Shown: positions 1 through 64,000 of the stretch, piece after piece
Numbering within the stretch: the first letter of the stretch is position 1
How the letters are laid out: each line of letters opens with the position of its first letter
NCBI RefSeq assembly: GCF_036785885.1
Contig: NC_092326.1
Location: forward strand, 43,911,072 to 43,975,071
Length of the DNA: 64,000 nucleotides
Source: Coffea arabica
Lineage: Eukaryota; Streptophyta; Magnoliopsida; Gentianales; Rubiaceae
Direction of reading: 5' to 3'
Translations under genes and position numbers: made by a program
The notes under the pieces: generated by a model
Databases searched by the model: none
Told to the model about the DNA's origin: nothing
What the model saw: the letters and a program-made list of their open reading frames with translations, nothing else

Positions 1-874
1 CAAATCAGAGGGAATACAACACTTTGTTGTAGTAGTAAGTACATATTTTAATTCAAGCATGGAAAGGGTTGCAGCACAAGAATTTTGCTTGATAGAAGAA
101 TAGCTTTTGACTCTCTGACGACTGTATGTTGTCAGATCTGTAGGACTGGTGCTTAAAATATATACTACTCGTGGGAATTGATTGGAGGCAGAGAGCATGT
201 GGCCATATGCACAGATTCTGTAAATAAAGTACTTAGTAGCTGTTGTATTGGCTTTACTCCGTTAATACCCCCCTCTCATCACTCGTATATTATTAATCCT
301 TCGTCGTCGTCATACATATGATTGCAAACGAATCGAATCGAGCTCGAGCCGATTCGAGCACTTGTTTTTTTTTTTTTACTGCTGCTGGTACTATGTGCTG
401 CTAGTTACTACGACTTACTTAGAAAACCAATATAATGATGCAAAGAATAGTGTAGAAATTAATACTGTGTGGTTGAAGAGTAAATAAAGTACTAGCTGGG
501 CCTCCTTAGACCCGCCCCTTCTCCTTAGTGTAGGATAGATTAAGTTTATCGTTTCGATAAAAAAAAAATAGTTTACTGTTAGCTTAGAGTAAATTTATCG
601 TCCCCTTAGTGTAGAGTTTTTTCTTTTTTTTTTGTGCAGGTTTTAGAATAAAATACTACAAAGAAAAGAAAAAGGAAATGGTGAGCAACTGCAAGGCTGA
701 GCACGTACTAACTTGGATTTTTTTGGGGGGTGGCTAAGCTGCTTGGGTCTCAGAGTCTAGAGACTAGATTCATTGTATTATTGTACTGTTGTTGTTTTGA
801 GAGTTGGCAAGCAATAATGATAAGAGCTGTAAGGATTTTTTTGTGTCCCTCCGATGGATCTCAAAATACTGAGG
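1..874. other. AT-rich intergenic DNA, no gene seen
   Basis: No open frame with recognisable protein similarity was found. The stretch holds poly-T and poly-A runs and short repeated phrases such as TAAATAAAGTACT near 222 and 483. Nothing here supports a gene, RNA gene or complete transposon. Confidence 0.5.
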
Positions 875-875
875 C

Positions 876-1160
876 CTTGTTACGATTGTATTTGTCTGTA
901 TTTTTATAGAAAAATTACTGTAACGATTTGATATATGTGAGATAAAAAATTAATTAAAAAATATGTTCATAAAAAATGTAACAATTTTTCACGAAAATGT
1001 ATTTATCTATATTTTCCATATGTGAGATAAAAAATTAATTAAAAAATATGTTCATAAAAAATGTAATAATTTTTTACGAAAATGTATTTACCTACATTTT
1101 CCAGTCTTGAAAAACGTAGGTAAAAAGACGAAAAATTACTGTCCAAACAAGGAGATTCTT
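876..1160. repeat. Small AT-rich element with an 85-bp internal tandem duplication
   Basis: The stretch resembles the small-element family copied elsewhere in the window, sharing TACTGTAACG and ATGTGAGATAAAAAA phrases with the copies near 13.5 and 51.4 kb. A block beginning ATGTGAGATAAAAAATTAAT at 935 is repeated nearly unchanged at 1020, a period of 85 bp. The ends are not clear enough to assign a target-site duplication. Confidence 0.5.
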
Positions 1161-2279
1161 TTTTACCAAAAAAAAAACAAAAAACAAGGAGATTCGACTC
1201 ATTTTTCTGTCCAAATGCCAGCCTGCGAACTCACTACTTACGATGGACGTCTCCACATTATTAAATAAATAAATAGAAGAAGAAGTTAATAATAAGGGAT
1301 TAAAATTCCAAATATGCGTTTTTATTCAATGGCAGCAGACAACTATCTATAATATAATTACTGAACTTTTCCCTGATGACCACCAAAAAGAGATTAAATC
1401 CCTTTTTAGATTTTAGATTAGGGATTTGAATCCCACCAACAATGAAAAAAAATATTCAAAGAAGGTGTCAGAATATACCTTTGAAAAAATATTTTGTCAT
1501 TTTTTTCCTTCTCATTTTAATTATATCATATTAACCCTTTGCATTTTGGCTTCAGTCTCTTCTTAATTTTGTTTATTTTATTATTTTTTTATGTAAGTGA
1601 AAAATCTCGAATCCAAACATCCTTTTTATGCTCCTTCTCCCCGTGCCATCCAATTCCTCCGTACCCCCATCCCCCCATCCCCCAATCTTTTCTTAGTTAT
1701 GTTGTTCATTTGCATTGAAATACTTTCTACTTTTTCTCTTTAAGAGATTCTACTTTATATTTATGAATTATTAATGTTCAAAAGATAAAAATCCTTAAAT
1801 GGAACAATTACCTCGTTTCTTAGTTCTTATGCAGATAAAAATCCATAAATGGAACTATGACCTCGTTTCTTAATTCTTATGCAATGTGTTAAAATAATTT
1901 TCTTCTTTTTTCAACCTAGACCATTCAGCCTCATTTCTTTTCACCTTCATCTTTTTCTATTTTTTGGAAAGTTCAAAGCCTTTAGCTAAAAATGATTTAC
2001 AACTCTCTTTTCTTTTTTTTTCTAGCTATTTAATGGCCCCCTACTAATCAAATTAAGGAAATTCTACCGTTCCTTTTGGGTGTTGTATCGATGAAATCGA
2101 ATTCACTATTAAAATGAGAGTTATCAAACCTTAGGGTCCATTTGGTTCACGAATCGAATGGGATGAGATGACTCGCTCTCATATTATTAATCCTGAATTG
2201 AGTCATTCTCGAATTAATAATCTAAGTTATCTAGTATTGGGTTGATTTTGAGTTGGATAGAATATGTTGGGAAATGACT
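1161..2279. other. AT-rich intergenic DNA, no gene seen
   Basis: Only low-complexity AT-rich sequence and short repeats are visible, for example AAAAATCC(T/A)TAAATGGAAC near 1786 and 1848. No coding or RNA feature can be supported. The right side abuts the decayed LINE. Confidence 0.5.
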
Positions 2280-5200
2280 TGACCCTCTTTCATAGACTCT
2301 AAGTATCCTCATGAGTTCTGTTGCATCCTGCAGTCCTGCCTTACAAAATATTAAGGAATCATCTGCAAGGAACAAATGAGTAATGCTAGGTCCCTACATA
2401 CTGATTCTCATGCCCAAGATTTTCTTTTCCTCTACTACTTTTCTGAGTAGATTATAGAAATCTTCTGAGCATGAGAGGAATAGATAAGACGATAATGGGT
2501 CCTTTTGTCTAATCCCCTTTTTTGGTATCACATATTCCCTAACCTCTCCATTGATAGTGAATGATTAGGACACTATTGACATACACTCTAGGATCCACTT
2601 CCTACACTTCTCATTGAACCCCATTTTCTGCATCACTGCTTCCAAGAATCTCCATTCAACCTTGTCATAGGCTTTAGATATATCTAATTTTACTGCCATA
2701 AACTCATCTTTGCCTTGCCTTTTATTCTTAAGGTAATGCATGAATTTATGAGCAATTGTCATATTATCCAAAATTTGCCTACCAGGAATGAATGCAGATT
2801 AGTTTTTGCAAATGCATAAATGAAGGACTTCTTTGAGTTTGTTAGCTAACACTTTAGCAATCAATACCTGTATACAATGTAGTGTAAAGACTGATAGGCC
2901 TATAGTGCTTGAGAGTGGTGGGGTTTATGCTTTTAGGAATGAGTGAAATGACTGTGTGGTTGACTGACTTAAAAAGGTGTCCAGTGTGAAAGAAATTTTG
3001 AATTGCATTTACGAAGTCCTTTTATATTATGTTCCAGAACTTTTGGAGAAGATGGGAAGCATCTCATCTAGGCCTAGAGCTTTCTCAGCACTCATAGAGA
3101 AGAGAGCAGATTTAATCTCATCCTCTCCAACAGGTTTTATAAGATTATTCTTCATGCTCTCTGTGATGATGTGTGGTATGCCATCCAGTACCTCTTCTAA
3201 GTCCCCTCCCTTTGTGTTTGCGAAGAGTTCTTTATAGTACTTAGCAATCTCTGAACTTAACTCCTCTTCATTTATTGTCCAAGTTCTATCATTTCTCTAG
3301 ATATTTGCAATTCTGTTTCTTCTTCATCTACCCTGAACACTGGCATGGAAAAATTTCATGTTTTTGTCTCCTTCCTTGAGCCAATTCAGTCTGGATTTCT
3401 ACCCGCCAGTAAATCTCCTCCTCTTTGTAAGCCTCTTTCAGTTTGCCTTTCAAATAATTCATCCTGCTTTTCCTGTTCTCCATGTTACTAGCTTCTCTCA
3501 GCTCATCCAATTATTTTTTAATCTTGCCAATTTTTTCTTTAGAGTTGATTTGGATCATGTTCTTCCACTTGAGCAGATTTAGTCTACATCTTTTGATCTT
3601 TTTTGTTATTTTGAACATTCTTGATCCTTCATCCTCTTGATCCCATGCTTTTTTGACAACCTTAGTGATTTCTTCTCTTTGGAGCCACCTTTTATCAAAA
3701 TAGAACTTTTTTTTCCTTTTAACCTGGCCTGGTTGTGTGTCAATTAAGAGCATGCTATGGTTGTGTGTCGAGATGTTTACAGCTTACCTTATTAAAGAGC
3801 TAATACCAAGGATAACTACATAGCCCTCTGTCCAACCTTTGCCTGACTTAACCTTCACTCTCCCAATTATTGCACCAGGTCCAAGGGTGTCCTAAAAACC
3901 TATGTCCATCAACTGGTTTTCATTTGTGAAGTCTTTGAAAGCCTTAAAGATCCTCTGTCCTCCCCAGTTTCCTCCGTAGTTTTCCTCATTTGACACTATG
4001 TCATTGAAGACTCCAGCAGGTAACCATCTTTCTCTCCCTATTCCTTTTCTTGCCTGGATCACTTTCCACTAATGTTTCCTAATTTAGTAATCACAACTGG
4101 CATATACTCACACAAACCACCATTCACTCTTATTCTCCTGATCTTCCACTTGAGTTTCAATTGTGAATGCTGCCATCAACACCCTTTTGACTTTAATTTC
4201 TTTCTTCCAAAAAAAGAGCCATTCCACCTGCTTTAGTCATGATCTCAACGATAATTGCTTCATCAAATTTCAGGATATTTTTTACTTTCTCCATTTACTT
4301 ACTTCTATTTTTAATTTCACACAGAAACATCATATTTGGAGAGGAGAGGTTATTCACCTCTCTCAATTGGGGAATTGTTAAGAGGCTTCCTACTCATTGA
4401 CAACTCCACACCAGGACACTCATTTATTTCTAGGGGTTCACATTAGGTTGGATCCCTCCCCCTCTGTCTCAGCTTCTATTGAATCCTCTTCCATAGCATT
4501 CTTGTTTCCTCTTCCCAGTTTGTACCTTGTCCTCAACATTCTTCATGTCCACATCCAACTAGTTTACTTTCCTTTTCCCTTGTGTCTTTTTCTTGCTGTT
4601 ATTGGTACATAGTTCTTTTACTGGTTGCTTTGTTTTATTTGGGGACTTCAAAAATTTCAGGATCCTCCTGCTCTGTTTTACTACAGCCCCTTGCATTTTT
4701 AACTCCATGAGTCCATTCATGTTCATTGTTTTCAATTTTGTCACCACTTCATTAGTTTTATCAGTCTGAGGGTATTGTGCAGTTACATTGTCACTTTCTT
4801 CTTCCATCATCTGCACCTCTATGTCTGCTCCTTCCATTCCGTTGTCTTTGGTCTGCTTATATTCCCCTTCTTCACAGGCATCTCCCCTCGTTTTCCTTGT
4901 ATTTTGAGCAGTCACACTGTTTGTGTCTACCTTGCCCTCATTGTTGGCCTTCCTAACTGTATGAATGCTGGGTTCTTCCCTGCCATCCCTTCTTTGATCT
5001 CTTTGGATTTCCTTTCCCCTTATCACTGTTCTTTTTTTCACCCTTTGTGCTTTTGCCTTTGTCAGGAATGTTGATTGTAGGTCCTTCTTGTGTCAATTCC
5101 TGAATGTCTGACCTTTCCTTTTCCTTCCACTCATCATTTTGAATCCTCCAGCAGTGTCTCTGTGGATTGTGAATTGAGGTGGATTGCTTTGTTTGTGGAG

Positions 5201-5305
5201 AGCCTTTCCCATGTCCAGCCCTTATCCAGATTCCATACTGATTGTCTTTCATTCCTGCCCCTACAATGGGATGTAGGCTTGATTTGTTCCTACCAAAATT
5301 CACTC
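2280..5305 (-). mobile_element. Decayed L1-type LINE (non-LTR retrotransposon), minus strand
   Basis: Read on the minus strand, the parts come in the order expected of a plant L1 LINE. From 5303 to 4559 lies the tail of the nucleic-acid-binding ORF1, with QYGIWIRA matching the family signature (Q/N)(Y/F)GPWLRA. A degraded endonuclease region follows to about 3760, then the linker 3753-3328 with DKRWLQREEI. Reverse transcriptase follows, with KLDISKAYDKVEWRFL at 2771-2565 and FLADDSLIF, the catalytic xADD box, near 2360. Several stops and frame changes break it, so it is dead. The 3' part of the RT, any RNase H region and the poly-A tail are not visible. It belongs to the same family as the copy at 47.2-49.6 kb. 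Confidence 0.85.
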
Positions 5306-6560
5306 AAAAAAGTGAAAAGGGATTGAAGGTGATTATTTTTTATTTGTTAGGAACTAAAATTGATCATCTTTGTTTTGGAGGACTAAATTTGCACATCAGC
5401 GATATATGAAGGATGATTGGTGTAATTCTTCCATCTTAAAAAAAAAAAAAAAAAAACTCTTTATTATTAGTTACTCCTATTATTAGTATTTTTGAGAAAA
5501 AATTGCAACAATCACGTCTCACGCATCATTTCACTGATATGAAAATTTAGTCTTTTAAATTGAAAAGTAGCATTTTGATCCCGATCACTTTTTCGAACAA
5601 TTTTGATTGGAATAAGTTACGAGCGCATCACATGACCAATTTTTAAAGGGTAAATATGGCGGATCGTTCCTTCGTTCCTCTTCCTCTCTTCTCCCCCCAA
5701 TCCCCTTTCATTGAATAAGGCAGCAACCACACCATTTGCCACCGCCCACCACCTAGGACTTCCCTCTTCCTACCGCCCACACCATTTTGGTCTTCAAGTG
5801 AGCCTTTCTATAACGTGAGATTGCAATGTCCAAGGATGCAACAACGTTAGCAGTTCATGAGAACATATTCGGTAGACTGATACATTTTCTATAACTTTTA
5901 ACACTTTGGTGAAATTCTAGATATGCTCAACGTACGAAAGTTTGATGAGCGCCAAATCGGCAAATCCATGTTTATGCCATTATGTGGCATCAATATACAA
6001 TATGATTAGCTCAGACATGTTTGATATTATATGTTTCATCAAACACTTTGGATCTAACACAAGGTTTTACCTTCAGCAAACCTCAGGCGAGGTTTTACAC
6101 TTCAAAAACCAGTCACTTGAATCCCGCAGCCAGAGCTCGAGAACCTGAAATTTTTTGAGACCCTTTGGTACAATTTGGAGCTCCTTTTCATTTTTTATTT
6201 TGAGGGATAAAATTTTCACATTATCAATGATATATGAGAGACGATTAGTACAATTCTTCCCTACTTACAATGACACATATATTCTCATTCTTCTCAAAAC
6301 AAAACAAAACAAGAAGCTACGCCCCCCGACCGCAAAAAATCAACAAGGACTACAAAACTTGATTGCCTTACTAATCACCTACCAGAAAACAAAACCAAGA
6401 ACAAAAAAAAAAAAGAAGCTTTTGTACAACAATTAATTATAGTGGTGTCATCGACAAAGTCAAGAAAACAAGAACATATCTAACTATACATGACCTGATC
6501 CTGATCTATCATGTCAAAAAAAATTTTAATAGTACAAAGACCTGCCCGTCGTATCCTGGC
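5306..6560. other. Intergenic DNA, no gene seen
   Basis: The stretch contains poly-A runs and AT-rich sequence without a recognisable coding region. The CT-rich segment around 5660-5770 and the repeat-like phrase TTTTGAGGGATAAAATTTTC near 6198 do not amount to a feature. Confidence 0.45.
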
Positions 6561-7197
6561 TATTATTTCATGACTTGCGTCGCCAAAACAGCCAGCCACT
6601 GCACGCATCAACCTCAAATCCTGATTTCAAGTTCAAAGTATTATTACAGGTTTTCCGAACTCCCAACAAATGAAACAATTCCGGTTGCAGCTCCGGCCAC
6701 CAAACCTCCACCTTTGGCTGGCATTGTATCAAGAGAAAGGGACCTCCCGACAAGAACAGCAGTCACCGGACAGATACACACGTCTGCCTGCCAGACTCCT
6801 CTTGGAAAGCCCCCCCATTTCTTATCCTCATTATTTATCCAATTCCTCAATGCGTATCTACTATTCATTGCCGCACCAGCTTTGGCAGATTCATAACCAC
6901 CCAAGTTGGCCTCCTGCATCCACTTTCATCTTTCCTTGTTGAAAAGAAAAATTAACCAAGAAAAAAAAAAAAAAGAGCACAGGGAATGCTATTCCATGGA
7001 ATATAGCCAAAAACTTGCCCCTCTCCTGGAAATTCATATACCATTACCCATGCCCGCCCTTGAATGGATGAGAGCCTCGACAGTTAAGCTCCAACAAAAC
7101 CCCCAGAAACTTCAATTCTCTCTCACCAGAGGGCAACCCGTATGACCAATTGCCCAACGAGTTCTTTGTTTGGGAAGGAAGTTATGCATGCATCCCC
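6561..7197 (-). other. Probable 3' UTR and downstream region of the DUF630/DUF632 gene
   Basis: This lies directly 3' of the stop codon at 7198-7200 and is less AT-rich than the intergenic DNA further left, which fits an untranslated trailer. A 91-codon open frame on the minus strand (6919-6644) has no family I recognise and is probably chance. No clear polyadenylation signal was fixed. Confidence 0.4.
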
Positions 7198-10100
7198 CTA
7201 CAAAACTTTCTCAGGCTCTCGAGCAAGAACCTCTTCAATGCGTTGCAGAAGCTCCTCATGGACTTTCAAGGTGTTAGCCGTGAATCTCTCCATGGCCTCG
7301 AAAATACGTTGAAGACCCACCTGAAGACTACTACTTTTACTCGTGTCACTCTGATACACAACTTGCCCAGTTGGTGAGAGACCATTACCATCTCCAACAA
7401 CCATAGCTTTATCTAAGGTCTGCATCTCCTTCTGTAACCTCTGGTCTTCCCTCTCAAGGTTCTTCATTTTCCTCTCTGTTTCCTTGTTTGCGGTCATCCT
7501 CTGCCGCACTTCAACTTTATCCCATTCCCAGGGATGGACACTCGCGGCAAAATCTCTCATAGTGCCAACAACTTCCTTCTCAGAAACTCTATCAAATGCT
7601 TGATTCCATTGGTTAAATATGACAAAAACAGGGGGAGCACCTATCCTACCAGGAGAAAATGGAGCCATACCATCAGGCGTTTCTTCAGGCACATATAGAA
7701 GACATTTCATGAGCCAGTTATTTAATGCCCTAACAAAATGCTTCAGGGCACCAATCCACTTTGTGAATCCTACTGCCCAACTAATAAATTCATGTTCAAG
7801 CTGCAAAGCAACTTCAATATGAGCCTCGCTAGAGTGTTTGTGAGATGCAATGCCATCCAAATGTTTGGCTTCTAAAATTGCTTGGCATTGGTTATGATGG
7901 CACTCAAGCATGGATTTCCACATTCTTGCCAACCTGAAACAAGTGACAATAACAAAATTCAACGAAAAAGGTAGGAAGGCAAAAGCGATGTCCATTGTAT
8001 AAAGAAATTAAAACATCACTTTCCCAAAAGATGCAGTGCAGAATAGGTTTCCAAGGAAGAAGAAACAATGTAGCCTAGGATTTAGTCGAGTCTTAACAAG
8101 TCGACTATTCTATATAAAGACGCAGATTATGACAAAGAAAGAACGTAAAGCATAATCAGGATTTTACCGAATGGATTCTTCAAAAAGTTCAAGAAGAACA
8201 TCAAAGTTTATTGGAGAAGACATCTAACTGCGCCATGTTGATCCATGATTTATCAATACCTCAAAAATTAATCTTATGAGAAACGTGGACACCATCATAA
8301 TATTCACAAAATCTGAAGCTTTATTGCAGTCTAACAAACAAATCCATGGCAAACTAAATGAAAAAATACAGGTTTACCTTCATTCTTATTGCACAACCAA
8401 GAAAACAGACGTGGCATTGTCACTCGAAAAATAAACAGAGGGATTTTCTTGAGACTAGGTTTACAAACTTCTGTTATCACATTAGTTTTTGTACAAGAGA
8501 TGTTTGCAGGGAAAGGGTCAGAAATCAATAAAGTTTAACATAAGTTACAAGGAATGTGGACTCTATACTTGCTACATACCCTTGAATTAACTCATGTAGT
8601 TGTGGCCACAACTCTTCATCCCTCAATCTACTTATCTTCACAGAGATCTTATCAACAACTTGGATTGCAATTCTGATTTTTGTGGATAAAGACTCTACCA
8701 TTGCTCTTGTTGCATCAACCTTGTGGGCCTCAGCACCCCTTTCATCTAATCGTTTCAGTTTCCGACACTTCCTTTCATGGAGAATCCTCATTTTTTCTTC
8801 AACCTGCAAGCCATTCTCAATCATATAAAAGTATTGTTAACTATTCAACCAAAATGGCGTCATCAATTGAAAGGAGTAAAGTCGTCTTAAGGGTTTGCCA
8901 CACCCAAAGAACTGAAAAAACTACGTTCCTGAAATGTGCTTGCAAAAAGCAGCAACTAGGGATACCAATAGAACAACTCCTAGCAAGAGCGGTTGAGTTT
9001 ATTAATCACAAAACAGATATATCGGTAAAGGCCTAGAGGTCATCTCATACGTAGGGACAAATCTTAAATCTACAGAAATAGCAAATACAAATTGAAGAGT
9101 TAGAACAGCAAAGAAACAAACACGTAAACAACATGATTGACCCAACATCTCATCACACCTTGAAACTATGAACAACTAATGACTCCCGCCAAAGAACACC
9201 AACCAACAGAGGCATGAGAAAGCAGGTGCAAGTAGATCACCTTGGCCCAAACAACATCCATACATGGTATAACCAAACTCAACCACTCGGTTTCAATAGG
9301 GGACCATTTCCACATACATTCGTAGTAAAAAAGAAAAAAAAATCATGATCATGGTAGACCACTACAGCCGTCTGAGAGATAGATTGATAACATCGCAAAT
9401 CAAATATACGAGGAATGAGCATTAAGTGGATAACCAAAAAAATAGGATCACACCTTAACTTCTTCACAGAGTTTCTTCTCCCAAAGATACAGCTTCTGCA
9501 GGGTAGAAGAAAGATTTTTTGGCTTCAAATTCAGTTCCCCTTCAGCATCCAGAGAAGTCGAATCAGCATTCTCATTTGAAGTAGAAGGTTGCGAGGATAC
9601 TACCGAGAGAGAAGGGGCAATTGCGTGCAACATTTTGGAAGGAACTGCCGAAGAAGTACCACATAAAAATTGAAACTTGAAAAAGAAATCTAAATCAAAG
9701 AATCTAAAAGTTGAGATAACTAAAGCATTTTAAACGATTTTTAGTTTACTTGAAGGGAAGAAAGGATTCAACAAACTGACTGCAGGGAAAATTCAGTCAT
9801 CGCGGATTGAACACTCTCTCTGACAAGAGAAATCAGTGCGCGTAAAAAACGAATTAGCAAGAAAGATGGTTACTTTACCTTGATAAGCAGCATGTTTACG
9901 ATTATGTGGAAGCTTCCCAACCTCGAGTATCTTAGCAAGCTCATTTCCCAACTCAGAAGCCCTCTCAAATTGGATTTGAATTTCTCTCACGACCTCAGAA
10001 CCTCCTTTGAACCGACCGCCAACTCGATTCTTGAAGCCAGCGACATTTGCCCTCTCCTCATCATCATCAACCACTTTCTTATCCACCACATGCACCTCAT

Positions 10101-11346
10101 ACTCCGCCGCATCACTCTCCATACCAGTGCTGGGCCTTGGCCGATACAGAGCCTCCGAGTGTTCCCCTTCCCCGTCGCCCTCATCCTCCAGGGTCGCCTT
10201 ACCGCCACCACTAATTCTGCCGCCGCTGCGTCTGCCAGCGACAAACTTCTGATTGCCATGAACTTCCTTCACAACCTCTTGCTGATAATCTTCTTCTTCC
10301 AAATCAGGGATGCCCTCCTCTTCCCTGACCTCCCTCCAATCGCGGCTGGGCGTGTACTGGGAATAGTACTTGTCGGAACCCTCAAATAGGTTAAAGAACT
10401 CCCAAGCTGAAGCCCTCGGAGGAGAAGGCGGAGGAGGTGGTTCTTTGGAGGTAGAAGCCGAGGAGGAGTAGGCCCCAATCGGAAGCGCTGCCGAAGACGA
10501 AGAAGCATAATAGGGAGGCGCCGAGCCCAGAAAGCCGGCGGATCCGCCGGGGATATCGGAGTAGTTGATATAAGTAGGGTAAAAGTTGGGATTTGCTTGA
10601 TCAACATGTTGGGGGCCATAAGGGGGAGGAGGATAATGGGAGGAAGAAGAGGCAGAAGCCACACCACCGCCCATGCGTACAATTTCGGGACTTAGGGGTC
10701 GCTGCTGGTAAGTAACCGACGGCGTGGACTGCTTTCTCATGAAATTCATGTGCTGAAAGTTGCCACCGAGATCGCCGCCATGATAGTAGGGGGAGGCGGA
10801 GGAGGGCAGGTAGAGTCTCTGGTAGTCAAAGTCGACGCTGTGCTGGGTGTCAGGTGGTGGTGGGTATGCTTCGGGTTGGGGACGGTAGGGATCATGAAGG
10901 GGAGGGGAGGGGCCGGAAGAAGAAGAGGAGTCATCGTGGAAGCGGTGGAGGTGTTGGTGGTCGGCGTCGTCGCCGTCCTCGTCATCGTCGTCGTCGGAGT
11001 GGAAGTTTATGTGAGAGCCGGAATTAGAGTGAGAGTGGCGGTGGGCTTTTGGGGGGAGGGGAGAAGAAGGGGCGGGGAGTTTGGAAGAAGGCTGAGGGGG
11101 ATGGGCTTTGCGGTGAGCAGGGGGAAGATTAAGGAGGGGAGAAGGAGGTTGGTCAGCGGAGGCGACTTCAACGTGGTCGAAGAATCTGTTAAGAGAAGCG
11201 CCGACGGTTTTAAGGGAGTGGAAGTAGTGGAGGTGAGCCTGGGAGATGATGTAGCGCTGCCGGATGGCCTCGTCCAGAAACGCACACCGATCCCGGCACA
11301 GAGCCACCACCGGCAAGTCGTCAAGCTTGGAGTTGGCGCACCCCAT
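7198..11346 (-). CDS. DUF630 and DUF632 domain protein (NRG2-like, putative bZIP-type regulator)
   Basis: A complete minus-strand gene with four coding exons: 11346-9879, 9644-9454, 8803-8580 and 7933-7198. All introns are GT-AG and all phases agree, giving 872 residues. The start MGCANSKLDD is the conserved DUF630 N-terminus; Gly2 and Cys3 fit N-myristoylation and palmitoylation, so membrane attachment is likely. DUF630 covers about residues 1-60. A long Ser/Pro/His-rich linker follows, with acidic runs and the family motif SAWEFFNLFE. DUF632 starts near residue 440 and runs through WPQLHELIQGLARMWKSM. A charged, coiled-coil-prone tail (NKETERKMKNLEREDQRLQK) follows. Arabidopsis relatives include NRG2, a nitrate-response regulator, and rice relatives shape leaves. 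Which member this is cannot be settled, so I give no symbol. Confidence 0.93.
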
Positions 11347-12300
11347 TAAATTATTTTTTTCCCTTTTTTTTCAAATTAGTAGTATATGAATTCAATAGAA
11401 ACGCCGGCCCTGGTGGTATTTGTTTAAGTTCTAGATGCCACTATTAGAGATTGAGAGAGTAGAAGGCAAAGTAATAGTACAAGCGGGAGAGGAGAAAAGA
11501 AGGCATGGGTTATGGTGGTGAATTTTAGCAGGGTTTTCTTCCTTTTTTTCTTCTTTTAAATTTCTTTTCTTTTTTTGGGAGGGGGGACTAGTAATGAAAA
11601 AGGAAAAGAGAAGGCCTTAGAACAGAAGGGTGTGTGAGAGAGAGAGAGAGAGAATCTTTTTGCCAGCGGAGGCAGTGTCGTCGGTTTGTATGGGAGAAAG
11701 AGAGAGAGAGAGAATTTTGTGAAGGTATCTGGTAGATTGGTAGTAGCAGTAGCGTAGCAGTAAATAGTAGCAGATTGATTGATTAGTACTTAGTAGTACG
11801 AGTTTAGAGAGGGTAAAAATCCAAAGAAAATTGAAGAGTCAGTGATTGAGAATATGGTCAACAGTAATCAACAGTAGCAGTGCACTGTTTGTTCTGTGAA
11901 GTGTGTATTTGACAGTAGAAGTGCAGAGAAAAGTGCTACTTCTCTTACTGTACCAGTGAGTGTGTGTGTGTGTGTGTGTTTTTAAGCACGAGATATATAG
12001 TGACTGAGTGGTGGTGGTGGTGGTGGTGGTGGTGGTGGTGGTGGTGGGATGGATTACGCAGTAGTCCCCTAGTAGGAAGCAAGTACATGTTCAGACTTTG
12101 GAGGAAGATGAGAAGAAGTGAATAAACGGTGGTGTATTTCTGCGCTGTGAGCATCGCTGTTGGTGGGGTTGGAAATACAGGATGAGAGTTGAGAGACTGT
12201 GAAGGGAAAAGGAGCACACAGGGCAAGCTCAACAAAAGACAAAGAGGGAGCGGTGTGGGTTGGGTTTTGCTTTCCTTTTTGCATCTTTTGGGCTGTCAGT
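11347..12300 (-). promoter_or_regulatory. Leader and promoter region of the DUF630/DUF632 gene, rich in simple repeats
   Basis: The region upstream of the start codon carries plus-strand GA runs (about 11637-11651 and 11699-11712), which are CT-rich on the coding strand as often seen in plant 5' leaders. It also has a GT run (about 11958-11979) and a GTG trinucleotide run (about 12009-12047). No TATA box or transcription start can be assigned with confidence. Length variation in these microsatellites could affect the promoter, but this is inference. Confidence 0.4.
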
Positions 12301-13510
12301 TGTACCTGTGTGTGTGTGTGTTACACTACTGTTACTAGTATAGTAGTAGTACTCTAATTCTTGTTTCAACTTTCAAGAGTAGATAGAAGTGTAAAAGTTT
12401 GATATTTGGGTTGGTGGCCACCGTCAAGCCATTAAAACTTGGTAGGATGGGAGTCAAGATTTGAATTACTATAGCAGTGGCTCTTCAAATTCAGACGACT
12501 GTGTAGTGCATCTGTTTGATTCAACGATAGTTCAGTTCTCGTCGACTCCTCGTAGATTTAATTGATCCTTTCTAAAATATGTTAGAATAGAAGTAATTGT
12601 AAAATAGACCGTTACCGATTATCTCGCAAAAAAAAAAAAAAAAAAAAAAAGATAGAAGTCTAAAAGTAAGAGACAGAGAACCTTGTGCCATTGGTGGTGG
12701 TGCTGTACCCATACATCCCCATTGGTACCAATTGGATGGATTTCTAGATAGGCTGGCTGCCACCATCTCATCACCGCCTTTTTGCTTTCCACAATTTTAC
12801 CCAGTTTACCACCTGCCAATCAATCCTCATTACACTTCCTACGCCATACGCATTCCTAGTTTACTACTTACTTACAGTTACAGCCCTGCCCATAAATATA
12901 TATAAAGAAAAGACTTTGAAAGCTTTCCATTAAAAAAAGAAAGTTGCTTATTTAAGTGTACTGCCAGCCTTTGAAGAAGAAGAAGAAGAAGAAGGAGATG
13001 AGGAGGAAGAGCAGCAGGAGCAGCAGCAACAACTACTGCTTGTGGAGTGGAATGCTGACAAAATTCAACAACAACTGGGGATTTGTCTCACTTTGCAGCC
13101 CATCATCATCCGGAACCATTATTGTTACTGCTTACGGAACTTACAACAACTACTCATTTGCTATCAATTCCTCTCCCAAAATGCATGTGGCACCGTGAGC
13201 AAGTATACTACGTAGTACTATCGACAATTTAGCAATAACATCCATCGAAAAGTTCAAAATGTGTTAAAACTCATAATCAACCATAACATAACCGTGTTTA
13301 TATTAGTATTCCAAAGCAATTAGTACTCGTTTTTTGTTTTTTTAATTCAGGACTCCAAAGGATGTGCTTAGTAGAACATCTATGATTGTTTGCAGGGTGA
13401 GGTCCGTGGGTTCTTGCAGGACTGAACTGAAGAGAAGGCCCCAAAGGGCAGAGGTCAAAAGGGCTCCCCCGCCCTCCCTCCCCTTTTCCAAAATAATTAG
13501 TAGTAATAAT
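12301..13510. other. Intergenic DNA, no gene seen
   Basis: The stretch contains a 21-bp poly-A run near 12628, GAA/AGC-type simple repeats near 12974-13035 and otherwise unremarkable AT-rich DNA. The open frames here are low-complexity and show no recognisable family. Confidence 0.45.
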
Positions 13511-13514
13511 TGGT

Positions 13515-13695
13515 TTGTTTGGATAGTGTATTATCTGAAATATTATTTGGAATAATTACTGTAACACTTTTTGTGATGTGATGTATGTGAGATAAAAAGG
13601 TGGTTGGGAATATAAAAATGTGAGTTAGAAAATGTGTCTATGATGCAAGCGAAATATTATTTGGGATAATTGGAGTATCCAAACAAACCAAATAT
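13515..13695. mobile_element. Small inverted-repeat element (MITE), TTTGGATA family
   Basis: The ends are inverted: GTTTGTTTGGATAGTG on the left and ATCCAAACAAACC on the right. The interior phrase TAACACTTTTTGTGATGTGA is shared with the copy at 51.4 kb, and on the opposite strand with copies near 33.3 and 59.9 kb. It is a non-autonomous element with no coding capacity. I could not fix a target-site duplication. Confidence 0.6.
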
Positions 13696-13925
13696 TAATA
13701 TTATGCATTCTAAGAGGGGTTTTTACGAGAATTCAGGTGCTACAAAAGAACAAATTAATAATGTTTGTGCATGTCTCATAAAGCAGTACGACCCAAATTT
13801 AATGTTTTATTTTCCAAAGCCATGCATGATCCCACCACCACTTCTTGCCTATTCTTTTCTTTTTTTTTTCCACCTTTTTGTTGTTGGGGTTTTTTTTTTT
13901 TTTTTTTTTTGAGGTGGTGGGGGTG

Positions 13926-14363
13926 TGTAGATGGCAATTGGGACAGGTGTCCAAGGGTATTTTTCTCCCGTTAAAAAAGGGGTGAGCATCCCTACCTCAT
14001 TTGCCGACCCACCAACCGTTAAAAAAATTAAATATATATATTTAATTTGTTATAAATTTATAATAATGATGATATTATTAGTTATAAATATTATATAATA
14101 TAATTAATAATATCAATTATACTAATAATTAAATATGTATAATAATAAAAATTATTAATTAATCATGCTACAGTTACTGATCCATTTATACTAAAATTTC
14201 AATTACACTTAATACAATAATACTTTTTCAAAAAAAAAAAACAATGAGCAAGGTGGGAGCAAGTCAAGGGGGGAGAGAGAGAGAGAGATGGGGAGAAGGA
14301 TGGACCAGGGGTGGGAAGGCTAGGGGGATAGGGAAGGAGTCCCCTGCCCCATTGCCATTCCTA
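13926..14363. mobile_element. hAT-like MITE, diverged relative of the 17976-18750 element
   Basis: The ends read TGTAGATGGCAATTGGG and, inverted, TAGGAATGGCAATGGG. The AT-rich core shares long phrases with the element at 17976-18750, including ATTTATACTAAA followed by AATTACACTTAATA and a shared TTAGTTATAAA-type segment. The flanks TGGGGGTG and TGGGTGGG match at 6 of 8 bases, consistent with an eroded 8-bp hAT duplication. Confidence 0.6.
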
Positions 14364-14393
14364 TGGGTGGGATGGGGAAGGAAGGGTCATAGG

Positions 14394-14931
14394 TAGGGGT
14401 GTCAATGGGTTGGTTCGGGTCGGAATTGAATATTTTGAATTCAAACCCATTTTTAAGTGATAGGCCCGGACCCAACCTGTGTACTCGACGGATAGTGGCC
14501 TTAGAGTCCCGGAACCGGGTTCGAGTGGAATCCCGGTCTAAAATATCCAAATTTAAATATTTCAAAATTAAATATAAAACCAATCACAAATTCAATCTCT
14601 AAAATTAAACAAATCAAATTATAAAACTAAATCATAAATAACTCGTAATAGTCAATTCAAAACTAATCACAAATCAATTTATAAAGTCATTACGAAATTG
14701 TTAATTTGATAAAAGAATATATTTAGAAATATTTATATTTTATAATTATTAATATATTGTTCGGATCCAGATTGAATACGAGTCAGAATCCTATATTCCG
14801 CATCCAATCCCCTTTTTTGTTAGAGTAAACGAGTCTTAATCCAAGTTCGAGTATCGAAATTATTTTTCAATCCAAATTTAAAAAAAAAAATTATCGGATC
14901 CGAATCCAAACCCGACTCGTCGACACTCCTA
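14394..14931. mobile_element. hAT-like MITE (TAGGGGTGTCAA ends)
   Basis: The left end TAGGGGTGTCAA and the inverted right end TAGGAGTGTCGACGAGTCGG form imperfect TIRs. The flanks GTCATAGG (14386-14393) and GCCAGAGG (14932-14939) match at 6 of 8 bases, as for an eroded 8-bp hAT TSD. The core is AT-rich and non-coding. The element lies just right of the previous one, so insertions are clustered here. Confidence 0.65.
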
Positions 14932-15305
14932 GCCAGAGGAAAGGAAAGGGGATCTTGACTGTTCTTCTTGTTTCGATTTCCTGTTGACTTGAATTAAATT
15001 AGATGAGTAACTTTAGAATGAGAATATTAATTAAAAATGGAAAACGTGATTGACAATTACGAGGAAGGTGGGAAGTTTCGTGGAAAACTTGAAATGGTTG
15101 AAGTCTTGGTTGACGACTTTGTCAAAAAGGTCTCCTCCACTTTCCACTTTTCCAATTGCGCATTGGATCGTCGCTCATCAATGACGTGTCTGTATCGATC
15201 TGTACGTATGCAATGTAAGGTGTGCTTAGATCTTTACATGGAATTGACTACTTCCCCTTTTCCTCGAGAGTTTTATTGCGTTTGGTTTGGTGTAAACTTG
15301 TATAT
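14932..15305. other. Intergenic DNA, no gene seen
   Basis: A short open frame at 15037-15312 (plus) has no recognisable similarity, and its end runs into the next inverted-repeat element. No other feature is visible. Confidence 0.4.
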
Positions 15306-15516
15306 CACTTGAGATTCTCGGTGACATGTTTTTTATGTCAACCCAATGCCATCAATAGTATTGCGCCAAGTGTCATGTTATTATTTACATTTGTGTTAAA
15401 TCAAGCCAAATTGAATTATTAGAAAATTAAAGTCTAAATAATAACATGACACTTGACGCAACACTATTGATGGCATTGGATTGGCATAAAAAACATGTCA
15501 CCGAGAATCCCAAGTG
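15306..15516. mobile_element. 211-bp MITE that is nearly all inverted repeat
   Basis: About 80 bp at each end are inverted copies of each other, beginning CACTTG(A/G)GATTCTCGGTGACATG. Only about 50 bp separate the arms, so a transcript would fold into a long hairpin. The flanks CTTGTATAT and CTTATATAG match at 7 of 9 bases, which suggests an eroded 9-bp Mutator-type TSD. Confidence 0.7.
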
Positions 15517-16189
15517 CTTATATAGTTCTAATAATATCACGATGAATTTTATATTAATTTAAGGATTAATTATATATATATATATATATATTATCGGCGT
15601 ATATATAATCATTATTAGAGGAGGAGGGTTGGGTTGGACGGTAAGTGAGACGGTCGAGTTCGAGTCCTCCTGCTTACACTAAAAAAAATTAAAATAAAAA
15701 AAAATCGTTAGATATATAATGCATGTATAAAATTTATTTATATATTATTCATTCAACCGTGATAATATATATGGTGATAGTGTATATAAATTTTATTTTT
15801 AATTTAATTGTATGAATTGATGAATTTAAATTTACATTCAAATTGCATGAATTAACACACCAAAAGTTGTATGTATGAATTATAATTAATAATGAGTTCG
15901 AACTACTGAATAGAGTTCAACGCGCGAGAGTCTTAAACGAAAATGAGCCAAACCAAACTATAACTATAACGTGCGTGTAATTTTCATCTATTCTATTTTA
16001 ATAATGTGATGAAGTTAGCCTTTCCGCAAGCTGCCAATAACGGCAGAAATCAGGAAAACGTAAGCCGAACCACCACGCACCTCTGCCTGCCGGACTTTTC
16101 CGCGAGACTCGAGAGTATATTTATTTATTTTCGAAGTTTCTACGAAAGAAGAGAAGAGAAGAAAGGGTTTTACTGTCCAATCCAAATTA
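15517..16189. other. AT-rich intergenic DNA with repeat fragments
   Basis: The stretch holds a (TA)n run near 15573-15590. Repeat-like phrases (ATGCATGTATAAAATTT, and GTATATAAATTTTA near 15781) recur near 60.4-60.6 kb. A box resembling a tRNA-type promoter (GAGTTCGAGTCC near 15655) may mark a SINE remnant, but no full structure is visible. Confidence 0.4.
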
Positions 16190-16452
16190 CTCCCTCCGTT
16201 TCATTTATTTAGTGCACGTTTAAGGAATTCAATTTTTTCATAATTTTGATTTCAAATTGAAGTTGTACTTTGACATTGTACAAGTACAAAGAGATGCTAC
16301 TACTATATGGCAAGTTTCTTAGTTTAATACCAAAAGCAAAAATTATCCACAAAATAATATATAGAATCGAGTTGTTGGTTTTTTTTTTTTTGTGTACCAC
16401 TTAGTTTGAGTTTAATGGATGTTCTTGAATTTATGAAGTAAATGGAGGGAAG
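16190..16452. mobile_element. Stowaway-like MITE (CTCCCTCCGT ends)
   Basis: The left end CTCCCTCCGTTTCATTTATTT is preceded by TA (16188-16189). The right end, inverted, reads CTTCCCTCCATTTACTTCAT. These match the Tc1/mariner-type Stowaway end consensus. The TA duplication at the right edge is not intact. Confidence 0.65.
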
Positions 16453-16731
16453 GAATTTTTCTACGAAATGGGTTAATTTTTTTCACTCTGAAACAAAAAG
16501 CAAGGCAAAAAAGAAATTATTAAAAGACATAAACCAATGAAAGGCAAAATTAAAAAATACGTATATTTCACCAATCTCTTAAAAATTTGCAAGCACAAAT
16601 CTGAAAAATTGATACCTCTCGATTCCAGTGGATGATTTGGGGACTGAAAGGTGAAGGCCTTCCGGCTCCAATTACAAGTACAAGAGACGAATGCTGCTGC
16701 AGCTGACAAAGAAAGTTTAGTATATCACATG

Positions 16732-16980
16732 GGACCAGAGGCAGGAACGGTTGCAGGAGCAACAGTTTCTGAAGGTTACTTGTGCATTCTGCACACGATG
16801 TACGTAACTTTATTTGAACATGATATAACTTACTTTGAATAATGTATAATTTTAGAATAAAATTTTATAAATTTCACACATGTTATTAAAAATGAGATAC
16901 AAGATAAGATTTGAATCGTATAATTTTTTTCAACCAAATCTTGATCGTGAACTGCCTGCAACCGTTCCTTCCCGTCTTCC
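16732..16980. mobile_element. Mutator-like MITE, AACGGTTGCAG family, copy 1
   Basis: The ends are GGACCAGAGGCAGGAACGG and, inverted, GGAAGACGGGAAGGAACGG, the same family as copies at 16995-17214 and 50370-50609. The interior shares the phrases AATTTCACACAT and TCTTGATCGTGAACTG with the 50-kb copy in inverted orientation. The flanking duplication is not clear for this copy, perhaps because a second copy inserted just beside it. Confidence 0.7.
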
Positions 16981-16994
16981 ATATGGATATATAT

Positions 16995-17214
16995 GGAAAT
17001 GGGGCATGAACGGTTGTTAGCAGTTGACGACCATGGTTTGGTCAAAAAATTTTGTGCGACTCTTGTAACTCGATTTTCACGCCATGTATAGGGCCCACAA
17101 AAAAGTGTTGTAAAATTACGTCGTGTGCAAAGAACGTTACACCGTGTGTAATGAAAGTTTTGCGTAGTGAAAAAATGAATACAATCGACCTGCAACCGTT
17201 TGTGCCCTTTATCC
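16995..17214. mobile_element. Mutator-like MITE, AACGGTTGCAG family, copy 2, with 10-bp TSD
   Basis: The ends are GGAAATGGGGCATGAACGG and, inverted, GGATAAAGGGCACAAACGG. A perfect 10-bp duplication, GGATATATAT, flanks it at 16985-16994 and 17215-17224. A TSD of 9-11 bp is the mark of Mutator-superfamily insertion. Its left edge is only 14 bp from copy 1. Confidence 0.8.
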
Positions 17215-17224
17215 GGATATATAT

Positions 17225-17967
17225 CCCTGGCGGTCAGCAGTGACTGAGGAGCCATCAAGTTTTCGAATTGATCTGCTCGGTGCTGAAAAGACATATATTC
17301 CATTCTGGGATGGAAACAAGCAAATTAATTTGTGTTTGGGAAGCCCACAAAGCACAGCACACGTCAGACATTTGTGTTTGGCCCACATGATAAACATCTA
17401 AAAAAGGAGGATCAAGAGCACCAAGCTGGCAATTGTCATCACACATGATGATGATATCTTCTTCATCTCATCCATTTAACTTCAGATCAATCCCTTTTTT
17501 TTTTTTTTTAATTTTCTTCTGAAGCAGCAGATCAATCCTCTTTGAATCATTAAACTGTGTGGTACAGTTCCCATTGCAACTTGAGGGGTCTTGTCTTTGT
17601 TGAGAAATTTTATCACGGCATCGAGCAATCACTTGACAAGCCTAGGAGTTGATTTCCGACTAATGAATGTGCTCTAAATAAGATTTTCAACTTTCTTGTA
17701 ATACCCTTCAAATAATTAAGCAAAAAAAAAAAAGAATTCTATTTTACTGTTATATGCCTTTTTTAAAACTCCAACCTCACATGGTGATGATGTGTTTTTT
17801 GTTAAATTCTTGCTTTATTAAACCGTATAAAGATCATCGTAATTCATAACATAATTATGAAAATGAAAAAGTGTCTATAAAAGAAGTTTTTTTTTTTTTT
17901 TTTTTTGTTTGGAGGATAAACTGCAACTTGGGGAATGGTTCCAAGCTCCCAATCTCATCCCCATATG
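17225..17967. other. Intergenic DNA, no gene seen
   Basis: AT-rich sequence with poly-T and poly-A runs (near 17494, 17726 and 17888). Short open frames here have no recognisable family. Confidence 0.45.
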
Positions 17968-17975
17968 GTCAGAGC

Positions 17976-18750
17976 TGGGGATGGCAACGGGGGCGGGTGC
18001 CCGCCCCGCGGGGGGCTCATGGGGCGGGGGGTGGGGCGGAGGCGGGGGCGGGGGGGAAATTTTCCCCCCCGCTTAGAAACGGGGCGGGGGGCGGGGGTAT
18101 ACTCCCCCGCCCCGTCACTCGCAAAAAAAATATATATATATATATATAAATGACTATATATTATTATATGTAAGTTAATTAGTTATAAACTTATGATAAT
18201 GATATTATTAGTTAGATATATTATATAATGTATATTAGTTTATGTAATATAATTGATATTATCAATTATATGAATAATGATACATGTCTACTAATAGAAT
18301 TTATTAATTAGTTATACTAAATTTACTAATACATTTATACTAAATTTCTAATTACACTTAATAGAATAACACTTTTTTCTCAAAAAAAAAGCACAAACAC
18401 AATGATGAATTAGTAATTGCATTTGTACTAAAAGTGAAAATTTGACTATTTTAGTTATATTTATTTCATCATATTGGATTGTATTCAAATAACTTCTGTT
18501 TGATTGTTTTTATGAGTTTCAATTGTAAAATTACAATGAATAATAATTTGGTGATGTGTTGATATTTTAGTACTTGATTATTTATTAAAATTTACTTATA
18601 ATAAAATTATATAATAAAATTTTATTAACCCCGCGGGTGCCCCCGCGGGGGAAGCGGGGCAAGGCGGGGCGAGGGTGGGGCGGGGCGGGGGACGGGGCAG
18701 GGGACGGGGGAGGGGTCCCCTGCCCCAACCCCGCCCCGTTGCCATCCCTA
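17976..18750. mobile_element. hAT-like MITE with very GC-rich ends
   Basis: The terminal inverted repeats begin T(G/A)GGGATGGCAACGGGG. They are flanked by GTCAGAGC on both sides (17968-17975 and 18751-18758), a perfect 8-bp TSD typical of hAT elements. About 140 bp at the left end and 120 bp at the right are packed with G or C runs, while the roughly 500-bp core is AT-rich. There is no coding capacity. A more diverged relative lies at 13926-14363. Confidence 0.85.
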
Positions 18751-18758
18751 GTCAGAGC

Positions 18759-20077
18759 TATTTGTAGTTGATACAACTCGCAATTCAATGCCAACCATTT
18801 CTAAACCTTGTCCCCCAACTTTGCCAAAGTCATCTTACGTTTTCCAACGCTTGTGCGATCCATTGAAACGTTCCAATTTCTTTACTTTTTTCCTTTTTCT
18901 TGAATTAGAAAGAAAAAGGAAAAGTATCACATGAACTTGTTTGTCAAACTTAAAAAGCAAAAGAAAATGTTTCAAAACTTTTAAAATGCTAAAAAATTAT
19001 GTGCAAAACACTGACAATGATCCTTCTTTGTTCCCCTTTTACCGATAATAATAAGGTCAATGCACCAAAAAGAATAGCAAAGCAAAACTACAGGAATGCG
19101 ATGGCGGAGGCAGGAAATGCCAAATTGTTACACAAACAATTTAAAAAAAAATAAATAAATCAAGGGTGTTTCACGAACAACCTAAAACAAGATTGAAAGA
19201 ACCTTGAGAAATCGTGAAAAAAACTCACAGAGAACTTGATAAAGAATCAAAGACATTTTTATTGATGATTGAAATGCGTTTCAATACCCACTGCAAGGGC
19301 GTGTGTATAGGGTTGATACTTGATTGCTAGAGAACCAAAAGGAATGACTTACCAGTCAAGCCAATCAATTATTCTAATTATATCAACAATTTATTCTAAC
19401 AAAATCATATGAAAAAAATAAAATCCTATCAAATCTCATATATATTTTGGCATTATGATATGATGTTGTCAAATCTTCAAGTGGTATAATTACCATAATA
19501 GTTTTCTTCCTTTCATCCTTCATGCTATCTATTTTGGTCAAAAAATCTCCTGAAGTATGTTCTACGTTAAATTGTTAGTCTCTTTTTTTTTTTTTTTGTC
19601 AATCCTCATCTCTACTCCTACTCTATTATAATCTAACTAGGGAGAGGCTTAACTGAACTTATGAGGGACCGATGGGGACAGAACCATCACCGAACCAAAC
19701 GGATGCACCACGCACCCATTTAGATTTTTTGAAAAATCACAATGTGATAATTTGGTGGAAGGCAAAGTTAAAGGCTTTGTAGCGGCCACCAGCCCTTGTT
19801 AGTCGATGATTCTAGATACTAGTAAAACACAGCCTCTTGTATGGTTGGTACTAACTTCAAAATTGTAGTTGATGGAAATTGGTATATCTATGGTCCACGT
19901 TGAAGATTTTAACCTTTACCGGTGGGGTGCAATGTTTAATTGGCAAATCCATGGATTTCACTCTGCTCACTCTCAAACGACCAGGTGGTTTGTAATGTGA
20001 AATTGAATGCCATTTTAGAAACATGATTGTCACTAATACATTTATTGACGGAGTAAAAGTATCCTTGTTCCACATAG
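18759..20077. other. Intergenic DNA; possible SINE-like remnant near 19.6-19.8 kb
   Basis: No gene is visible. The segment around 19586-19800 resembles the one at about 57565-57785: both follow a poly-T-like tract and contain variants of ACTGAAC, AACCATC, AAACGGATGCACCACGCAC in the same order. That suggests one dispersed short element family, possibly a SINE, but no promoter boxes or ends could be fixed. Confidence 0.35.
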
Positions 20078-20580
20078 GGCCTGTTTGCCAAATAGGTTTT
20101 TGTCCAAGTTTGCTTCCTACCAGTTTTTTTTTTTTTTTTTTTTTTTTATCAATTTTAGCAACAGTAATCTCATTGGAAGTTTTTTACACACTTCAAATTA
20201 CCCAAAACGCAAAAGAAAAAAAAAAAAATCCTTCCTCCTTGTTTCTTCCACCTCAACTGACCCCCACCTTCCCCAGTGGCCAAGACTGGCCTGTGTCGAC
20301 GACCTTTGTCGATGCCCGAAGAGGTTGCACGACGCTGGCATATGCAATTTTTTTTTTTTTTTTTTTTGCTTTTTCTCTCCCCCTCTCCTCCCTCTCCCTC
20401 TGCTCGATTTGGTCGCGACACTAGATCCCAACTGCGAGGATAGGGAGGGTGGCAGGGAAGGAGAGGGAAAGAAAAAAAAATTCCCGTTTCTATTGTTGCA
20501 ATTTCCTATGGAAGGAGAGAGAGATGGCAGGGAAGAAAAAGCAAAAAAAAAAACCCTGTTTTTGGTGCTGCAACTTCTGG

Positions 20581-20617
<37 letters not shown>

Positions 20618-20815
20618 GGTGGGGGAGGGAGAGGAAGAGGGAGAGAGAAAAAGCAAAAAAAAAAAAAAAAAGAAAAAGAAAGAAAGAAAGAGAAAAAGAA
20701 AAGGAAAAAAAAAAGTCTCCCATCTTAAAAAATTTTCTATTATTTTTACAGTAATTTATAGTAAAGTTTTAAATACATATTCAAAAAACTCATTTATCAA
20801 ACGGGACCATAATTT
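20078..20815. repeat. Low-complexity purine/pyrimidine-rich repeat unit, possible MITE
   Basis: The left edge GGGCCTGTTTGCCAAATAGG and the inverted right edge TGGTCCCGTTTGATAAATGAG look like imperfect TIRs. The interior is dominated by poly-T, a GA dinucleotide run (about 20583-20614) and GAAA-rich stretches. Long open frames through it are artefacts of these runs. No TSD was found. Confidence 0.4.
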
Positions 20816-21307
20816 ACAAACATATAAAGTAGAAAACTTAAAAGGCGATTTAAAAAAAAAAATATTGGGTAGGGCAATTCTTAGTCCATTGGTTTTGTTA
20901 AGTTCTGCTGTTTCAGAACATGCATCCATCCATAAAGTGATTGGCCAAAGCCCATTGCCCCACACCAACATACATCTTTAAAATGGTTATGACATATAAA
21001 AAGTTAATGGTGAGATCCGATCACGATGAGTATGAATAATTATTAATTATATGGTACTGCCAACCAAATATTATGCACTTTCTCAAGTTGAAATACTGAT
21101 CCTCTTTCTCAAGTAGTCACCAGTACCAACCAATATATTAGCAACGACGTCATGAAAATGATGGTTTTGTTTCTCATTCTTTCCAAGCATAAATAATTAA
21201 GAACAAGAAAATGAGATGATTACTTCTTCCGGATCGTCTCAGATATACTGCAGGGCGATCCCACAATGACATATCACCCTCCATTGTTCTTGATTGATTA
21301 CGACTTT
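20816..21307. other. Intergenic DNA, no gene seen
   Basis: Unremarkable AT-rich sequence between the purine-rich unit and the palindromic element to the right. No feature can be supported. Confidence 0.4.
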
Positions 21308-21865
21308 GAGAAAAATGCAGTTTTTGTAACAACATTTTTGCACAAGAACGGTTTTAGTCCCTAAATTTTGGACAAAAATAAATCTGGTACCCAATCTCTC
21401 AACTATTGGGTACATTTAATACCCTTGACAAATTTTTTCAAATTGCTACCAAAAAAAGTTACGTGATAGTCACATGTTCGACAACTATTATATCAAAAAA
21501 AATGCCAAAAAAAAAAGTAAAATATCCTTTTGATAAAATTATTAGTCCTTAAATGATTTAATTAGTGTCAGAAGGATAGGATATTTTACCTGACGCTTAG
21601 GATTTAATTAGTGTCAAAAATATATTTGACCTGACACGTAGTATCAAAAGGATATTTTACGTTTTTTGGCATTTTTTATATAATAATTGTCGAACATGTG
21701 ACTATTACGTGACTCTTTCTGACAATAATTTAGGAAAAAACCATCAAAGGCTACTAACTGTGCTCAAAAAATTGAGAGCTTGGGTAACAAATTTGTTTTT
21801 GCTCGAAATTTAGAGATTAAAACTGCTCATATGTCAAAATTTAAATACCAAAACTGCATTTTTCT
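21308..21865. mobile_element. Palindromic MITE, cut at its right end by the MULE
   Basis: The left end GAGAAAAATGCAGTTTTTG is mirrored at the right by CAAAACTGCATTTTTCT, with further inverted similarity inwards (ACATGTGACTAT against ATAGTCACATGT). The MULE begins at 21866, directly after CATTTTTCT. The same nine bases recur after the MULE at 31620-31628, followed by the C at 31629 that completes the MITE's GAG terminus. The MITE was therefore the insertion target and is the older element. Confidence 0.65.
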
Positions 21866-22206
21866 GGCTAATTGATCCGAATATTGATGAAAAAAAAACC
21901 CTTCAGACACTTGCGGGTCTGACAGTAGTCCGGTATAAATATATGGGTGCCGGGCTGACATAGCCCGGCACCTGACACCATAAAAATTTTTTTTTTTTTT
22001 TAAAGACACATGGGTGCCGGGCTGTGTCAGCCCGGCACCTGACAAAGTCAGAAAAAGTTGGCTGCCGGGCACTCTCTGCCCGGCAGCCAGTCAAATAGTA
22101 AAAAAAAAATTTCGAAGGGCCTCAATGCAATTCAGACAAAGTGGCTCAACTGAATTGCATAATTAATATTAAAAAAATATTCGGCAGGCTTCAATGCAAT
22201 TCAGAC
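21866..22206. repeat. Left TIR of the MULE, with GC-rich hairpins
   Basis: This inverted repeat matches 31248-31619. It carries three GC-rich hairpins in an otherwise AT-rich setting. Arms lie at 21946-21956/21962-21972 (GGTGCCGGGCT type), 22013-22024/22028-22039 (the same motif) and 22060-22071/22077-22088 (GGCTGCCGGGCA type). The right TIR has an extra copy of the third hairpin, which this side lacks. Confidence 0.9.
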
Positions 22207-22334
22207 CTTTGGCAAGCTGTTAGAGCACTAGAACATTTGGCAAGCTATGAAACGACCTTCAAAGCTATAGCGCTTTATGAAGAAGAAGTGGTTAGATTAG
22301 CCATGCGTTTGGCTTCTACCTGTGTGAAAAGCTG
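22207..22334 (+). pseudogene. Possible captured host-gene fragment (armadillo-like) inside the MULE
   Basis: Immediately inside the left TIR, the plus strand stays open through LWQAVRALEHLASY, then ETTFKAIALYEEEVV, then RLAMRLASTCV. The composition is ordinary and protein-like, unlike the low-complexity frames nearby. From memory it resembles a segment of plant armadillo-repeat-like proteins, but I cannot name the source gene. It ends where TIR-like sequence (AGCTGGCTGCCGG) resumes. No start codon or splice sites belong to it, so it is read as a transduplicated fragment of the Pack-MULE type. Confidence 0.45.
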
Positions 22335-22616
22335 GCTGCCGGCTTGTTTTACAAAAAAAAAATGCGGCAGAAGAATGCATTTCTGACAATATTCTTCAAT
22401 CCACGGAATTAAAGTAGAGGTAAAAATTAAACATCGATTACATTTCTATGGTGAAAAGTTCACTTTCCTGCGCGCAATAAGCAGAAGCAAAGCAGATGCG
22501 GAGATGCATAAAGAAGTATATTGGCAACTCAAAAAATTAAATTATGCATGGATGAAAAATATTATGTATATTAAAATTATAATAAAAGGCCGTTTAAAAA
22601 TTTATTCATTATTTAA

Positions 22617-24421
22617 TGTTCAATACTTATATTTGGTAAATTAAAATAATTAATTAAATATTCTATTATATTATAAGTAACTATATATCGTTAAGTCGAT
22701 TGAATAATATGTAAGCATTTATTTTTTTTGGCATTTGAAGTAGTTGTCTATTAAGTTTTAATTGAAATAAAGATTTTATAATTATTTGAAATTATGCAAT
22801 AAAAAATCACTGTAAGATAAACATAAATGTAAGATGAAAAAATAAATGTAAGATAAACAAATTGTATGATTCAAATATTTGATTTAATATGCAAGAAAGA
22901 CAAGAAGAAATGGCAAGAAGTTTTTTAAAAATTAATGTGAGTTCTTTATATTGGTAATCACCTTTATTTGTTATTTTAATCATAATACCTGATTATAACC
23001 GATTATAATACCTAATACTATTTAATACTATTTACAACTAAAGTTACTATATACGCAAACTACAATTTTCTATTTCACTACATTTTCTTTTATATATGAT
23101 GCACGTTTCATCATTTGTTAAAACAAATTAAATTACAAAACAAATGACAAACAAATGATAAATTTTAACAAATAAATATTTTCTGAAACCTAAACCCCAA
23201 ACCCCAAACCCTAAAAAAGAATGCATTTCTGAAACCTAAACCCTAAAAGCCTGAACCCTAAACCCTGAACCCTGAACCCTAAACCCTAGACTATACACAG
23301 CGTAGAATTTCCTTGATAATGTAACCTTAAAGAAGGAACCCTAAACCCTAAACCCTAAAGAAGAATGCATTTCTAAAACCTAAACCCTAAAACCCTAAAA
23401 ACATCCACGGAATTAATATCTAATGTTCAATACTTATATTTGGTAAATTTAAATAGTTAATTAAATATTCTATTATAATATAAGTAACTATATAGCGTTA
23501 AGTCGATTGAATAATATGTAAGCAGTTATTTTTTTGGGCATTTCAAGTAGTTGTCTATTAAGTTTCACTTGAAATAAAGATTTTATAATTATTTGAGATT
23601 ATGCAATAAAAAATCACTGTAAGATAAACATAAATGTAAGATGAAAAAATAAATGTAAGATAAACAAATTGTATGATTCAAATATTTGATTTAATATGCA
23701 AGAAAGACAAGAAGAAATGGCAAGAAGTTTTTTAAAAATTAATGTGAGTTCTTTATATTGGTAATCACCTTTATTTGTTATTTTAATCATAATACCTGAT
23801 TATAACCGATTATAATACCTAATACTATTTACAACTAAAGTTACTATATACGCAAACTAAAATTTTCTATTTCACTACATTTTCTTTTATATATGATGCA
23901 CGTTTCATCATTTGTTAAAACAAATTAAATTACAAAACAAATGACAAACAAATGATAAATTTTAACAAATAAATATTTTCTGAAACCTAAACCCCAAACC
24001 CCAAACCCTAAAAAAGAATGCATTTCTGAAACCTAAACCCTAAAAGCCTGAACCCTAAACCCTGAACCCTGAACCCTAAACCCTAGACTATACACAGCGT
24101 AGAATTTCCTTGATAATGTAACCTTAAAGAAGGAACCCTAAACCCTAAACCCTAAAGAAGAATGCATTTCTAAAACCTAAACCCTAAAACCCTAAAAACA
24201 TCCACGGAATTAATATCTAATGTTCAATACTTATATTTGGTAAATTTAAATAGTTAATTAAATATTCTATTATAATATAAGTAACTATATAGCGTTAAGT
24301 CGATTGAATAATATGTAAGCAGTTATTTTTTTGGGCATTTCAAGTAGTTGTCTATTAAGTTTCACTTGAAATAAAGATTTTATAATTATTTGAGATTATG
24401 CAATAAAAAATCACTGTAAGA
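22617..24421. repeat. ~800-bp tandem repeat (2.25 copies) with telomere-like arrays
   Basis: Units begin with TGTTCAATACTTATATTTGG at 22617, 23424 and 24221, giving periods of 807 and 797 bp. The 10-bp difference is one extra AATACTATTT near 23024. The third unit stops after about 200 bp. Units 2 and 3 are nearly identical and unit 1 is slightly diverged. Each full unit ends in an array of CCCTAAA-like heptamers (about 23185-23400 and 23981-24200), with variants such as CCCTGAA and CCCCAAA. Confidence 0.92.
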
Positions 24422-24562
24422 AGAAAAAATGCATAACATGACATTGTACAATCGTGAATTTAAAAATAGCGATAAGTATTATAATAATAAAAGATTAAAT
24501 TAACGCTAAATCCTCATATTCAAATATTTGAAATTGTAAAACATGCAATTGAAATGATCATA
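24422..24562 (-). other. 3' flank of the transposase gene
   Basis: AT-rich sequence between the truncated third repeat unit and the transposase stop codon. It presumably contains the transcript end, but no polyadenylation signal can be fixed. Confidence 0.35.
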
Positions 24563-27500
24563 TCAACGGTTGGTACGCCTTTTGCCCTTGCCTTTATCAC
24601 CTGGTGTTGTAGACGGACAACAAAATCTTTTAGGCTTTCGTCTGCAACGATCACGAAGAGCATAGGGTCCTACGTCATCCTCCTCATCCGACTCAACTGT
24701 CGTACTACTATCACCATCGTGTTGAGAACGATACGTGGCAAAATCCCCCGTCTGACCGTATATAGTAGTAGATATCGGCTGGATCGACGCAGATACGGTC
24801 GTAGTCTGTCCAAGACTGTAATAATCGGGAAGGTCTGAAATGGAAGGGACACCACCCGTTTCGTTCAGAAAATTGAATATTGGATGTAGGTTAGCAGTAG
24901 AAGATGAGTCCGCTGCAGTGGCAACGTATCCAAATGGAGGCTCGTTTGACGAGGATGGAAAATGTCCCCCAAATACAGGCAAATATGGAGAGGGCCTGGA
25001 ATATACACCAAAGGGTGGAAACTGTGGCAAAGGCGTGGCATCTAGAGCAATATACTGTGAGTGCGGGAACGATGTCACCTGAGGGGTAAAGGGCGATATA
25101 TTCTGTCCATGTGACACACCGTGGATGTCTGTCATCGGCAAAGACACAGATGTGGTGAATTGATTACTAGTCGGGTTGTAATGCGACTGAGTGCCCCCCT
25201 CGGTCATTTGAATGCCCGTCTCCTCAATGACTTCGTCCTGCAACCCATGCCTATGGCGTCGACTTCTACTAGATGATGGTCCACCTTGTGTAGGGACACG
25301 TCGCACGCGAGGTTGGATAGGAATTTCTGGTGTCACATGAGGATTATGATCGAAAGAATCATAATCACCAACAACCATGCGATCAAAGCGCTGGAGATAT
25401 TGCATTGATCCATATGCTCCATCAACAATTGTTGCAAGACGTGGATGAAATCGACTCCCAGGGTCATCAAGTTCAAGTGCACCATGTGATTGCCGACCAA
25501 TGCGCTGCATAGTATTCATCTGACATATACAAAATAGGAGAAAACATGATCATCCATTGTCCAAAAGTAAATAAATTAAATTTGGGAGATAGTAGTAATT
25601 TACCAAATACTCCAACTGGCCCGAAACTCCATGCAACATTTGTCCAACTTGTGCCTGCTGCTGGATAGGCGGCGTAATGTACAGAACGGTGTGATTGTGA
25701 TACCACTCCAGATAATTATTGGAAGGCCTGAACGTGGTTGTAGGCACGCCAGGTACTTGTGCTTCTCCACGCGCATTCCAGTATCCTATCCAATCCCGAT
25801 GAAAATGAGCCCAATTTCTTCCAGGATAACCGGAAATCTCCAATTGGTGTAAAGCTCGATTAGTGTCAACTTCTTCCGGAATTTCCTGCCTCATCCCAAA
25901 TTGGCGCATGACACGATCTGGACAATGTATTTCGACGATGTGCCAGAAAATTAGAGGGACTCTTGCCCGCCATATGCGCTCCCCTCTTCTGCAATAATCA
26001 GGTAGACTAGCCAGTACGCCATCGCTATACGGCATCCAAATAAACTGCTACCATAACCATAATTTAGATACGATCCAAAATTAAAAACGAGGGACTATAA
26101 AATATAATTTATTGATATAGACGTTATACCTGATCCAACCGCAATAAGGCTAGCTGCTCCCGATAAGATGTAGTGGATCGGCTATAAGGGTCAACCCCTG
26201 TTCGTTGAGCGGCCCATCTACCACCTCTAAGAAAATCCCCAATCCCAGAATATGGGAGTATATCAGGACGAATCACGGGAATCCGCTCCCACGCCCAAAG
26301 CTGTACTAACAAGTACGGACCTCCAGATGTGATTGCAGACACACGTGATGCGTGGCACAATCGTCGGTATAAACACGCCAACGTCGCAGATCCCCAGCTG
26401 TACTGGCTCATGGCATCCAAATCCCGAACATAGTCTAGCCAACTTAAACTGACGACGTTCTGACACGAATCTGCAAATAGCAATCCACCCAATAGAATTA
26501 GAATGTTCATCCGGGCATACTGGCGAACCATCTCATCAGAAGCATCTGCAGGCAGTGGCGTAGCCTGAAAAGAACCACTGAATGTAGCCTGATAAGCGGG
26601 AAACGTATGCTCATGAGCGACAAGCGTCATTGGACTAATACCACACCTATAACACGCTGCCATAGCATGCGAACATGGGAAGCGTAGTTCTCTCCATTTT
26701 CCACATGTACATGTGTGACTTCCAATGTCGACAGTCTGGGCATTACCTCCTTGTCGGCTTTGTCGATAAGCAGTTGTGATACAGTAAATGCCTCTCTGGT
26801 GATCGAACACTTGAACTGCATGTGCCCTCCCTTTTTTTTCATTTTTTACATATAGCTTCCAAAATTTTTTTGGGAGCGCGTATACTAGATTCCATGCCAC
26901 CTTATGATTTTTGACAAACAGGTCAACTGTTTGATTGAATGTGAACCGTATGCATGCAGTAATTGGAAGCAACCGAGCGTCCCTCAACAAATTATTGAAA
27001 CATTCAGCCATATTTGTGGATATGTGCCCCCAACGATAACCCCCATCTTTGCACAGAGCCCATTGCTCGGGTCGAACTGATCCACCCGTTAGCCATGTGT
27101 ACGCCTCCAAATTCAAGGAGTAAATCAAATTCATGTTGTCCTCATACTTGCGCGGCTGATTTGCCACACCAGCAGCGTACATCAGACTTTTAAGTCTACC
27201 AGGCAACATAAAATATCGTCAGAATAAGTTTAATATATGTTTAATATGTTAGGGTGCGGATGCATTATTTTTAAAGGTTCGGAGACAATTTACCTCTCAT
27301 TCTTGAATTTTTGTGTGAAATTACTCCGAATATGAATCAAACAGAATCGGTGCACCCCTAATGGCTCCTGCCACTCTTCAAGTGTACGCATTGCGTTTAT
27401 AATGCCGTGGTGACGATCAGAAATAATGCATATATTTTGCACATCACCACACACGTGAATGCGTAACAGTCTCATGAACCAAGACCAACTCCGATTATTC

Positions 27501-29167
27501 TCCTCATCAACTAGGGCATATGCCAAAGGAAACATTGAATTGTCAGCATCAAACCCTATGGCGACCAAAAGTTTTCCCCGATAAGGCCCTTTTAAAAAGG
27601 TACCATCCACGCATATCACCGGTTTTAGATAGCGGAAAGCTTGGATGGCTGGAGCAAATACCCAAAATATATAATCAAAAATTATTGCAGATGGGGTACT
27701 TAATGGATGATGATCCCACACAACTACCGTCCCTGGATTCGATCGTTGTAACTCCTCAATATATGTCGGCAGTTGCAATATGGATGTCGGCCAGTCCCCA
27801 TATAATATATCAATGGCACGGCGTCTAGCGTACCAAGCCTTCTTATATGACACATCACAATGAAACTCTTGTTTCACCGATGCCTGAATTTCCTTGATTT
27901 TGTACACCGGACCATTCATAATATGGGGAATAATGTGCTCAGCAATTATGTCACTACTCAATCCACGGTGATCGTTACTATAGCAAATACGGACGCAAGT
28001 ATGTGCGTCAGCAAGTGTGACAATCATCCACATGTTGTGCGAGCTCCGTAAGGTTGCACGAAGCTGCCAATTACAAGGGGGGACGGAGTTACGAGCCCGA
28101 CAACGAACATACCAAGTCGTTGGCGTGCTCTCACGAACTCTGAACTCCCTGTTCTCCTTGATGGACCACAACTTCACAGCTCGTTGGACATGCTCCTTTG
28201 ATTCAAAAAGATGGCCCAATTCTAAATCTCTGGTGTGTTCATTCCACATTCTTAACTTTTCCACTCGCCCAGCATCAAGGGGGTCAAAATTCAATGCAGC
28301 GTCAACACCAGCTTCATAACGCAGTTGTGGACCCTCACTATTTATCCAGGGGGCACCGTGATCCATGTCATCATGGGCCATAGATGTGCCCTCTAGATGC
28401 CCTGCTTGACTATCAGTACCATGTTCGTGGTTCTCATCATCCGAACCACTAAGATTGGGCTCCGGTTCGGAGTCCATGTCAACATCTACAAACTGATCGT
28501 CAGTAGATGGCTGTGCATCAAACATTGGTGCCGATTCAATATCCGCACCTCGAGAATGAATGCTTGAGGTGTGAATTATCGGTCGAGCACCTGTACATGG
28601 AGGCTCATTATTCGTCTGCCGACCAGTACCCCTTCTTCGCCCTCTATGCCTTTGTTCGACATCTGCTCTAGCTAGTTGGGTCATTTGACTCTCAAAATGG
28701 GCGACTGGCTGCAATAAAGATATATGTTCGGAACTGCTACCGCCTCGCTCAAGATTACCACTTATAATTTGTAAACCATCGGTACCATGTTCTTCTAAAC
28801 CCAATAGCTTCTCGACCTCCACATATATTTCGGTTGCAAGCCTACTACCAGATTGTAAGTAGTACAGACCAGCAACTCCATTGTCATTTACCAAAGGCAT
28901 TGCACCAAACTTGCCATTTTGGAGACAACTCCGATATATCAAACTAATGTTATAGCTGTTCCGATCTAAACCCATAATAGTGTATATTCTATCTACCAAT
29001 TCATCATAACCCACCACCTCTGTCAGGAACAACGCATTTTTCGGTATAGGAGGATCATATGAAATTGACCCCTTTTTGTATATAATTTTTCCTCCCCAAT
29101 ATAATTGTATCACCAGGCAATTATCACTTGACATGTTATACCTATTACGGACGAGTGTTGATAACAT
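24563..29167 (-). CDS. MULE transposase fused to a plant mobile domain (MuDR type, PMD-C-like)
   Basis: There are four exons on the minus strand: 29167-27294, 27195-26130, 26044-25604 and 25519-24563. All have GT-AG introns and consistent phases, giving 1445 residues without a stop. The N-terminus has a PB1-like MuDR region (QLYWGGKIIYKKGSISYDPP), then an acidic linker. The DDE core carries D521 (CVDGTFLKG), D584 (IISDRHHG) and a probable E689 (TNMAECFNN). A SWIM zinc finger follows (CTCGKW, then PCSH, residues 787-801). From about residue 837 it becomes a plant mobile domain (LLGGLLFADS, YSWGSATLACLYRRLC, LQLWAWERIP, PLIFWHIVEIHCPDRVMRQFG), then a Ser/Pro-rich tail with a basic end. PMDs are known in MAIN/MAIL host proteins and some transposons. 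M12 (29134) is an alternative start. Confidence 0.92.
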
Positions 29168-31247
29168 TGTAAAATCGCATTGATAAGCTTATTTGAATAA
29201 TCAATTAATTGATCGAATCAAATATGTATAATTTATAACAAATAAATAAATAATTATGAGTCCATAATTGTAACAAATAATAACCAATAATATAACAAAT
29301 AACAACAAAAAAAGCATTATAATTAAATAATTCAACCATTTATAACAAATAAACGTATCATTTAATAAATAACAAAGTAAACCTAATTAACCACCTTAAT
29401 TACTACATTTAGTTATAAAAATTTTACCTTATGCTAAGTCTATCATGCACCTACATTTCATATTTGGTCAATTAAATATGAAATTCTAATCAAATATCTT
29501 ACTAATATTAAAAACCCTATTTTAAAATGATTTTATGCTAATTACGTTATGTTTATGCATTTAATGTATTAAATGTAGCAGTTTTTCCAAATACTTGAAT
29601 TATCCCCACTAAATAGCTATCATAACCAAAACTCAATACATGCCTCGACAAATAAATCTAAATTCATTTAATCGACCTCTTAAAATTAATTAATTACAAA
29701 AGAGTGAGAGGTCCTAATTTAACTAATTAAACCACAAAACTACTTAATCTAATCAGATACTAAATAGCACAAGCTAGTTATCAACTAACTTGCGCAACAA
29801 AGTCAATTGCATTAAACTAATACCCCTAATTTTGAAATAAAGCTAACCTAATTACATTATGTTTATGCATTTTATGTATTAAATGTAGCAATTATTTCAA
29901 ATACTTAAATTATCCCTACTAAATAGCTATCATAATCAAAACTCAATACATGACTCGACAAATACATCTAAATTCATCTAATCGAACCTATTAAATTTAA
30001 TTCATTCAACTAATTAAAAAGCAACTAATTAATCTAATTAAATCACAAAACTAATTAAACTAATCATATACTAAATACCGTGGACTAATTATCAACTAAC
30101 TTGCATAATAAGGTGAATTGCATTGAACCAATAATACTAATTTCGATATTAAGCTATGCTAATGACATCAATTTTATGTACTGCATTTATTATAGATTTA
30201 TATTCATTTAATCAATCACTTTAAATACATTTATTAAACAAATTTAAACAACTAATTAATCTACTTAAACTAATTCAATCACTAAACTAATTCAACTAAG
30301 CGTGTACCGTGCTTCACTAACTAATATTAACAAACATACGTAAACTACATTATATGTTTACAATTGCTTCAACAATAAATTAAATATTTAATTAATAACA
30401 AATTATAATAATATCATAAAATATTTATCAACAATTCACTAACATAAAATGACAAATTATAGCAACTTTTATATAATACAAATCACTAACCTTTTTTGAA
30501 TCAAAAAAATCGATTGCCTTGGGAGCACCGTGAGTAATGAGCCCGGCGACCTTAACAGAAGCACCGCAATTAATCAGCACGGCGATTAACAAAAACACGA
30601 CACCAAGCGTCTGATGCCAATTCTGCATAAGAATAAGGTAATTATTAGAAACACCAACAGGACCACAAGCCAATTCTACTGCCAAACAAAGTAATAATCA
30701 TTTGTTAAATAAGGAGGACTAAGCCAACAAATACTCACGATTTGGACCACAGGACAGTTCTTTGCCCAACTCTTCAAAATATCGATTAGGGCCACAAGAT
30801 AGTAATACGCCCAACTCTGCAAAATGTAAAGTGAGGTGCTCGTGTGAAAGTGTGAGACACTGAGAAATGTAAACTCCGACTGAGGGCTGAGAGAAAAATG
30901 AGAAATGTAAATTTCGTAGGGGAGAAAGTGAGAGGTGCGGACGATGAGGAAGTTCCTCAGTGCTTATATAGAGCATAAGGTAAAATCTAGCCGTCCGTTT
31001 GGACGGCTAGATTACAAAGTTTTTTTTTTAAAAAAAAAATTTTATTACCGGTAGCACACAATTATTGTTTCACGACCTGCTAAAGTCTAATGGAGCATAG
31101 TTCTTTTGTCCAATCGTACGTAAATTTGTTTTGATTCAGCTCTTTTTTGCTTCACGGGAGCTGCAGACAATTTTTTTTTTGTCCACAAGCCTGCAAAAGG
31201 GGCAAATCTGAAGCAAAAAAGTGTGAAAAATTCACGGGAGCTACATT
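29168..31247 (-). promoter_or_regulatory. 5' region of the MULE: AT-rich leader/promoter with small open frames
   Basis: About 2 kb separate the transposase start from the right TIR. Most of it (29170-30420) is strongly AT-rich with repeated phrases such as TTATGTTTATGCATTT...TAAATGTAGCA near 29548 and 29860. On the minus strand, frames at 30976-30719 and 30685-30428 contain a repeated motif: FAELGVLLSCGPN, FEELGKELSCGPN and VELACGPVG. They may be untranslated leader exons or a second small gene of the element. Nothing recognised supports a function. Confidence 0.45.
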
Positions 31248-31619
31248 GTCTGAATTGCATTGAAGCCTGCCGAATATTTTTTTAAACACTTTGACTGGCT
31301 GCCGGGCAGAGAGTGCCCGGCAGCCAGCTTTTGCAGTTGAGCCCTTTGTCTGAATTGCATTGAGGCCCTTCGAAATTTTTTTTTTACTATTTGACTGGCT
31401 GCCGGGCAGAGACTGCCCGGCAGCCAACTTTTTCTGACTTTTTCAGGTGCCGGGCTGACACAGCCCGGCACCCATGTGTCTTTTAAAAAAAAAAAAAAAT
31501 TTTTTGGTGTCAGGTGCCGGGCTGTGTCAGCCCGGCACCCATATATTTATACCGTACTACTGTCAAACCCGCAAGTGTCTGAAGGGTTTTTTTTTCATCA
31601 ATATTCGGATCAATTAGCC
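31248..31619. repeat. Right TIR of the MULE, with GC-rich hairpins
   Basis: Inverse of 21866-22206, with one more hairpin: two of the TGGCTGCCGGGCAGAG type (near 31294-31325 and 31396-31427) and two of the GTGCCGGGCTG type (near 31447-31472 and 31513-31540). The terminal 50 bp are essentially identical to the left end. Confidence 0.9.
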
Positions 31620-31628
31620 CATTTTTCT

Positions 31629-32371
31629 CTACTCTTTTCTTTTTTTTTTTTTTAGGTACGAAATCTCAAATTCGAGATTTCCCGTCGTGTCACCTAATCC
31701 GTCCCCCTCTCTACTAGTTAACTTACTGCTGCCGGTCTACTAGTTTATTGTGTGCACCTTAATTAATTATTTTTTTATTGAGATTTTAGCAATATTGTGG
31801 CTATGGTGATATGGTCGGTGTGCGGTACAAAGGGCACTCCTAAAGAACGATGGTCGGCATGGTCGGTGCTTGGCCTCATTCCCACAATAATCTGCTAATT
31901 ATTACTAACAAGGCTAATTATTAATCTGCTCATCATCTTATGATCCAGCCATTCATATTAATCTCTTAGAACTATTTTAGGCCACGGGACGCCCAATTAG
32001 GCCAATGATTTTTAGGCCAATGCTGTGTATTATGCATCCAATCGTCGTTTCAGCGTAAGATCATGTGTTGGATTGTGATTTTTCACAGAAAAATTGTTAT
32101 GTTCTTTTTGGACACAATTTTCAATGCCCTATAATTCCCCCCCCCCATCTTATGGTTCGGTTTCACAGCTTATGCCTCGGTGCAAAGTGGAGTACTTGTC
32201 AAGTATTCCGTCAAATTTTGACAGCTTAAAGGGTAAAATTTGGGCTGTTTTGGTATGGAGAGGACAAAATTCTCTAGCTATGTGTATAATCACTCATGAA
32301 GAACCTGGACATAAATAATAGCAACAACCCAAAAAAAATTTTTTTTTTTGTGCACTTGTTCATTTTCTTTT
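31629..32371. other. Intergenic DNA, no gene seen
   Basis: After the TSD and the last base of the interrupted MITE comes a poly-T tract and mixed sequence without a recognisable coding region. An open frame at 32094-32318 shows no family. Confidence 0.4.
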
Positions 32372-32884
32372 GGGAAAATAATCGGTTTCATCATTCACAT
32401 TTCATAAAAATATTTTGTTCGTCCATCACTTTTAAAGTGAAGCAATTTCGTCCTTGACATTTAAAAACTGAAATTATTACATTTCCGAACCCAAATTTCA
32501 ATCAAACCACTAATCAACCTGATTGCAAATTTTGGGGGTGTAATTGGTAGATCATTTGGTTAACTCGACTTGATATTCGTGTGAAATTTAATGTACCTAA
32601 AAAGAAAAAATAAAAAATTATAACATAAAAACGAAAGATTAATCTCTCCTTATTGTATGCACGGACGGTTTTATGTACCGCCATATCATTTTAATTTAAA
32701 TTTAAACACCAAATTTTATATTTATGATACACATCTAGATTCGTAAGCAAATATGCTAACGGTGCATGATAAGATGTAAAAGTTTTAATTTTTAAATGTC
32801 AAAGAAGAATTTGCTTCATTTTAAAAGTGAGGGACTAGAAGAATATTTTTACGAAATGCGAGGGATAAAGCAGGTTATTTTCCC
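32372..32884. mobile_element. Mutator-like MITE (GGGAAAATAA ends) with 9-bp TSD
   Basis: The ends GGGAAAATAATCGGTTTCAT and, inverted, GGGAAAATAACCTGCTTTAT extend into about 120 bp of imperfect inverted repeat. A perfect 9-bp duplication, TTTTCTTTT, lies at 32363-32371 and 32885-32893. The sequence is simple, so this TSD is less telling than a complex one would be. The core is non-coding. Confidence 0.75.
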
Positions 32885-33255
32885 TTTTCTTTTTGTGTGG
32901 TGTGCCCGCAATTTCTTTTCAACCATTCATTTCATACCTATTTATTAAATTTAAATTAATCCTTGAACCAATCATGATTCATGGTCCCGGAACAGTAAAA
33001 GCAGTGGTATTCACAAGGTAATAATTGGGAGGAATAGATCCGCCAATCAGCCCAAAGGTCCAACGAGGGGGCCCACGGAATTTTTTGGTCTTTAGTGTTG
33101 GCCCGCCTACTTATGTTGCGTCCAACTTTTTAATCTATTGTTGTGAAAATGTGAGGACCAGTGATTCCACCAAATTTCGCCACTCCCTGTCTCGGTCTCA
33201 TTGTTTCATCATTACATGGAATTATATGGAAATCGAGAAGGTATTAAAACTAGTA
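32885..33255. other. Intergenic DNA, no gene seen
   Basis: No recognisable coding or RNA feature. The open frame across 33025-33429 runs into the next small element and has no family similarity. Confidence 0.4.
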
Positions 33256-33259
33256 ATAA

Positions 33260-33425
33260 TTAATGTGTTTGGAATGCACGTTACTTATTTACACACACTG
33301 ACTTGCTTGTATCATCAACATATTTTTCAATCACCTTTTTATCTTACATACGTCACATTAAAAAAGTGCTACAATATTTTTTTCACAAAATTATCTCAAA
33401 TAATTTACTATCTAAACACACTAAT
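33260..33425. mobile_element. MITE of the TTTGGATA family (inverted copy)
   Basis: This stretch reads GTGTTTGGAATGCACGTT at the left and ATCTAAACACAC at the right, with the interior phrase TTTTTCACAAAATTATCTCAAA. It is nearly the same as the copy at 59885-60053. It is non-coding. Confidence 0.6.
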
Positions 33426-34025
33426 TTAATATTACGATTCCTTTGCCTTCATGATTTTTTTTAAAAATTTATTTCTCTTAAACGATCAATACACTTTTTT
33501 TTTTATATCGGCAACGATAGATGTCCTATAAGCTAATCCAGTCTAATCTAGAGGGAAGGGACAAGGGGAGATGATCAACTAAGACCATACACACGATGCG
33601 AGTTTTGATGCCAGATTGTTTGAATTTTTCTTGTTTTCACATCGGTTTTCTGGAAAGAATAATGAGGCCACAAGCCAGCCATGAGTTCCAAACCCACAGA
33701 GCCACCTCAATTAGAGACTGATGAGCCCACGTTACATGGAAGCATACATTGATCCAACTTTTGGGCCAGTTCTTTTCATAATTCCTGTCCTAATTTCTTT
33801 CTCTTTCTCTCTCGCAAAGTGTTCTGGAAATGACTACTCAAGGCCCAATTTAACGAATAGAGTAGAGTTCCACATTTCCCAGGCAAAGATGAGGTCCGCA
33901 TTTAACAATTTGAGGCCCTGACATCAAATGTACACTTTCTCAACATGAACTGAAAAGGGGCAAAAAAAAAAAAAAAGAGGGGTAATTCAGCTTGTAGGGA
34001 TGTTATTCAAGCTAAACATGAGTTC
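33426..34025. other. Intergenic DNA, no gene seen
   Basis: AT-rich sequence with a poly-T tract near 33499 and mixed sequence after it. No feature can be supported. Confidence 0.4.
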
Positions 34026-34205
34026 CCTAGCACCCACGAGGTTGATCCAGTGATAACAGCGGTTTTTTTGGGACATAAAAGGTCCTGAGATCGAAACTGC
34101 TTTTTGAAGCACCTGTGACTCGCCCCAAAAAACGTTGTGGAACCGCAGCCTTTCCCTCCGGTTTGATGTATTGGCTCAGGTCCAAAAGGCTCGGATCGAG
34201 ACATG
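34026..34205 (+). repeat. Possible tRNA-derived SINE
   Basis: The phrases CCCACGAGGTTGATCCAGTG and, about 35 bp later, GGTCCTGAGATCGAAACTGC resemble, in order and spacing, the A and B boxes of plant tRNA-derived SINEs. The B box is degenerate. No clear 3' tail or target duplication is visible. Confidence 0.35.
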
Positions 34206-34619
34206 TTCCAGATTAAAAAAGAATGAGTTCCCTAATTTGTCAAATTTTTTCCTTTCTTTTTGTAAAGCTTAGAATTCCCTTGAACCCACACGTGTGTGTG
34301 TGTATATATATAAATAGAGACACACATCCCAATCTGAAAATTCAACACCAAGGTGTGTAAAACATACAGTGAATTCCCTATATACAGACTAGACAACAGG
34401 CAGACGTGAGAATCTTTGCATGTTTCCTCTCCAGGTATCCTGTGAATTGGGCCATTGTTTTTCATTGGTTATGTCTGTCAGTTAAGTATTTTGCAGTCTT
34501 CTGAGGTTAACTGTGATCCAGTAAAATTGAAAATTCTGAAGGAGTACCGCACCTCTTGCTCAATGTTTTCAAGGTATCTTGACAGTTCGCATGTACAACT
34601 TGTACAGAGAAACTCCATT
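34206..34619 (-). other. Downstream region / 3' UTR of HCF244
   Basis: The sequence directly 3' of the HCF244 stop codon has no recognisable gene; it has a short (GT)n(AT)n run near 34291. Part of it is presumably the HCF244 3' untranslated region. Confidence 0.45.
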
Positions 34620-37600
34620 TCAGAAGTAAATGTCAGTTTGCTTCGACTGTGCTTTAATGTCTTTCAGCTTCTTTAGTATGTTTGCGAAGTAATCCTGCAG
34701 ATATTTCTCTAGTGTGATGATGTCTTTTGCATCGACACCGAGAAGTGAATATGTCTCGGCCATTGTCACTGAGAAGAGGGTATCACTTGTGAGTACCTAG
34801 GGATGTCAAAACAGGAAAAATTAGCATTGATTTCTAAACAGAAGTTTGGCAAAAGGTTCTTCTCTAAGCAGAGGTATACAGACATGTAGAAATGCAGTAA
34901 TCTTCACCAATGTTTGACAGTAAAAAAACAAAAAAAAAAATCACTTTAAAGCGAGCACCTCACTGCATCATGTTAAGGTGAAATTTAGCAGAGGAAGGGG
35001 TGTATCTGTGTGTGTGAATCTGGTAGTTACAATACAAACTAAGAAGCACAGCGCTATTTGTTCTCCATTTTATTTTCTATTGAATTTTGGGTTATACTTG
35101 TAGATAAAAACCAAAGTAAATCATCAGTGTGTTACAATCTCAAATTCAGTTTCATGATAAGATTCGTTCCTTTCAAAGCAGATTAACATCCTCGGCGCAT
35201 AAAATAGTGAAACGAAATGGGATAGAAAGTAAATTACCTCTGAAAATGCCAATCTATCAGCCACATCATTCGTCCACTCAAATAATCGAGTCAGCTGGCG
35301 TGTCAATCTCAGGATTGAGACAGGCACTGTGGTCACATTTGCATCCTGCCCGGCAAGCCTCTCACACAATGTTATCACCTGTAATTAAAGAAGAAGCCCT
35401 TGACATAAGAACAAACTTAACACCCATGGAATTAACTGGATACATTTTAATAGATATATATATATATTAGTATATCTAAATGTACAATACTCACTTCAGC
35501 AGTGAACTTTATAGCAAATGAAATACAGCTCACAAGAGTCAGCAAAGATGCTTTAGGCGTTCTTTACGCTACATGTTCTTGAAAACCATAAGCATGCTTA
35601 CACAGGAATTCAGCTAAGAGAACAGGAAACTGGGAAGGAATTTACACAGAGTATATTTGAGTGGAGAAAGCTTTTAAACTAGTCGATTCTTGGTGAATAA
35701 AATACTTAATTTGGGAGGTAGTCAAAGCGTCAAGAGTGACAAGAAACCACAACCGTGCATGTACTTTCTAAAATGAATTTCATGGTTTGTAGGATCCATC
35801 TTTACCTCTTGGGTCGTCCATGCACGGGGCCCTGCAAATGTTAGAAGCTTCCCATGTATGTTCTCATTGCGAAGAGCTATAAATGTTAATCGGGCAATGT
35901 CCTGCAACACAGAAGCGCATTTTTAGGTATCAATCGTGTTAAAGAAACCGAACAATGTTGGATCCTACCGAAATACAAATTTACTTGTGTGTCCATATAA
36001 GCTATTCGTGTAGGAGCATCAGTTCCCCACACAGATTTTTCCTCCAAGATGGGGACAGCATATTGCCCAATCAGGCCCTGGACAAAGAGGTGTGTAATCA
36101 GGTGTCAGTGAAGGTTGTTGGAATCAGTGTTTCGATTATTCTTCTGTTTTTTGGGAAAAAAAGGAACATAGCACGCGGGACGCTTTGAATGCACAGAAAG
36201 AATTGAACCGGAAAATACAATATTGAATTTGCGGGAAAATTCTTACGAAACTTCCTTTGCTTCATACTGGCTGCCACAAGCATTTATGAAATGTGTAAGG
36301 CAATATCTAGTGTAATTAGATTCAACCACTTTACGCGTATTATTTTTTATTTTATTTTAGCTTTAAGAAAGGGAAGGGGAAGTGGAGGTGGGGGAAGCAA
36401 GAAGTGGGGAAATGAGAAGGGGATCCAAATGTAAGAAGAAGAAACAAGGCCCTCGGATAGGAAAATGTTATAGTCAGTGTGGCGACATCTGGTGGCTTGA
36501 TTCAGATTCAAACAAATTGGTGGTGTCGGAAGGAGGAGTAACAAAATCACAAAGTTAAGCGATAAAAAAAAAAACACTTACATAAAAACAAGTTTATTGC
36601 AAAAGGCTATAAGCATTGAGAGGAAACAATGCAGAATGTGTAAGAGAATTAGGTAGTTAAAGCAAAAAAAAAAAAAAAAAAAAAAAGGGAAGCTTGAAAT
36701 GAAGATAGGTAGGGGAACCTGCCTGCATGAAACCACATAAGCGAATAATAATGTGGTTGAGGCCAATATCCCTGAGGAACTTCTCAGTGCAGTATTTAAT
36801 CTCCATGAGGGGAACCTCGGGATGCTTGTCGCAGTTGTGGATGGAGTAGAAAATAAATTTCTGAATACCCATGGCTTTTGCACACTGGATAAGAGCAACT
36901 TTGCCTTCCCAATCTACCTAAAATGTAGCAGGTGGAAGTAAAATACTAGAACTAGTTAAAAATCGAAGAGCAATCAATAGAAATGGAACAGGTATGTGAA
37001 TGGAACAAGTAGTAATAGGGGGTTTGGAATAAGTAGCAACGGCAACGGCGCCCCCCGGCGGGGAGGAAGGGCAGTAGTAGAATGGATAGAAGTGGATACA
37101 GTTTTGATAGGTTCCTCAGGACGGCCAGTAGCGCAGTCGATGACAGTGTGAATGCCAACCAAGGTTGCAGGAATCGTCTCGGGTTTGCTCAGGTCAGCCT
37201 GCTCAGGAAAAACAATGAATCAGCCGGAAAAGAAAGAAGAGGGAAGAATGGAAACAGAGATTTAAATTTAAATTAAAAAAAAAAAGAAAGAAGAAGAAGA
37301 GGAGGAGAGAATTAATTAGTAGTAAATTAAAAGGTAGGAAGAAGGACAAAGGGAGTCGGCAGTAGAAGAAGAATACATTGACGACGGTGGCGCCCCAGTC
37401 GCGAAGGAAATCAGCAGGGGCAGGTCGAGGCCTGACCAGGCACCTCACGTCGTAACCCTCGTCCAGGGCCCTCCTCACTATCTGCCTTCCCAGCGTTCCC
37501 GTGGCCCCCACCACCAGGATGCTGGTCGGCCTCACCGGCGTACCGGGTCCCAAATTCACCACCTCCGCCGTCGCCGCAGCGTTACACCTCGTCATTCTTC

Positions 37601-37826
37601 TAATTCTGTGTCTTCTAGTGGACGAAGAGGACGAAGAGGACGAAGAGGAAGAGCAACGCAGAGCATTAGCTAAAGTGCGGCGCCAGGACAATGAACTAAT
37701 AACTCCTCTGCTACTACTGGAACTGGAATTGGAATTGTTGGTGGTCTCCAGCTGCTGCTGAATTCTGAAATTGATTGCATGTTGTAACACAGAAGAGGAG
37801 GAGGAGGAGGAGGAGGCCATTTTCAT
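34620..37826 (-). CDS. HCF244: HCF244: chloroplast atypical short-chain dehydrogenase, psbA translation / PSII assembly factor
   Basis: Seven coding exons on the minus strand: 37826-37377, 37198-37100, 36917-36723, 36077-35985, 35901-35806, 35378-35238 and 34796-34620, giving 416 residues. Residues 1 to about 95 are Ser-rich, a likely chloroplast transit peptide. An NAD(P)-binding Rossmann motif follows, VVGATGTLG (G107-G113). The remainder closely matches Arabidopsis HCF244 as I recall it, including [48 protein letters not shown] and the C-terminal SKQTDIYF. The family helps start psbA (D1) translation and works in the PSII reaction-centre assembly complex at the thylakoid. Intron 3 (after FMQ) appears to use a GC donor. 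The start could also be the next Met at 37820. A Helitron ends about 350 bp upstream. Confidence 0.95.
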
Positions 37827-38174
37827 TTTAAGGCAAACGCAAAAACAAGGGAAAAAAAAAATACTCCTCAAGTATATGTCTACAAGAAGAGCGATTTGCT
37901 TTTGGTTGGGACTTGGGATTCAATTTCCAGAGGAACGAGAATTATGAGAAAGGAGAAGAATGGACATGAAGGAAGCCACGTCTTCTCCTACGTGTACTTG
38001 TGGATTATAACGCCGCCACCCTGTCAGCTTATTGGCTTTTCTGTTCCCACCCCAAAAAAAAAAAAAAAAAAAAAAAATCAAATTCAGTCGCAAAGAGAGG
38101 GGCTGCAACGCCAATAGGCAAGTGGCGCACGAGTAACAATTTTTCCTTCCCACAATGTAACATCTTCATTTACA
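37827..38174 (-). promoter_or_regulatory. HCF244 promoter region, bounded by a Helitron
   Basis: Only about 350 bp separate the HCF244 start from the Helitron's 3' end. The stretch has ACGT-core boxes (CCACGTC near 37977 and CTACGTGTA near 37990), which in plants bind bZIP or bHLH factors in light and stress responses, and a 23-bp poly-A run near 38055. No transcription start is assigned. Confidence 0.4.
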
Positions 38175-38797
38175 CTAGGGAGGTACAGCCCGCGCGACGT
38201 GCGGGAATTTGGTGCTTATGATTCAAGACAATTAATGATTATTGTTTAATATTTTGTAGTATAGGAACTGAAGTATGATGATTTTTTCATGTTGGTGATA
38301 GTTAGATTCTGAATTATTTTGAATTGGTAGTTAATACTTTGTCCTACTGATTTGAGTTTGTGTCAAAGTTTATTCTTTCATGTGTTCTTTTGAAAATTTG
38401 CTTAAGCTATTCATCAAAGTACTTGACTTGAATGTGGATGATTAGAAAGTTGAAACCAATAAAGAATAACTGCCAATAAGAATTGAAATCCCAAATAAAT
38501 CTACCTCTAATAATCAAACAAGTAGTTGGCTAAAGTCCTCTCCTTCTTAGTTGTAATTTTCACACTGATGATGATCAAATTCTAAACGTTGTGATCATGT
38601 TGTCCCGTAAACCATTAAGTACATTTGGAATGTTCCTAACTTTTGGGAACTTGGTGGATCTCCTATTATTTTAGATTGTCTGTTTAGACTGTTAAACCAT
38701 TGCCATGCACATAATTTTCTCATGATTATTTTCCTGTTCAGTTTTTTTTCTTAGTTTCAGATGAAAGTTCCTATAGACATTTAAACAACAATATAAT

Positions 38798-40356
38798 TTA
38801 TTCTTCTGCCTTTATGACTTCATAAGTGCATTTTTTATGTAACATCCCCGACCCTCCATGAGGTATAAGTTGATTAATGTAGTGATAAGTCTGTCCCTGT
38901 ATCTTGAATGTATATATCCCATTTGTCCTCTTACATAATGACTTGTCATAGTGAACCCCAAATGACGTAAAGGCAAACATGTTGTTATAGGTTCTTACAT
39001 ATGTCCTAAAACACAAAGCTTCTTCAGTTTGCCCCGTGAACAATTCAATCAATATGTCTGGAAGCTTATTTTCTTTCAATACTACCTCTCCATCTGAGCA
39101 GCAAAAATTAGCAGTCTCTGAAAAGAATTTTTTCGCCCCGCAATACTTACAGTCATCAACTTCAGGTAAAGTATCAGCTTCTAAGATAACGGAGGATAAC
39201 AATTCAGTTCCTCTGGTCACAGAGCTGCCTACATTTAATAAAATTTGATTTAGGCGCTTATATTTAGCCAATTTAGACACACTTTTCTTACATGTTTATT
39301 TACCTTGTTTATGTCGTCCAGACCGCCTTTTTTTTGTAGTTTCTTTGTTCGTTGCAGAAGCTGGCACTAATCAATAATTTTGATATAGTTAGAAACAACT
39401 CATTCTTATTAACGTTTAGTTTTCTGGGTATATGTATAAAATGCAGGGTGCTTTCTATATCTGAAAATTTTAACCTGTCATCTGGTTCAATATCTTCCTC
39501 TGAGTGGAGGGTTTCTGAGTGTTCACAGTCGATGAAGATGAAGATCCTATATCAACAATTGCAATTGATTACTATTTTAGAATGTAATTTATCATAGAAT
39601 AGGTGACTACTTTGTATTAGAGTGTTACCTTCACCTATAGTTACCCTTGGTAAATCATTGATAGCATCTGTCAACAGGGCAGTACAGCTACTGCATATCA
39701 CCGGTTGATCTATAAGTGTCAATTTTGAATACAATTAACATAGGATATGTGGAATATAAGTTGGAATTATACTAAAGCTTTTAAGTTACTAATTGCGGAT
39801 CAACCTGAGGTTTTATGTGTGTCTGCATGTCGACAGGGGGCCTGACAGCAAAGATTTGGGGCTGCGCCTATATATGTATGTATAAAACATCAGCCTTGGG
39901 TTTCAATAATACATTAGGGTTTCATTTAGTGCTGGAATTGATCCAGATTATAATCTGCAAACCTGGGCAGTTGTTTGGAGTCTCAGTTACATGAGATGTT
40001 TGTGTGCAGCTTGTTCCACAAGGGTCACGTGTATCTAAAAAATAATGTATTAACATTTGTTGGCCTGGTCAAACGTATCTTAGGGATTATCTCTTCTTAT
40101 TTAAAGTCATACTACATGTATAACAAGGTCTACTGTTCTGTTGGTCTCCATCGTTCACTTCTAAAGGTTGCTGTAATAACAACCTTCTAGCTTCATCCTC
40201 ACAGGCCTGTTGTTTTCTTCTCTTATAAGCATCTCGGCGTTTTTGTCGCTGTCGCTCTTTTTCTTCTTCAGACAATGATGCATATTTAGCCCTTTCTCTC
40301 TCATTTCGTCGTCGCTTTTGCTCTTCCAACTTGTTATCTTTACTTAGTGTACTCAT
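38798..40356 (-). pseudogene. Remnant of Helitron Rep/helicase protein, N-terminal part
   Basis: The minus-strand frame at 40356-40087 encodes a basic KRR-rich start (ERAKYASLSEEEKERQRQKR) typical of plant Helitron proteins. Short exon-like pieces follow, such as DTRDPCGTSCTQ near 40030 and RVTIGEGNTL near 39640. The frame at 39280-38798 then carries the Helitron helicase-like N-terminal domain: CKYCGAKKF, ANFCCSDGEV, LFTGQTEEA, YNNMFAFTSFGVHYDK and YTFKIQGQTYHYINQL. After that the protein stops abruptly; the Rep motifs and the helicase are absent. Exon joints were not resolved. Confidence 0.8.
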
Positions 40357-40984
40357 TTTAAACTGCGATAATTATGCATCCTAAAGGTTTTCCTGGGGGT
40401 AAAATGCCTTTTATAATAAAGGTATTAATAATAACAGCAAAAATGTCCGCCATCACATATTATTTAAAAATTCGCTATCCTAGATAACAATCAAGGCACA
40501 AGATCACATAGATAAATCAGATTTCTGAATGTTTAAGCATAACAATCAACAGATATGTATCAAGTTCAGTAGTAAATCAGATATCTAGCCAAGACATCTA
40601 ATCTGGCCTATGCCTATCCATCCCCTTCACAGCCTTTACGTTTACTTGGTCTCTAGTTTAGAAATAATAAAGTACATGTTGTCCAGACCAAAGGGTGAGT
40701 AGGAAAGTGGACGGTGGGGTAGGCTGGATCCTTCAGAGTTAGATTTAGTGGGAGTTCTGAGCGGCTGGGAGTAAGGGCTGTAGTGGATTCTCTTATACAA
40801 TTGTTTAAATCTGGCAAAAAGGATATATTCGTGACGCTTTGAATATACTACTCGGTGGCATTTAAGTTGGTGTTAACTTTAGCATCTTATGAACAATGCC
40901 AACTATACTAATGTTGTCATTTTACTATTCCCATCAGCAAAATTATATTTTCATGGCCATTTTCTAATCATCTACAGAGACCAT

Positions 40985-41415
40985 TGATGGAGGCAATAGC
41001 ACATTGTCACCACCTACGGATGGTCCATTGCGACATCAAGCCTGATAATATACTATTAATAACTGGAATGAGCTTAAGCTAGCTGATTTTGGCTCCGCAG
41101 AATTCCTTGATGATGGACAACTAATATCTGGAGTAGTGGGGGCTCATTATTATGTGGCCTCTGAGGTGGTAGCTGTTAGACATTATGATGAAAAGGTTGA
41201 TGTGTGGAGTGGTGGTGTGATCTAGCACATAGTGCTGGCTGGATTTCCACCATTCTCTGGTGATTCAGCCCCAGAGATTGTTGAGGCTGTTCCCAGGGCA
41301 AATGAGAGGTTTCCTACGACGGTGTTCAATTCACTATCTCCAGAAGTCAAGGATTTGCTTAGAATAATGCGTAGCAAAGATGTTAGCAGAAGATTTTCCG
41401 ATGAGCAAGTACTCA
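40985..41415 (+). pseudogene. PEP-carboxylase kinase (PPCK)-like fragment captured in the Helitron
   Basis: The plus strand reads MEAIAHCHHLRMVHCDIKPDN, then after a frameshift near 41065 ELKLADFGSAEFLDDG, HYDEKVDVWSGGV, AGFPPFSGDSAPEI and SKDVSRRFSDEQVL. This follows the C-terminal half of a Ser/Thr kinase of the small PEPC-kinase type. Defects are clear: the HRD motif is HCD, APE is ASE, a frameshift and an in-frame TAG at 41223-41225. It ends at an apparent splice donor (A|GTAAGTATGG at 41415/41416), so it probably came from genomic DNA rather than mRNA. It lies opposite to the Helitron's own coding direction. Confidence 0.8.
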
Positions 41416-42252
41416 GTAAGTATGGATGTGCTGATTTTATTCTGGATGTCCTCATTTAAATCGTTTAGGAAATATGATATTGTTCGATATACATATTTTT
41501 TATTTCACCTCCACTTATGAACTTGTCAATGGAACAGATTTTGGCCCTCTTACAGTTACCCTATGATTACAGTTACCCTATGTTATGGGGTTACATTGTC
41601 AAATTTAAACCAAGTTGAGAATGGTTCTTGCACCACCTTTTTGCTTTTTATTGCAGTTCAAAGTTCTTATATCACTTTGCATGTTGTGGCTTTCAAACAA
41701 AACTAAATTGGAATCGGCTCAAATGCTCAAATTTTGCTTCTTGAGTTCATTATAAGGCAAATTTTATAACAATTGGCCATAGAGCCCATCTTGCCTTTTG
41801 TGGTAATAAAAGATATGAATAATCTAGACCTTTGTGTCTGTCTTATCATTCATGACCGTGAAACTTTATATTAATCTAGTGTTTGAGGCATACACAAATA
41901 TGCGTGCAACTAACCAAAAATATATTTGTAAAACATTTTTATAGTACACTTGTTGAAATCATTTGTAAGATAATTGGCTCGATATTTTTACAATAGCTAT
42001 GAAGAAAATTTGCCAAAGTAAAATGTATAAACAAATAGTTATTTGGTATAATCCACAACCACAACTGGTAGTTGCTTATAAAAATTAAGATTTATTAAAT
42101 AAATTAAAAAAATAAAACAACAAGAAATACATTTTACTTGGTTGAAGGACATATTAGTACTTAGTAGTTATGGAAGTAGTTTAGAATGGATATAAAGCGA
42201 TAAAATATTGTTTAAACCAAAAAATCCTCATTTCCTTTGTATATAGTATAGA

Positions 42253-43800
42253 TAATTGGATTGGTCCTTAAACTTGTGTAAGTTATCTTTCTTTAATGAA
42301 AAATTTTCCTTCAACTATCATTCCCTCAAAAGGCAATGAAGTATTTACGAAGATATAGTTCATGCGCAGTTATGTGGGACTTGATTGCAATCTGGATACA
42401 TATGACACTTTTAAAAAAGGTTCTGCCAAAAGAAATTGAACATCCTCTTTAAGGGTATTATGCATGCACCTTAATAAAGGAATATTCCATGGATTTTTTG
42501 ACAAAAAAAAATCCTTCCGTTGAATTGAGAAAAAATAGCTGAATTTAAAGCATGATCAAGGAATCAAACTGACATTAAACAAAATTTTCATTCTTATTCA
42601 ATAAAACAAAAGCAAATCCTCATTTCACTCAACTTGCGTAAGCTTTAATCTTAACAGCAATTACATCGGTAGTCTAAGTACCAAATTTAGGTGCAACTCA
42701 ACAAATTACTAACCTTGTTGGTCAAATCTTCGCTAGTTATGAATTAACACCTGATATGCTTTCTGTATCATTTCAAAATGACAATCTGTTCCTGACGTTC
42801 ATTGGATTAATCAGGAGTAAGATTTTATGGATTCCTCCTGTAACTACACAAAATAACACTTAGAATATGGTTCCCTACAGGAATATCATCTTGTATAAGT
42901 GAACAATCCTATTTGTTGTCACAAATTGCAGTAATATCTTAGCTCAGTGATATTGATATAATTGACTTCAATTGCAGGTTTGACAGGAAGCTCAGGAACA
43001 CATATGATCATCTTCTTTTTAGCAGGTCTTTTCCATACTCGTACCATCAGTGAACAAAATTTTATTCTGTATTCCTATCTTTGAATGTTTTTGTCTTAAC
43101 AGATCTCTTAACACAAAATCAGAACAACTATGCTTACACTATCTGCAATTTGGAAAAATATAGTGTCTTAAGATCTTCTATGCATTACTCTAATGTGTTG
43201 ATTTTCTGTTACTGAAACAATGAAGCATAAGACAATTTGAACCATTTTGTGTACAACCATGAGTTGTTTTTTCCTTTTTCCCTGTTCCCTAATGGGGCTT
43301 GAAGAGGGGAAAGTAACGTTGCCCCAGTTTCAAGTCCCATCCTATGCTATTTGACTTGTTTCCTGAACCAACCTTCTTTCTGTTGCAGAAGTCCACTTCT
43401 TAGTGTGTATGCTGACATGTCTGTGACGTGTAAGGTATTCCCTGGACATTGTTTAAGATTCATAATGTAATATACTTGTATTGGCTCTCAATTTAGGTTT
43501 TTTTTCCTTCCTCCCATCAGCAAGACAGCAAAGTCATTTGCTTAAAATTTCCAAATCACATGACAGAGAAATCTTATTTTGTGCATGGATGTAAGGTATA
43601 TTATACTGAAATATAAGAAAGTTGGCATACCTCACCATGTAATAGTTTAGAGAAAGAAAGTCCGGGTATGACCCAGAGTTCTTTTCAGGCAGGTACCCTA
43701 GAGTTAAATCATTGGGCTAAAGCAGATTCTACTCAAAGTCAAAAATTCATCTCAAATTGTTGGAAGCTTTTAGCGCATCTAAACAGTTTCAGTTTCAGTT
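42253..43800. other. Intergenic DNA, no gene recognised
   Basis: AT-rich at first, then more mixed sequence after about 42960. Short exon-like pieces bounded by AG and GT on the plus strand (near 42979 and 43390) could be relics of a gene, but I recognise no family. Confidence 0.35.
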
Positions 43801-44674
43801 TCAGTTGGAAGCTTTTGGGCTGCACCTTGGGGTTACTATTTCTGTTACTTTAGGGCATCCATGCATGCATGGTTGACAGGGGAAGGAGGTGGTGAAATCA
43901 GACCCGTGGCTGTTGGAGAAGCTAGACCAGTGGCTGCTATAAGTTGAACCTATCACTTGGCCTCTCCCTTCATGTGCATACCTATAAGGAAACTGTACAG
44001 GCACCTCGTTGGCTAAATTCCTATCTACCTGTCTACTTATTAGGTCTGCTTTCTTCTATAAATTTTCCAGAAAGCATAGGCTTTAATATTTTGAAGCTCG
44101 AGTTAAAGAGCCGAAGCCTAGATGAGACTAAATACCAGTGGAATAATCGGATAACCGAGACAAAAAGGCAATTAAGTCCGAAAAAAAATAAAGAGGCACA
44201 CCAAATAGCTAAAAATGAACAATACATGATATAATCAAGCACTTCACATATCGCGACAATCAAACTCTGTGAAAATGAAATTCGTGCATACTGCAGAAAG
44301 GCAAAATATGTCAAAAAACAAACCTTATTCCAGAAACCCAACCGAGAGCTCCTTGTGGATGTTGCTCCAAACCTATAAAAATATAAGTTAACCAGTCAAA
44401 TTACAGAGGGCAGCCGGATTTGTACGGAAAATGCTAGCTTGCAGCTGAAATGCAGGATAAAAGTCTATAATTGCAGGAATTAAGAACAAATCGTCAAAAT
44501 TAGGGAGAGGGCTGGAAAAATTGGGGGGGACAACTCTCACCTCAAGCTGAACCACCAGGAGTAGCTGCGACTGAAGAACATTTCGAGGTGCTTAGCATGA
44601 AGCCAGGAAGAAATATCCCAATTGCAGAATGCGAAAAGGGTGAAACTGATGAGCGACGGATTCGGCATTAACAT
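43801..44674 (-). CDS. Tentative three-exon gene of unknown function
   Basis: A start at 44674 opens an exon to 44541 ending at AG|GTGAGAG. A second piece (44372-44324) is bounded by TATAG and AAG|GTTTG and keeps phase. A frame down to the stop at 43801 could follow in phase 0 from an AG near 44008, but that acceptor is weak. The predicted product, starting MLMPNPSLISFTLFAFCNWD and Ser/Trp-rich, matches nothing I know. It could be a chance join of open frames. Confidence 0.2.
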
Positions 44675-46278
44675 ACCAGTGGTTTGGCTATTGAGTTGGG
44701 GGATAATTAATGAAGAGCAAATGGGAATTCAGAGCTGAGCTTGGATGAAGAAGGAAACGAAGAGGCAAGTCAGGGTAGTCAAAGCCAAAAAGAGAAAACG
44801 GAAGCACTGAAGCTCAAAGGGGAGTAAACTGACCCACGCTTATGGCCATTAAATTAAATTCAGATATAATTGAGCAAGAAATGGGTTCCGACCAAAGCCT
44901 TAGCATTCATGAGGGCACACCAACCAGCTAAACGTTTCAGACAGAGGAAGCGGTTAAAAAGGCTCATTAATTGTTGTTAAGGGATATTACAGTAATTACA
45001 CTAACACACGAGCATATAGAGGTTGTACGAAAGGCAACTACAGGTGCACATTAATTGGACATTCCACCAATAGCCTGACGTCTCGTGAATGAGAACTTCA
45101 ATTAAATGTACTAAAATGGGGTTAGGTCGGTAAATATACCAAACACAGGCTTCCTTAACGTCCACCTAAAGTATTTAAGTAATTTCACAAACTCACTGGC
45201 TTATGGGTGTTGTACCAGAAGCAACAAATAGTTCCAGATTAATTCTACATACCATAAATACCCAAATGCTTCACCAATCTAAAGTTTTACCCCTCTATAA
45301 ATAAGGGTATTTTGGGTAATATACCTAACCACAAGCTTCCATCACTTGTACCTACAGCTTATAAAACACACCAGAATATTTCACATTCCCAAAAGGTCCC
45401 TGCCTGTGCGGTTGAAATGCAAGCCTCTCTTTCACCAAAACTCATTTTTATATAGTATAAGGATTCAAGTTGATGGATATGTCAAAGCGATCAAACCCCC
45501 GCCCCCACAGAATTCAAACAAACACGCTGCGAGAGTTACTACAACGGAACCATGAGAGGAACCAACAGTTTTTTTCCCTCATGTGTGAGAGTTTCCCTCT
45601 CTCTTGGTAAGGTGCCTTCTCTCTTTTTGAGAGTTCTTTGGCTCGGCCTTATTTGGATTAGTTATTTTGAGATATTTTTCAAAAATTTACTGTAACTGTA
45701 CATGTAAAAAATTTTTACTGTAAATATTTTTAGAAGTATGTTTAAAATATATTTTGAGGTAATTTTATAATTTATAAATTTTTTGGGGTTTTTTTTTTAT
45801 AAAAATTTTACACCATTCACCACTACCCTCTCCCTCCCCTCTTTTCCCCTAACCCAAAACCCCTCTTCCATTCGTGGGTGAAGGCTGCAACTCTAGCCAT
45901 CACTTTAGCCGCGACCTTCTTGGTCACTATCAGAAAGGTCGCGACTAGAAATCATGAGTTGGGGCTTTTGGTCGCAACTAGGAAGGTTGTGGTCAATAGA
46001 GGGAAGGGGGAATTGGGGGGCAGCAAAAGGGAAGGGAGAAGGGAAGAAGGAGAATGAGAGAAAGGAGGAAGAGAATGAGAGAGGGAAGAAATATGGGAGG
46101 GGGGAGAGAGAGAGAGAAGAGGAAGGGTCATGAATCTAGGGGTAGTGGCGGTAAGATGGTAGTGGTGGTAGTAGAGAGTAATGGGTGGTGGTGTATTTTT
46201 TTTTTGTATATTTGGAGTTATTTTTTATATATTGTATGGATCTGGTGTTTTTGGAGTTGTTTTGTTTGTGTATTATTA
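44675..46278. other. Intergenic DNA, no gene seen
   Basis: The stretch includes an AT-rich element-like patch near 45650-45800 (TTACTGTAA phrases as in the TTTGGATA family), a CT-rich then GA-rich low-complexity segment at about 45820-46120, and nothing recognisable as coding. Confidence 0.4.
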
Positions 46279-46280
46279 TA

Positions 46281-46609
46281 CTCCTTCCGTCCCACTTTGA
46301 TAGTCCTGTTTCTTTTTTCACACAGTTTAAGAAAAAGTAGTTAACTTTGTTGGAAAAGTAAATTTAGATTGCTATTTTCCTAAAATACCCTCACATTAAA
46401 TAGAGTACAACTTTATGGGAACTTGAATTGATGGTAAAAAAAGAATCAACTCTCATTAAATGGGGTAGGTTTATAGCAACAACAACTTGTATTGAATAAG
46501 GGTATTTTAGGAAAATGAAAATACAACTACATTCTTCAATTGGAAAGTGGACTGCAATTTGGGACAGACAAAAAAGGAAAACAGGACTATCAAAGTGGGA
46601 CGGAGGGAG
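46281..46609. mobile_element. Stowaway MITE (CTCCTTCCGTCCCACTTTGA ends) with TA TSD
   Basis: The left end CTCCTTCCGTCCCACTTTGA and the inverted right end CTCCCTCCGTCCCACTTTGA continue as matching repeats for over 30 bp (to TAGTCCTGTTT). TA flanks both sides (46279-46280 and 46610-46611). This is the standard Tc1/mariner-type Stowaway structure. It is non-coding. Confidence 0.88.
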
Positions 46610-46611
46610 TA

Positions 46612-47210
46612 ACATTGTATATGAAAAACTTGTTTTTCAAAAATCGAGAAATCCAAACAGAGCATAATCATTTTCGAAACTTTCAAAACTTTCAAAACAT
46701 TTCAAAATTCCACAAAATCTGTCGGAAACCCAACTCACAAACCAAGACCAAATCTTCAATTACTTCAATTATGCTTGCAAGTGCATTTACGACGCTTGTA
46801 CACTGATTGCATTTAGCAAAACAAGTTTCAACTCCAAGTAAAAGAGATAAACTGATTTGGATTCCTCTACCGAACAAATTAGCCCAGTTGAGGCACGAAT
46901 GGTGGGCTGAGGAAACTAAATGGCACCATGGTGATAATCTAGAGAGGTGAAAGGTAGCACATTTGTCAAAATAAGCTTAGAGGTAGTCGAACAAGTTTGA
47001 AAAGTTCCAAATCAACTCAGTAAGAAAGTTGACTCCCACTTTGACTATTTATGCCTTTTTTTTCTGATAATTGATTTTTAGTGTTAGTGTGTGTTTTTTA
47101 TGTTTCTATTGCTTTGTGCTGTAACTGGCTTGCTTGTGTCTTTTTTTTTCCCGTTCCTAGTGTTATTCCATATTAGTTGTCTTTTGAGTATGGTATTCCT
47201 TAGTAGTAGA
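46612..47210. other. Intergenic DNA, no gene seen
   Basis: No recognisable coding or repeat structure apart from short phrases such as the repeated TTTCAAAAC near 46680. It leads directly into the second LINE copy. Confidence 0.4.
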
Positions 47211-47214
47211 CTCT

Positions 47215-49600
47215 GGTATCTTAATGGCAGAAGAACTAGCAGAAATAATGGAAAAATTCGATCTCTTGAAGAGGAGCTAGGAGGTGCTAACTTGGATATT
47301 TGAGATATACATTTTGGCATTAAAGAGTGTCAAGTTAGTTTTGTAGGGAAAGTTAAAGGTGAGAAAATAGTAAACTTTATTGGGGTGAAAAATTTTGTAA
47401 ATTCAGCCTGGGTTATCCTCAAGAAATCAGGATAATGGAATTAGGTCCAAATCTTTTCTAGTTCTACATCTCTTGAGAGGAAGACAGAGAAAGAATTTTA
47501 GTTGATGGTCCTTCGGTCTTGGACAACTAGATACTAATGCTCAGGAACTGGTATGATAGGGTCGAAGAGAATAAATGAGCCTTTAACTTGGCACCACTAA
47601 GGGTGCAAATATGGAACTTACTAGTGTAGTGGATATCAAAGGAGGCTAGAAGGAAAATTGGCAAGGTGTTCCATGAGGTTAGAGATGCAATTGTTCCTCA
47701 AGTAGGAGGGAAAGAGGGAAGGTACTTGAAAATCTTAGTAACTGCTGACTTATCTCAACCATTACTGAGAGGAACAACTGTTAAAATGAATGGAATTACC
47801 AAATTATTGAGCTTTAAATATGAAAGGGGTCCTGATTTTTTCTACAAATGTGGAATAGTTGAGCACAATGACAGAAACTCTAAAGTTTTCATCTCTGTAA
47901 GCAAAAGGAAGTTAGAAAACCAATTTGGTCCATGGTTAAGAGCAAATGGTGGAAAGACGTCCCCACAAAAGAACCACATAACAGGTACAATCCCGAGAGA
48001 AGCTATTAGGGATTTAGCAATGGGGAACTAGTTCCTAAACATGTAAAAAGCAATGAGCCACAAACACAAGCTCAAGGGATAGACAGGCAGGAGAGGTCAG
48101 AGGGTCACATTCAAATGAAAGAAAGGAATAGAAGAATGACAGATAAGGCACAAGGTACTGCAAAAGAAGGATCCCAATAGGACAAAAATGGAGAAGAGAG
48201 ATCAGACCAATATGAGCCAATGAATGTAGGAACTCTTAAAACATATAAGGAGGGTGGCACTCCCCTGAAAACCACTTTTATTGTAAAAAGGGCTAATGAA
48301 AGCAATACTGTGATGAGAGAAGCCAGAAATCAAAATGATAACCAAAAACAGCACTCTGGTAAGGAAGGGAAATTATCAAAGATGAGCTCAGCTGAGGTGG
48401 CAAAAGAGCTAAATGATGCTCTAGCAAAGGAAGCTTTGACACAAGAGAGTAACCAAAATTCCATACAAATAAACTCAGAAAGAGCAAAGAAACAGCAAAG
48501 AGTGATGAAAAGGCATGACAGAAGAGGAAAGAAACAAATTAGATCTCCTGGAGTTGGAAGAAAAGCTTAGCAAGAGCTAGATTGAAAATGCAACACTGAG
48601 GGGCTTCAAGGTAAAAGAAAGTTAAGTCTTGTTGATGAAGAGATGGAAGATGCCTTGACAGAGGAATAAGAAACAAAAAGGAATAAGTCTGAACTTGTAG
48701 TTGGAGGAAATATGGAAGGAACTGAGGGGATAGGGGCCAGCCATACATGGTCCCTTAATGATAAATGAAGGTTTTGGTGTGGAACTGTCAAGGAGTGGGG
48801 AGTCTCTTGACAGTTCTCCAATTGAGGGAGACTAACAACCTTTTCTCTCAAAATATAGTTTTCTTAAGTGAGACAAAAAATAAAATTAGAAAAAGTCAAA
48901 GCAATTCTCAAATTTGAGAAGATGACAGTAGTGGAAGCTATGAATAGAGCTGGTGGACTGACCTTAATATGGAACAAAGACATAGAAGTTATGAAAGTGG
49001 TTACCACTGCATTCATTATAGAAGCACATGTTAAGGATTTAAACAGCAAGGTGGACTGGTGGCTAATTGAAATTTATGATAGTTGTAAAAGTGGTATCAG
49101 AAAGAATCAGTGGAAAGTCATTAAGAAAAGAAAAAGACTTTGGGGAGACAGATAGCTTTTGGCTGGCGACTTTAATGATATTATTTCAAATGAATTAGAA
49201 ATAGAGTGGCAGATTAAGAGCGGAGTGGAACTTCAAGGACTTTAAGGATTTCATAGTTGAAAATGATCTGATAGATATGGCCTTTAAAGGCAACCCCTAG
49301 ACATGGAGTAACAATTGGGAAGAAGAGGGGGAGGGCAGACAGAGGCTGGACAGAGGTTTGAGTAGTCCAACTTGGTACCAAAGCTTTGAGGGAGCTGATT
49401 GTGACCATATGGACACTTACAGCTCATATCACAATATGCTATTGATCAATACTAATCGTCTGGCAAATAGAAGAAAGAAAAGGTTTTTCTTTAATAAAAG
49501 GTGGTTACAAAGACAAGGAATAGCCCAAGTGGTGAACAATGCTTGGAATCAAAGGTTTAAAAGCTCCAACATGTTTAGATTGACAAAAAAGATATAAATA
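47215..49600 (+). mobile_element. Decayed L1-type LINE, plus strand, lacking reverse transcriptase
   Basis: ORF1 pieces come first: ELAEIMEKFDLLKR near 47230, then 47666-48031 with TVKMNGITKLLSFKYERGP, a decayed zinc knuckle (FFYKCGIVEHND) and QFGPWLRA. A charged linker follows to about 48760. The endonuclease then starts with VLVWNCQGVG (near 48775), continues with LSETKNKIRK and MNRAGGLTLIWNK, and includes LLAGDFNDI near 49160. The linker RRKKRFFFNKRWLQRQGI ends near 49597, exactly the part found before the RT in the minus-strand copy at 2.3-5.3 kb. No RT follows. Several stops and frameshifts make it inactive. Confidence 0.85.
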
Positions 49601-50359
49601 TTGTTAAAAAATTATTGGTTTATGTACTTTTTAAGGCCTATTACTTATTCATGTTTAGTTTTAATGTTGTAGTCTTGTAAATATTAAATTAGTTTTATAA
49701 CCCAATAGTATAGTAATTATATTCAAAAAATTGAGGAGCAATAAGTGAATTTGAACTAAATCTAAATAAGACTCAAAATCCGAATATTTTGTGAGTTAAG
49801 TATGATCATTATATTTATTTATCCAAAACTCACGCTCCGAAATTCGAAAATATTACAAATTAAATGAAATAAATTTGAATTTATGAAAACCCAACTCATA
49901 TGACCTGATTAACGGGCCTAGGTACTTGATGAGGAGCTGAGGATCTCATGTGCCTTCCTCACTTAAAATTTTAAAAAAAGGAGGGAAAAAGGGAAGAGTT
50001 GAGTTGTTTTTTGGAAATTAGCAACTTAAAATTTTAATATCTCAAGTATAATTAAGCTAGTCGAATTGATTCCTGCTACTTGTACAGAGACATATATACA
50101 CAAATTCAACTGGGAAATGAATTTTCAAATAGGATAAGCAGGAACGAACAAACTAAACATCCAAAAAAATTTTACCTTGAGAAAAAAAGAGACACTATAT
50201 AGAGAGACATATCATTTTGTTTTACGATAGGCGCTTGCAAGAGCACCCGTAGCCTCTTTAAACTTGTTAGAATAGATTAGACTATACAAATATTATCATT
50301 GTCGGAAAAAACACACACACACACCAATGTAGTAGTAGTTGACTTCTTGTTATAGTAGA
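49601..50359. other. AT-rich intergenic DNA, no gene seen
   Basis: The 3' part of the LINE is absent. Instead there is AT-rich sequence and a short (AC)n run near 50311. No feature can be supported. Confidence 0.4.
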
Positions 50360-50369
50360 TTAGTCCGTG

Positions 50370-50609
50370 GGAAGAAGGGCAGGAACGGTTGCAGTTCCTG
50401 ACAGTTCACGGTCAAGATTTGACAAAAAAAAAATTGTAAGGTCCATATCTCATCTTATATCTCGTTTTTTACAATATGTGTGGAATTCACAAAATTTTAT
50501 TTTAAAATTACACGTTATTGAAAGTAAATTACACTATATATAAATAAAATTACGCCGTGTGAAAAAAGCGCGTAACCTTCAGAAACGATTGCACTCCTGC
50601 CCCTGATCC
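50370..50609. mobile_element. Mutator-like MITE, AACGGTTGCAG family, copy 3, with 10-bp TSD
   Basis: The ends are GGAAGAAGGGCAGGAACGG and, inverted, GGATCAGGGGCAGGAGTGC. A perfect 10-bp duplication, TTAGTCCGTG, is present at 50360-50369 and 50610-50619. The interior (GTTCACGGTCAAGATTTG, TGTGTGGAATTCAC) is the reverse-oriented equivalent of the copy at 16732-16980. Confidence 0.85.
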
Positions 50610-50619
50610 TTAGTCCGTG

Positions 50620-51395
50620 GGTGGAGCTGGTTGTCGAACAAGATCGAGTTGATGTTACTTACAACATGGCCTAAGCTAGTCTTGTTTTGGTCACCTGCTG
50701 AGTTGGCCAGTCTGTCTCTCTGTGAAGCCGCACGCACGGCTGGTTTGAGGGCGCTCAGGTACGCAATGCATGCAAGAGGCGTTTTCCACCTGATACAAGC
50801 TAAATCGGTTCTTCAATGGGTCCTATCCTGTTGTTACAAGCCACCCAATCTCATTTTGTTTAAAAATCCAGTAATTAGTCGCATCTCGTGCCACTACTTT
50901 TGTGGGTCCAATATTACAGATCTGATGGTACGTTGACCGTTTCACAACCGAACAAGGAAAATTTATGTAGCCTGTACATGTAATTTCCTGCCTAATTCGC
51001 CCGTCCCCCAATCGGATGCAATTTTGAGCCCCCACAATATTCAACAAATTGGATAACTACCCTAAGGAAAAGGTCTACTAGTTGCAAGGTTGAAAGAGTA
51101 AAATAAACCTCGTCAAATAGACATTGTATTACTAAATAAATGAATGAATGAAGTAAGGAAATTTCACCAATTTTTATGTATTTTGTTTTTTGCTTGTTTA
51201 TTTTCTAACTCATATAAGGATGCGTGGATTGCGTGCCAAAGCAATTCTGATACTTGTGAGTTAAGTAACTGTGAAACTTTCTTTTCTCGTCGGATACTGC
51301 CTCGTGTTTTGCAGTCCTTAACCCAATGATGCACGATGATACTCTGTCTATGCGTACATGTAAACCTTTAGATATGCGCTCCGTAGATGATAATG
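50620..51395. other. Intergenic DNA, no gene seen
   Basis: Mixed sequence with one 101-codon open frame at 50631-50936 that I do not recognise. No evidence makes it a gene. Confidence 0.35.
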
Positions 51396-51398
51396 AAT

Positions 51399-51563
51399 AT
51401 GTTTGGATAGAGTATTATTTAAAATAATTATTATAACACTTTTTGTGATGTAATGTATGTAAAATAAAAAAATAGTTAAAAATATAAAAAATTAAATTAA
51501 AAAATATGTTTATAATGCGAGCGAAATATTATTTGAGATAATTTAACAATCCAAACGCACTTA
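51399..51563. mobile_element. MITE of the TTTGGATA family
   Basis: The left end TGTTTGGATAGAGTATTATT and the right end AATCCAAACGCA are inverted. The interior TAACACTTTTTGTGATGTAA matches the 13.5-kb copy. The flanks ATGAATAT and CTTAATAT agree at 6 of 8 bases, possibly an eroded TSD. Confidence 0.6.
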
Positions 51564-51699
51564 ATATTTCTTGCGATTGTAAACCTTTAAATAATGCCTG
51601 CACGCGCCAGAATGCCGGTATATTTTCAAGTTTCCGGGTAGTAAAATGCGAGTACCCAAGTTCAAGGGGGCAAAAGTGTGATTAACCCAAAGTAGTAGT

Positions 51700-52041
51700 A
51701 GTTACTAAGGTTTGACCACCCATCGGATGACACGTGGCTTCAACGCTTTGGATTGCGTGAGAGCAGTGGCCTGCCTGCGGGTGGGGGGAATCAATATGAG
51801 CCCCTATTTCTCTCTCTCTCAGCCAGCACCCGGCCTTCAGCGGCCGCAGACATGCAATTGAACGAAGGAGAAGAAAGACCCCAAACCAAGAAAAAAGAGT
51901 GGTGTATGCTTCCTATCCGAATAATAATCTACTGATTGATTGATTGATTTTAATCCAACACCACCAGCAATTTTATAGCAATTTGGCAATTAAGAAGAAG
52001 GAGAAGGAGGAGGAGGAGGAGGAGAAGAAGAAGGAGAAGAG
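51700..52041 (+). promoter_or_regulatory. Promoter and 5' leader of GPAT9
   Basis: A G-box/ABRE-like site, GACACGTGGC, has its CACGTG core at 51731-51736, about 310 bp before the start codon. The leader just before the ATG is a purine-rich GAA/GGA repeat (about 51990-52041). CACGTG elements bind bZIP/bHLH factors; whether this one controls GPAT9 is inference. Confidence 0.45.
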
Positions 52042-55000
52042 ATGAGTAAAATGAAAGCTTCGAGCTCGGAATTGGATTTGGATCGACCAAATATCGAGGA
52101 CTATCTGCCCTCTGGATCCATCCAGGAACCTCACGGCAAACTTCGCCTGTACCTTACTGCTGCTGCTTATTTCTCTCTTAAATATATATTATATAATTAT
52201 ACAAAAATAAACTTTGGGCTAGCCATAGATTTCAAAACTCGACTGTGCCTATCTTTTTTTTTTTTGTAGGCGTGATTTGCTCGACATTTCCCCTACCCTC
52301 ACTGAGGCCGCTGGTGCCATTGTTGATGTAAACGCCTTTCTCTACCTTTTTTTTCAACATAAGTAGAGAAAGTGGATTTGATTGATTTTAATCCGAATAA
52401 TATATCACAGGACTCCTTCACACGATGTTTCAAGTCGATTCCTTCAGAACCATGGAACTGGAATATATATCTCTTTCCTTTGTGGTGCGTGGGTGTCCTT
52501 TTCAGATACTTAGTTCTTTTTCCATTAAGGTTAGTTTTTACTACTAGTTTGGGCTTCTCTGCCTCTTCCTTATCATACCAAAAACAGGGATAAACGTGGA
52601 TTCTGCATATAGATCAACACTGGGACTGGGAACTTATAAAAGATCTACCCCTTGCTTTGCAATGCTATACTAAGTTTGAAGATTTACTGTTGCTTGTTCA
52701 GTGGTTGGCATACTTTGTATAGGCTTATCGGCTGTGGATTTAATCAAGTGTGCAGAATTAATTGTTTAAGTACGTGCTGTAGTAGTTGATAAGTCGGAGC
52801 CATACCAACTTGCATATACAACTAGTTTCATCATGTTTGTAATACTAGGTATGGCTTTCATCATGTTTTAGCCAATTTATACTTGACCTCCTTAAGTTTG
52901 AGAGAGAAATGCACGTATATGTATGTGAGAAAATTATTTCATTCTTTGCTTTTGGTCTATCTATCAAACAGGGTCTGCTGCAATTCCGGTGATACTTTGA
53001 AGGCTTTTTTTTTGGGGTTAAAATACAGAAAAGCCCCTTGTGGTTAAGCGAACCCATAGAAGAACTGCTATAGTTTCAAAACATATATTTCGGTATCTTG
53101 TAGTTGGAACTAATTTGAAAAAGTGACGGAAATTGTCTGAATTAATGGGTTTGAGATACACGTGCCTCTTTTGCGAGTATTTGTATTGAAAACAAATAAA
53201 TTTTCAGCTGATATACCTATTGTACTCTTTAGGGATAAAATGCCAAAAAGCCTCTTGGGGTTAAGCGGACCTGCAAAAAAAAAAATCCCCTATAGTTTTA
53301 AAACATACACTTCGTGGTTTTAAACTTTTTATTCTTCTCAACTTTCCCCCTCAATATTCTATACTGTTCCCTCTAAAATTTTTGATGTGTCATTCTTAAT
53401 TACATTGGCTCCCCTTAATAAATTAAGAATTCTTAATACTTATGCTTCACAAAAGTGTTATATCTAATTAAGGTTTGTTATTGATATAAATCCAAAAAAA
53501 AATTCTTTTGACGTTGCTAAATTACCACTATATTATAGCATAACATAGATGTCAAAGTCTAATGGAAAGAGTGTGTTTAAAATAAGCTTTTTTTTATTGT
53601 AAATTTACTATGATTATATTTGGTGTGATGTCAAAAGTTGACCCCTATGACCCTAAGGTCCTGACTCCACCATTGAGCAAGAGAGGGGAGGAAGGGAGAG
53701 AAGGAAGAAGAGGGAGTGGGGTGGTGATGGAAGGGAGGATGGCAGTAGGAGTGGTGGTAGCAATTGGTAACCACAGAGGACTTTTCTGCAAGTTGATTTA
53801 ACCATAGGGGATTTTTCCTTAATTTGCTTAACCAGGGCGGTTGTTAAAGGGATTTTTTGCTTATATGTATATTAGGATGATTGTGTTATTTCATCTACTT
53901 CCGTTACTTTTAACGATTTCTATTGCTATTTCATATTAGTTTAAACCACGAGGGCCCATAATGTATGATTTGAAACTATAAGGGGTTTCTCCGTAGGTTG
54001 CTATTTCGATACCATTTTAATGAACTTCATTATTATGTAGCTGTTGGAACTGATGATTTTCCAGTGCTTAGGGTTGGGGATTTTGCAAAAGAGTTAGTTT
54101 GTAAATATCGTTAATGTTCTGCTATCTCTTAATGCTTCGAAATCTCATCACAGGGTAATCGTGTTGACAGTAGGATGGATAATATTTCTCTCATGCTATA
54201 TTCCAGTGCATTTGCTATTGAAAGGGCATGACAAGTTGAGAAAAAAATTGGAGGTAAAATTACTGTATACTCTTTTGCTCTTTTCGTGCAAACTTTCTAT
54301 CTGTTACATAGAGTCTGGTAATTGTGAACAGCAGTTGAGTATTGTAGTCATTCTATTCTGTCACTATTACTGTAGGCTTTGGAAATTCTGCAAGGCTCAC
54401 TTGGATTGGTTAATTTGCTTTAAAGTGTCAGCGTAGCACCTGTAAACTTAGGAAATTTGAATATAATAGTTTTATTAGCAACAATCAGATGATAGCATGC
54501 AAGTCTCCACTTTGTTTGCTCTTGTAGCAGAAGATAGATAGTAATATTTTATGTACGGCTCTGATTTTTTTTCTTTTTTCCCTAAAATTTTCCAAGAGGT
54601 GTCTTGTGGAGTTGATTTGCAGTTTCTTTGTGGCATCATGGACTGGGGTTGTCAAATATCATGGTCCACGTCCTAGCATCCGGCCTAAGCAAGTATGCTG
54701 AATTTGGTGTTGATTTTTTAGATGCATCAGAGCACTTTCTGCTTCTAGTCCAAATGAAACCTTTTTTCCTAACAGAATTTGCACTTTAAATGGTTGAAAC
54801 AGGTATTTGTAGCAAATCATACATCAATGATTGATTTCATTATTCTGGAACAGATGACTGCATTTGCTGTAATTATGCAGAAGCATCCAGGGTGGGTTGG
54901 TAAGTGTCTGTTATTGGTTTTTTGTACTTCACACTGTTGTTGGAACTCTTAGCTCTGAATTTTATCTCCCCTACATGGAACATGACTGCCCATTAAAAAT

Positions 55001-57324
55001 AGAGAGGTCTTTTTGGTAACTTACGATAACCCCTAATTTCATGTTCAGGGATCCTGATTTTGTAAAATAGAGATTTTTGTTTTTTTAAGTCTTTCATTAT
55101 TCACCCCATCCAGAAATTTCAGGTAATCATTGAGTTGAACAATATGCAGTTATGTATAATTTTTGAAATGAATGCAGAGTTTGGAATTGATGTCTTGAGT
55201 AAGAATGCTGTGCGCTAGTTCGTTGCACATATTGGAGGTCAAAACTGTTTGTACTTGTAGCATTATCGTTGTTGGCTTTGGAGTTTACCTGTGTTTCGCC
55301 TTTGGTGAGAGAGAAATGTAGTAGCACGTATCAGAACTGGAGCAAACAGTAACGTGATTTTGCGTCCCTTAACTGGTCAAAAGAATAGATAGCAAACAAT
55401 TTTGCCAGTGTCCTGATTCAGGTCATTTCTGGACGTCATGGGTTGGCTTGCTATGTGCTGTTCTCTATTACAATCTGCTTTGTTTGCTTACAAGCAAATT
55501 TTCTCCATCTTCAAACATATTTAAACCGATAGGCCTGGAAACAGTAGCTGATTTAAAATTGGAGAACAGAGATTTACCTTCTTTTTCTTCAGTACATGCT
55601 ATCTTTTTGTTCCAGAAACTTGTTAGTTTGAAATTGCTTGTAATATGTAGTGTTATAAAGGAAATGCTTTGCAACAGTGAAAGATTTACTGAGGGGCAAA
55701 ATCAGAGAAACTAAATGTATGTTGTTCTCCAATATCTGGGGTCGGCGGGTATCAATTAATTTTACAATATATGACATATTTGTAGGGTTATTGCAAAGCA
55801 CTATTTTAGAAAGTGTTGGATGCATCTGGTTCAACCGTTCAGAGGCTAAGGACCGTGAAATCGTAGCGAGAAAGTATGTATTACTGAACAGCCTACTCTG
55901 CTTCCTTTTCTTTTCGGATTGAGTATTGTAGTTTCAATTCTCTATTTTCAGGCTAAGAGAGCATGTTGAGGGGCCAGACAACAATCCTCTTCTTATATTT
56001 CCTGAAGGAACATGTGTAAATAATCATTACACAGTTATGTTCAAGAAGGTAATTGTTGTCTAACACTAGCTAAATCTACTGAAGATATTGAAAATTGGAA
56101 ACTGCTCACAGCATACTTTTTCCTTTCTGTCATTAATCCTGTTTACAACTGTGGTCAAAGTTTAAATTCTCTATTGTCAGTTATTAAACAGTTTTTTATT
56201 TTTATTTTTATTTTTTATTTTTATTTGGGGTGGGGGTTGTGCAAGCTGTTGGGTCCTGCTTCTATGTTCAGCTTAGCGATGATTTCAGTTCTGCAAAAGC
56301 TTGGAACTTGTACTTTTCTCTGTTTTCCCCTGCAGGGTTTCAAACTCCTGTTCCTGCATTAGCCCTCCTTTTTCCTGTTATTTGGTGAATCTTAACCACA
56401 TTTGAGGAAGTTCTTGTGGTTAACTAGGTCACAACTTATGTAATCTTTTTTTGTGATGGTTAGGGTGCTTTTGAACTTGGTTGCACTGTTTGCCCAATCG
56501 CAATTAAGTACAACAAAATATTTGTCGACGCCTTTTGGAATAGTAGAAAGTAAGATATCTTTATCCTGTCTCAACTTGGATTTTCCATATTATTGATGTT
56601 GAATGAGATTCTGCTCTCCTGTTGCAATGCTATCTGTAAAGCACGCATCTTTAGATGATTAAGCAGTGGTCATGTGATTAAATTGTTCACATCTCCCCGT
56701 TAGTAAAAAGAAAACCAATATGGCTTACTTCAATGACATGTTTCTTGTTGTTAGGCAATCCTTCACAATGCATCTGTTGCAGCTTATGACATCATGGGCT
56801 GTTGTTTGTGATGTGTGGTACCTGGAGCCCCAAAATCTGAAACCTGGAGAAACACCTATTGAATTTGCAGAAAGGTAGGTGGCTTTCTTGAATTGTGATG
56901 CTTAAATAATATTGGCGGTTTGTGTGCTGTTGGATTTCACTGGAGCCATATAATACTTCTTTCTCGGAGAAATCCTCTTGATAAAACAGGCTTAATTTCC
57001 ATTGGCAGGGTGAGGGACATTATTTCTGTTCGAGCGGGCCTTAAAAAGGTTCCATGGGATGGATACTTGAAATATTCTCGTCCTAGCCCTAAGCATCGTG
57101 AGCGAAAGTAAGTTCTCAGTTGTTTAATTGCTTTCTTAAATTACCGTCTCCAGAACCGCCCCGGCTAAGGAGATGGTGCACAAAATTCTTGAGTTGATCT
57201 TTACGGGTCAATTTGTTCTTTTTTGGCGCAAGTTTTTTCTTCTCTGATCATTCTCGTGTATTCTGTCAATTTTAGGCAACAGAGCTTTGCAGAATCAGTT
57301 TTGCGCCGCCTTGAGGAGAAATAG
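52042..57324 (+). CDS. GPAT9: GPAT9: ER glycerol-3-phosphate 1-O-acyltransferase
   Basis: Twelve coding exons: 52042-52148, 52270-52327, 52411-52529, 54154-54253, 54597-54692, 54803-54899, 55786-55873, 55952-56048, 56464-56549, 56755-56874, 57009-57107 and 57276-57324. All introns are GT-AG with matching phases, giving 371 residues (Arabidopsis GPAT9 has about 376). The enzyme acylates sn-glycerol-3-phosphate with acyl-CoA at the ER, the first step to membrane lipids and triacylglycerol. Acyltransferase motifs are present: NHTSMID with H166 and D171 (HX4D), GCIWFNR (204-210), FPEGTC (238-243) and VCPIAIKY. The N-terminal LDRPNIEDYLPSGS and hydrophobic segments near 78-95 and 100-115 fit the family. 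Intron 3 is swollen by inverted-repeat elements. No defect is visible. Confidence 0.97.
53014..53994. repeat. Nested inverted-repeat elements inside GPAT9 intron 3
   Basis: The outer arms share CTATAGTTTCAAAACATA near 53068 and, inverted, TTATAGTTTCAAATCATA near 53965-53985. An inner pair lies at about 53231-53300 (GGGATAAAATGCC...GGGGTTAAGC) and 53800-53870 (inverted, with AAAAATCCC and GGTTAAGC). Together they make up most of the 1624-bp intron. TSDs could not be fixed, so superfamily assignment is open. Confidence 0.5.
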
Positions 57325-58385
57325 GAGTATGATCCGACACGGTTTTTTTTTTTGGGCATGCGTAATTAAACTGGCAGGAATCAGAGGTCAAATGTTGATA
57401 TGAAGTTCATTTTACTTTTTCTATTTAATTGGAATTATTTATTTGGATGACGTGCATTAAGCAAAGGGCTGTGACTTCTGGCTTGTAAGTGATTGATTTA
57501 GTTGAACCCATACAATTTTGGGCTGTGAGGGAGAAGATTGGTTTTGCCTGACACACGTAGTTGCTATTTTTTTTCGGAGACGATAAATCTATTTTATCCT
57601 ATACTAAGGGGGAGGGGACGGATTTAAGGAGGTCCAGAGGTAATCCGGAGGAGACTGAACTACCATCGAATCAGACGGTTGCACAGCACACTCGCCTGAA
57701 TTTTTTTAGAAACAAATCACTTAGATGTGACATTTTTTTGTGGAGTCAAGGTTTTTCACCCACTTAGGCGATGGCGATTAGCCCAAAGGCTGATGGTTTA
57801 GTTGCTTGTTATGAAGGATAAATTTTGTATGTTGATGATGCACGGTGGAGGACATGAATGTTTTGGTTATAAAGGGCAGAATATTTGTAGTCGAAAATTG
57901 GGGATGAAGGATTAATAAGCAGACTTTTAACTGACCAAGGAAGAACCACGAGGAGTTGTGCAAGAAACACTCGAAAGTAAAAAAGAAGAAGGGGTAGTTT
58001 CATAAATCACTCCTAAGGTTTTTGACAATTTTACTGGCCTTCCTTGAGATTTGCAAAATGACATTGACCTTTCCTAATAGAATTGTTGGTCTATTATTTG
58101 CTTACCTCACTTGGGAACAAAAAGAGTTGTTAGAGATTTCTTCAATGATGAATATTAACTTGCAAAAATTGCTATTACTAAATGGTGCCAATTGATATGC
58201 CAAATATTTATTCGCTTTTATAATAATGAATACACCAAACAATATTTTATTTGGATTTTTCTCACTCTAAAAAAATATGTTCAGATGCCTTGTGATTATG
58301 CTTGCAATATTAAATTTTACGATTCTCACCTTAGATTGATGAATCAACTTATATTTCACCTTCAACTCGCTAAATCCACACCAAA
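57325..58385. other. GPAT9 3' flank and intergenic DNA
   Basis: The first few hundred bases presumably include the GPAT9 3' UTR. The segment around 57565-57785 is related to that at 19586-19800 (shared ACTGAAC...AC(C/T)ATCGAA...CAGACGG order) and may be a dispersed SINE-like repeat. No gene is seen. Confidence 0.4.
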
Positions 58386-58389
58386 TCAC

Positions 58390-58560
58390 AGTACTGGATT
58401 TGTTTGGATATCAAATTTTTTCAAATAATATTTTGCTTACATCATAAATATATTTTGAATTCATTTTTTTATATTTTTAATTACTTTTTTATCTCATATA
58501 TATTACATTATCAAAAAAATATTACAATAATTATTCCAAATAATTCTGCTACTTCAAGTA
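58390..58560. mobile_element. Degenerate MITE, TTTGGATA family
   Basis: It starts TTGTTTGGATATCAAATTTT. Its interior has TTTTTTATCTCATATATATTAC and ATTACAATAATTATTCCAAA, the inverted equivalents of phrases in the better copies. The right end is decayed. Confidence 0.45.
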
Positions 58561-58960
58561 GAAATGAGATCCATCATCTTAATAAATAGGAGTAGTGCTT
58601 CTGTATATGTTTTAACTCCTCGCGGGGCTTTTGGCTTTCCACCGTCGAAGCGTCCGGTGTACCTCAGAATTTTTTATGCCTGCTGGTCCAGCTTTCTCAA
58701 GATTCCAGAGCGATTAAAAAAAGCAAAAAAAAAAAAAAAGATTTCTGACGGGTAGTTCCCGTGTCTTCATGAGTTATGACAAATTGACAATCAGACTGGC
58801 CGCTGGTATATGAGATTTCCCCAGTAGGAGCACTGTATTATTTTTTATTATTTACTTATTTATTCTTTTTGACCATTGGATATTTGTTTTTCCGTTTTCA
58901 TGGTACGAAAGACTGGTTGGCTGATTTTACATTAGATGCTTGCGCAGTTTGTAATGGGAG

Positions 58961-59852
58961 TAGGGCTGCAAATGAGTCGAGTTGAGTCGAATTTTAGTCT
59001 AATCGAGTCGAGTTTCGACATAATTTCATTGAACTCGAACTTGAACTCGAGTTTGAGCTTGACGAGCTGACAATCTTAAATTCGAGTTCGAGCTTGAAAA
59101 AAATAAAAAATAATTATTTTATTTTTTAAAAAATAAATAAAATAATATTTTTTTTCTTAATAAATAATAAAATATTAAAAATATATGTAATTTTACTATT
59201 AAAATTAAAAAAAATATAAAATATACTCCCTCTGTCCTCGCGCTTCGGGAATTGCAATTATTATCAATAGTGCAAGACTTTTAGATGATTTGCTTTTGAG
59301 TTCCGGCAATACCCTTGACTTTTAATGTATTCTATGTGGTTGAATGATAAAAGGGCCACAAGTTGTGATAAGACATGTGGGACCTAAAAGATTGAAATGT
59401 CTCCACACTACTTTAGAGGAAAATGTCATGCACGGGTGTTATTTGCATTTCACGTGGGAGCCACGAACTATTAAGTGCATGTTGGTACTTGGTAAGTGAG
59501 AGGAAATGTGTTACATTGGGCCCACTAAAAGATAAGAAATGACCGTCACATTGAAGGGTATGGAGCGGAAATGTGCGAAAGTTTTCATTGCCAAATTTAG
59601 TAAGTGACAATTATTTTGGGACAGATAAAAAAGGAAAGTATGACACTATCAATGAGACGAAGGGAATATATACTTAAAATAAAAAGTATATATATACTTA
59701 AAATAAATAAATAAATAAATAAATAAATATATATATATATATATATATATACTCGAGCTCGCGAGCTAACGAATTTAATATTTTGAATTCGAGTTTGAGT
59801 TTAATTTCGATTCGAGCCAACTCGAACTCGACTCGAGCCGTTTGCAGCCCTA
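58961..59852. mobile_element. hAT-like MITE (TAGGGCTGCAAA ends) with 8-bp TSD and a nested insertion
   Basis: The ends TAGGGCTGCAAATGAGTCGA and, inverted, TAGGGCTGCAAACGGCTCGA are followed by (A/G)GTCGAG-rich arms. The 8-bp duplication AATGGGAG is perfect (58953-58960 and 59853-59860). The core is AT-rich, with (AAAT)n and (AT)n runs near 59700-59750. A Stowaway-like element sits inside at 59226-59666. Confidence 0.88.
59226..59666. mobile_element. Stowaway-like MITE nested in the hAT-like MITE
   Basis: The left end CTCCCTCTGTCCTCG and the inverted right end TTCCCTTCGTCTCATTGATA match the Stowaway pattern. TA flanks it at 59224-59225 and 59667-59668. It lies wholly inside the larger element, so it is the younger insertion. 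The repeats are diverged. Confidence 0.7.
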
Positions 59853-59884
59853 AATGGGAGTAGCAAATTAAATATGAGTAGTGC

Positions 59885-60053
59885 GTGTTTGGAATGCACG
59901 TTGTTTACATCTTATTTATACACATTAATTTACTTGTATTATTAACATATTTTTAAATTATTTTTTTATCTCACATACATCACATCAAAATAGTGCTACA
60001 ATATTTTTTCACAAAATTATCTCAAATAATTTACTATCCAAACACTCACTAGA
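59885..60053. mobile_element. MITE of the TTTGGATA family (inverted copy)
   Basis: It begins GTGTTTGGAATGCACGTT and ends TATCCAAACACTCAC, with the interior TTTTTCACAAAATTATCTCAAA shared almost exactly with 33260-33425. A further eroded relative follows at about 60175-60305 (TTTTGGATGGTAAATTATTTGG). Confidence 0.6.
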
Positions 60054-60305
60054 AAAGATATACGTTTGTCCATCGATGAAGTTATTTATCCGATTTTTTT
60101 TTTATGAAATCTCATGTTTATGGGATGTCCCAGTTGCGACCCCAACCCAAAACACTCTCATAACACTCGTACTCATGAGTGTGTTTTGGATGGTAAATTA
60201 TTTGGAATTATTTTATTTTTTAAAAAATATTATAATTTTTTTTGATATAATATGTGTAAAATAAATAAAATTTGACAAATAAGCGCCATTCAAACAAACA
60301 GTTGA

Positions 60306-60735
60306 ATCCTTCAACATGCGGGTACGTAGTAACAAGTCAAAGTCGTCGCACGATATAAATTGATAGGTTTTCCTCTTTGTACTGGGAGAATAAAAGTCAG
60401 GTGTGATTTATTACATTAATGATTTTGAATATGAGTAAATTTTATATATACTGACAGTGTATATATTATTACTGTTAGATGCACGATGCATGTATAAAAT
60501 TTGGATTTCAAATTTAAATTTAAATTTTATGTCATGTATCTGTGATAAAAATATATACATTGTCAGTATATAAAATCTTAATTCTTTGAATAGACGTCAT
60601 ATATGTATGATTTAATTTGAAATTTAAATTTGACATTAGATCATGTAACATAATTTAAAACTGTTAGTGTAAAAAAAAAATTTACATACTAATAGTATAT
60701 AAAAAAATTATCATATAAAAAAAAAGAAGAAAAGT
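60306..60735. repeat. AT-rich region with inverted phrases, possible eroded MITE
   Basis: TTTATATATACTGACAGTGTATATA near 60435 is answered by an inverted TATACATTGTCAGTATATAAA near 60551, with ATGCATGTATAAAATTT between. Similar phrases occur near 15.7 kb. Ends and TSD are unclear. Confidence 0.4.
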
Positions 60736-61184
60736 CCAGGGTCCGCTTCCAATTCTCCGGTCCAATTTCTCAGTTGCGGTTTATTTAGACAGGGGACTCC
60801 GCTTCCAATTCCCCAGTCCAATTTCTCAGCTGCGGTTAAGTTAGTGCAGCGACGTGGGACCTGCATTTATTAGTTTTATTATTATCAACTACAGCTCAGT
60901 CTAGTGCACTGCTGGCTTGGTGCTTCTGCTATTGCGGCTGCTCGTCCAAATTCCGAATCCAAAGCTTCCCCACTCCCATCCTTCCTTTTCCTCCTCTTCC
61001 TCGCCCACTTCCACAACGACTCTTGTCAAAGTCTTCCAGCAGCAGCTTTCCACAATTAGGCATGCACCGGGTTTTCCATTCCCATTGATTTATTGATTTT
61101 TTTGGAAAAAAGGATCGGTCCAAGAAAGCTCTGAATATCTTATCTTGTTTTAGTTTAGTTTCTACCTTCTCGAGAATAGGAGAA
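60736..61184 (+). promoter_or_regulatory. Promoter and leader of the LysM gene with a 56-bp tandem duplication
   Basis: CCGCTTCCAATTC begins at 60743 and again at 60799; each unit continues with (G/A)GTCCAATTTCTCAG and TGCGGTT. The two units differ at a few bases. This lies 390-440 bp before the start codon. The sequence just before the ATG is unremarkable. Regulatory meaning is unknown. Confidence 0.5.
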
Positions 61185-63344
61185 ATGGATTACCGTAGCA
61201 GCAGAGGACGGGCGCTTCTGCGGGGTTTAAGTTTAGTTTGTTCAGTAGGAGTACTATTCGTGATTTTCTCGTCCGCCGCAGCCGAGCCCTTTCAATGCAA
61301 CTCCAGCGGCACTTGTGACGCCCTGGTTGATTACGTGCTCCCCAACTCCACCACCCTCTCCCGCGTCCAGACCCTCTTCAACGTCAAGAACCTCACCTCC
61401 ATCCTGGGCGCCAATAACCTCCCGCTCTCCACCCCTCCCCAACGAACTTTCCCCGCCAACCAGACTCTCAAGATTCCTTTCGCCTGTATCTGCACCAAGG
61501 GGGCCACCGGCAAGTCCAACAAGCTCCCCATCTACACCGTGGTCCCCAACGACTTCCTCTACCACATAGCGGCTGAGGTCTTCTCTGGGTTGGTCACTTC
61601 CCAGCAAATCCAGGCTACCAATAACATCTCGAATGCCAACCTGATTTATGCGGGCCAGAAGTTGTGGATCCCACTGCCCTGCAGTTGTGACCAAGTGGAC
61701 GGCCAGATGGTGGTTCACTACGGCTATGCGGTCCCAGCTAGGAGCAGCGTCGACGGAATTGCCCAGCAGTACAATACCACCGCCGATGTTCTGTTGCGCC
61801 TCAACGGACTGGCCAGTCCTAATGACCTCAAAGCCGGTGCTATTCTCGATGTTCCTCTTAAAGGTATCACCTTTCTGTTTATTTTTCCCTCCTTTCTCTT
61901 CTTGTCTTCTTTTTAAATTAATAAGAAAAGAAAAGAGAAGAACCGAAGACTGAGCGAATTTCAACTGCCATTCCGACTGTGATAGGATACAGCACTACCC
62001 ACCATTGCAGCTAAGTCAAACTAAAAGAGTCTGTAAAAGTCCTCAGTTTTTTCTAATCACTTCATTACTGCTAGTATTACTACTTTTTATGTATGTATTT
62101 ACTGATGAGGTTGTAGTTGATGGGTTGAACTGAAGAAATTGAAGTAAAAGAAGTTTACCAGTAGCACTACTAGTTTAGCTTAGATGATGGGTGGCGCCTG
62201 ACAACTTTGGCTTTGTGTCCCCTCCCTTTGTCTACTCCTCAATTAAGCTGCCGCTGGTCTGGTTGGCGAATCCTACTTTGAAATTGTCTTCCTTCATAAT
62301 TTCTCAGTGTGGACTGTGACCACGAGTCCTGGCAGATGCTCCTCCGGCCTACTGCTATAGTTCACTTTGGCCTTCAAACCGATTTCTACTTGGAAGCGAT
62401 TTTTTGGAGCTTCATTGTACTTGGTTATATCCCAGATTGCCTGCTTAAAACCAAGTCCAAGAAGTGAGCCAAAATAAATATACACCGTTTGCTAATTCCG
62501 TGATACTAATCTATAATGGTAGCTCAGGTATTCTTATTGTGTGTTGATTATTTAATTTCTCATTCCAAGTGATTTTCCAGTAAGGTGCTTATTTAGAAAG
62601 GGTTTTCTTTACCCACATATCCTATCCAGTGCTCTTTTGTGTGCCATTGAATCTACCGAAGTCAAAATCCATATATCCCCAATAGTGGCGTCTTATGGGC
62701 TTTTTTTTTTTAATTTTCCAAGATTTAATCTTGGCCAGGTGGTCCAACAAAAACAGCAAGACAAATGTTAGTATTGCACTTACAAAGTTCCCTTCACAAG
62801 CATTTTTTTTTTTTTTTTTTTTTGACTAATGGTGCCCGTCACCTGCAGCTAAACTAGGGTCCTTAGTTAGCTGTTTCCTAGTAGTGACAAACATCTTTTG
62901 GTTTGCTTCTTTGCAGCCTGTGCCTCTATGGTAAGCAATACATCGCTGGACTATCCTTTACTTGTTCCTAATGGAACTTATACCTTGACTGCTACCAATT
63001 GTGTAAAGTGTAACTGTGATGCTGCGAACAACTGGACGTAAGTTGATCCGCATTCTTACTCTCTCCGTCTCTGTCAAAAATTTCGTCACCTCAAAGAATC
63101 TTAATATTCTCTCGTGTATTATTACTAGTTTTTTGCCCATGTATGGACAGGTTAAACTGCGAGCCATCCCAAATTAAATCATCCGTTTGGTCTTCCTGCC
63201 CTAGCATGCAGTGCCAAGGTACAGACAATCTGTACCTTGGCAATACAACATCTTCAAGTTGCAGTCGCTCGACCTGTGCCTATGCTGGTTACTACAACAA
63301 CCGTACCATTTCCACAACCACAGCCTTGGACTCAACTTGCCCTG
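61185..63344 (+). CDS. LYM1: LysM domain GPI-anchored protein (LYM1/LYM3-like), partial: last exon beyond the window
   Basis: Three coding exons, 61185-61863, 62917-63037 and 63151-63344, join in phase and give the first 331 residues. Residues 1-33 form a signal peptide (LLRGLSLVCSVGVLFVIFSS). Two LysM domains follow at about 117-163 (DFLYHIAAEVFSGLVTSQQI...WIPLPCSC) and 178-224 (SSVDGIAQQYNTTADVLLRL). CxC pairs (CIC at 101-103, CSC at 166-168 and a later KCNC) are typical of this family. Many N-glycosylation sites are visible. The C-terminal GPI signal is not in the window; the open end at CCT G|GTGAGT shows that another exon follows. Relatives bind peptidoglycan (LYM1/LYM3) or chitin (LYM2/CEBiP) at the plasma membrane. 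I lean to LYM1/LYM3, but the exact member is uncertain. Confidence 0.93.
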
Positions 63345-64000
63345 GTGAGTGCAATTACCATGTTTTGGTCATTGCTGTGAAATGCTAATTCCTATTTAGA
63401 AACGACTTGCTAATATGAAGCGGGTTTTTTAGTGTTTTTTTTTTGTTGGGGGCGGGGGTGGGGTGGAGACTATTAAGGCAGGCAGACTGTTTTTGCGTTC
63501 ATAGTTGTTGATGTGTGTTTTGTAGCAATCTCTCACAATTGGCCTTCTCTCAGTGGTTGTGATCTGTGATGTAAGGGCATTGCTTCCTTTGTTGACATAG
63601 CTTTTGTTATTTGAGGGTATAACTGGTGATCAACTGTTCAATTACTTGTTGATTCTGCCCTCTTGCCTCATTGGATCAGTATGAAAATTGAAAAGAAGAA
63701 ACAGGGTAACCATAATTGCTTTCTGGCTGGAACTCTGCCTGCTTCCACATGCTGTCATTGCAAGAAAATGTTAACTAGAAAAACTTAGGATTACTTGGCT
63801 ATAAATGACGCTAAAGTGTTTATAAAGAATTGATGACAGGAATATTCGTGTGAGTTTATCTATATCATACTCGACCTTCGCACAAGTTCAATCGGTTTGA
63901 TTTAAAAAAAAAAAAGGCATCTGTCACGATTGTCCTGTATATATATCGTACATGCTCGGAAGATGCCATTCTACATCTCGAAATATTGTCTTTATATCTG
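63345..64000 (+). other. Intron of the LysM gene running to the window end
   Basis: No exon is recognisable after the donor at 63345. The terminal exon, with the GPI-anchor signal expected in the family, should lie to the right of the window. Confidence 0.6.

Follow-up and report, generated by a model that had tools for sequence, protein, structure and literature searches.

Maize MuDR is a two-gene MULE in which the second gene, mudrB, lies beside the transposase gene mudrA, the two being convergent, and Arabidopsis VANDAL elements likewise carry an extra gene beside the transposase, the anti-silencing gene VANC. An anti-silencing role also figures, as published speculation, for the plant mobile domains (PMDs) borne by MULEs. 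PMD-carrying MULEs are already a known kind. In particular, Dupeyron et al. (2019; PMC6446971) describe plant MULEs with a PMD as an additional ORF in the groups VANDAL, MuDR-9_OS, MULE-Monocots, MDR, MUDRAVI2 and MUDR, with TIRs of 14-421 bp in the groups they treat, and in the grass and Amborella MULE transposase-PMD-C elements described by Ikeda et al. (2017; PMC5418596) a PMD and a MULE transposase likewise occur in one element. Among the titles listed for coffee and MULEs, none deals with a family such as the one considered here.

The Coffea family resembles the PMD-carrying MULEs as Dupeyron et al. portray them (PMC6446971) in having a transposase with a SWIM and/or CCHC motif, TIRs, a 9-bp TSD and a PMD as an extra reading frame; however, in some of their groups the PMD is often antisense, whereas in the Coffea family it lies directly downstream of the transposase in the same orientation. 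Like MuDR, the family consists of two-gene elements with the second gene beside the transposase, but that gene is not mudrB: it encodes a PMD and is oriented in tandem. Its TIRs are long when compared with those of VANDAL elements with VANC, and its second gene is again a PMD gene, for which anti-silencing is putative. The grass and Amborella elements are presented in their description as encoding fusion proteins (PMC5418596), whereas the Coffea family preserves two genes, and the fusion in the copy that we analysed is very probably a product of deletion.

This copy occupies 9,754 bp (positions 21866-31619) of a 64,000-nucleotide stretch of Coffea arabica DNA (the window). It is flanked by a perfect 9-bp TSD, CATTTTTCT (left, 21857-21865; right, 31620-31628; neither assigned to a strand), which is found as a single copy at the homeologous empty site, and it ends in 276-nt TIRs (21866-22141, plus strand; 31344-31619, minus strand) that are 97% complementary, the left one with palindromic GGTGCCGGGC...GCCCGGCACC units. 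Note that the 9-mer is not rare in itself (5 matches in the window against 2.5 expected); it counts as a TSD because it is placed exactly at both TIR ends. Beside the left TIR there is a non-coding tandem duplication with a period of about 807 bp and telomere-like CCCTAAA units (22610-24421, unstranded), parts of which are kept by several short non-autonomous relatives. A scan of the window with Rfam found no family at its gathering score.

The empty site is present on the homeologous chromosome C18, and a near-twin of the element differs from it by 17 substitutions over 9,742 bp (K2P 0.00175). Together with the TSD, these observations support a recent insertion. An earlier note on this DNA, made from the window alone, had proposed recent activity; its description of the TSD and of near-identical TIRs also holds. 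(We dropped TIR-TIR divergence as a measure of age because most of the differences are common to the twin and thus inherited.) The search for further copies that the earlier note had suggested revealed a many-copy family, with perfect 9-bp TSDs in 12 of the 13 copies that could be read with both TIRs, the window copy included. Members of this family would move by cut-and-paste, using their own transposase and leaving 9-bp TSDs.

The coding part of the window copy lies on the minus strand, where four exons separated by GT-AG introns join into a frame of 1,445 residues, as previously noted. Most related copies share the splice sites, the acceptor in C19_42.6 being among the exceptions. Exon 1 (27294-29167) encodes the DBD_Tnp_Mut and MULE domains and two catalytic Asp regions (VDGTF and SDRHH). 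The transposase part of exon 2 (26565-27195) is truncated, keeping the catalytic Glu region and the SWIM finger and having lost the zinc knuckle and stop codon; the 3' part of this chimeric exon (26130-26564) is what remains of exon 1 of the PMD gene, starting at PMD codon 171, and matches PMD profile positions 107-235. Exon 3 (25604-26044), whose acceptor CAG/TTT was chosen from splice sites in related copies, matches positions 238-347, and exon 4 (24563-25519) encodes the C-terminal tail of the PMD gene, which has no Pfam match and ends with the stop. The claim that all of these domains stand in one frame is borne out for MULE (PF10551, 3.7e-19), DBD_Tnp_Mut (PF03108, 4.4e-06), SWIM (6.3e-08) and the segments VDGTF, SDRHH and NMAECF (around residues 517, 581 and 686), which we take to hold the DDE residues. 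The PMD (PF10536) passes its cut-off too, but it is partial, beginning at position 107 of 347. (A search of PDB with the PMD matched no chain at E up to 1.) With a transposase domain, TIRs, a TSD within the 8-11 bp range and catalytic DDE segments, the window copy has the marks of a MULE. Neither gene of the pair is complete in it, however: transposase exon 2 retains 210 of 281 codons and PMD exon 1 retains 146 of 316 (one of these 316 being an intron codon of the query), so that it does not qualify as an autonomous two-gene MULE with a PMD gene.

What separates the window copy from its near-twin, apart from substitutions, is 958 bp inside exon 2, which the twin has and which constitute the sole large difference between the two. 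The site of this gap is filled in copies C3a, C13, C8, C6 and C4a. The junction, GTTCTTTTCAGGCTACGCCACTG (26553-26575, minus strand), marks the loss of 958 bp relative to copy C3a, with TACG common to both edges, and it occurs once in the 1.198 Gb genome when up to two mismatches are allowed. With the segment went the zinc knuckle, the stop codon and the initial third of the PMD; by chance, what is left stays in one frame. Thus, contrary to the earlier note, the element is not structurally complete. We rejected the idea that the 958 bp were inserted in the relatives because even in lineages at about 65% PMD identity it is this segment that codes for the knuckle and the N-terminus of the PMD. 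Nor does the difference look like an error in the assembly of the window contig, which we hold to be very unlikely: although the element is repetitive, has a near-identical twin and shows its junction in assembled sequence alone, the TSD, the flanks and the remaining element are orderly and colinear with the twin, and a short sequence is shared at the junction, as is often the case at real deletions. The deletion may have been produced by end joining at these few shared bases, or else by gap repair that was aborted in the course of transposition.

We examined the transposase-PMD boundary in 27 copies, 18 of which had a readable boundary. In all 18, the transposase frame continues beyond SWIM and is closed by a stop of its own; 184-266 bp further downstream a separate PMD gene begins. 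In fuller relatives the first gene is a two-exon, mudrA-like transposase with a MuDR DNA-binding domain, a MULE domain, SWIM, a C-terminal CCHC knuckle and a stop, and the second is a separate PMD gene in the same orientation, which in copy C8 is full length (Pfam profile 1-347, 267.5 bits). Judging from gene structure, the window copy belongs, with high probability, to a two-gene MULE family and has undergone an internal deletion that made the apparent fusion. The earlier note had instead described an intact MULE whose normal product is a fusion of transposase and PMD, a view that its open frame of 1,445 residues, splice sites common to most relatives and the MULE-PMD-C fusions reported for grasses and Amborella (PMC5418596) would seem to favor. 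Yet the 958 bp and PMD profile positions 1-106 are absent, a stop and a separate start are found at 18 of 18 readable boundaries, and the junction is seen in the window copy only. Fusion as the design of the element is therefore already contradicted for this family at the level of DNA, and we give it practically no chance. (The earlier note had named a separate transcript for the PMD exons as evidence against it; the stop and spacer indicate as much, though only as far as gene structure goes.)

Copies with the two-gene boundary might still yield a fusion if alternative splicing linked a donor within the knuckle codons to an acceptor immediately before the PMD ATG, in which case the deletion would mimic a natural product. 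Of 17 copies, 16 have a phase 1 GT at -62 relative to the stop (with a donor-like A/GTAACT in the knuckle codons of the window's clade), and 17 of 17 have another, also in phase 1, at -14. The last AG lies 8 nt before the PMD ATG in 13 of 17, and in the window's clade the fused frame would then be open. The GT at -62, however, falls within codons that specify knuckle residues, which may account for its conservation. In addition, the distance between the last AG and the ATG is 4 nt in C18_30.45 and 12 nt in C16_36.47 and C12_22.16, and in these copies such a splice would therefore not keep the frame. We consider such splicing improbable.

That the chimeric protein is a selected novelty, a new combination of domains, strikes us as extremely unlikely. 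The frame of the window copy is free of stops and retains the DDE regions and SWIM, and in-frame junctions likewise occur in C11 and in a deletion common to C3_32.3 and C4_33.12. But five deletion events cross the boundary in the examined copies, and three of these in frame are not beyond chance (P for at least three is about 0.21, at 1/3 each), and so selection for in-frame junctions was rejected. Moreover, C11 lacks the transposase core, C3_32.3 and C4_33.12 contain frame breaks and stops, and the window copy, with no or few differences from its twin, is too young to show selection. As a product of deletion, the chimeric protein may retain transposase activity, but is unlikely to have kept PMD function.

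The transposase and PMD genes co-diverge: their distances are correlated across 242 pairs of 23 copies (r = 0.934; 0 of 2000 shuffles as high). The two transposase exons had median dN/dS values of 0.18 and 0.17; in the PMD gene, exon 1 gave 0.16 and exons 2-3 gave 0.31. These values indicate that both genes are selectively maintained in related copies, with at least PMD exon 1 under constraint like that of the transposase. Note that C3_69.03, a more distant stop-free transposase copy (51% identity), has no PMD within the 6.7 kb fetched, and the pairing may thus not hold across the whole lineage. As regards a place within the PMD-C (MAIN/MAIL) clade, when compared to the PMD of copy C8, three genes with homeologous partners were 39-48% identical and two intronless C10 genes 30% identical; in the PMD tree the C10 pair falls on a very long, unsupported branch. 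The separate PMD gene would help the element, possibly by interfering with host silencing by PMD proteins (MAIN/MAIL1). We suggest tentatively, and as a rather unlikely reading, that the PMD gene in tandem with the transposase is a long-established second gene which the lineage requires and which counters host PMD (MAIN/MAIL1-PP7L) silencing; it would then be a counterpart of VANC by way of an unrelated protein.

These findings illustrate that a deletion can create what looks like a domain fusion and withstands all the checks applied to a single copy, namely open frame, splice sites, TSD and TIRs, and that transposase-PMD fusions predicted from one copy or by gene finders need comparison with sibling copies. 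Moreover, a MULE-borne PMD gene that has stayed constrained, in exon 1 at least, makes the proposed counter-silencing role testable.

The earlier note had described the sequence at window positions 21866-31619 (9,754 bp) as a structurally complete MULE whose transposase and plant mobile domain (PMD) share one reading frame. That the sequence is a MULE was borne out: its TIRs are 276 nt each and complementary at 97%, and the target-site duplication (TSD) CATTTTTCT is found on either side. As had also been claimed, four exons on the minus strand join in frame to give 1,445 residues, with matches in Pfam to DBD_Tnp_Mut, the MULE domain, SWIM and PMD (the last split into two pieces). An alternative frame with 3 more bases would give 1,446 residues; we favour the 1,445-residue version on the basis of the acceptors in related copies, which agree with it. 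Note that each TIR contains two 27-bp palindromic units (GGTGCCGGGC...GCCCGGCACC) at a spacing of 40 nt (21946-22039 and 31446-31539), together with palindromic GGCTGCCGGGCA units, and that a tandem duplication with a period of ~807 bp lies inside the copy at 22610-24421, with 18 CCCTAAA telomere-like units, 9 in each repeat. (Parts of this region are also kept in short non-autonomous relatives.)

A recent insertion was likewise supported. Between the window copy and C3a, the closest copy found, 9,742 aligned bases contain 17 substitutions (K2P 0.00175); at 7e-9 to 1.3e-8 substitutions per site per year, the two would have parted roughly 0.07-0.13 million years ago. The assembly comprises 1.198 Gb in 131 contigs, 22 of them large, and looks allotetraploid, because several PMD genes on C9 and C5 have matching partners on C10 and C6, respectively, and the window flanks match C18. 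When joined through one TSD, these flanks gave a single alignment, to C18:40963633-40964157 at 88%, where CATTTTTCT occurs only once, with 36 additional bases immediately beside it. C18 thus carries an empty site, so that the insertion is either younger than the homeologue split or missing from C18 for another reason. The left flank (21660-21865) looks like an arm of a MITE-like inverted-repeat element that is abundant in the genome, with 47 further matches at 76-83%, several arranged as facing pairs; the MULE lies at the edge of it.

The search for further copies suggested in the earlier note returned at least 71 matches to the TIR (a lower bound, with 40 of 209 candidates scored) and at least 83 to transposase exon 1 (70 of 2,324 candidates scored). 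Among the 13 listed copies with both TIRs, including the window copy, 12 have a perfect 9-bp TSD. The sole exception, C6 (C6:14302791-14312872), is full-length and at K2P 0.0065 from the C8 copy; recombination or loss of one flank may account for its lack of a matching TSD. Six of the 13 are short (1.5-5.4 kb) and resemble non-autonomous derivatives, having retained TIRs and fragments of non-coding sequence and lost the transposase exons.

What did not hold was the claim that the element is intact. A single large gap separates the window copy from C3a, namely 958 bp absent from the window copy and present in C3a, C13, C8, C6 and C4a, and the PMD match in the window starts only at profile position 107 of 347. 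In C3a the 958-bp piece takes in the end of transposase exon 2, which encodes a CX2CX4HX4C knuckle, and a stop codon; after an AT-rich spacer, an ATG then opens a gene carrying the N-terminal part of the PMD. (C3a is itself damaged: its transposase exon 1 contains a stop, and the frame of its PMD is broken.) At the window junction both edges have TACG, with a small mismatch adjoining, and the junction sequence was found once in the genome outside stretches that read N, with up to 2 mismatches allowed.

Nor does the fusion appear to be the design of the family. We compared 27 copies: the window copy, 6 from the TIR search and 20 picked, mostly as best matches, from the exon 1 search. In all 18 copies with a readable boundary the transposase closes with TAA or TAG and the PMD start follows 184-266 bp later; sixteen begin with ATG, C21_13.48 has ATA instead, and in C16_45.57 the ATG is shifted out of frame by one base. 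In several of the 18 the PMD gene is truncated farther on. For three of the nine unreadable copies (C9_48.48, C15_6.85 and C3_69.03) the transposase end or PMD start was not found within the stretch retrieved; C9_48.48 has a PMD match several kilobases farther along, and C3_69.03 may lack the PMD gene altogether. The other six are deleted across the boundary, through five events. The junction is in frame at three of these (the window copy, C11, and an event common to C3_32.3 and C4_33.12) and out of frame at two (C18_38.48 and C5_9.05). Three or more in-frame events would arise by chance with a probability of ~0.21 (calculated by hand); the window frame requires no special cause.

A conserved fusion could instead be made by splicing from a donor in the knuckle region to an acceptor shortly upstream of the PMD start. 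In all 17 copies scored, the final AG is 4-12 nt ahead of that start and a GT is present near the stop; 16 of them also share a GT within the knuckle codons. In the window clade, splicing between such a GT and the AG would yield an open fused frame. However, the AG distance puts the spliced product out of frame in C18_30.45, C16_36.47 and C12_22.16, which makes a conserved spliced fusion unlikely; the AG could alternatively serve a leader intron in the PMD message.

In the arrangement we prefer, that of two separate genes, the five exons are each complete with an open frame in only one of the 27 copies, C8, itself the query. The PMD of C8 spans the entire Pfam profile (1-347, 267.5 bits), and its knuckle scores 17.5 bits, under the 20.8 cut-off. 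Fifteen of the 27 fit a relaxed knuckle pattern, three of them with Tyr replacing the last Cys and one with an internal stop.

Protein distances for transposase exon 1 and PMD exon 1 are correlated (r = 0.934; 242 pairs, 23 copies), a value reached by none of 2,000 label shuffles. In a tree of PMDs (38 rows, with 5 removed because of their length and 20 of the listed PMD loci sampled), the other PMDs, genic and multicopy, are set apart from those of the MULEs with support of 1.0. Two intronless C10 genes fall on a long unsupported branch within the MULE group, so that the tree is no proof that MULE PMDs form one clade; the distance correlation is the better evidence for joint descent, and we take the PMD gene to be part of the element. 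Median dN/dS (Nei-Gojobori, 12 chosen copies) was 0.18 (57 pairs, range 0.10-0.65) and 0.17 (52 pairs, 0.06-0.57) for the transposase exons, 0.16 (44 pairs, 0.03-0.69) for PMD exon 1 and 0.31 (36 pairs, 0.16-0.82) for PMD exons 2-3. We skipped stop codons and left out pairs of fewer than 80 codons and those whose dS was ≤0.02 or saturated. These values are rough, because several of the copies are broken, dS exceeds 1.5 in many of the deep pairs, and ~28 intron codons are counted with PMD exons 2-3 owing to the C8 query reading through that intron. Genome-wide there are many more PMD genes whose match is interrupted after profile position 181, probably by an intron; some are equal in score and frame length across chromosomes (654 codons on C11, C17, C19 and C20) and are perhaps other PMD-bearing transposons.

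PMD-bearing MULEs are already known: Ikeda et al. (2017, PMC5418596) describe fusions of PMD-C with MULE transposases from several grasses and from Amborella, and Dupeyron et al. (2019, PMC6446971) list several groups of plant MULEs in which the PMD is an additional ORF, often antisense. PMD-C of eudicots is described as mainly genic (Nicolau et al. 2020, PMC7156037). Anti-silencing was a speculation of Ikeda et al., and the counter-silencing idea is taken up again in a review (PMC8616336); the accessible part of another (PMC13317346) covers VANC with no mention of PMD. Our literature search, judged mostly by titles, found no title on the present family. Taken at the level of sequence, the window copy is a genuine, recently inserted MULE; its chimeric frame is the product of a deletion, and it is not an intact fusion element. 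The main interest lies in the family, whose tandem PMD gene appears to have been retained under constraint.
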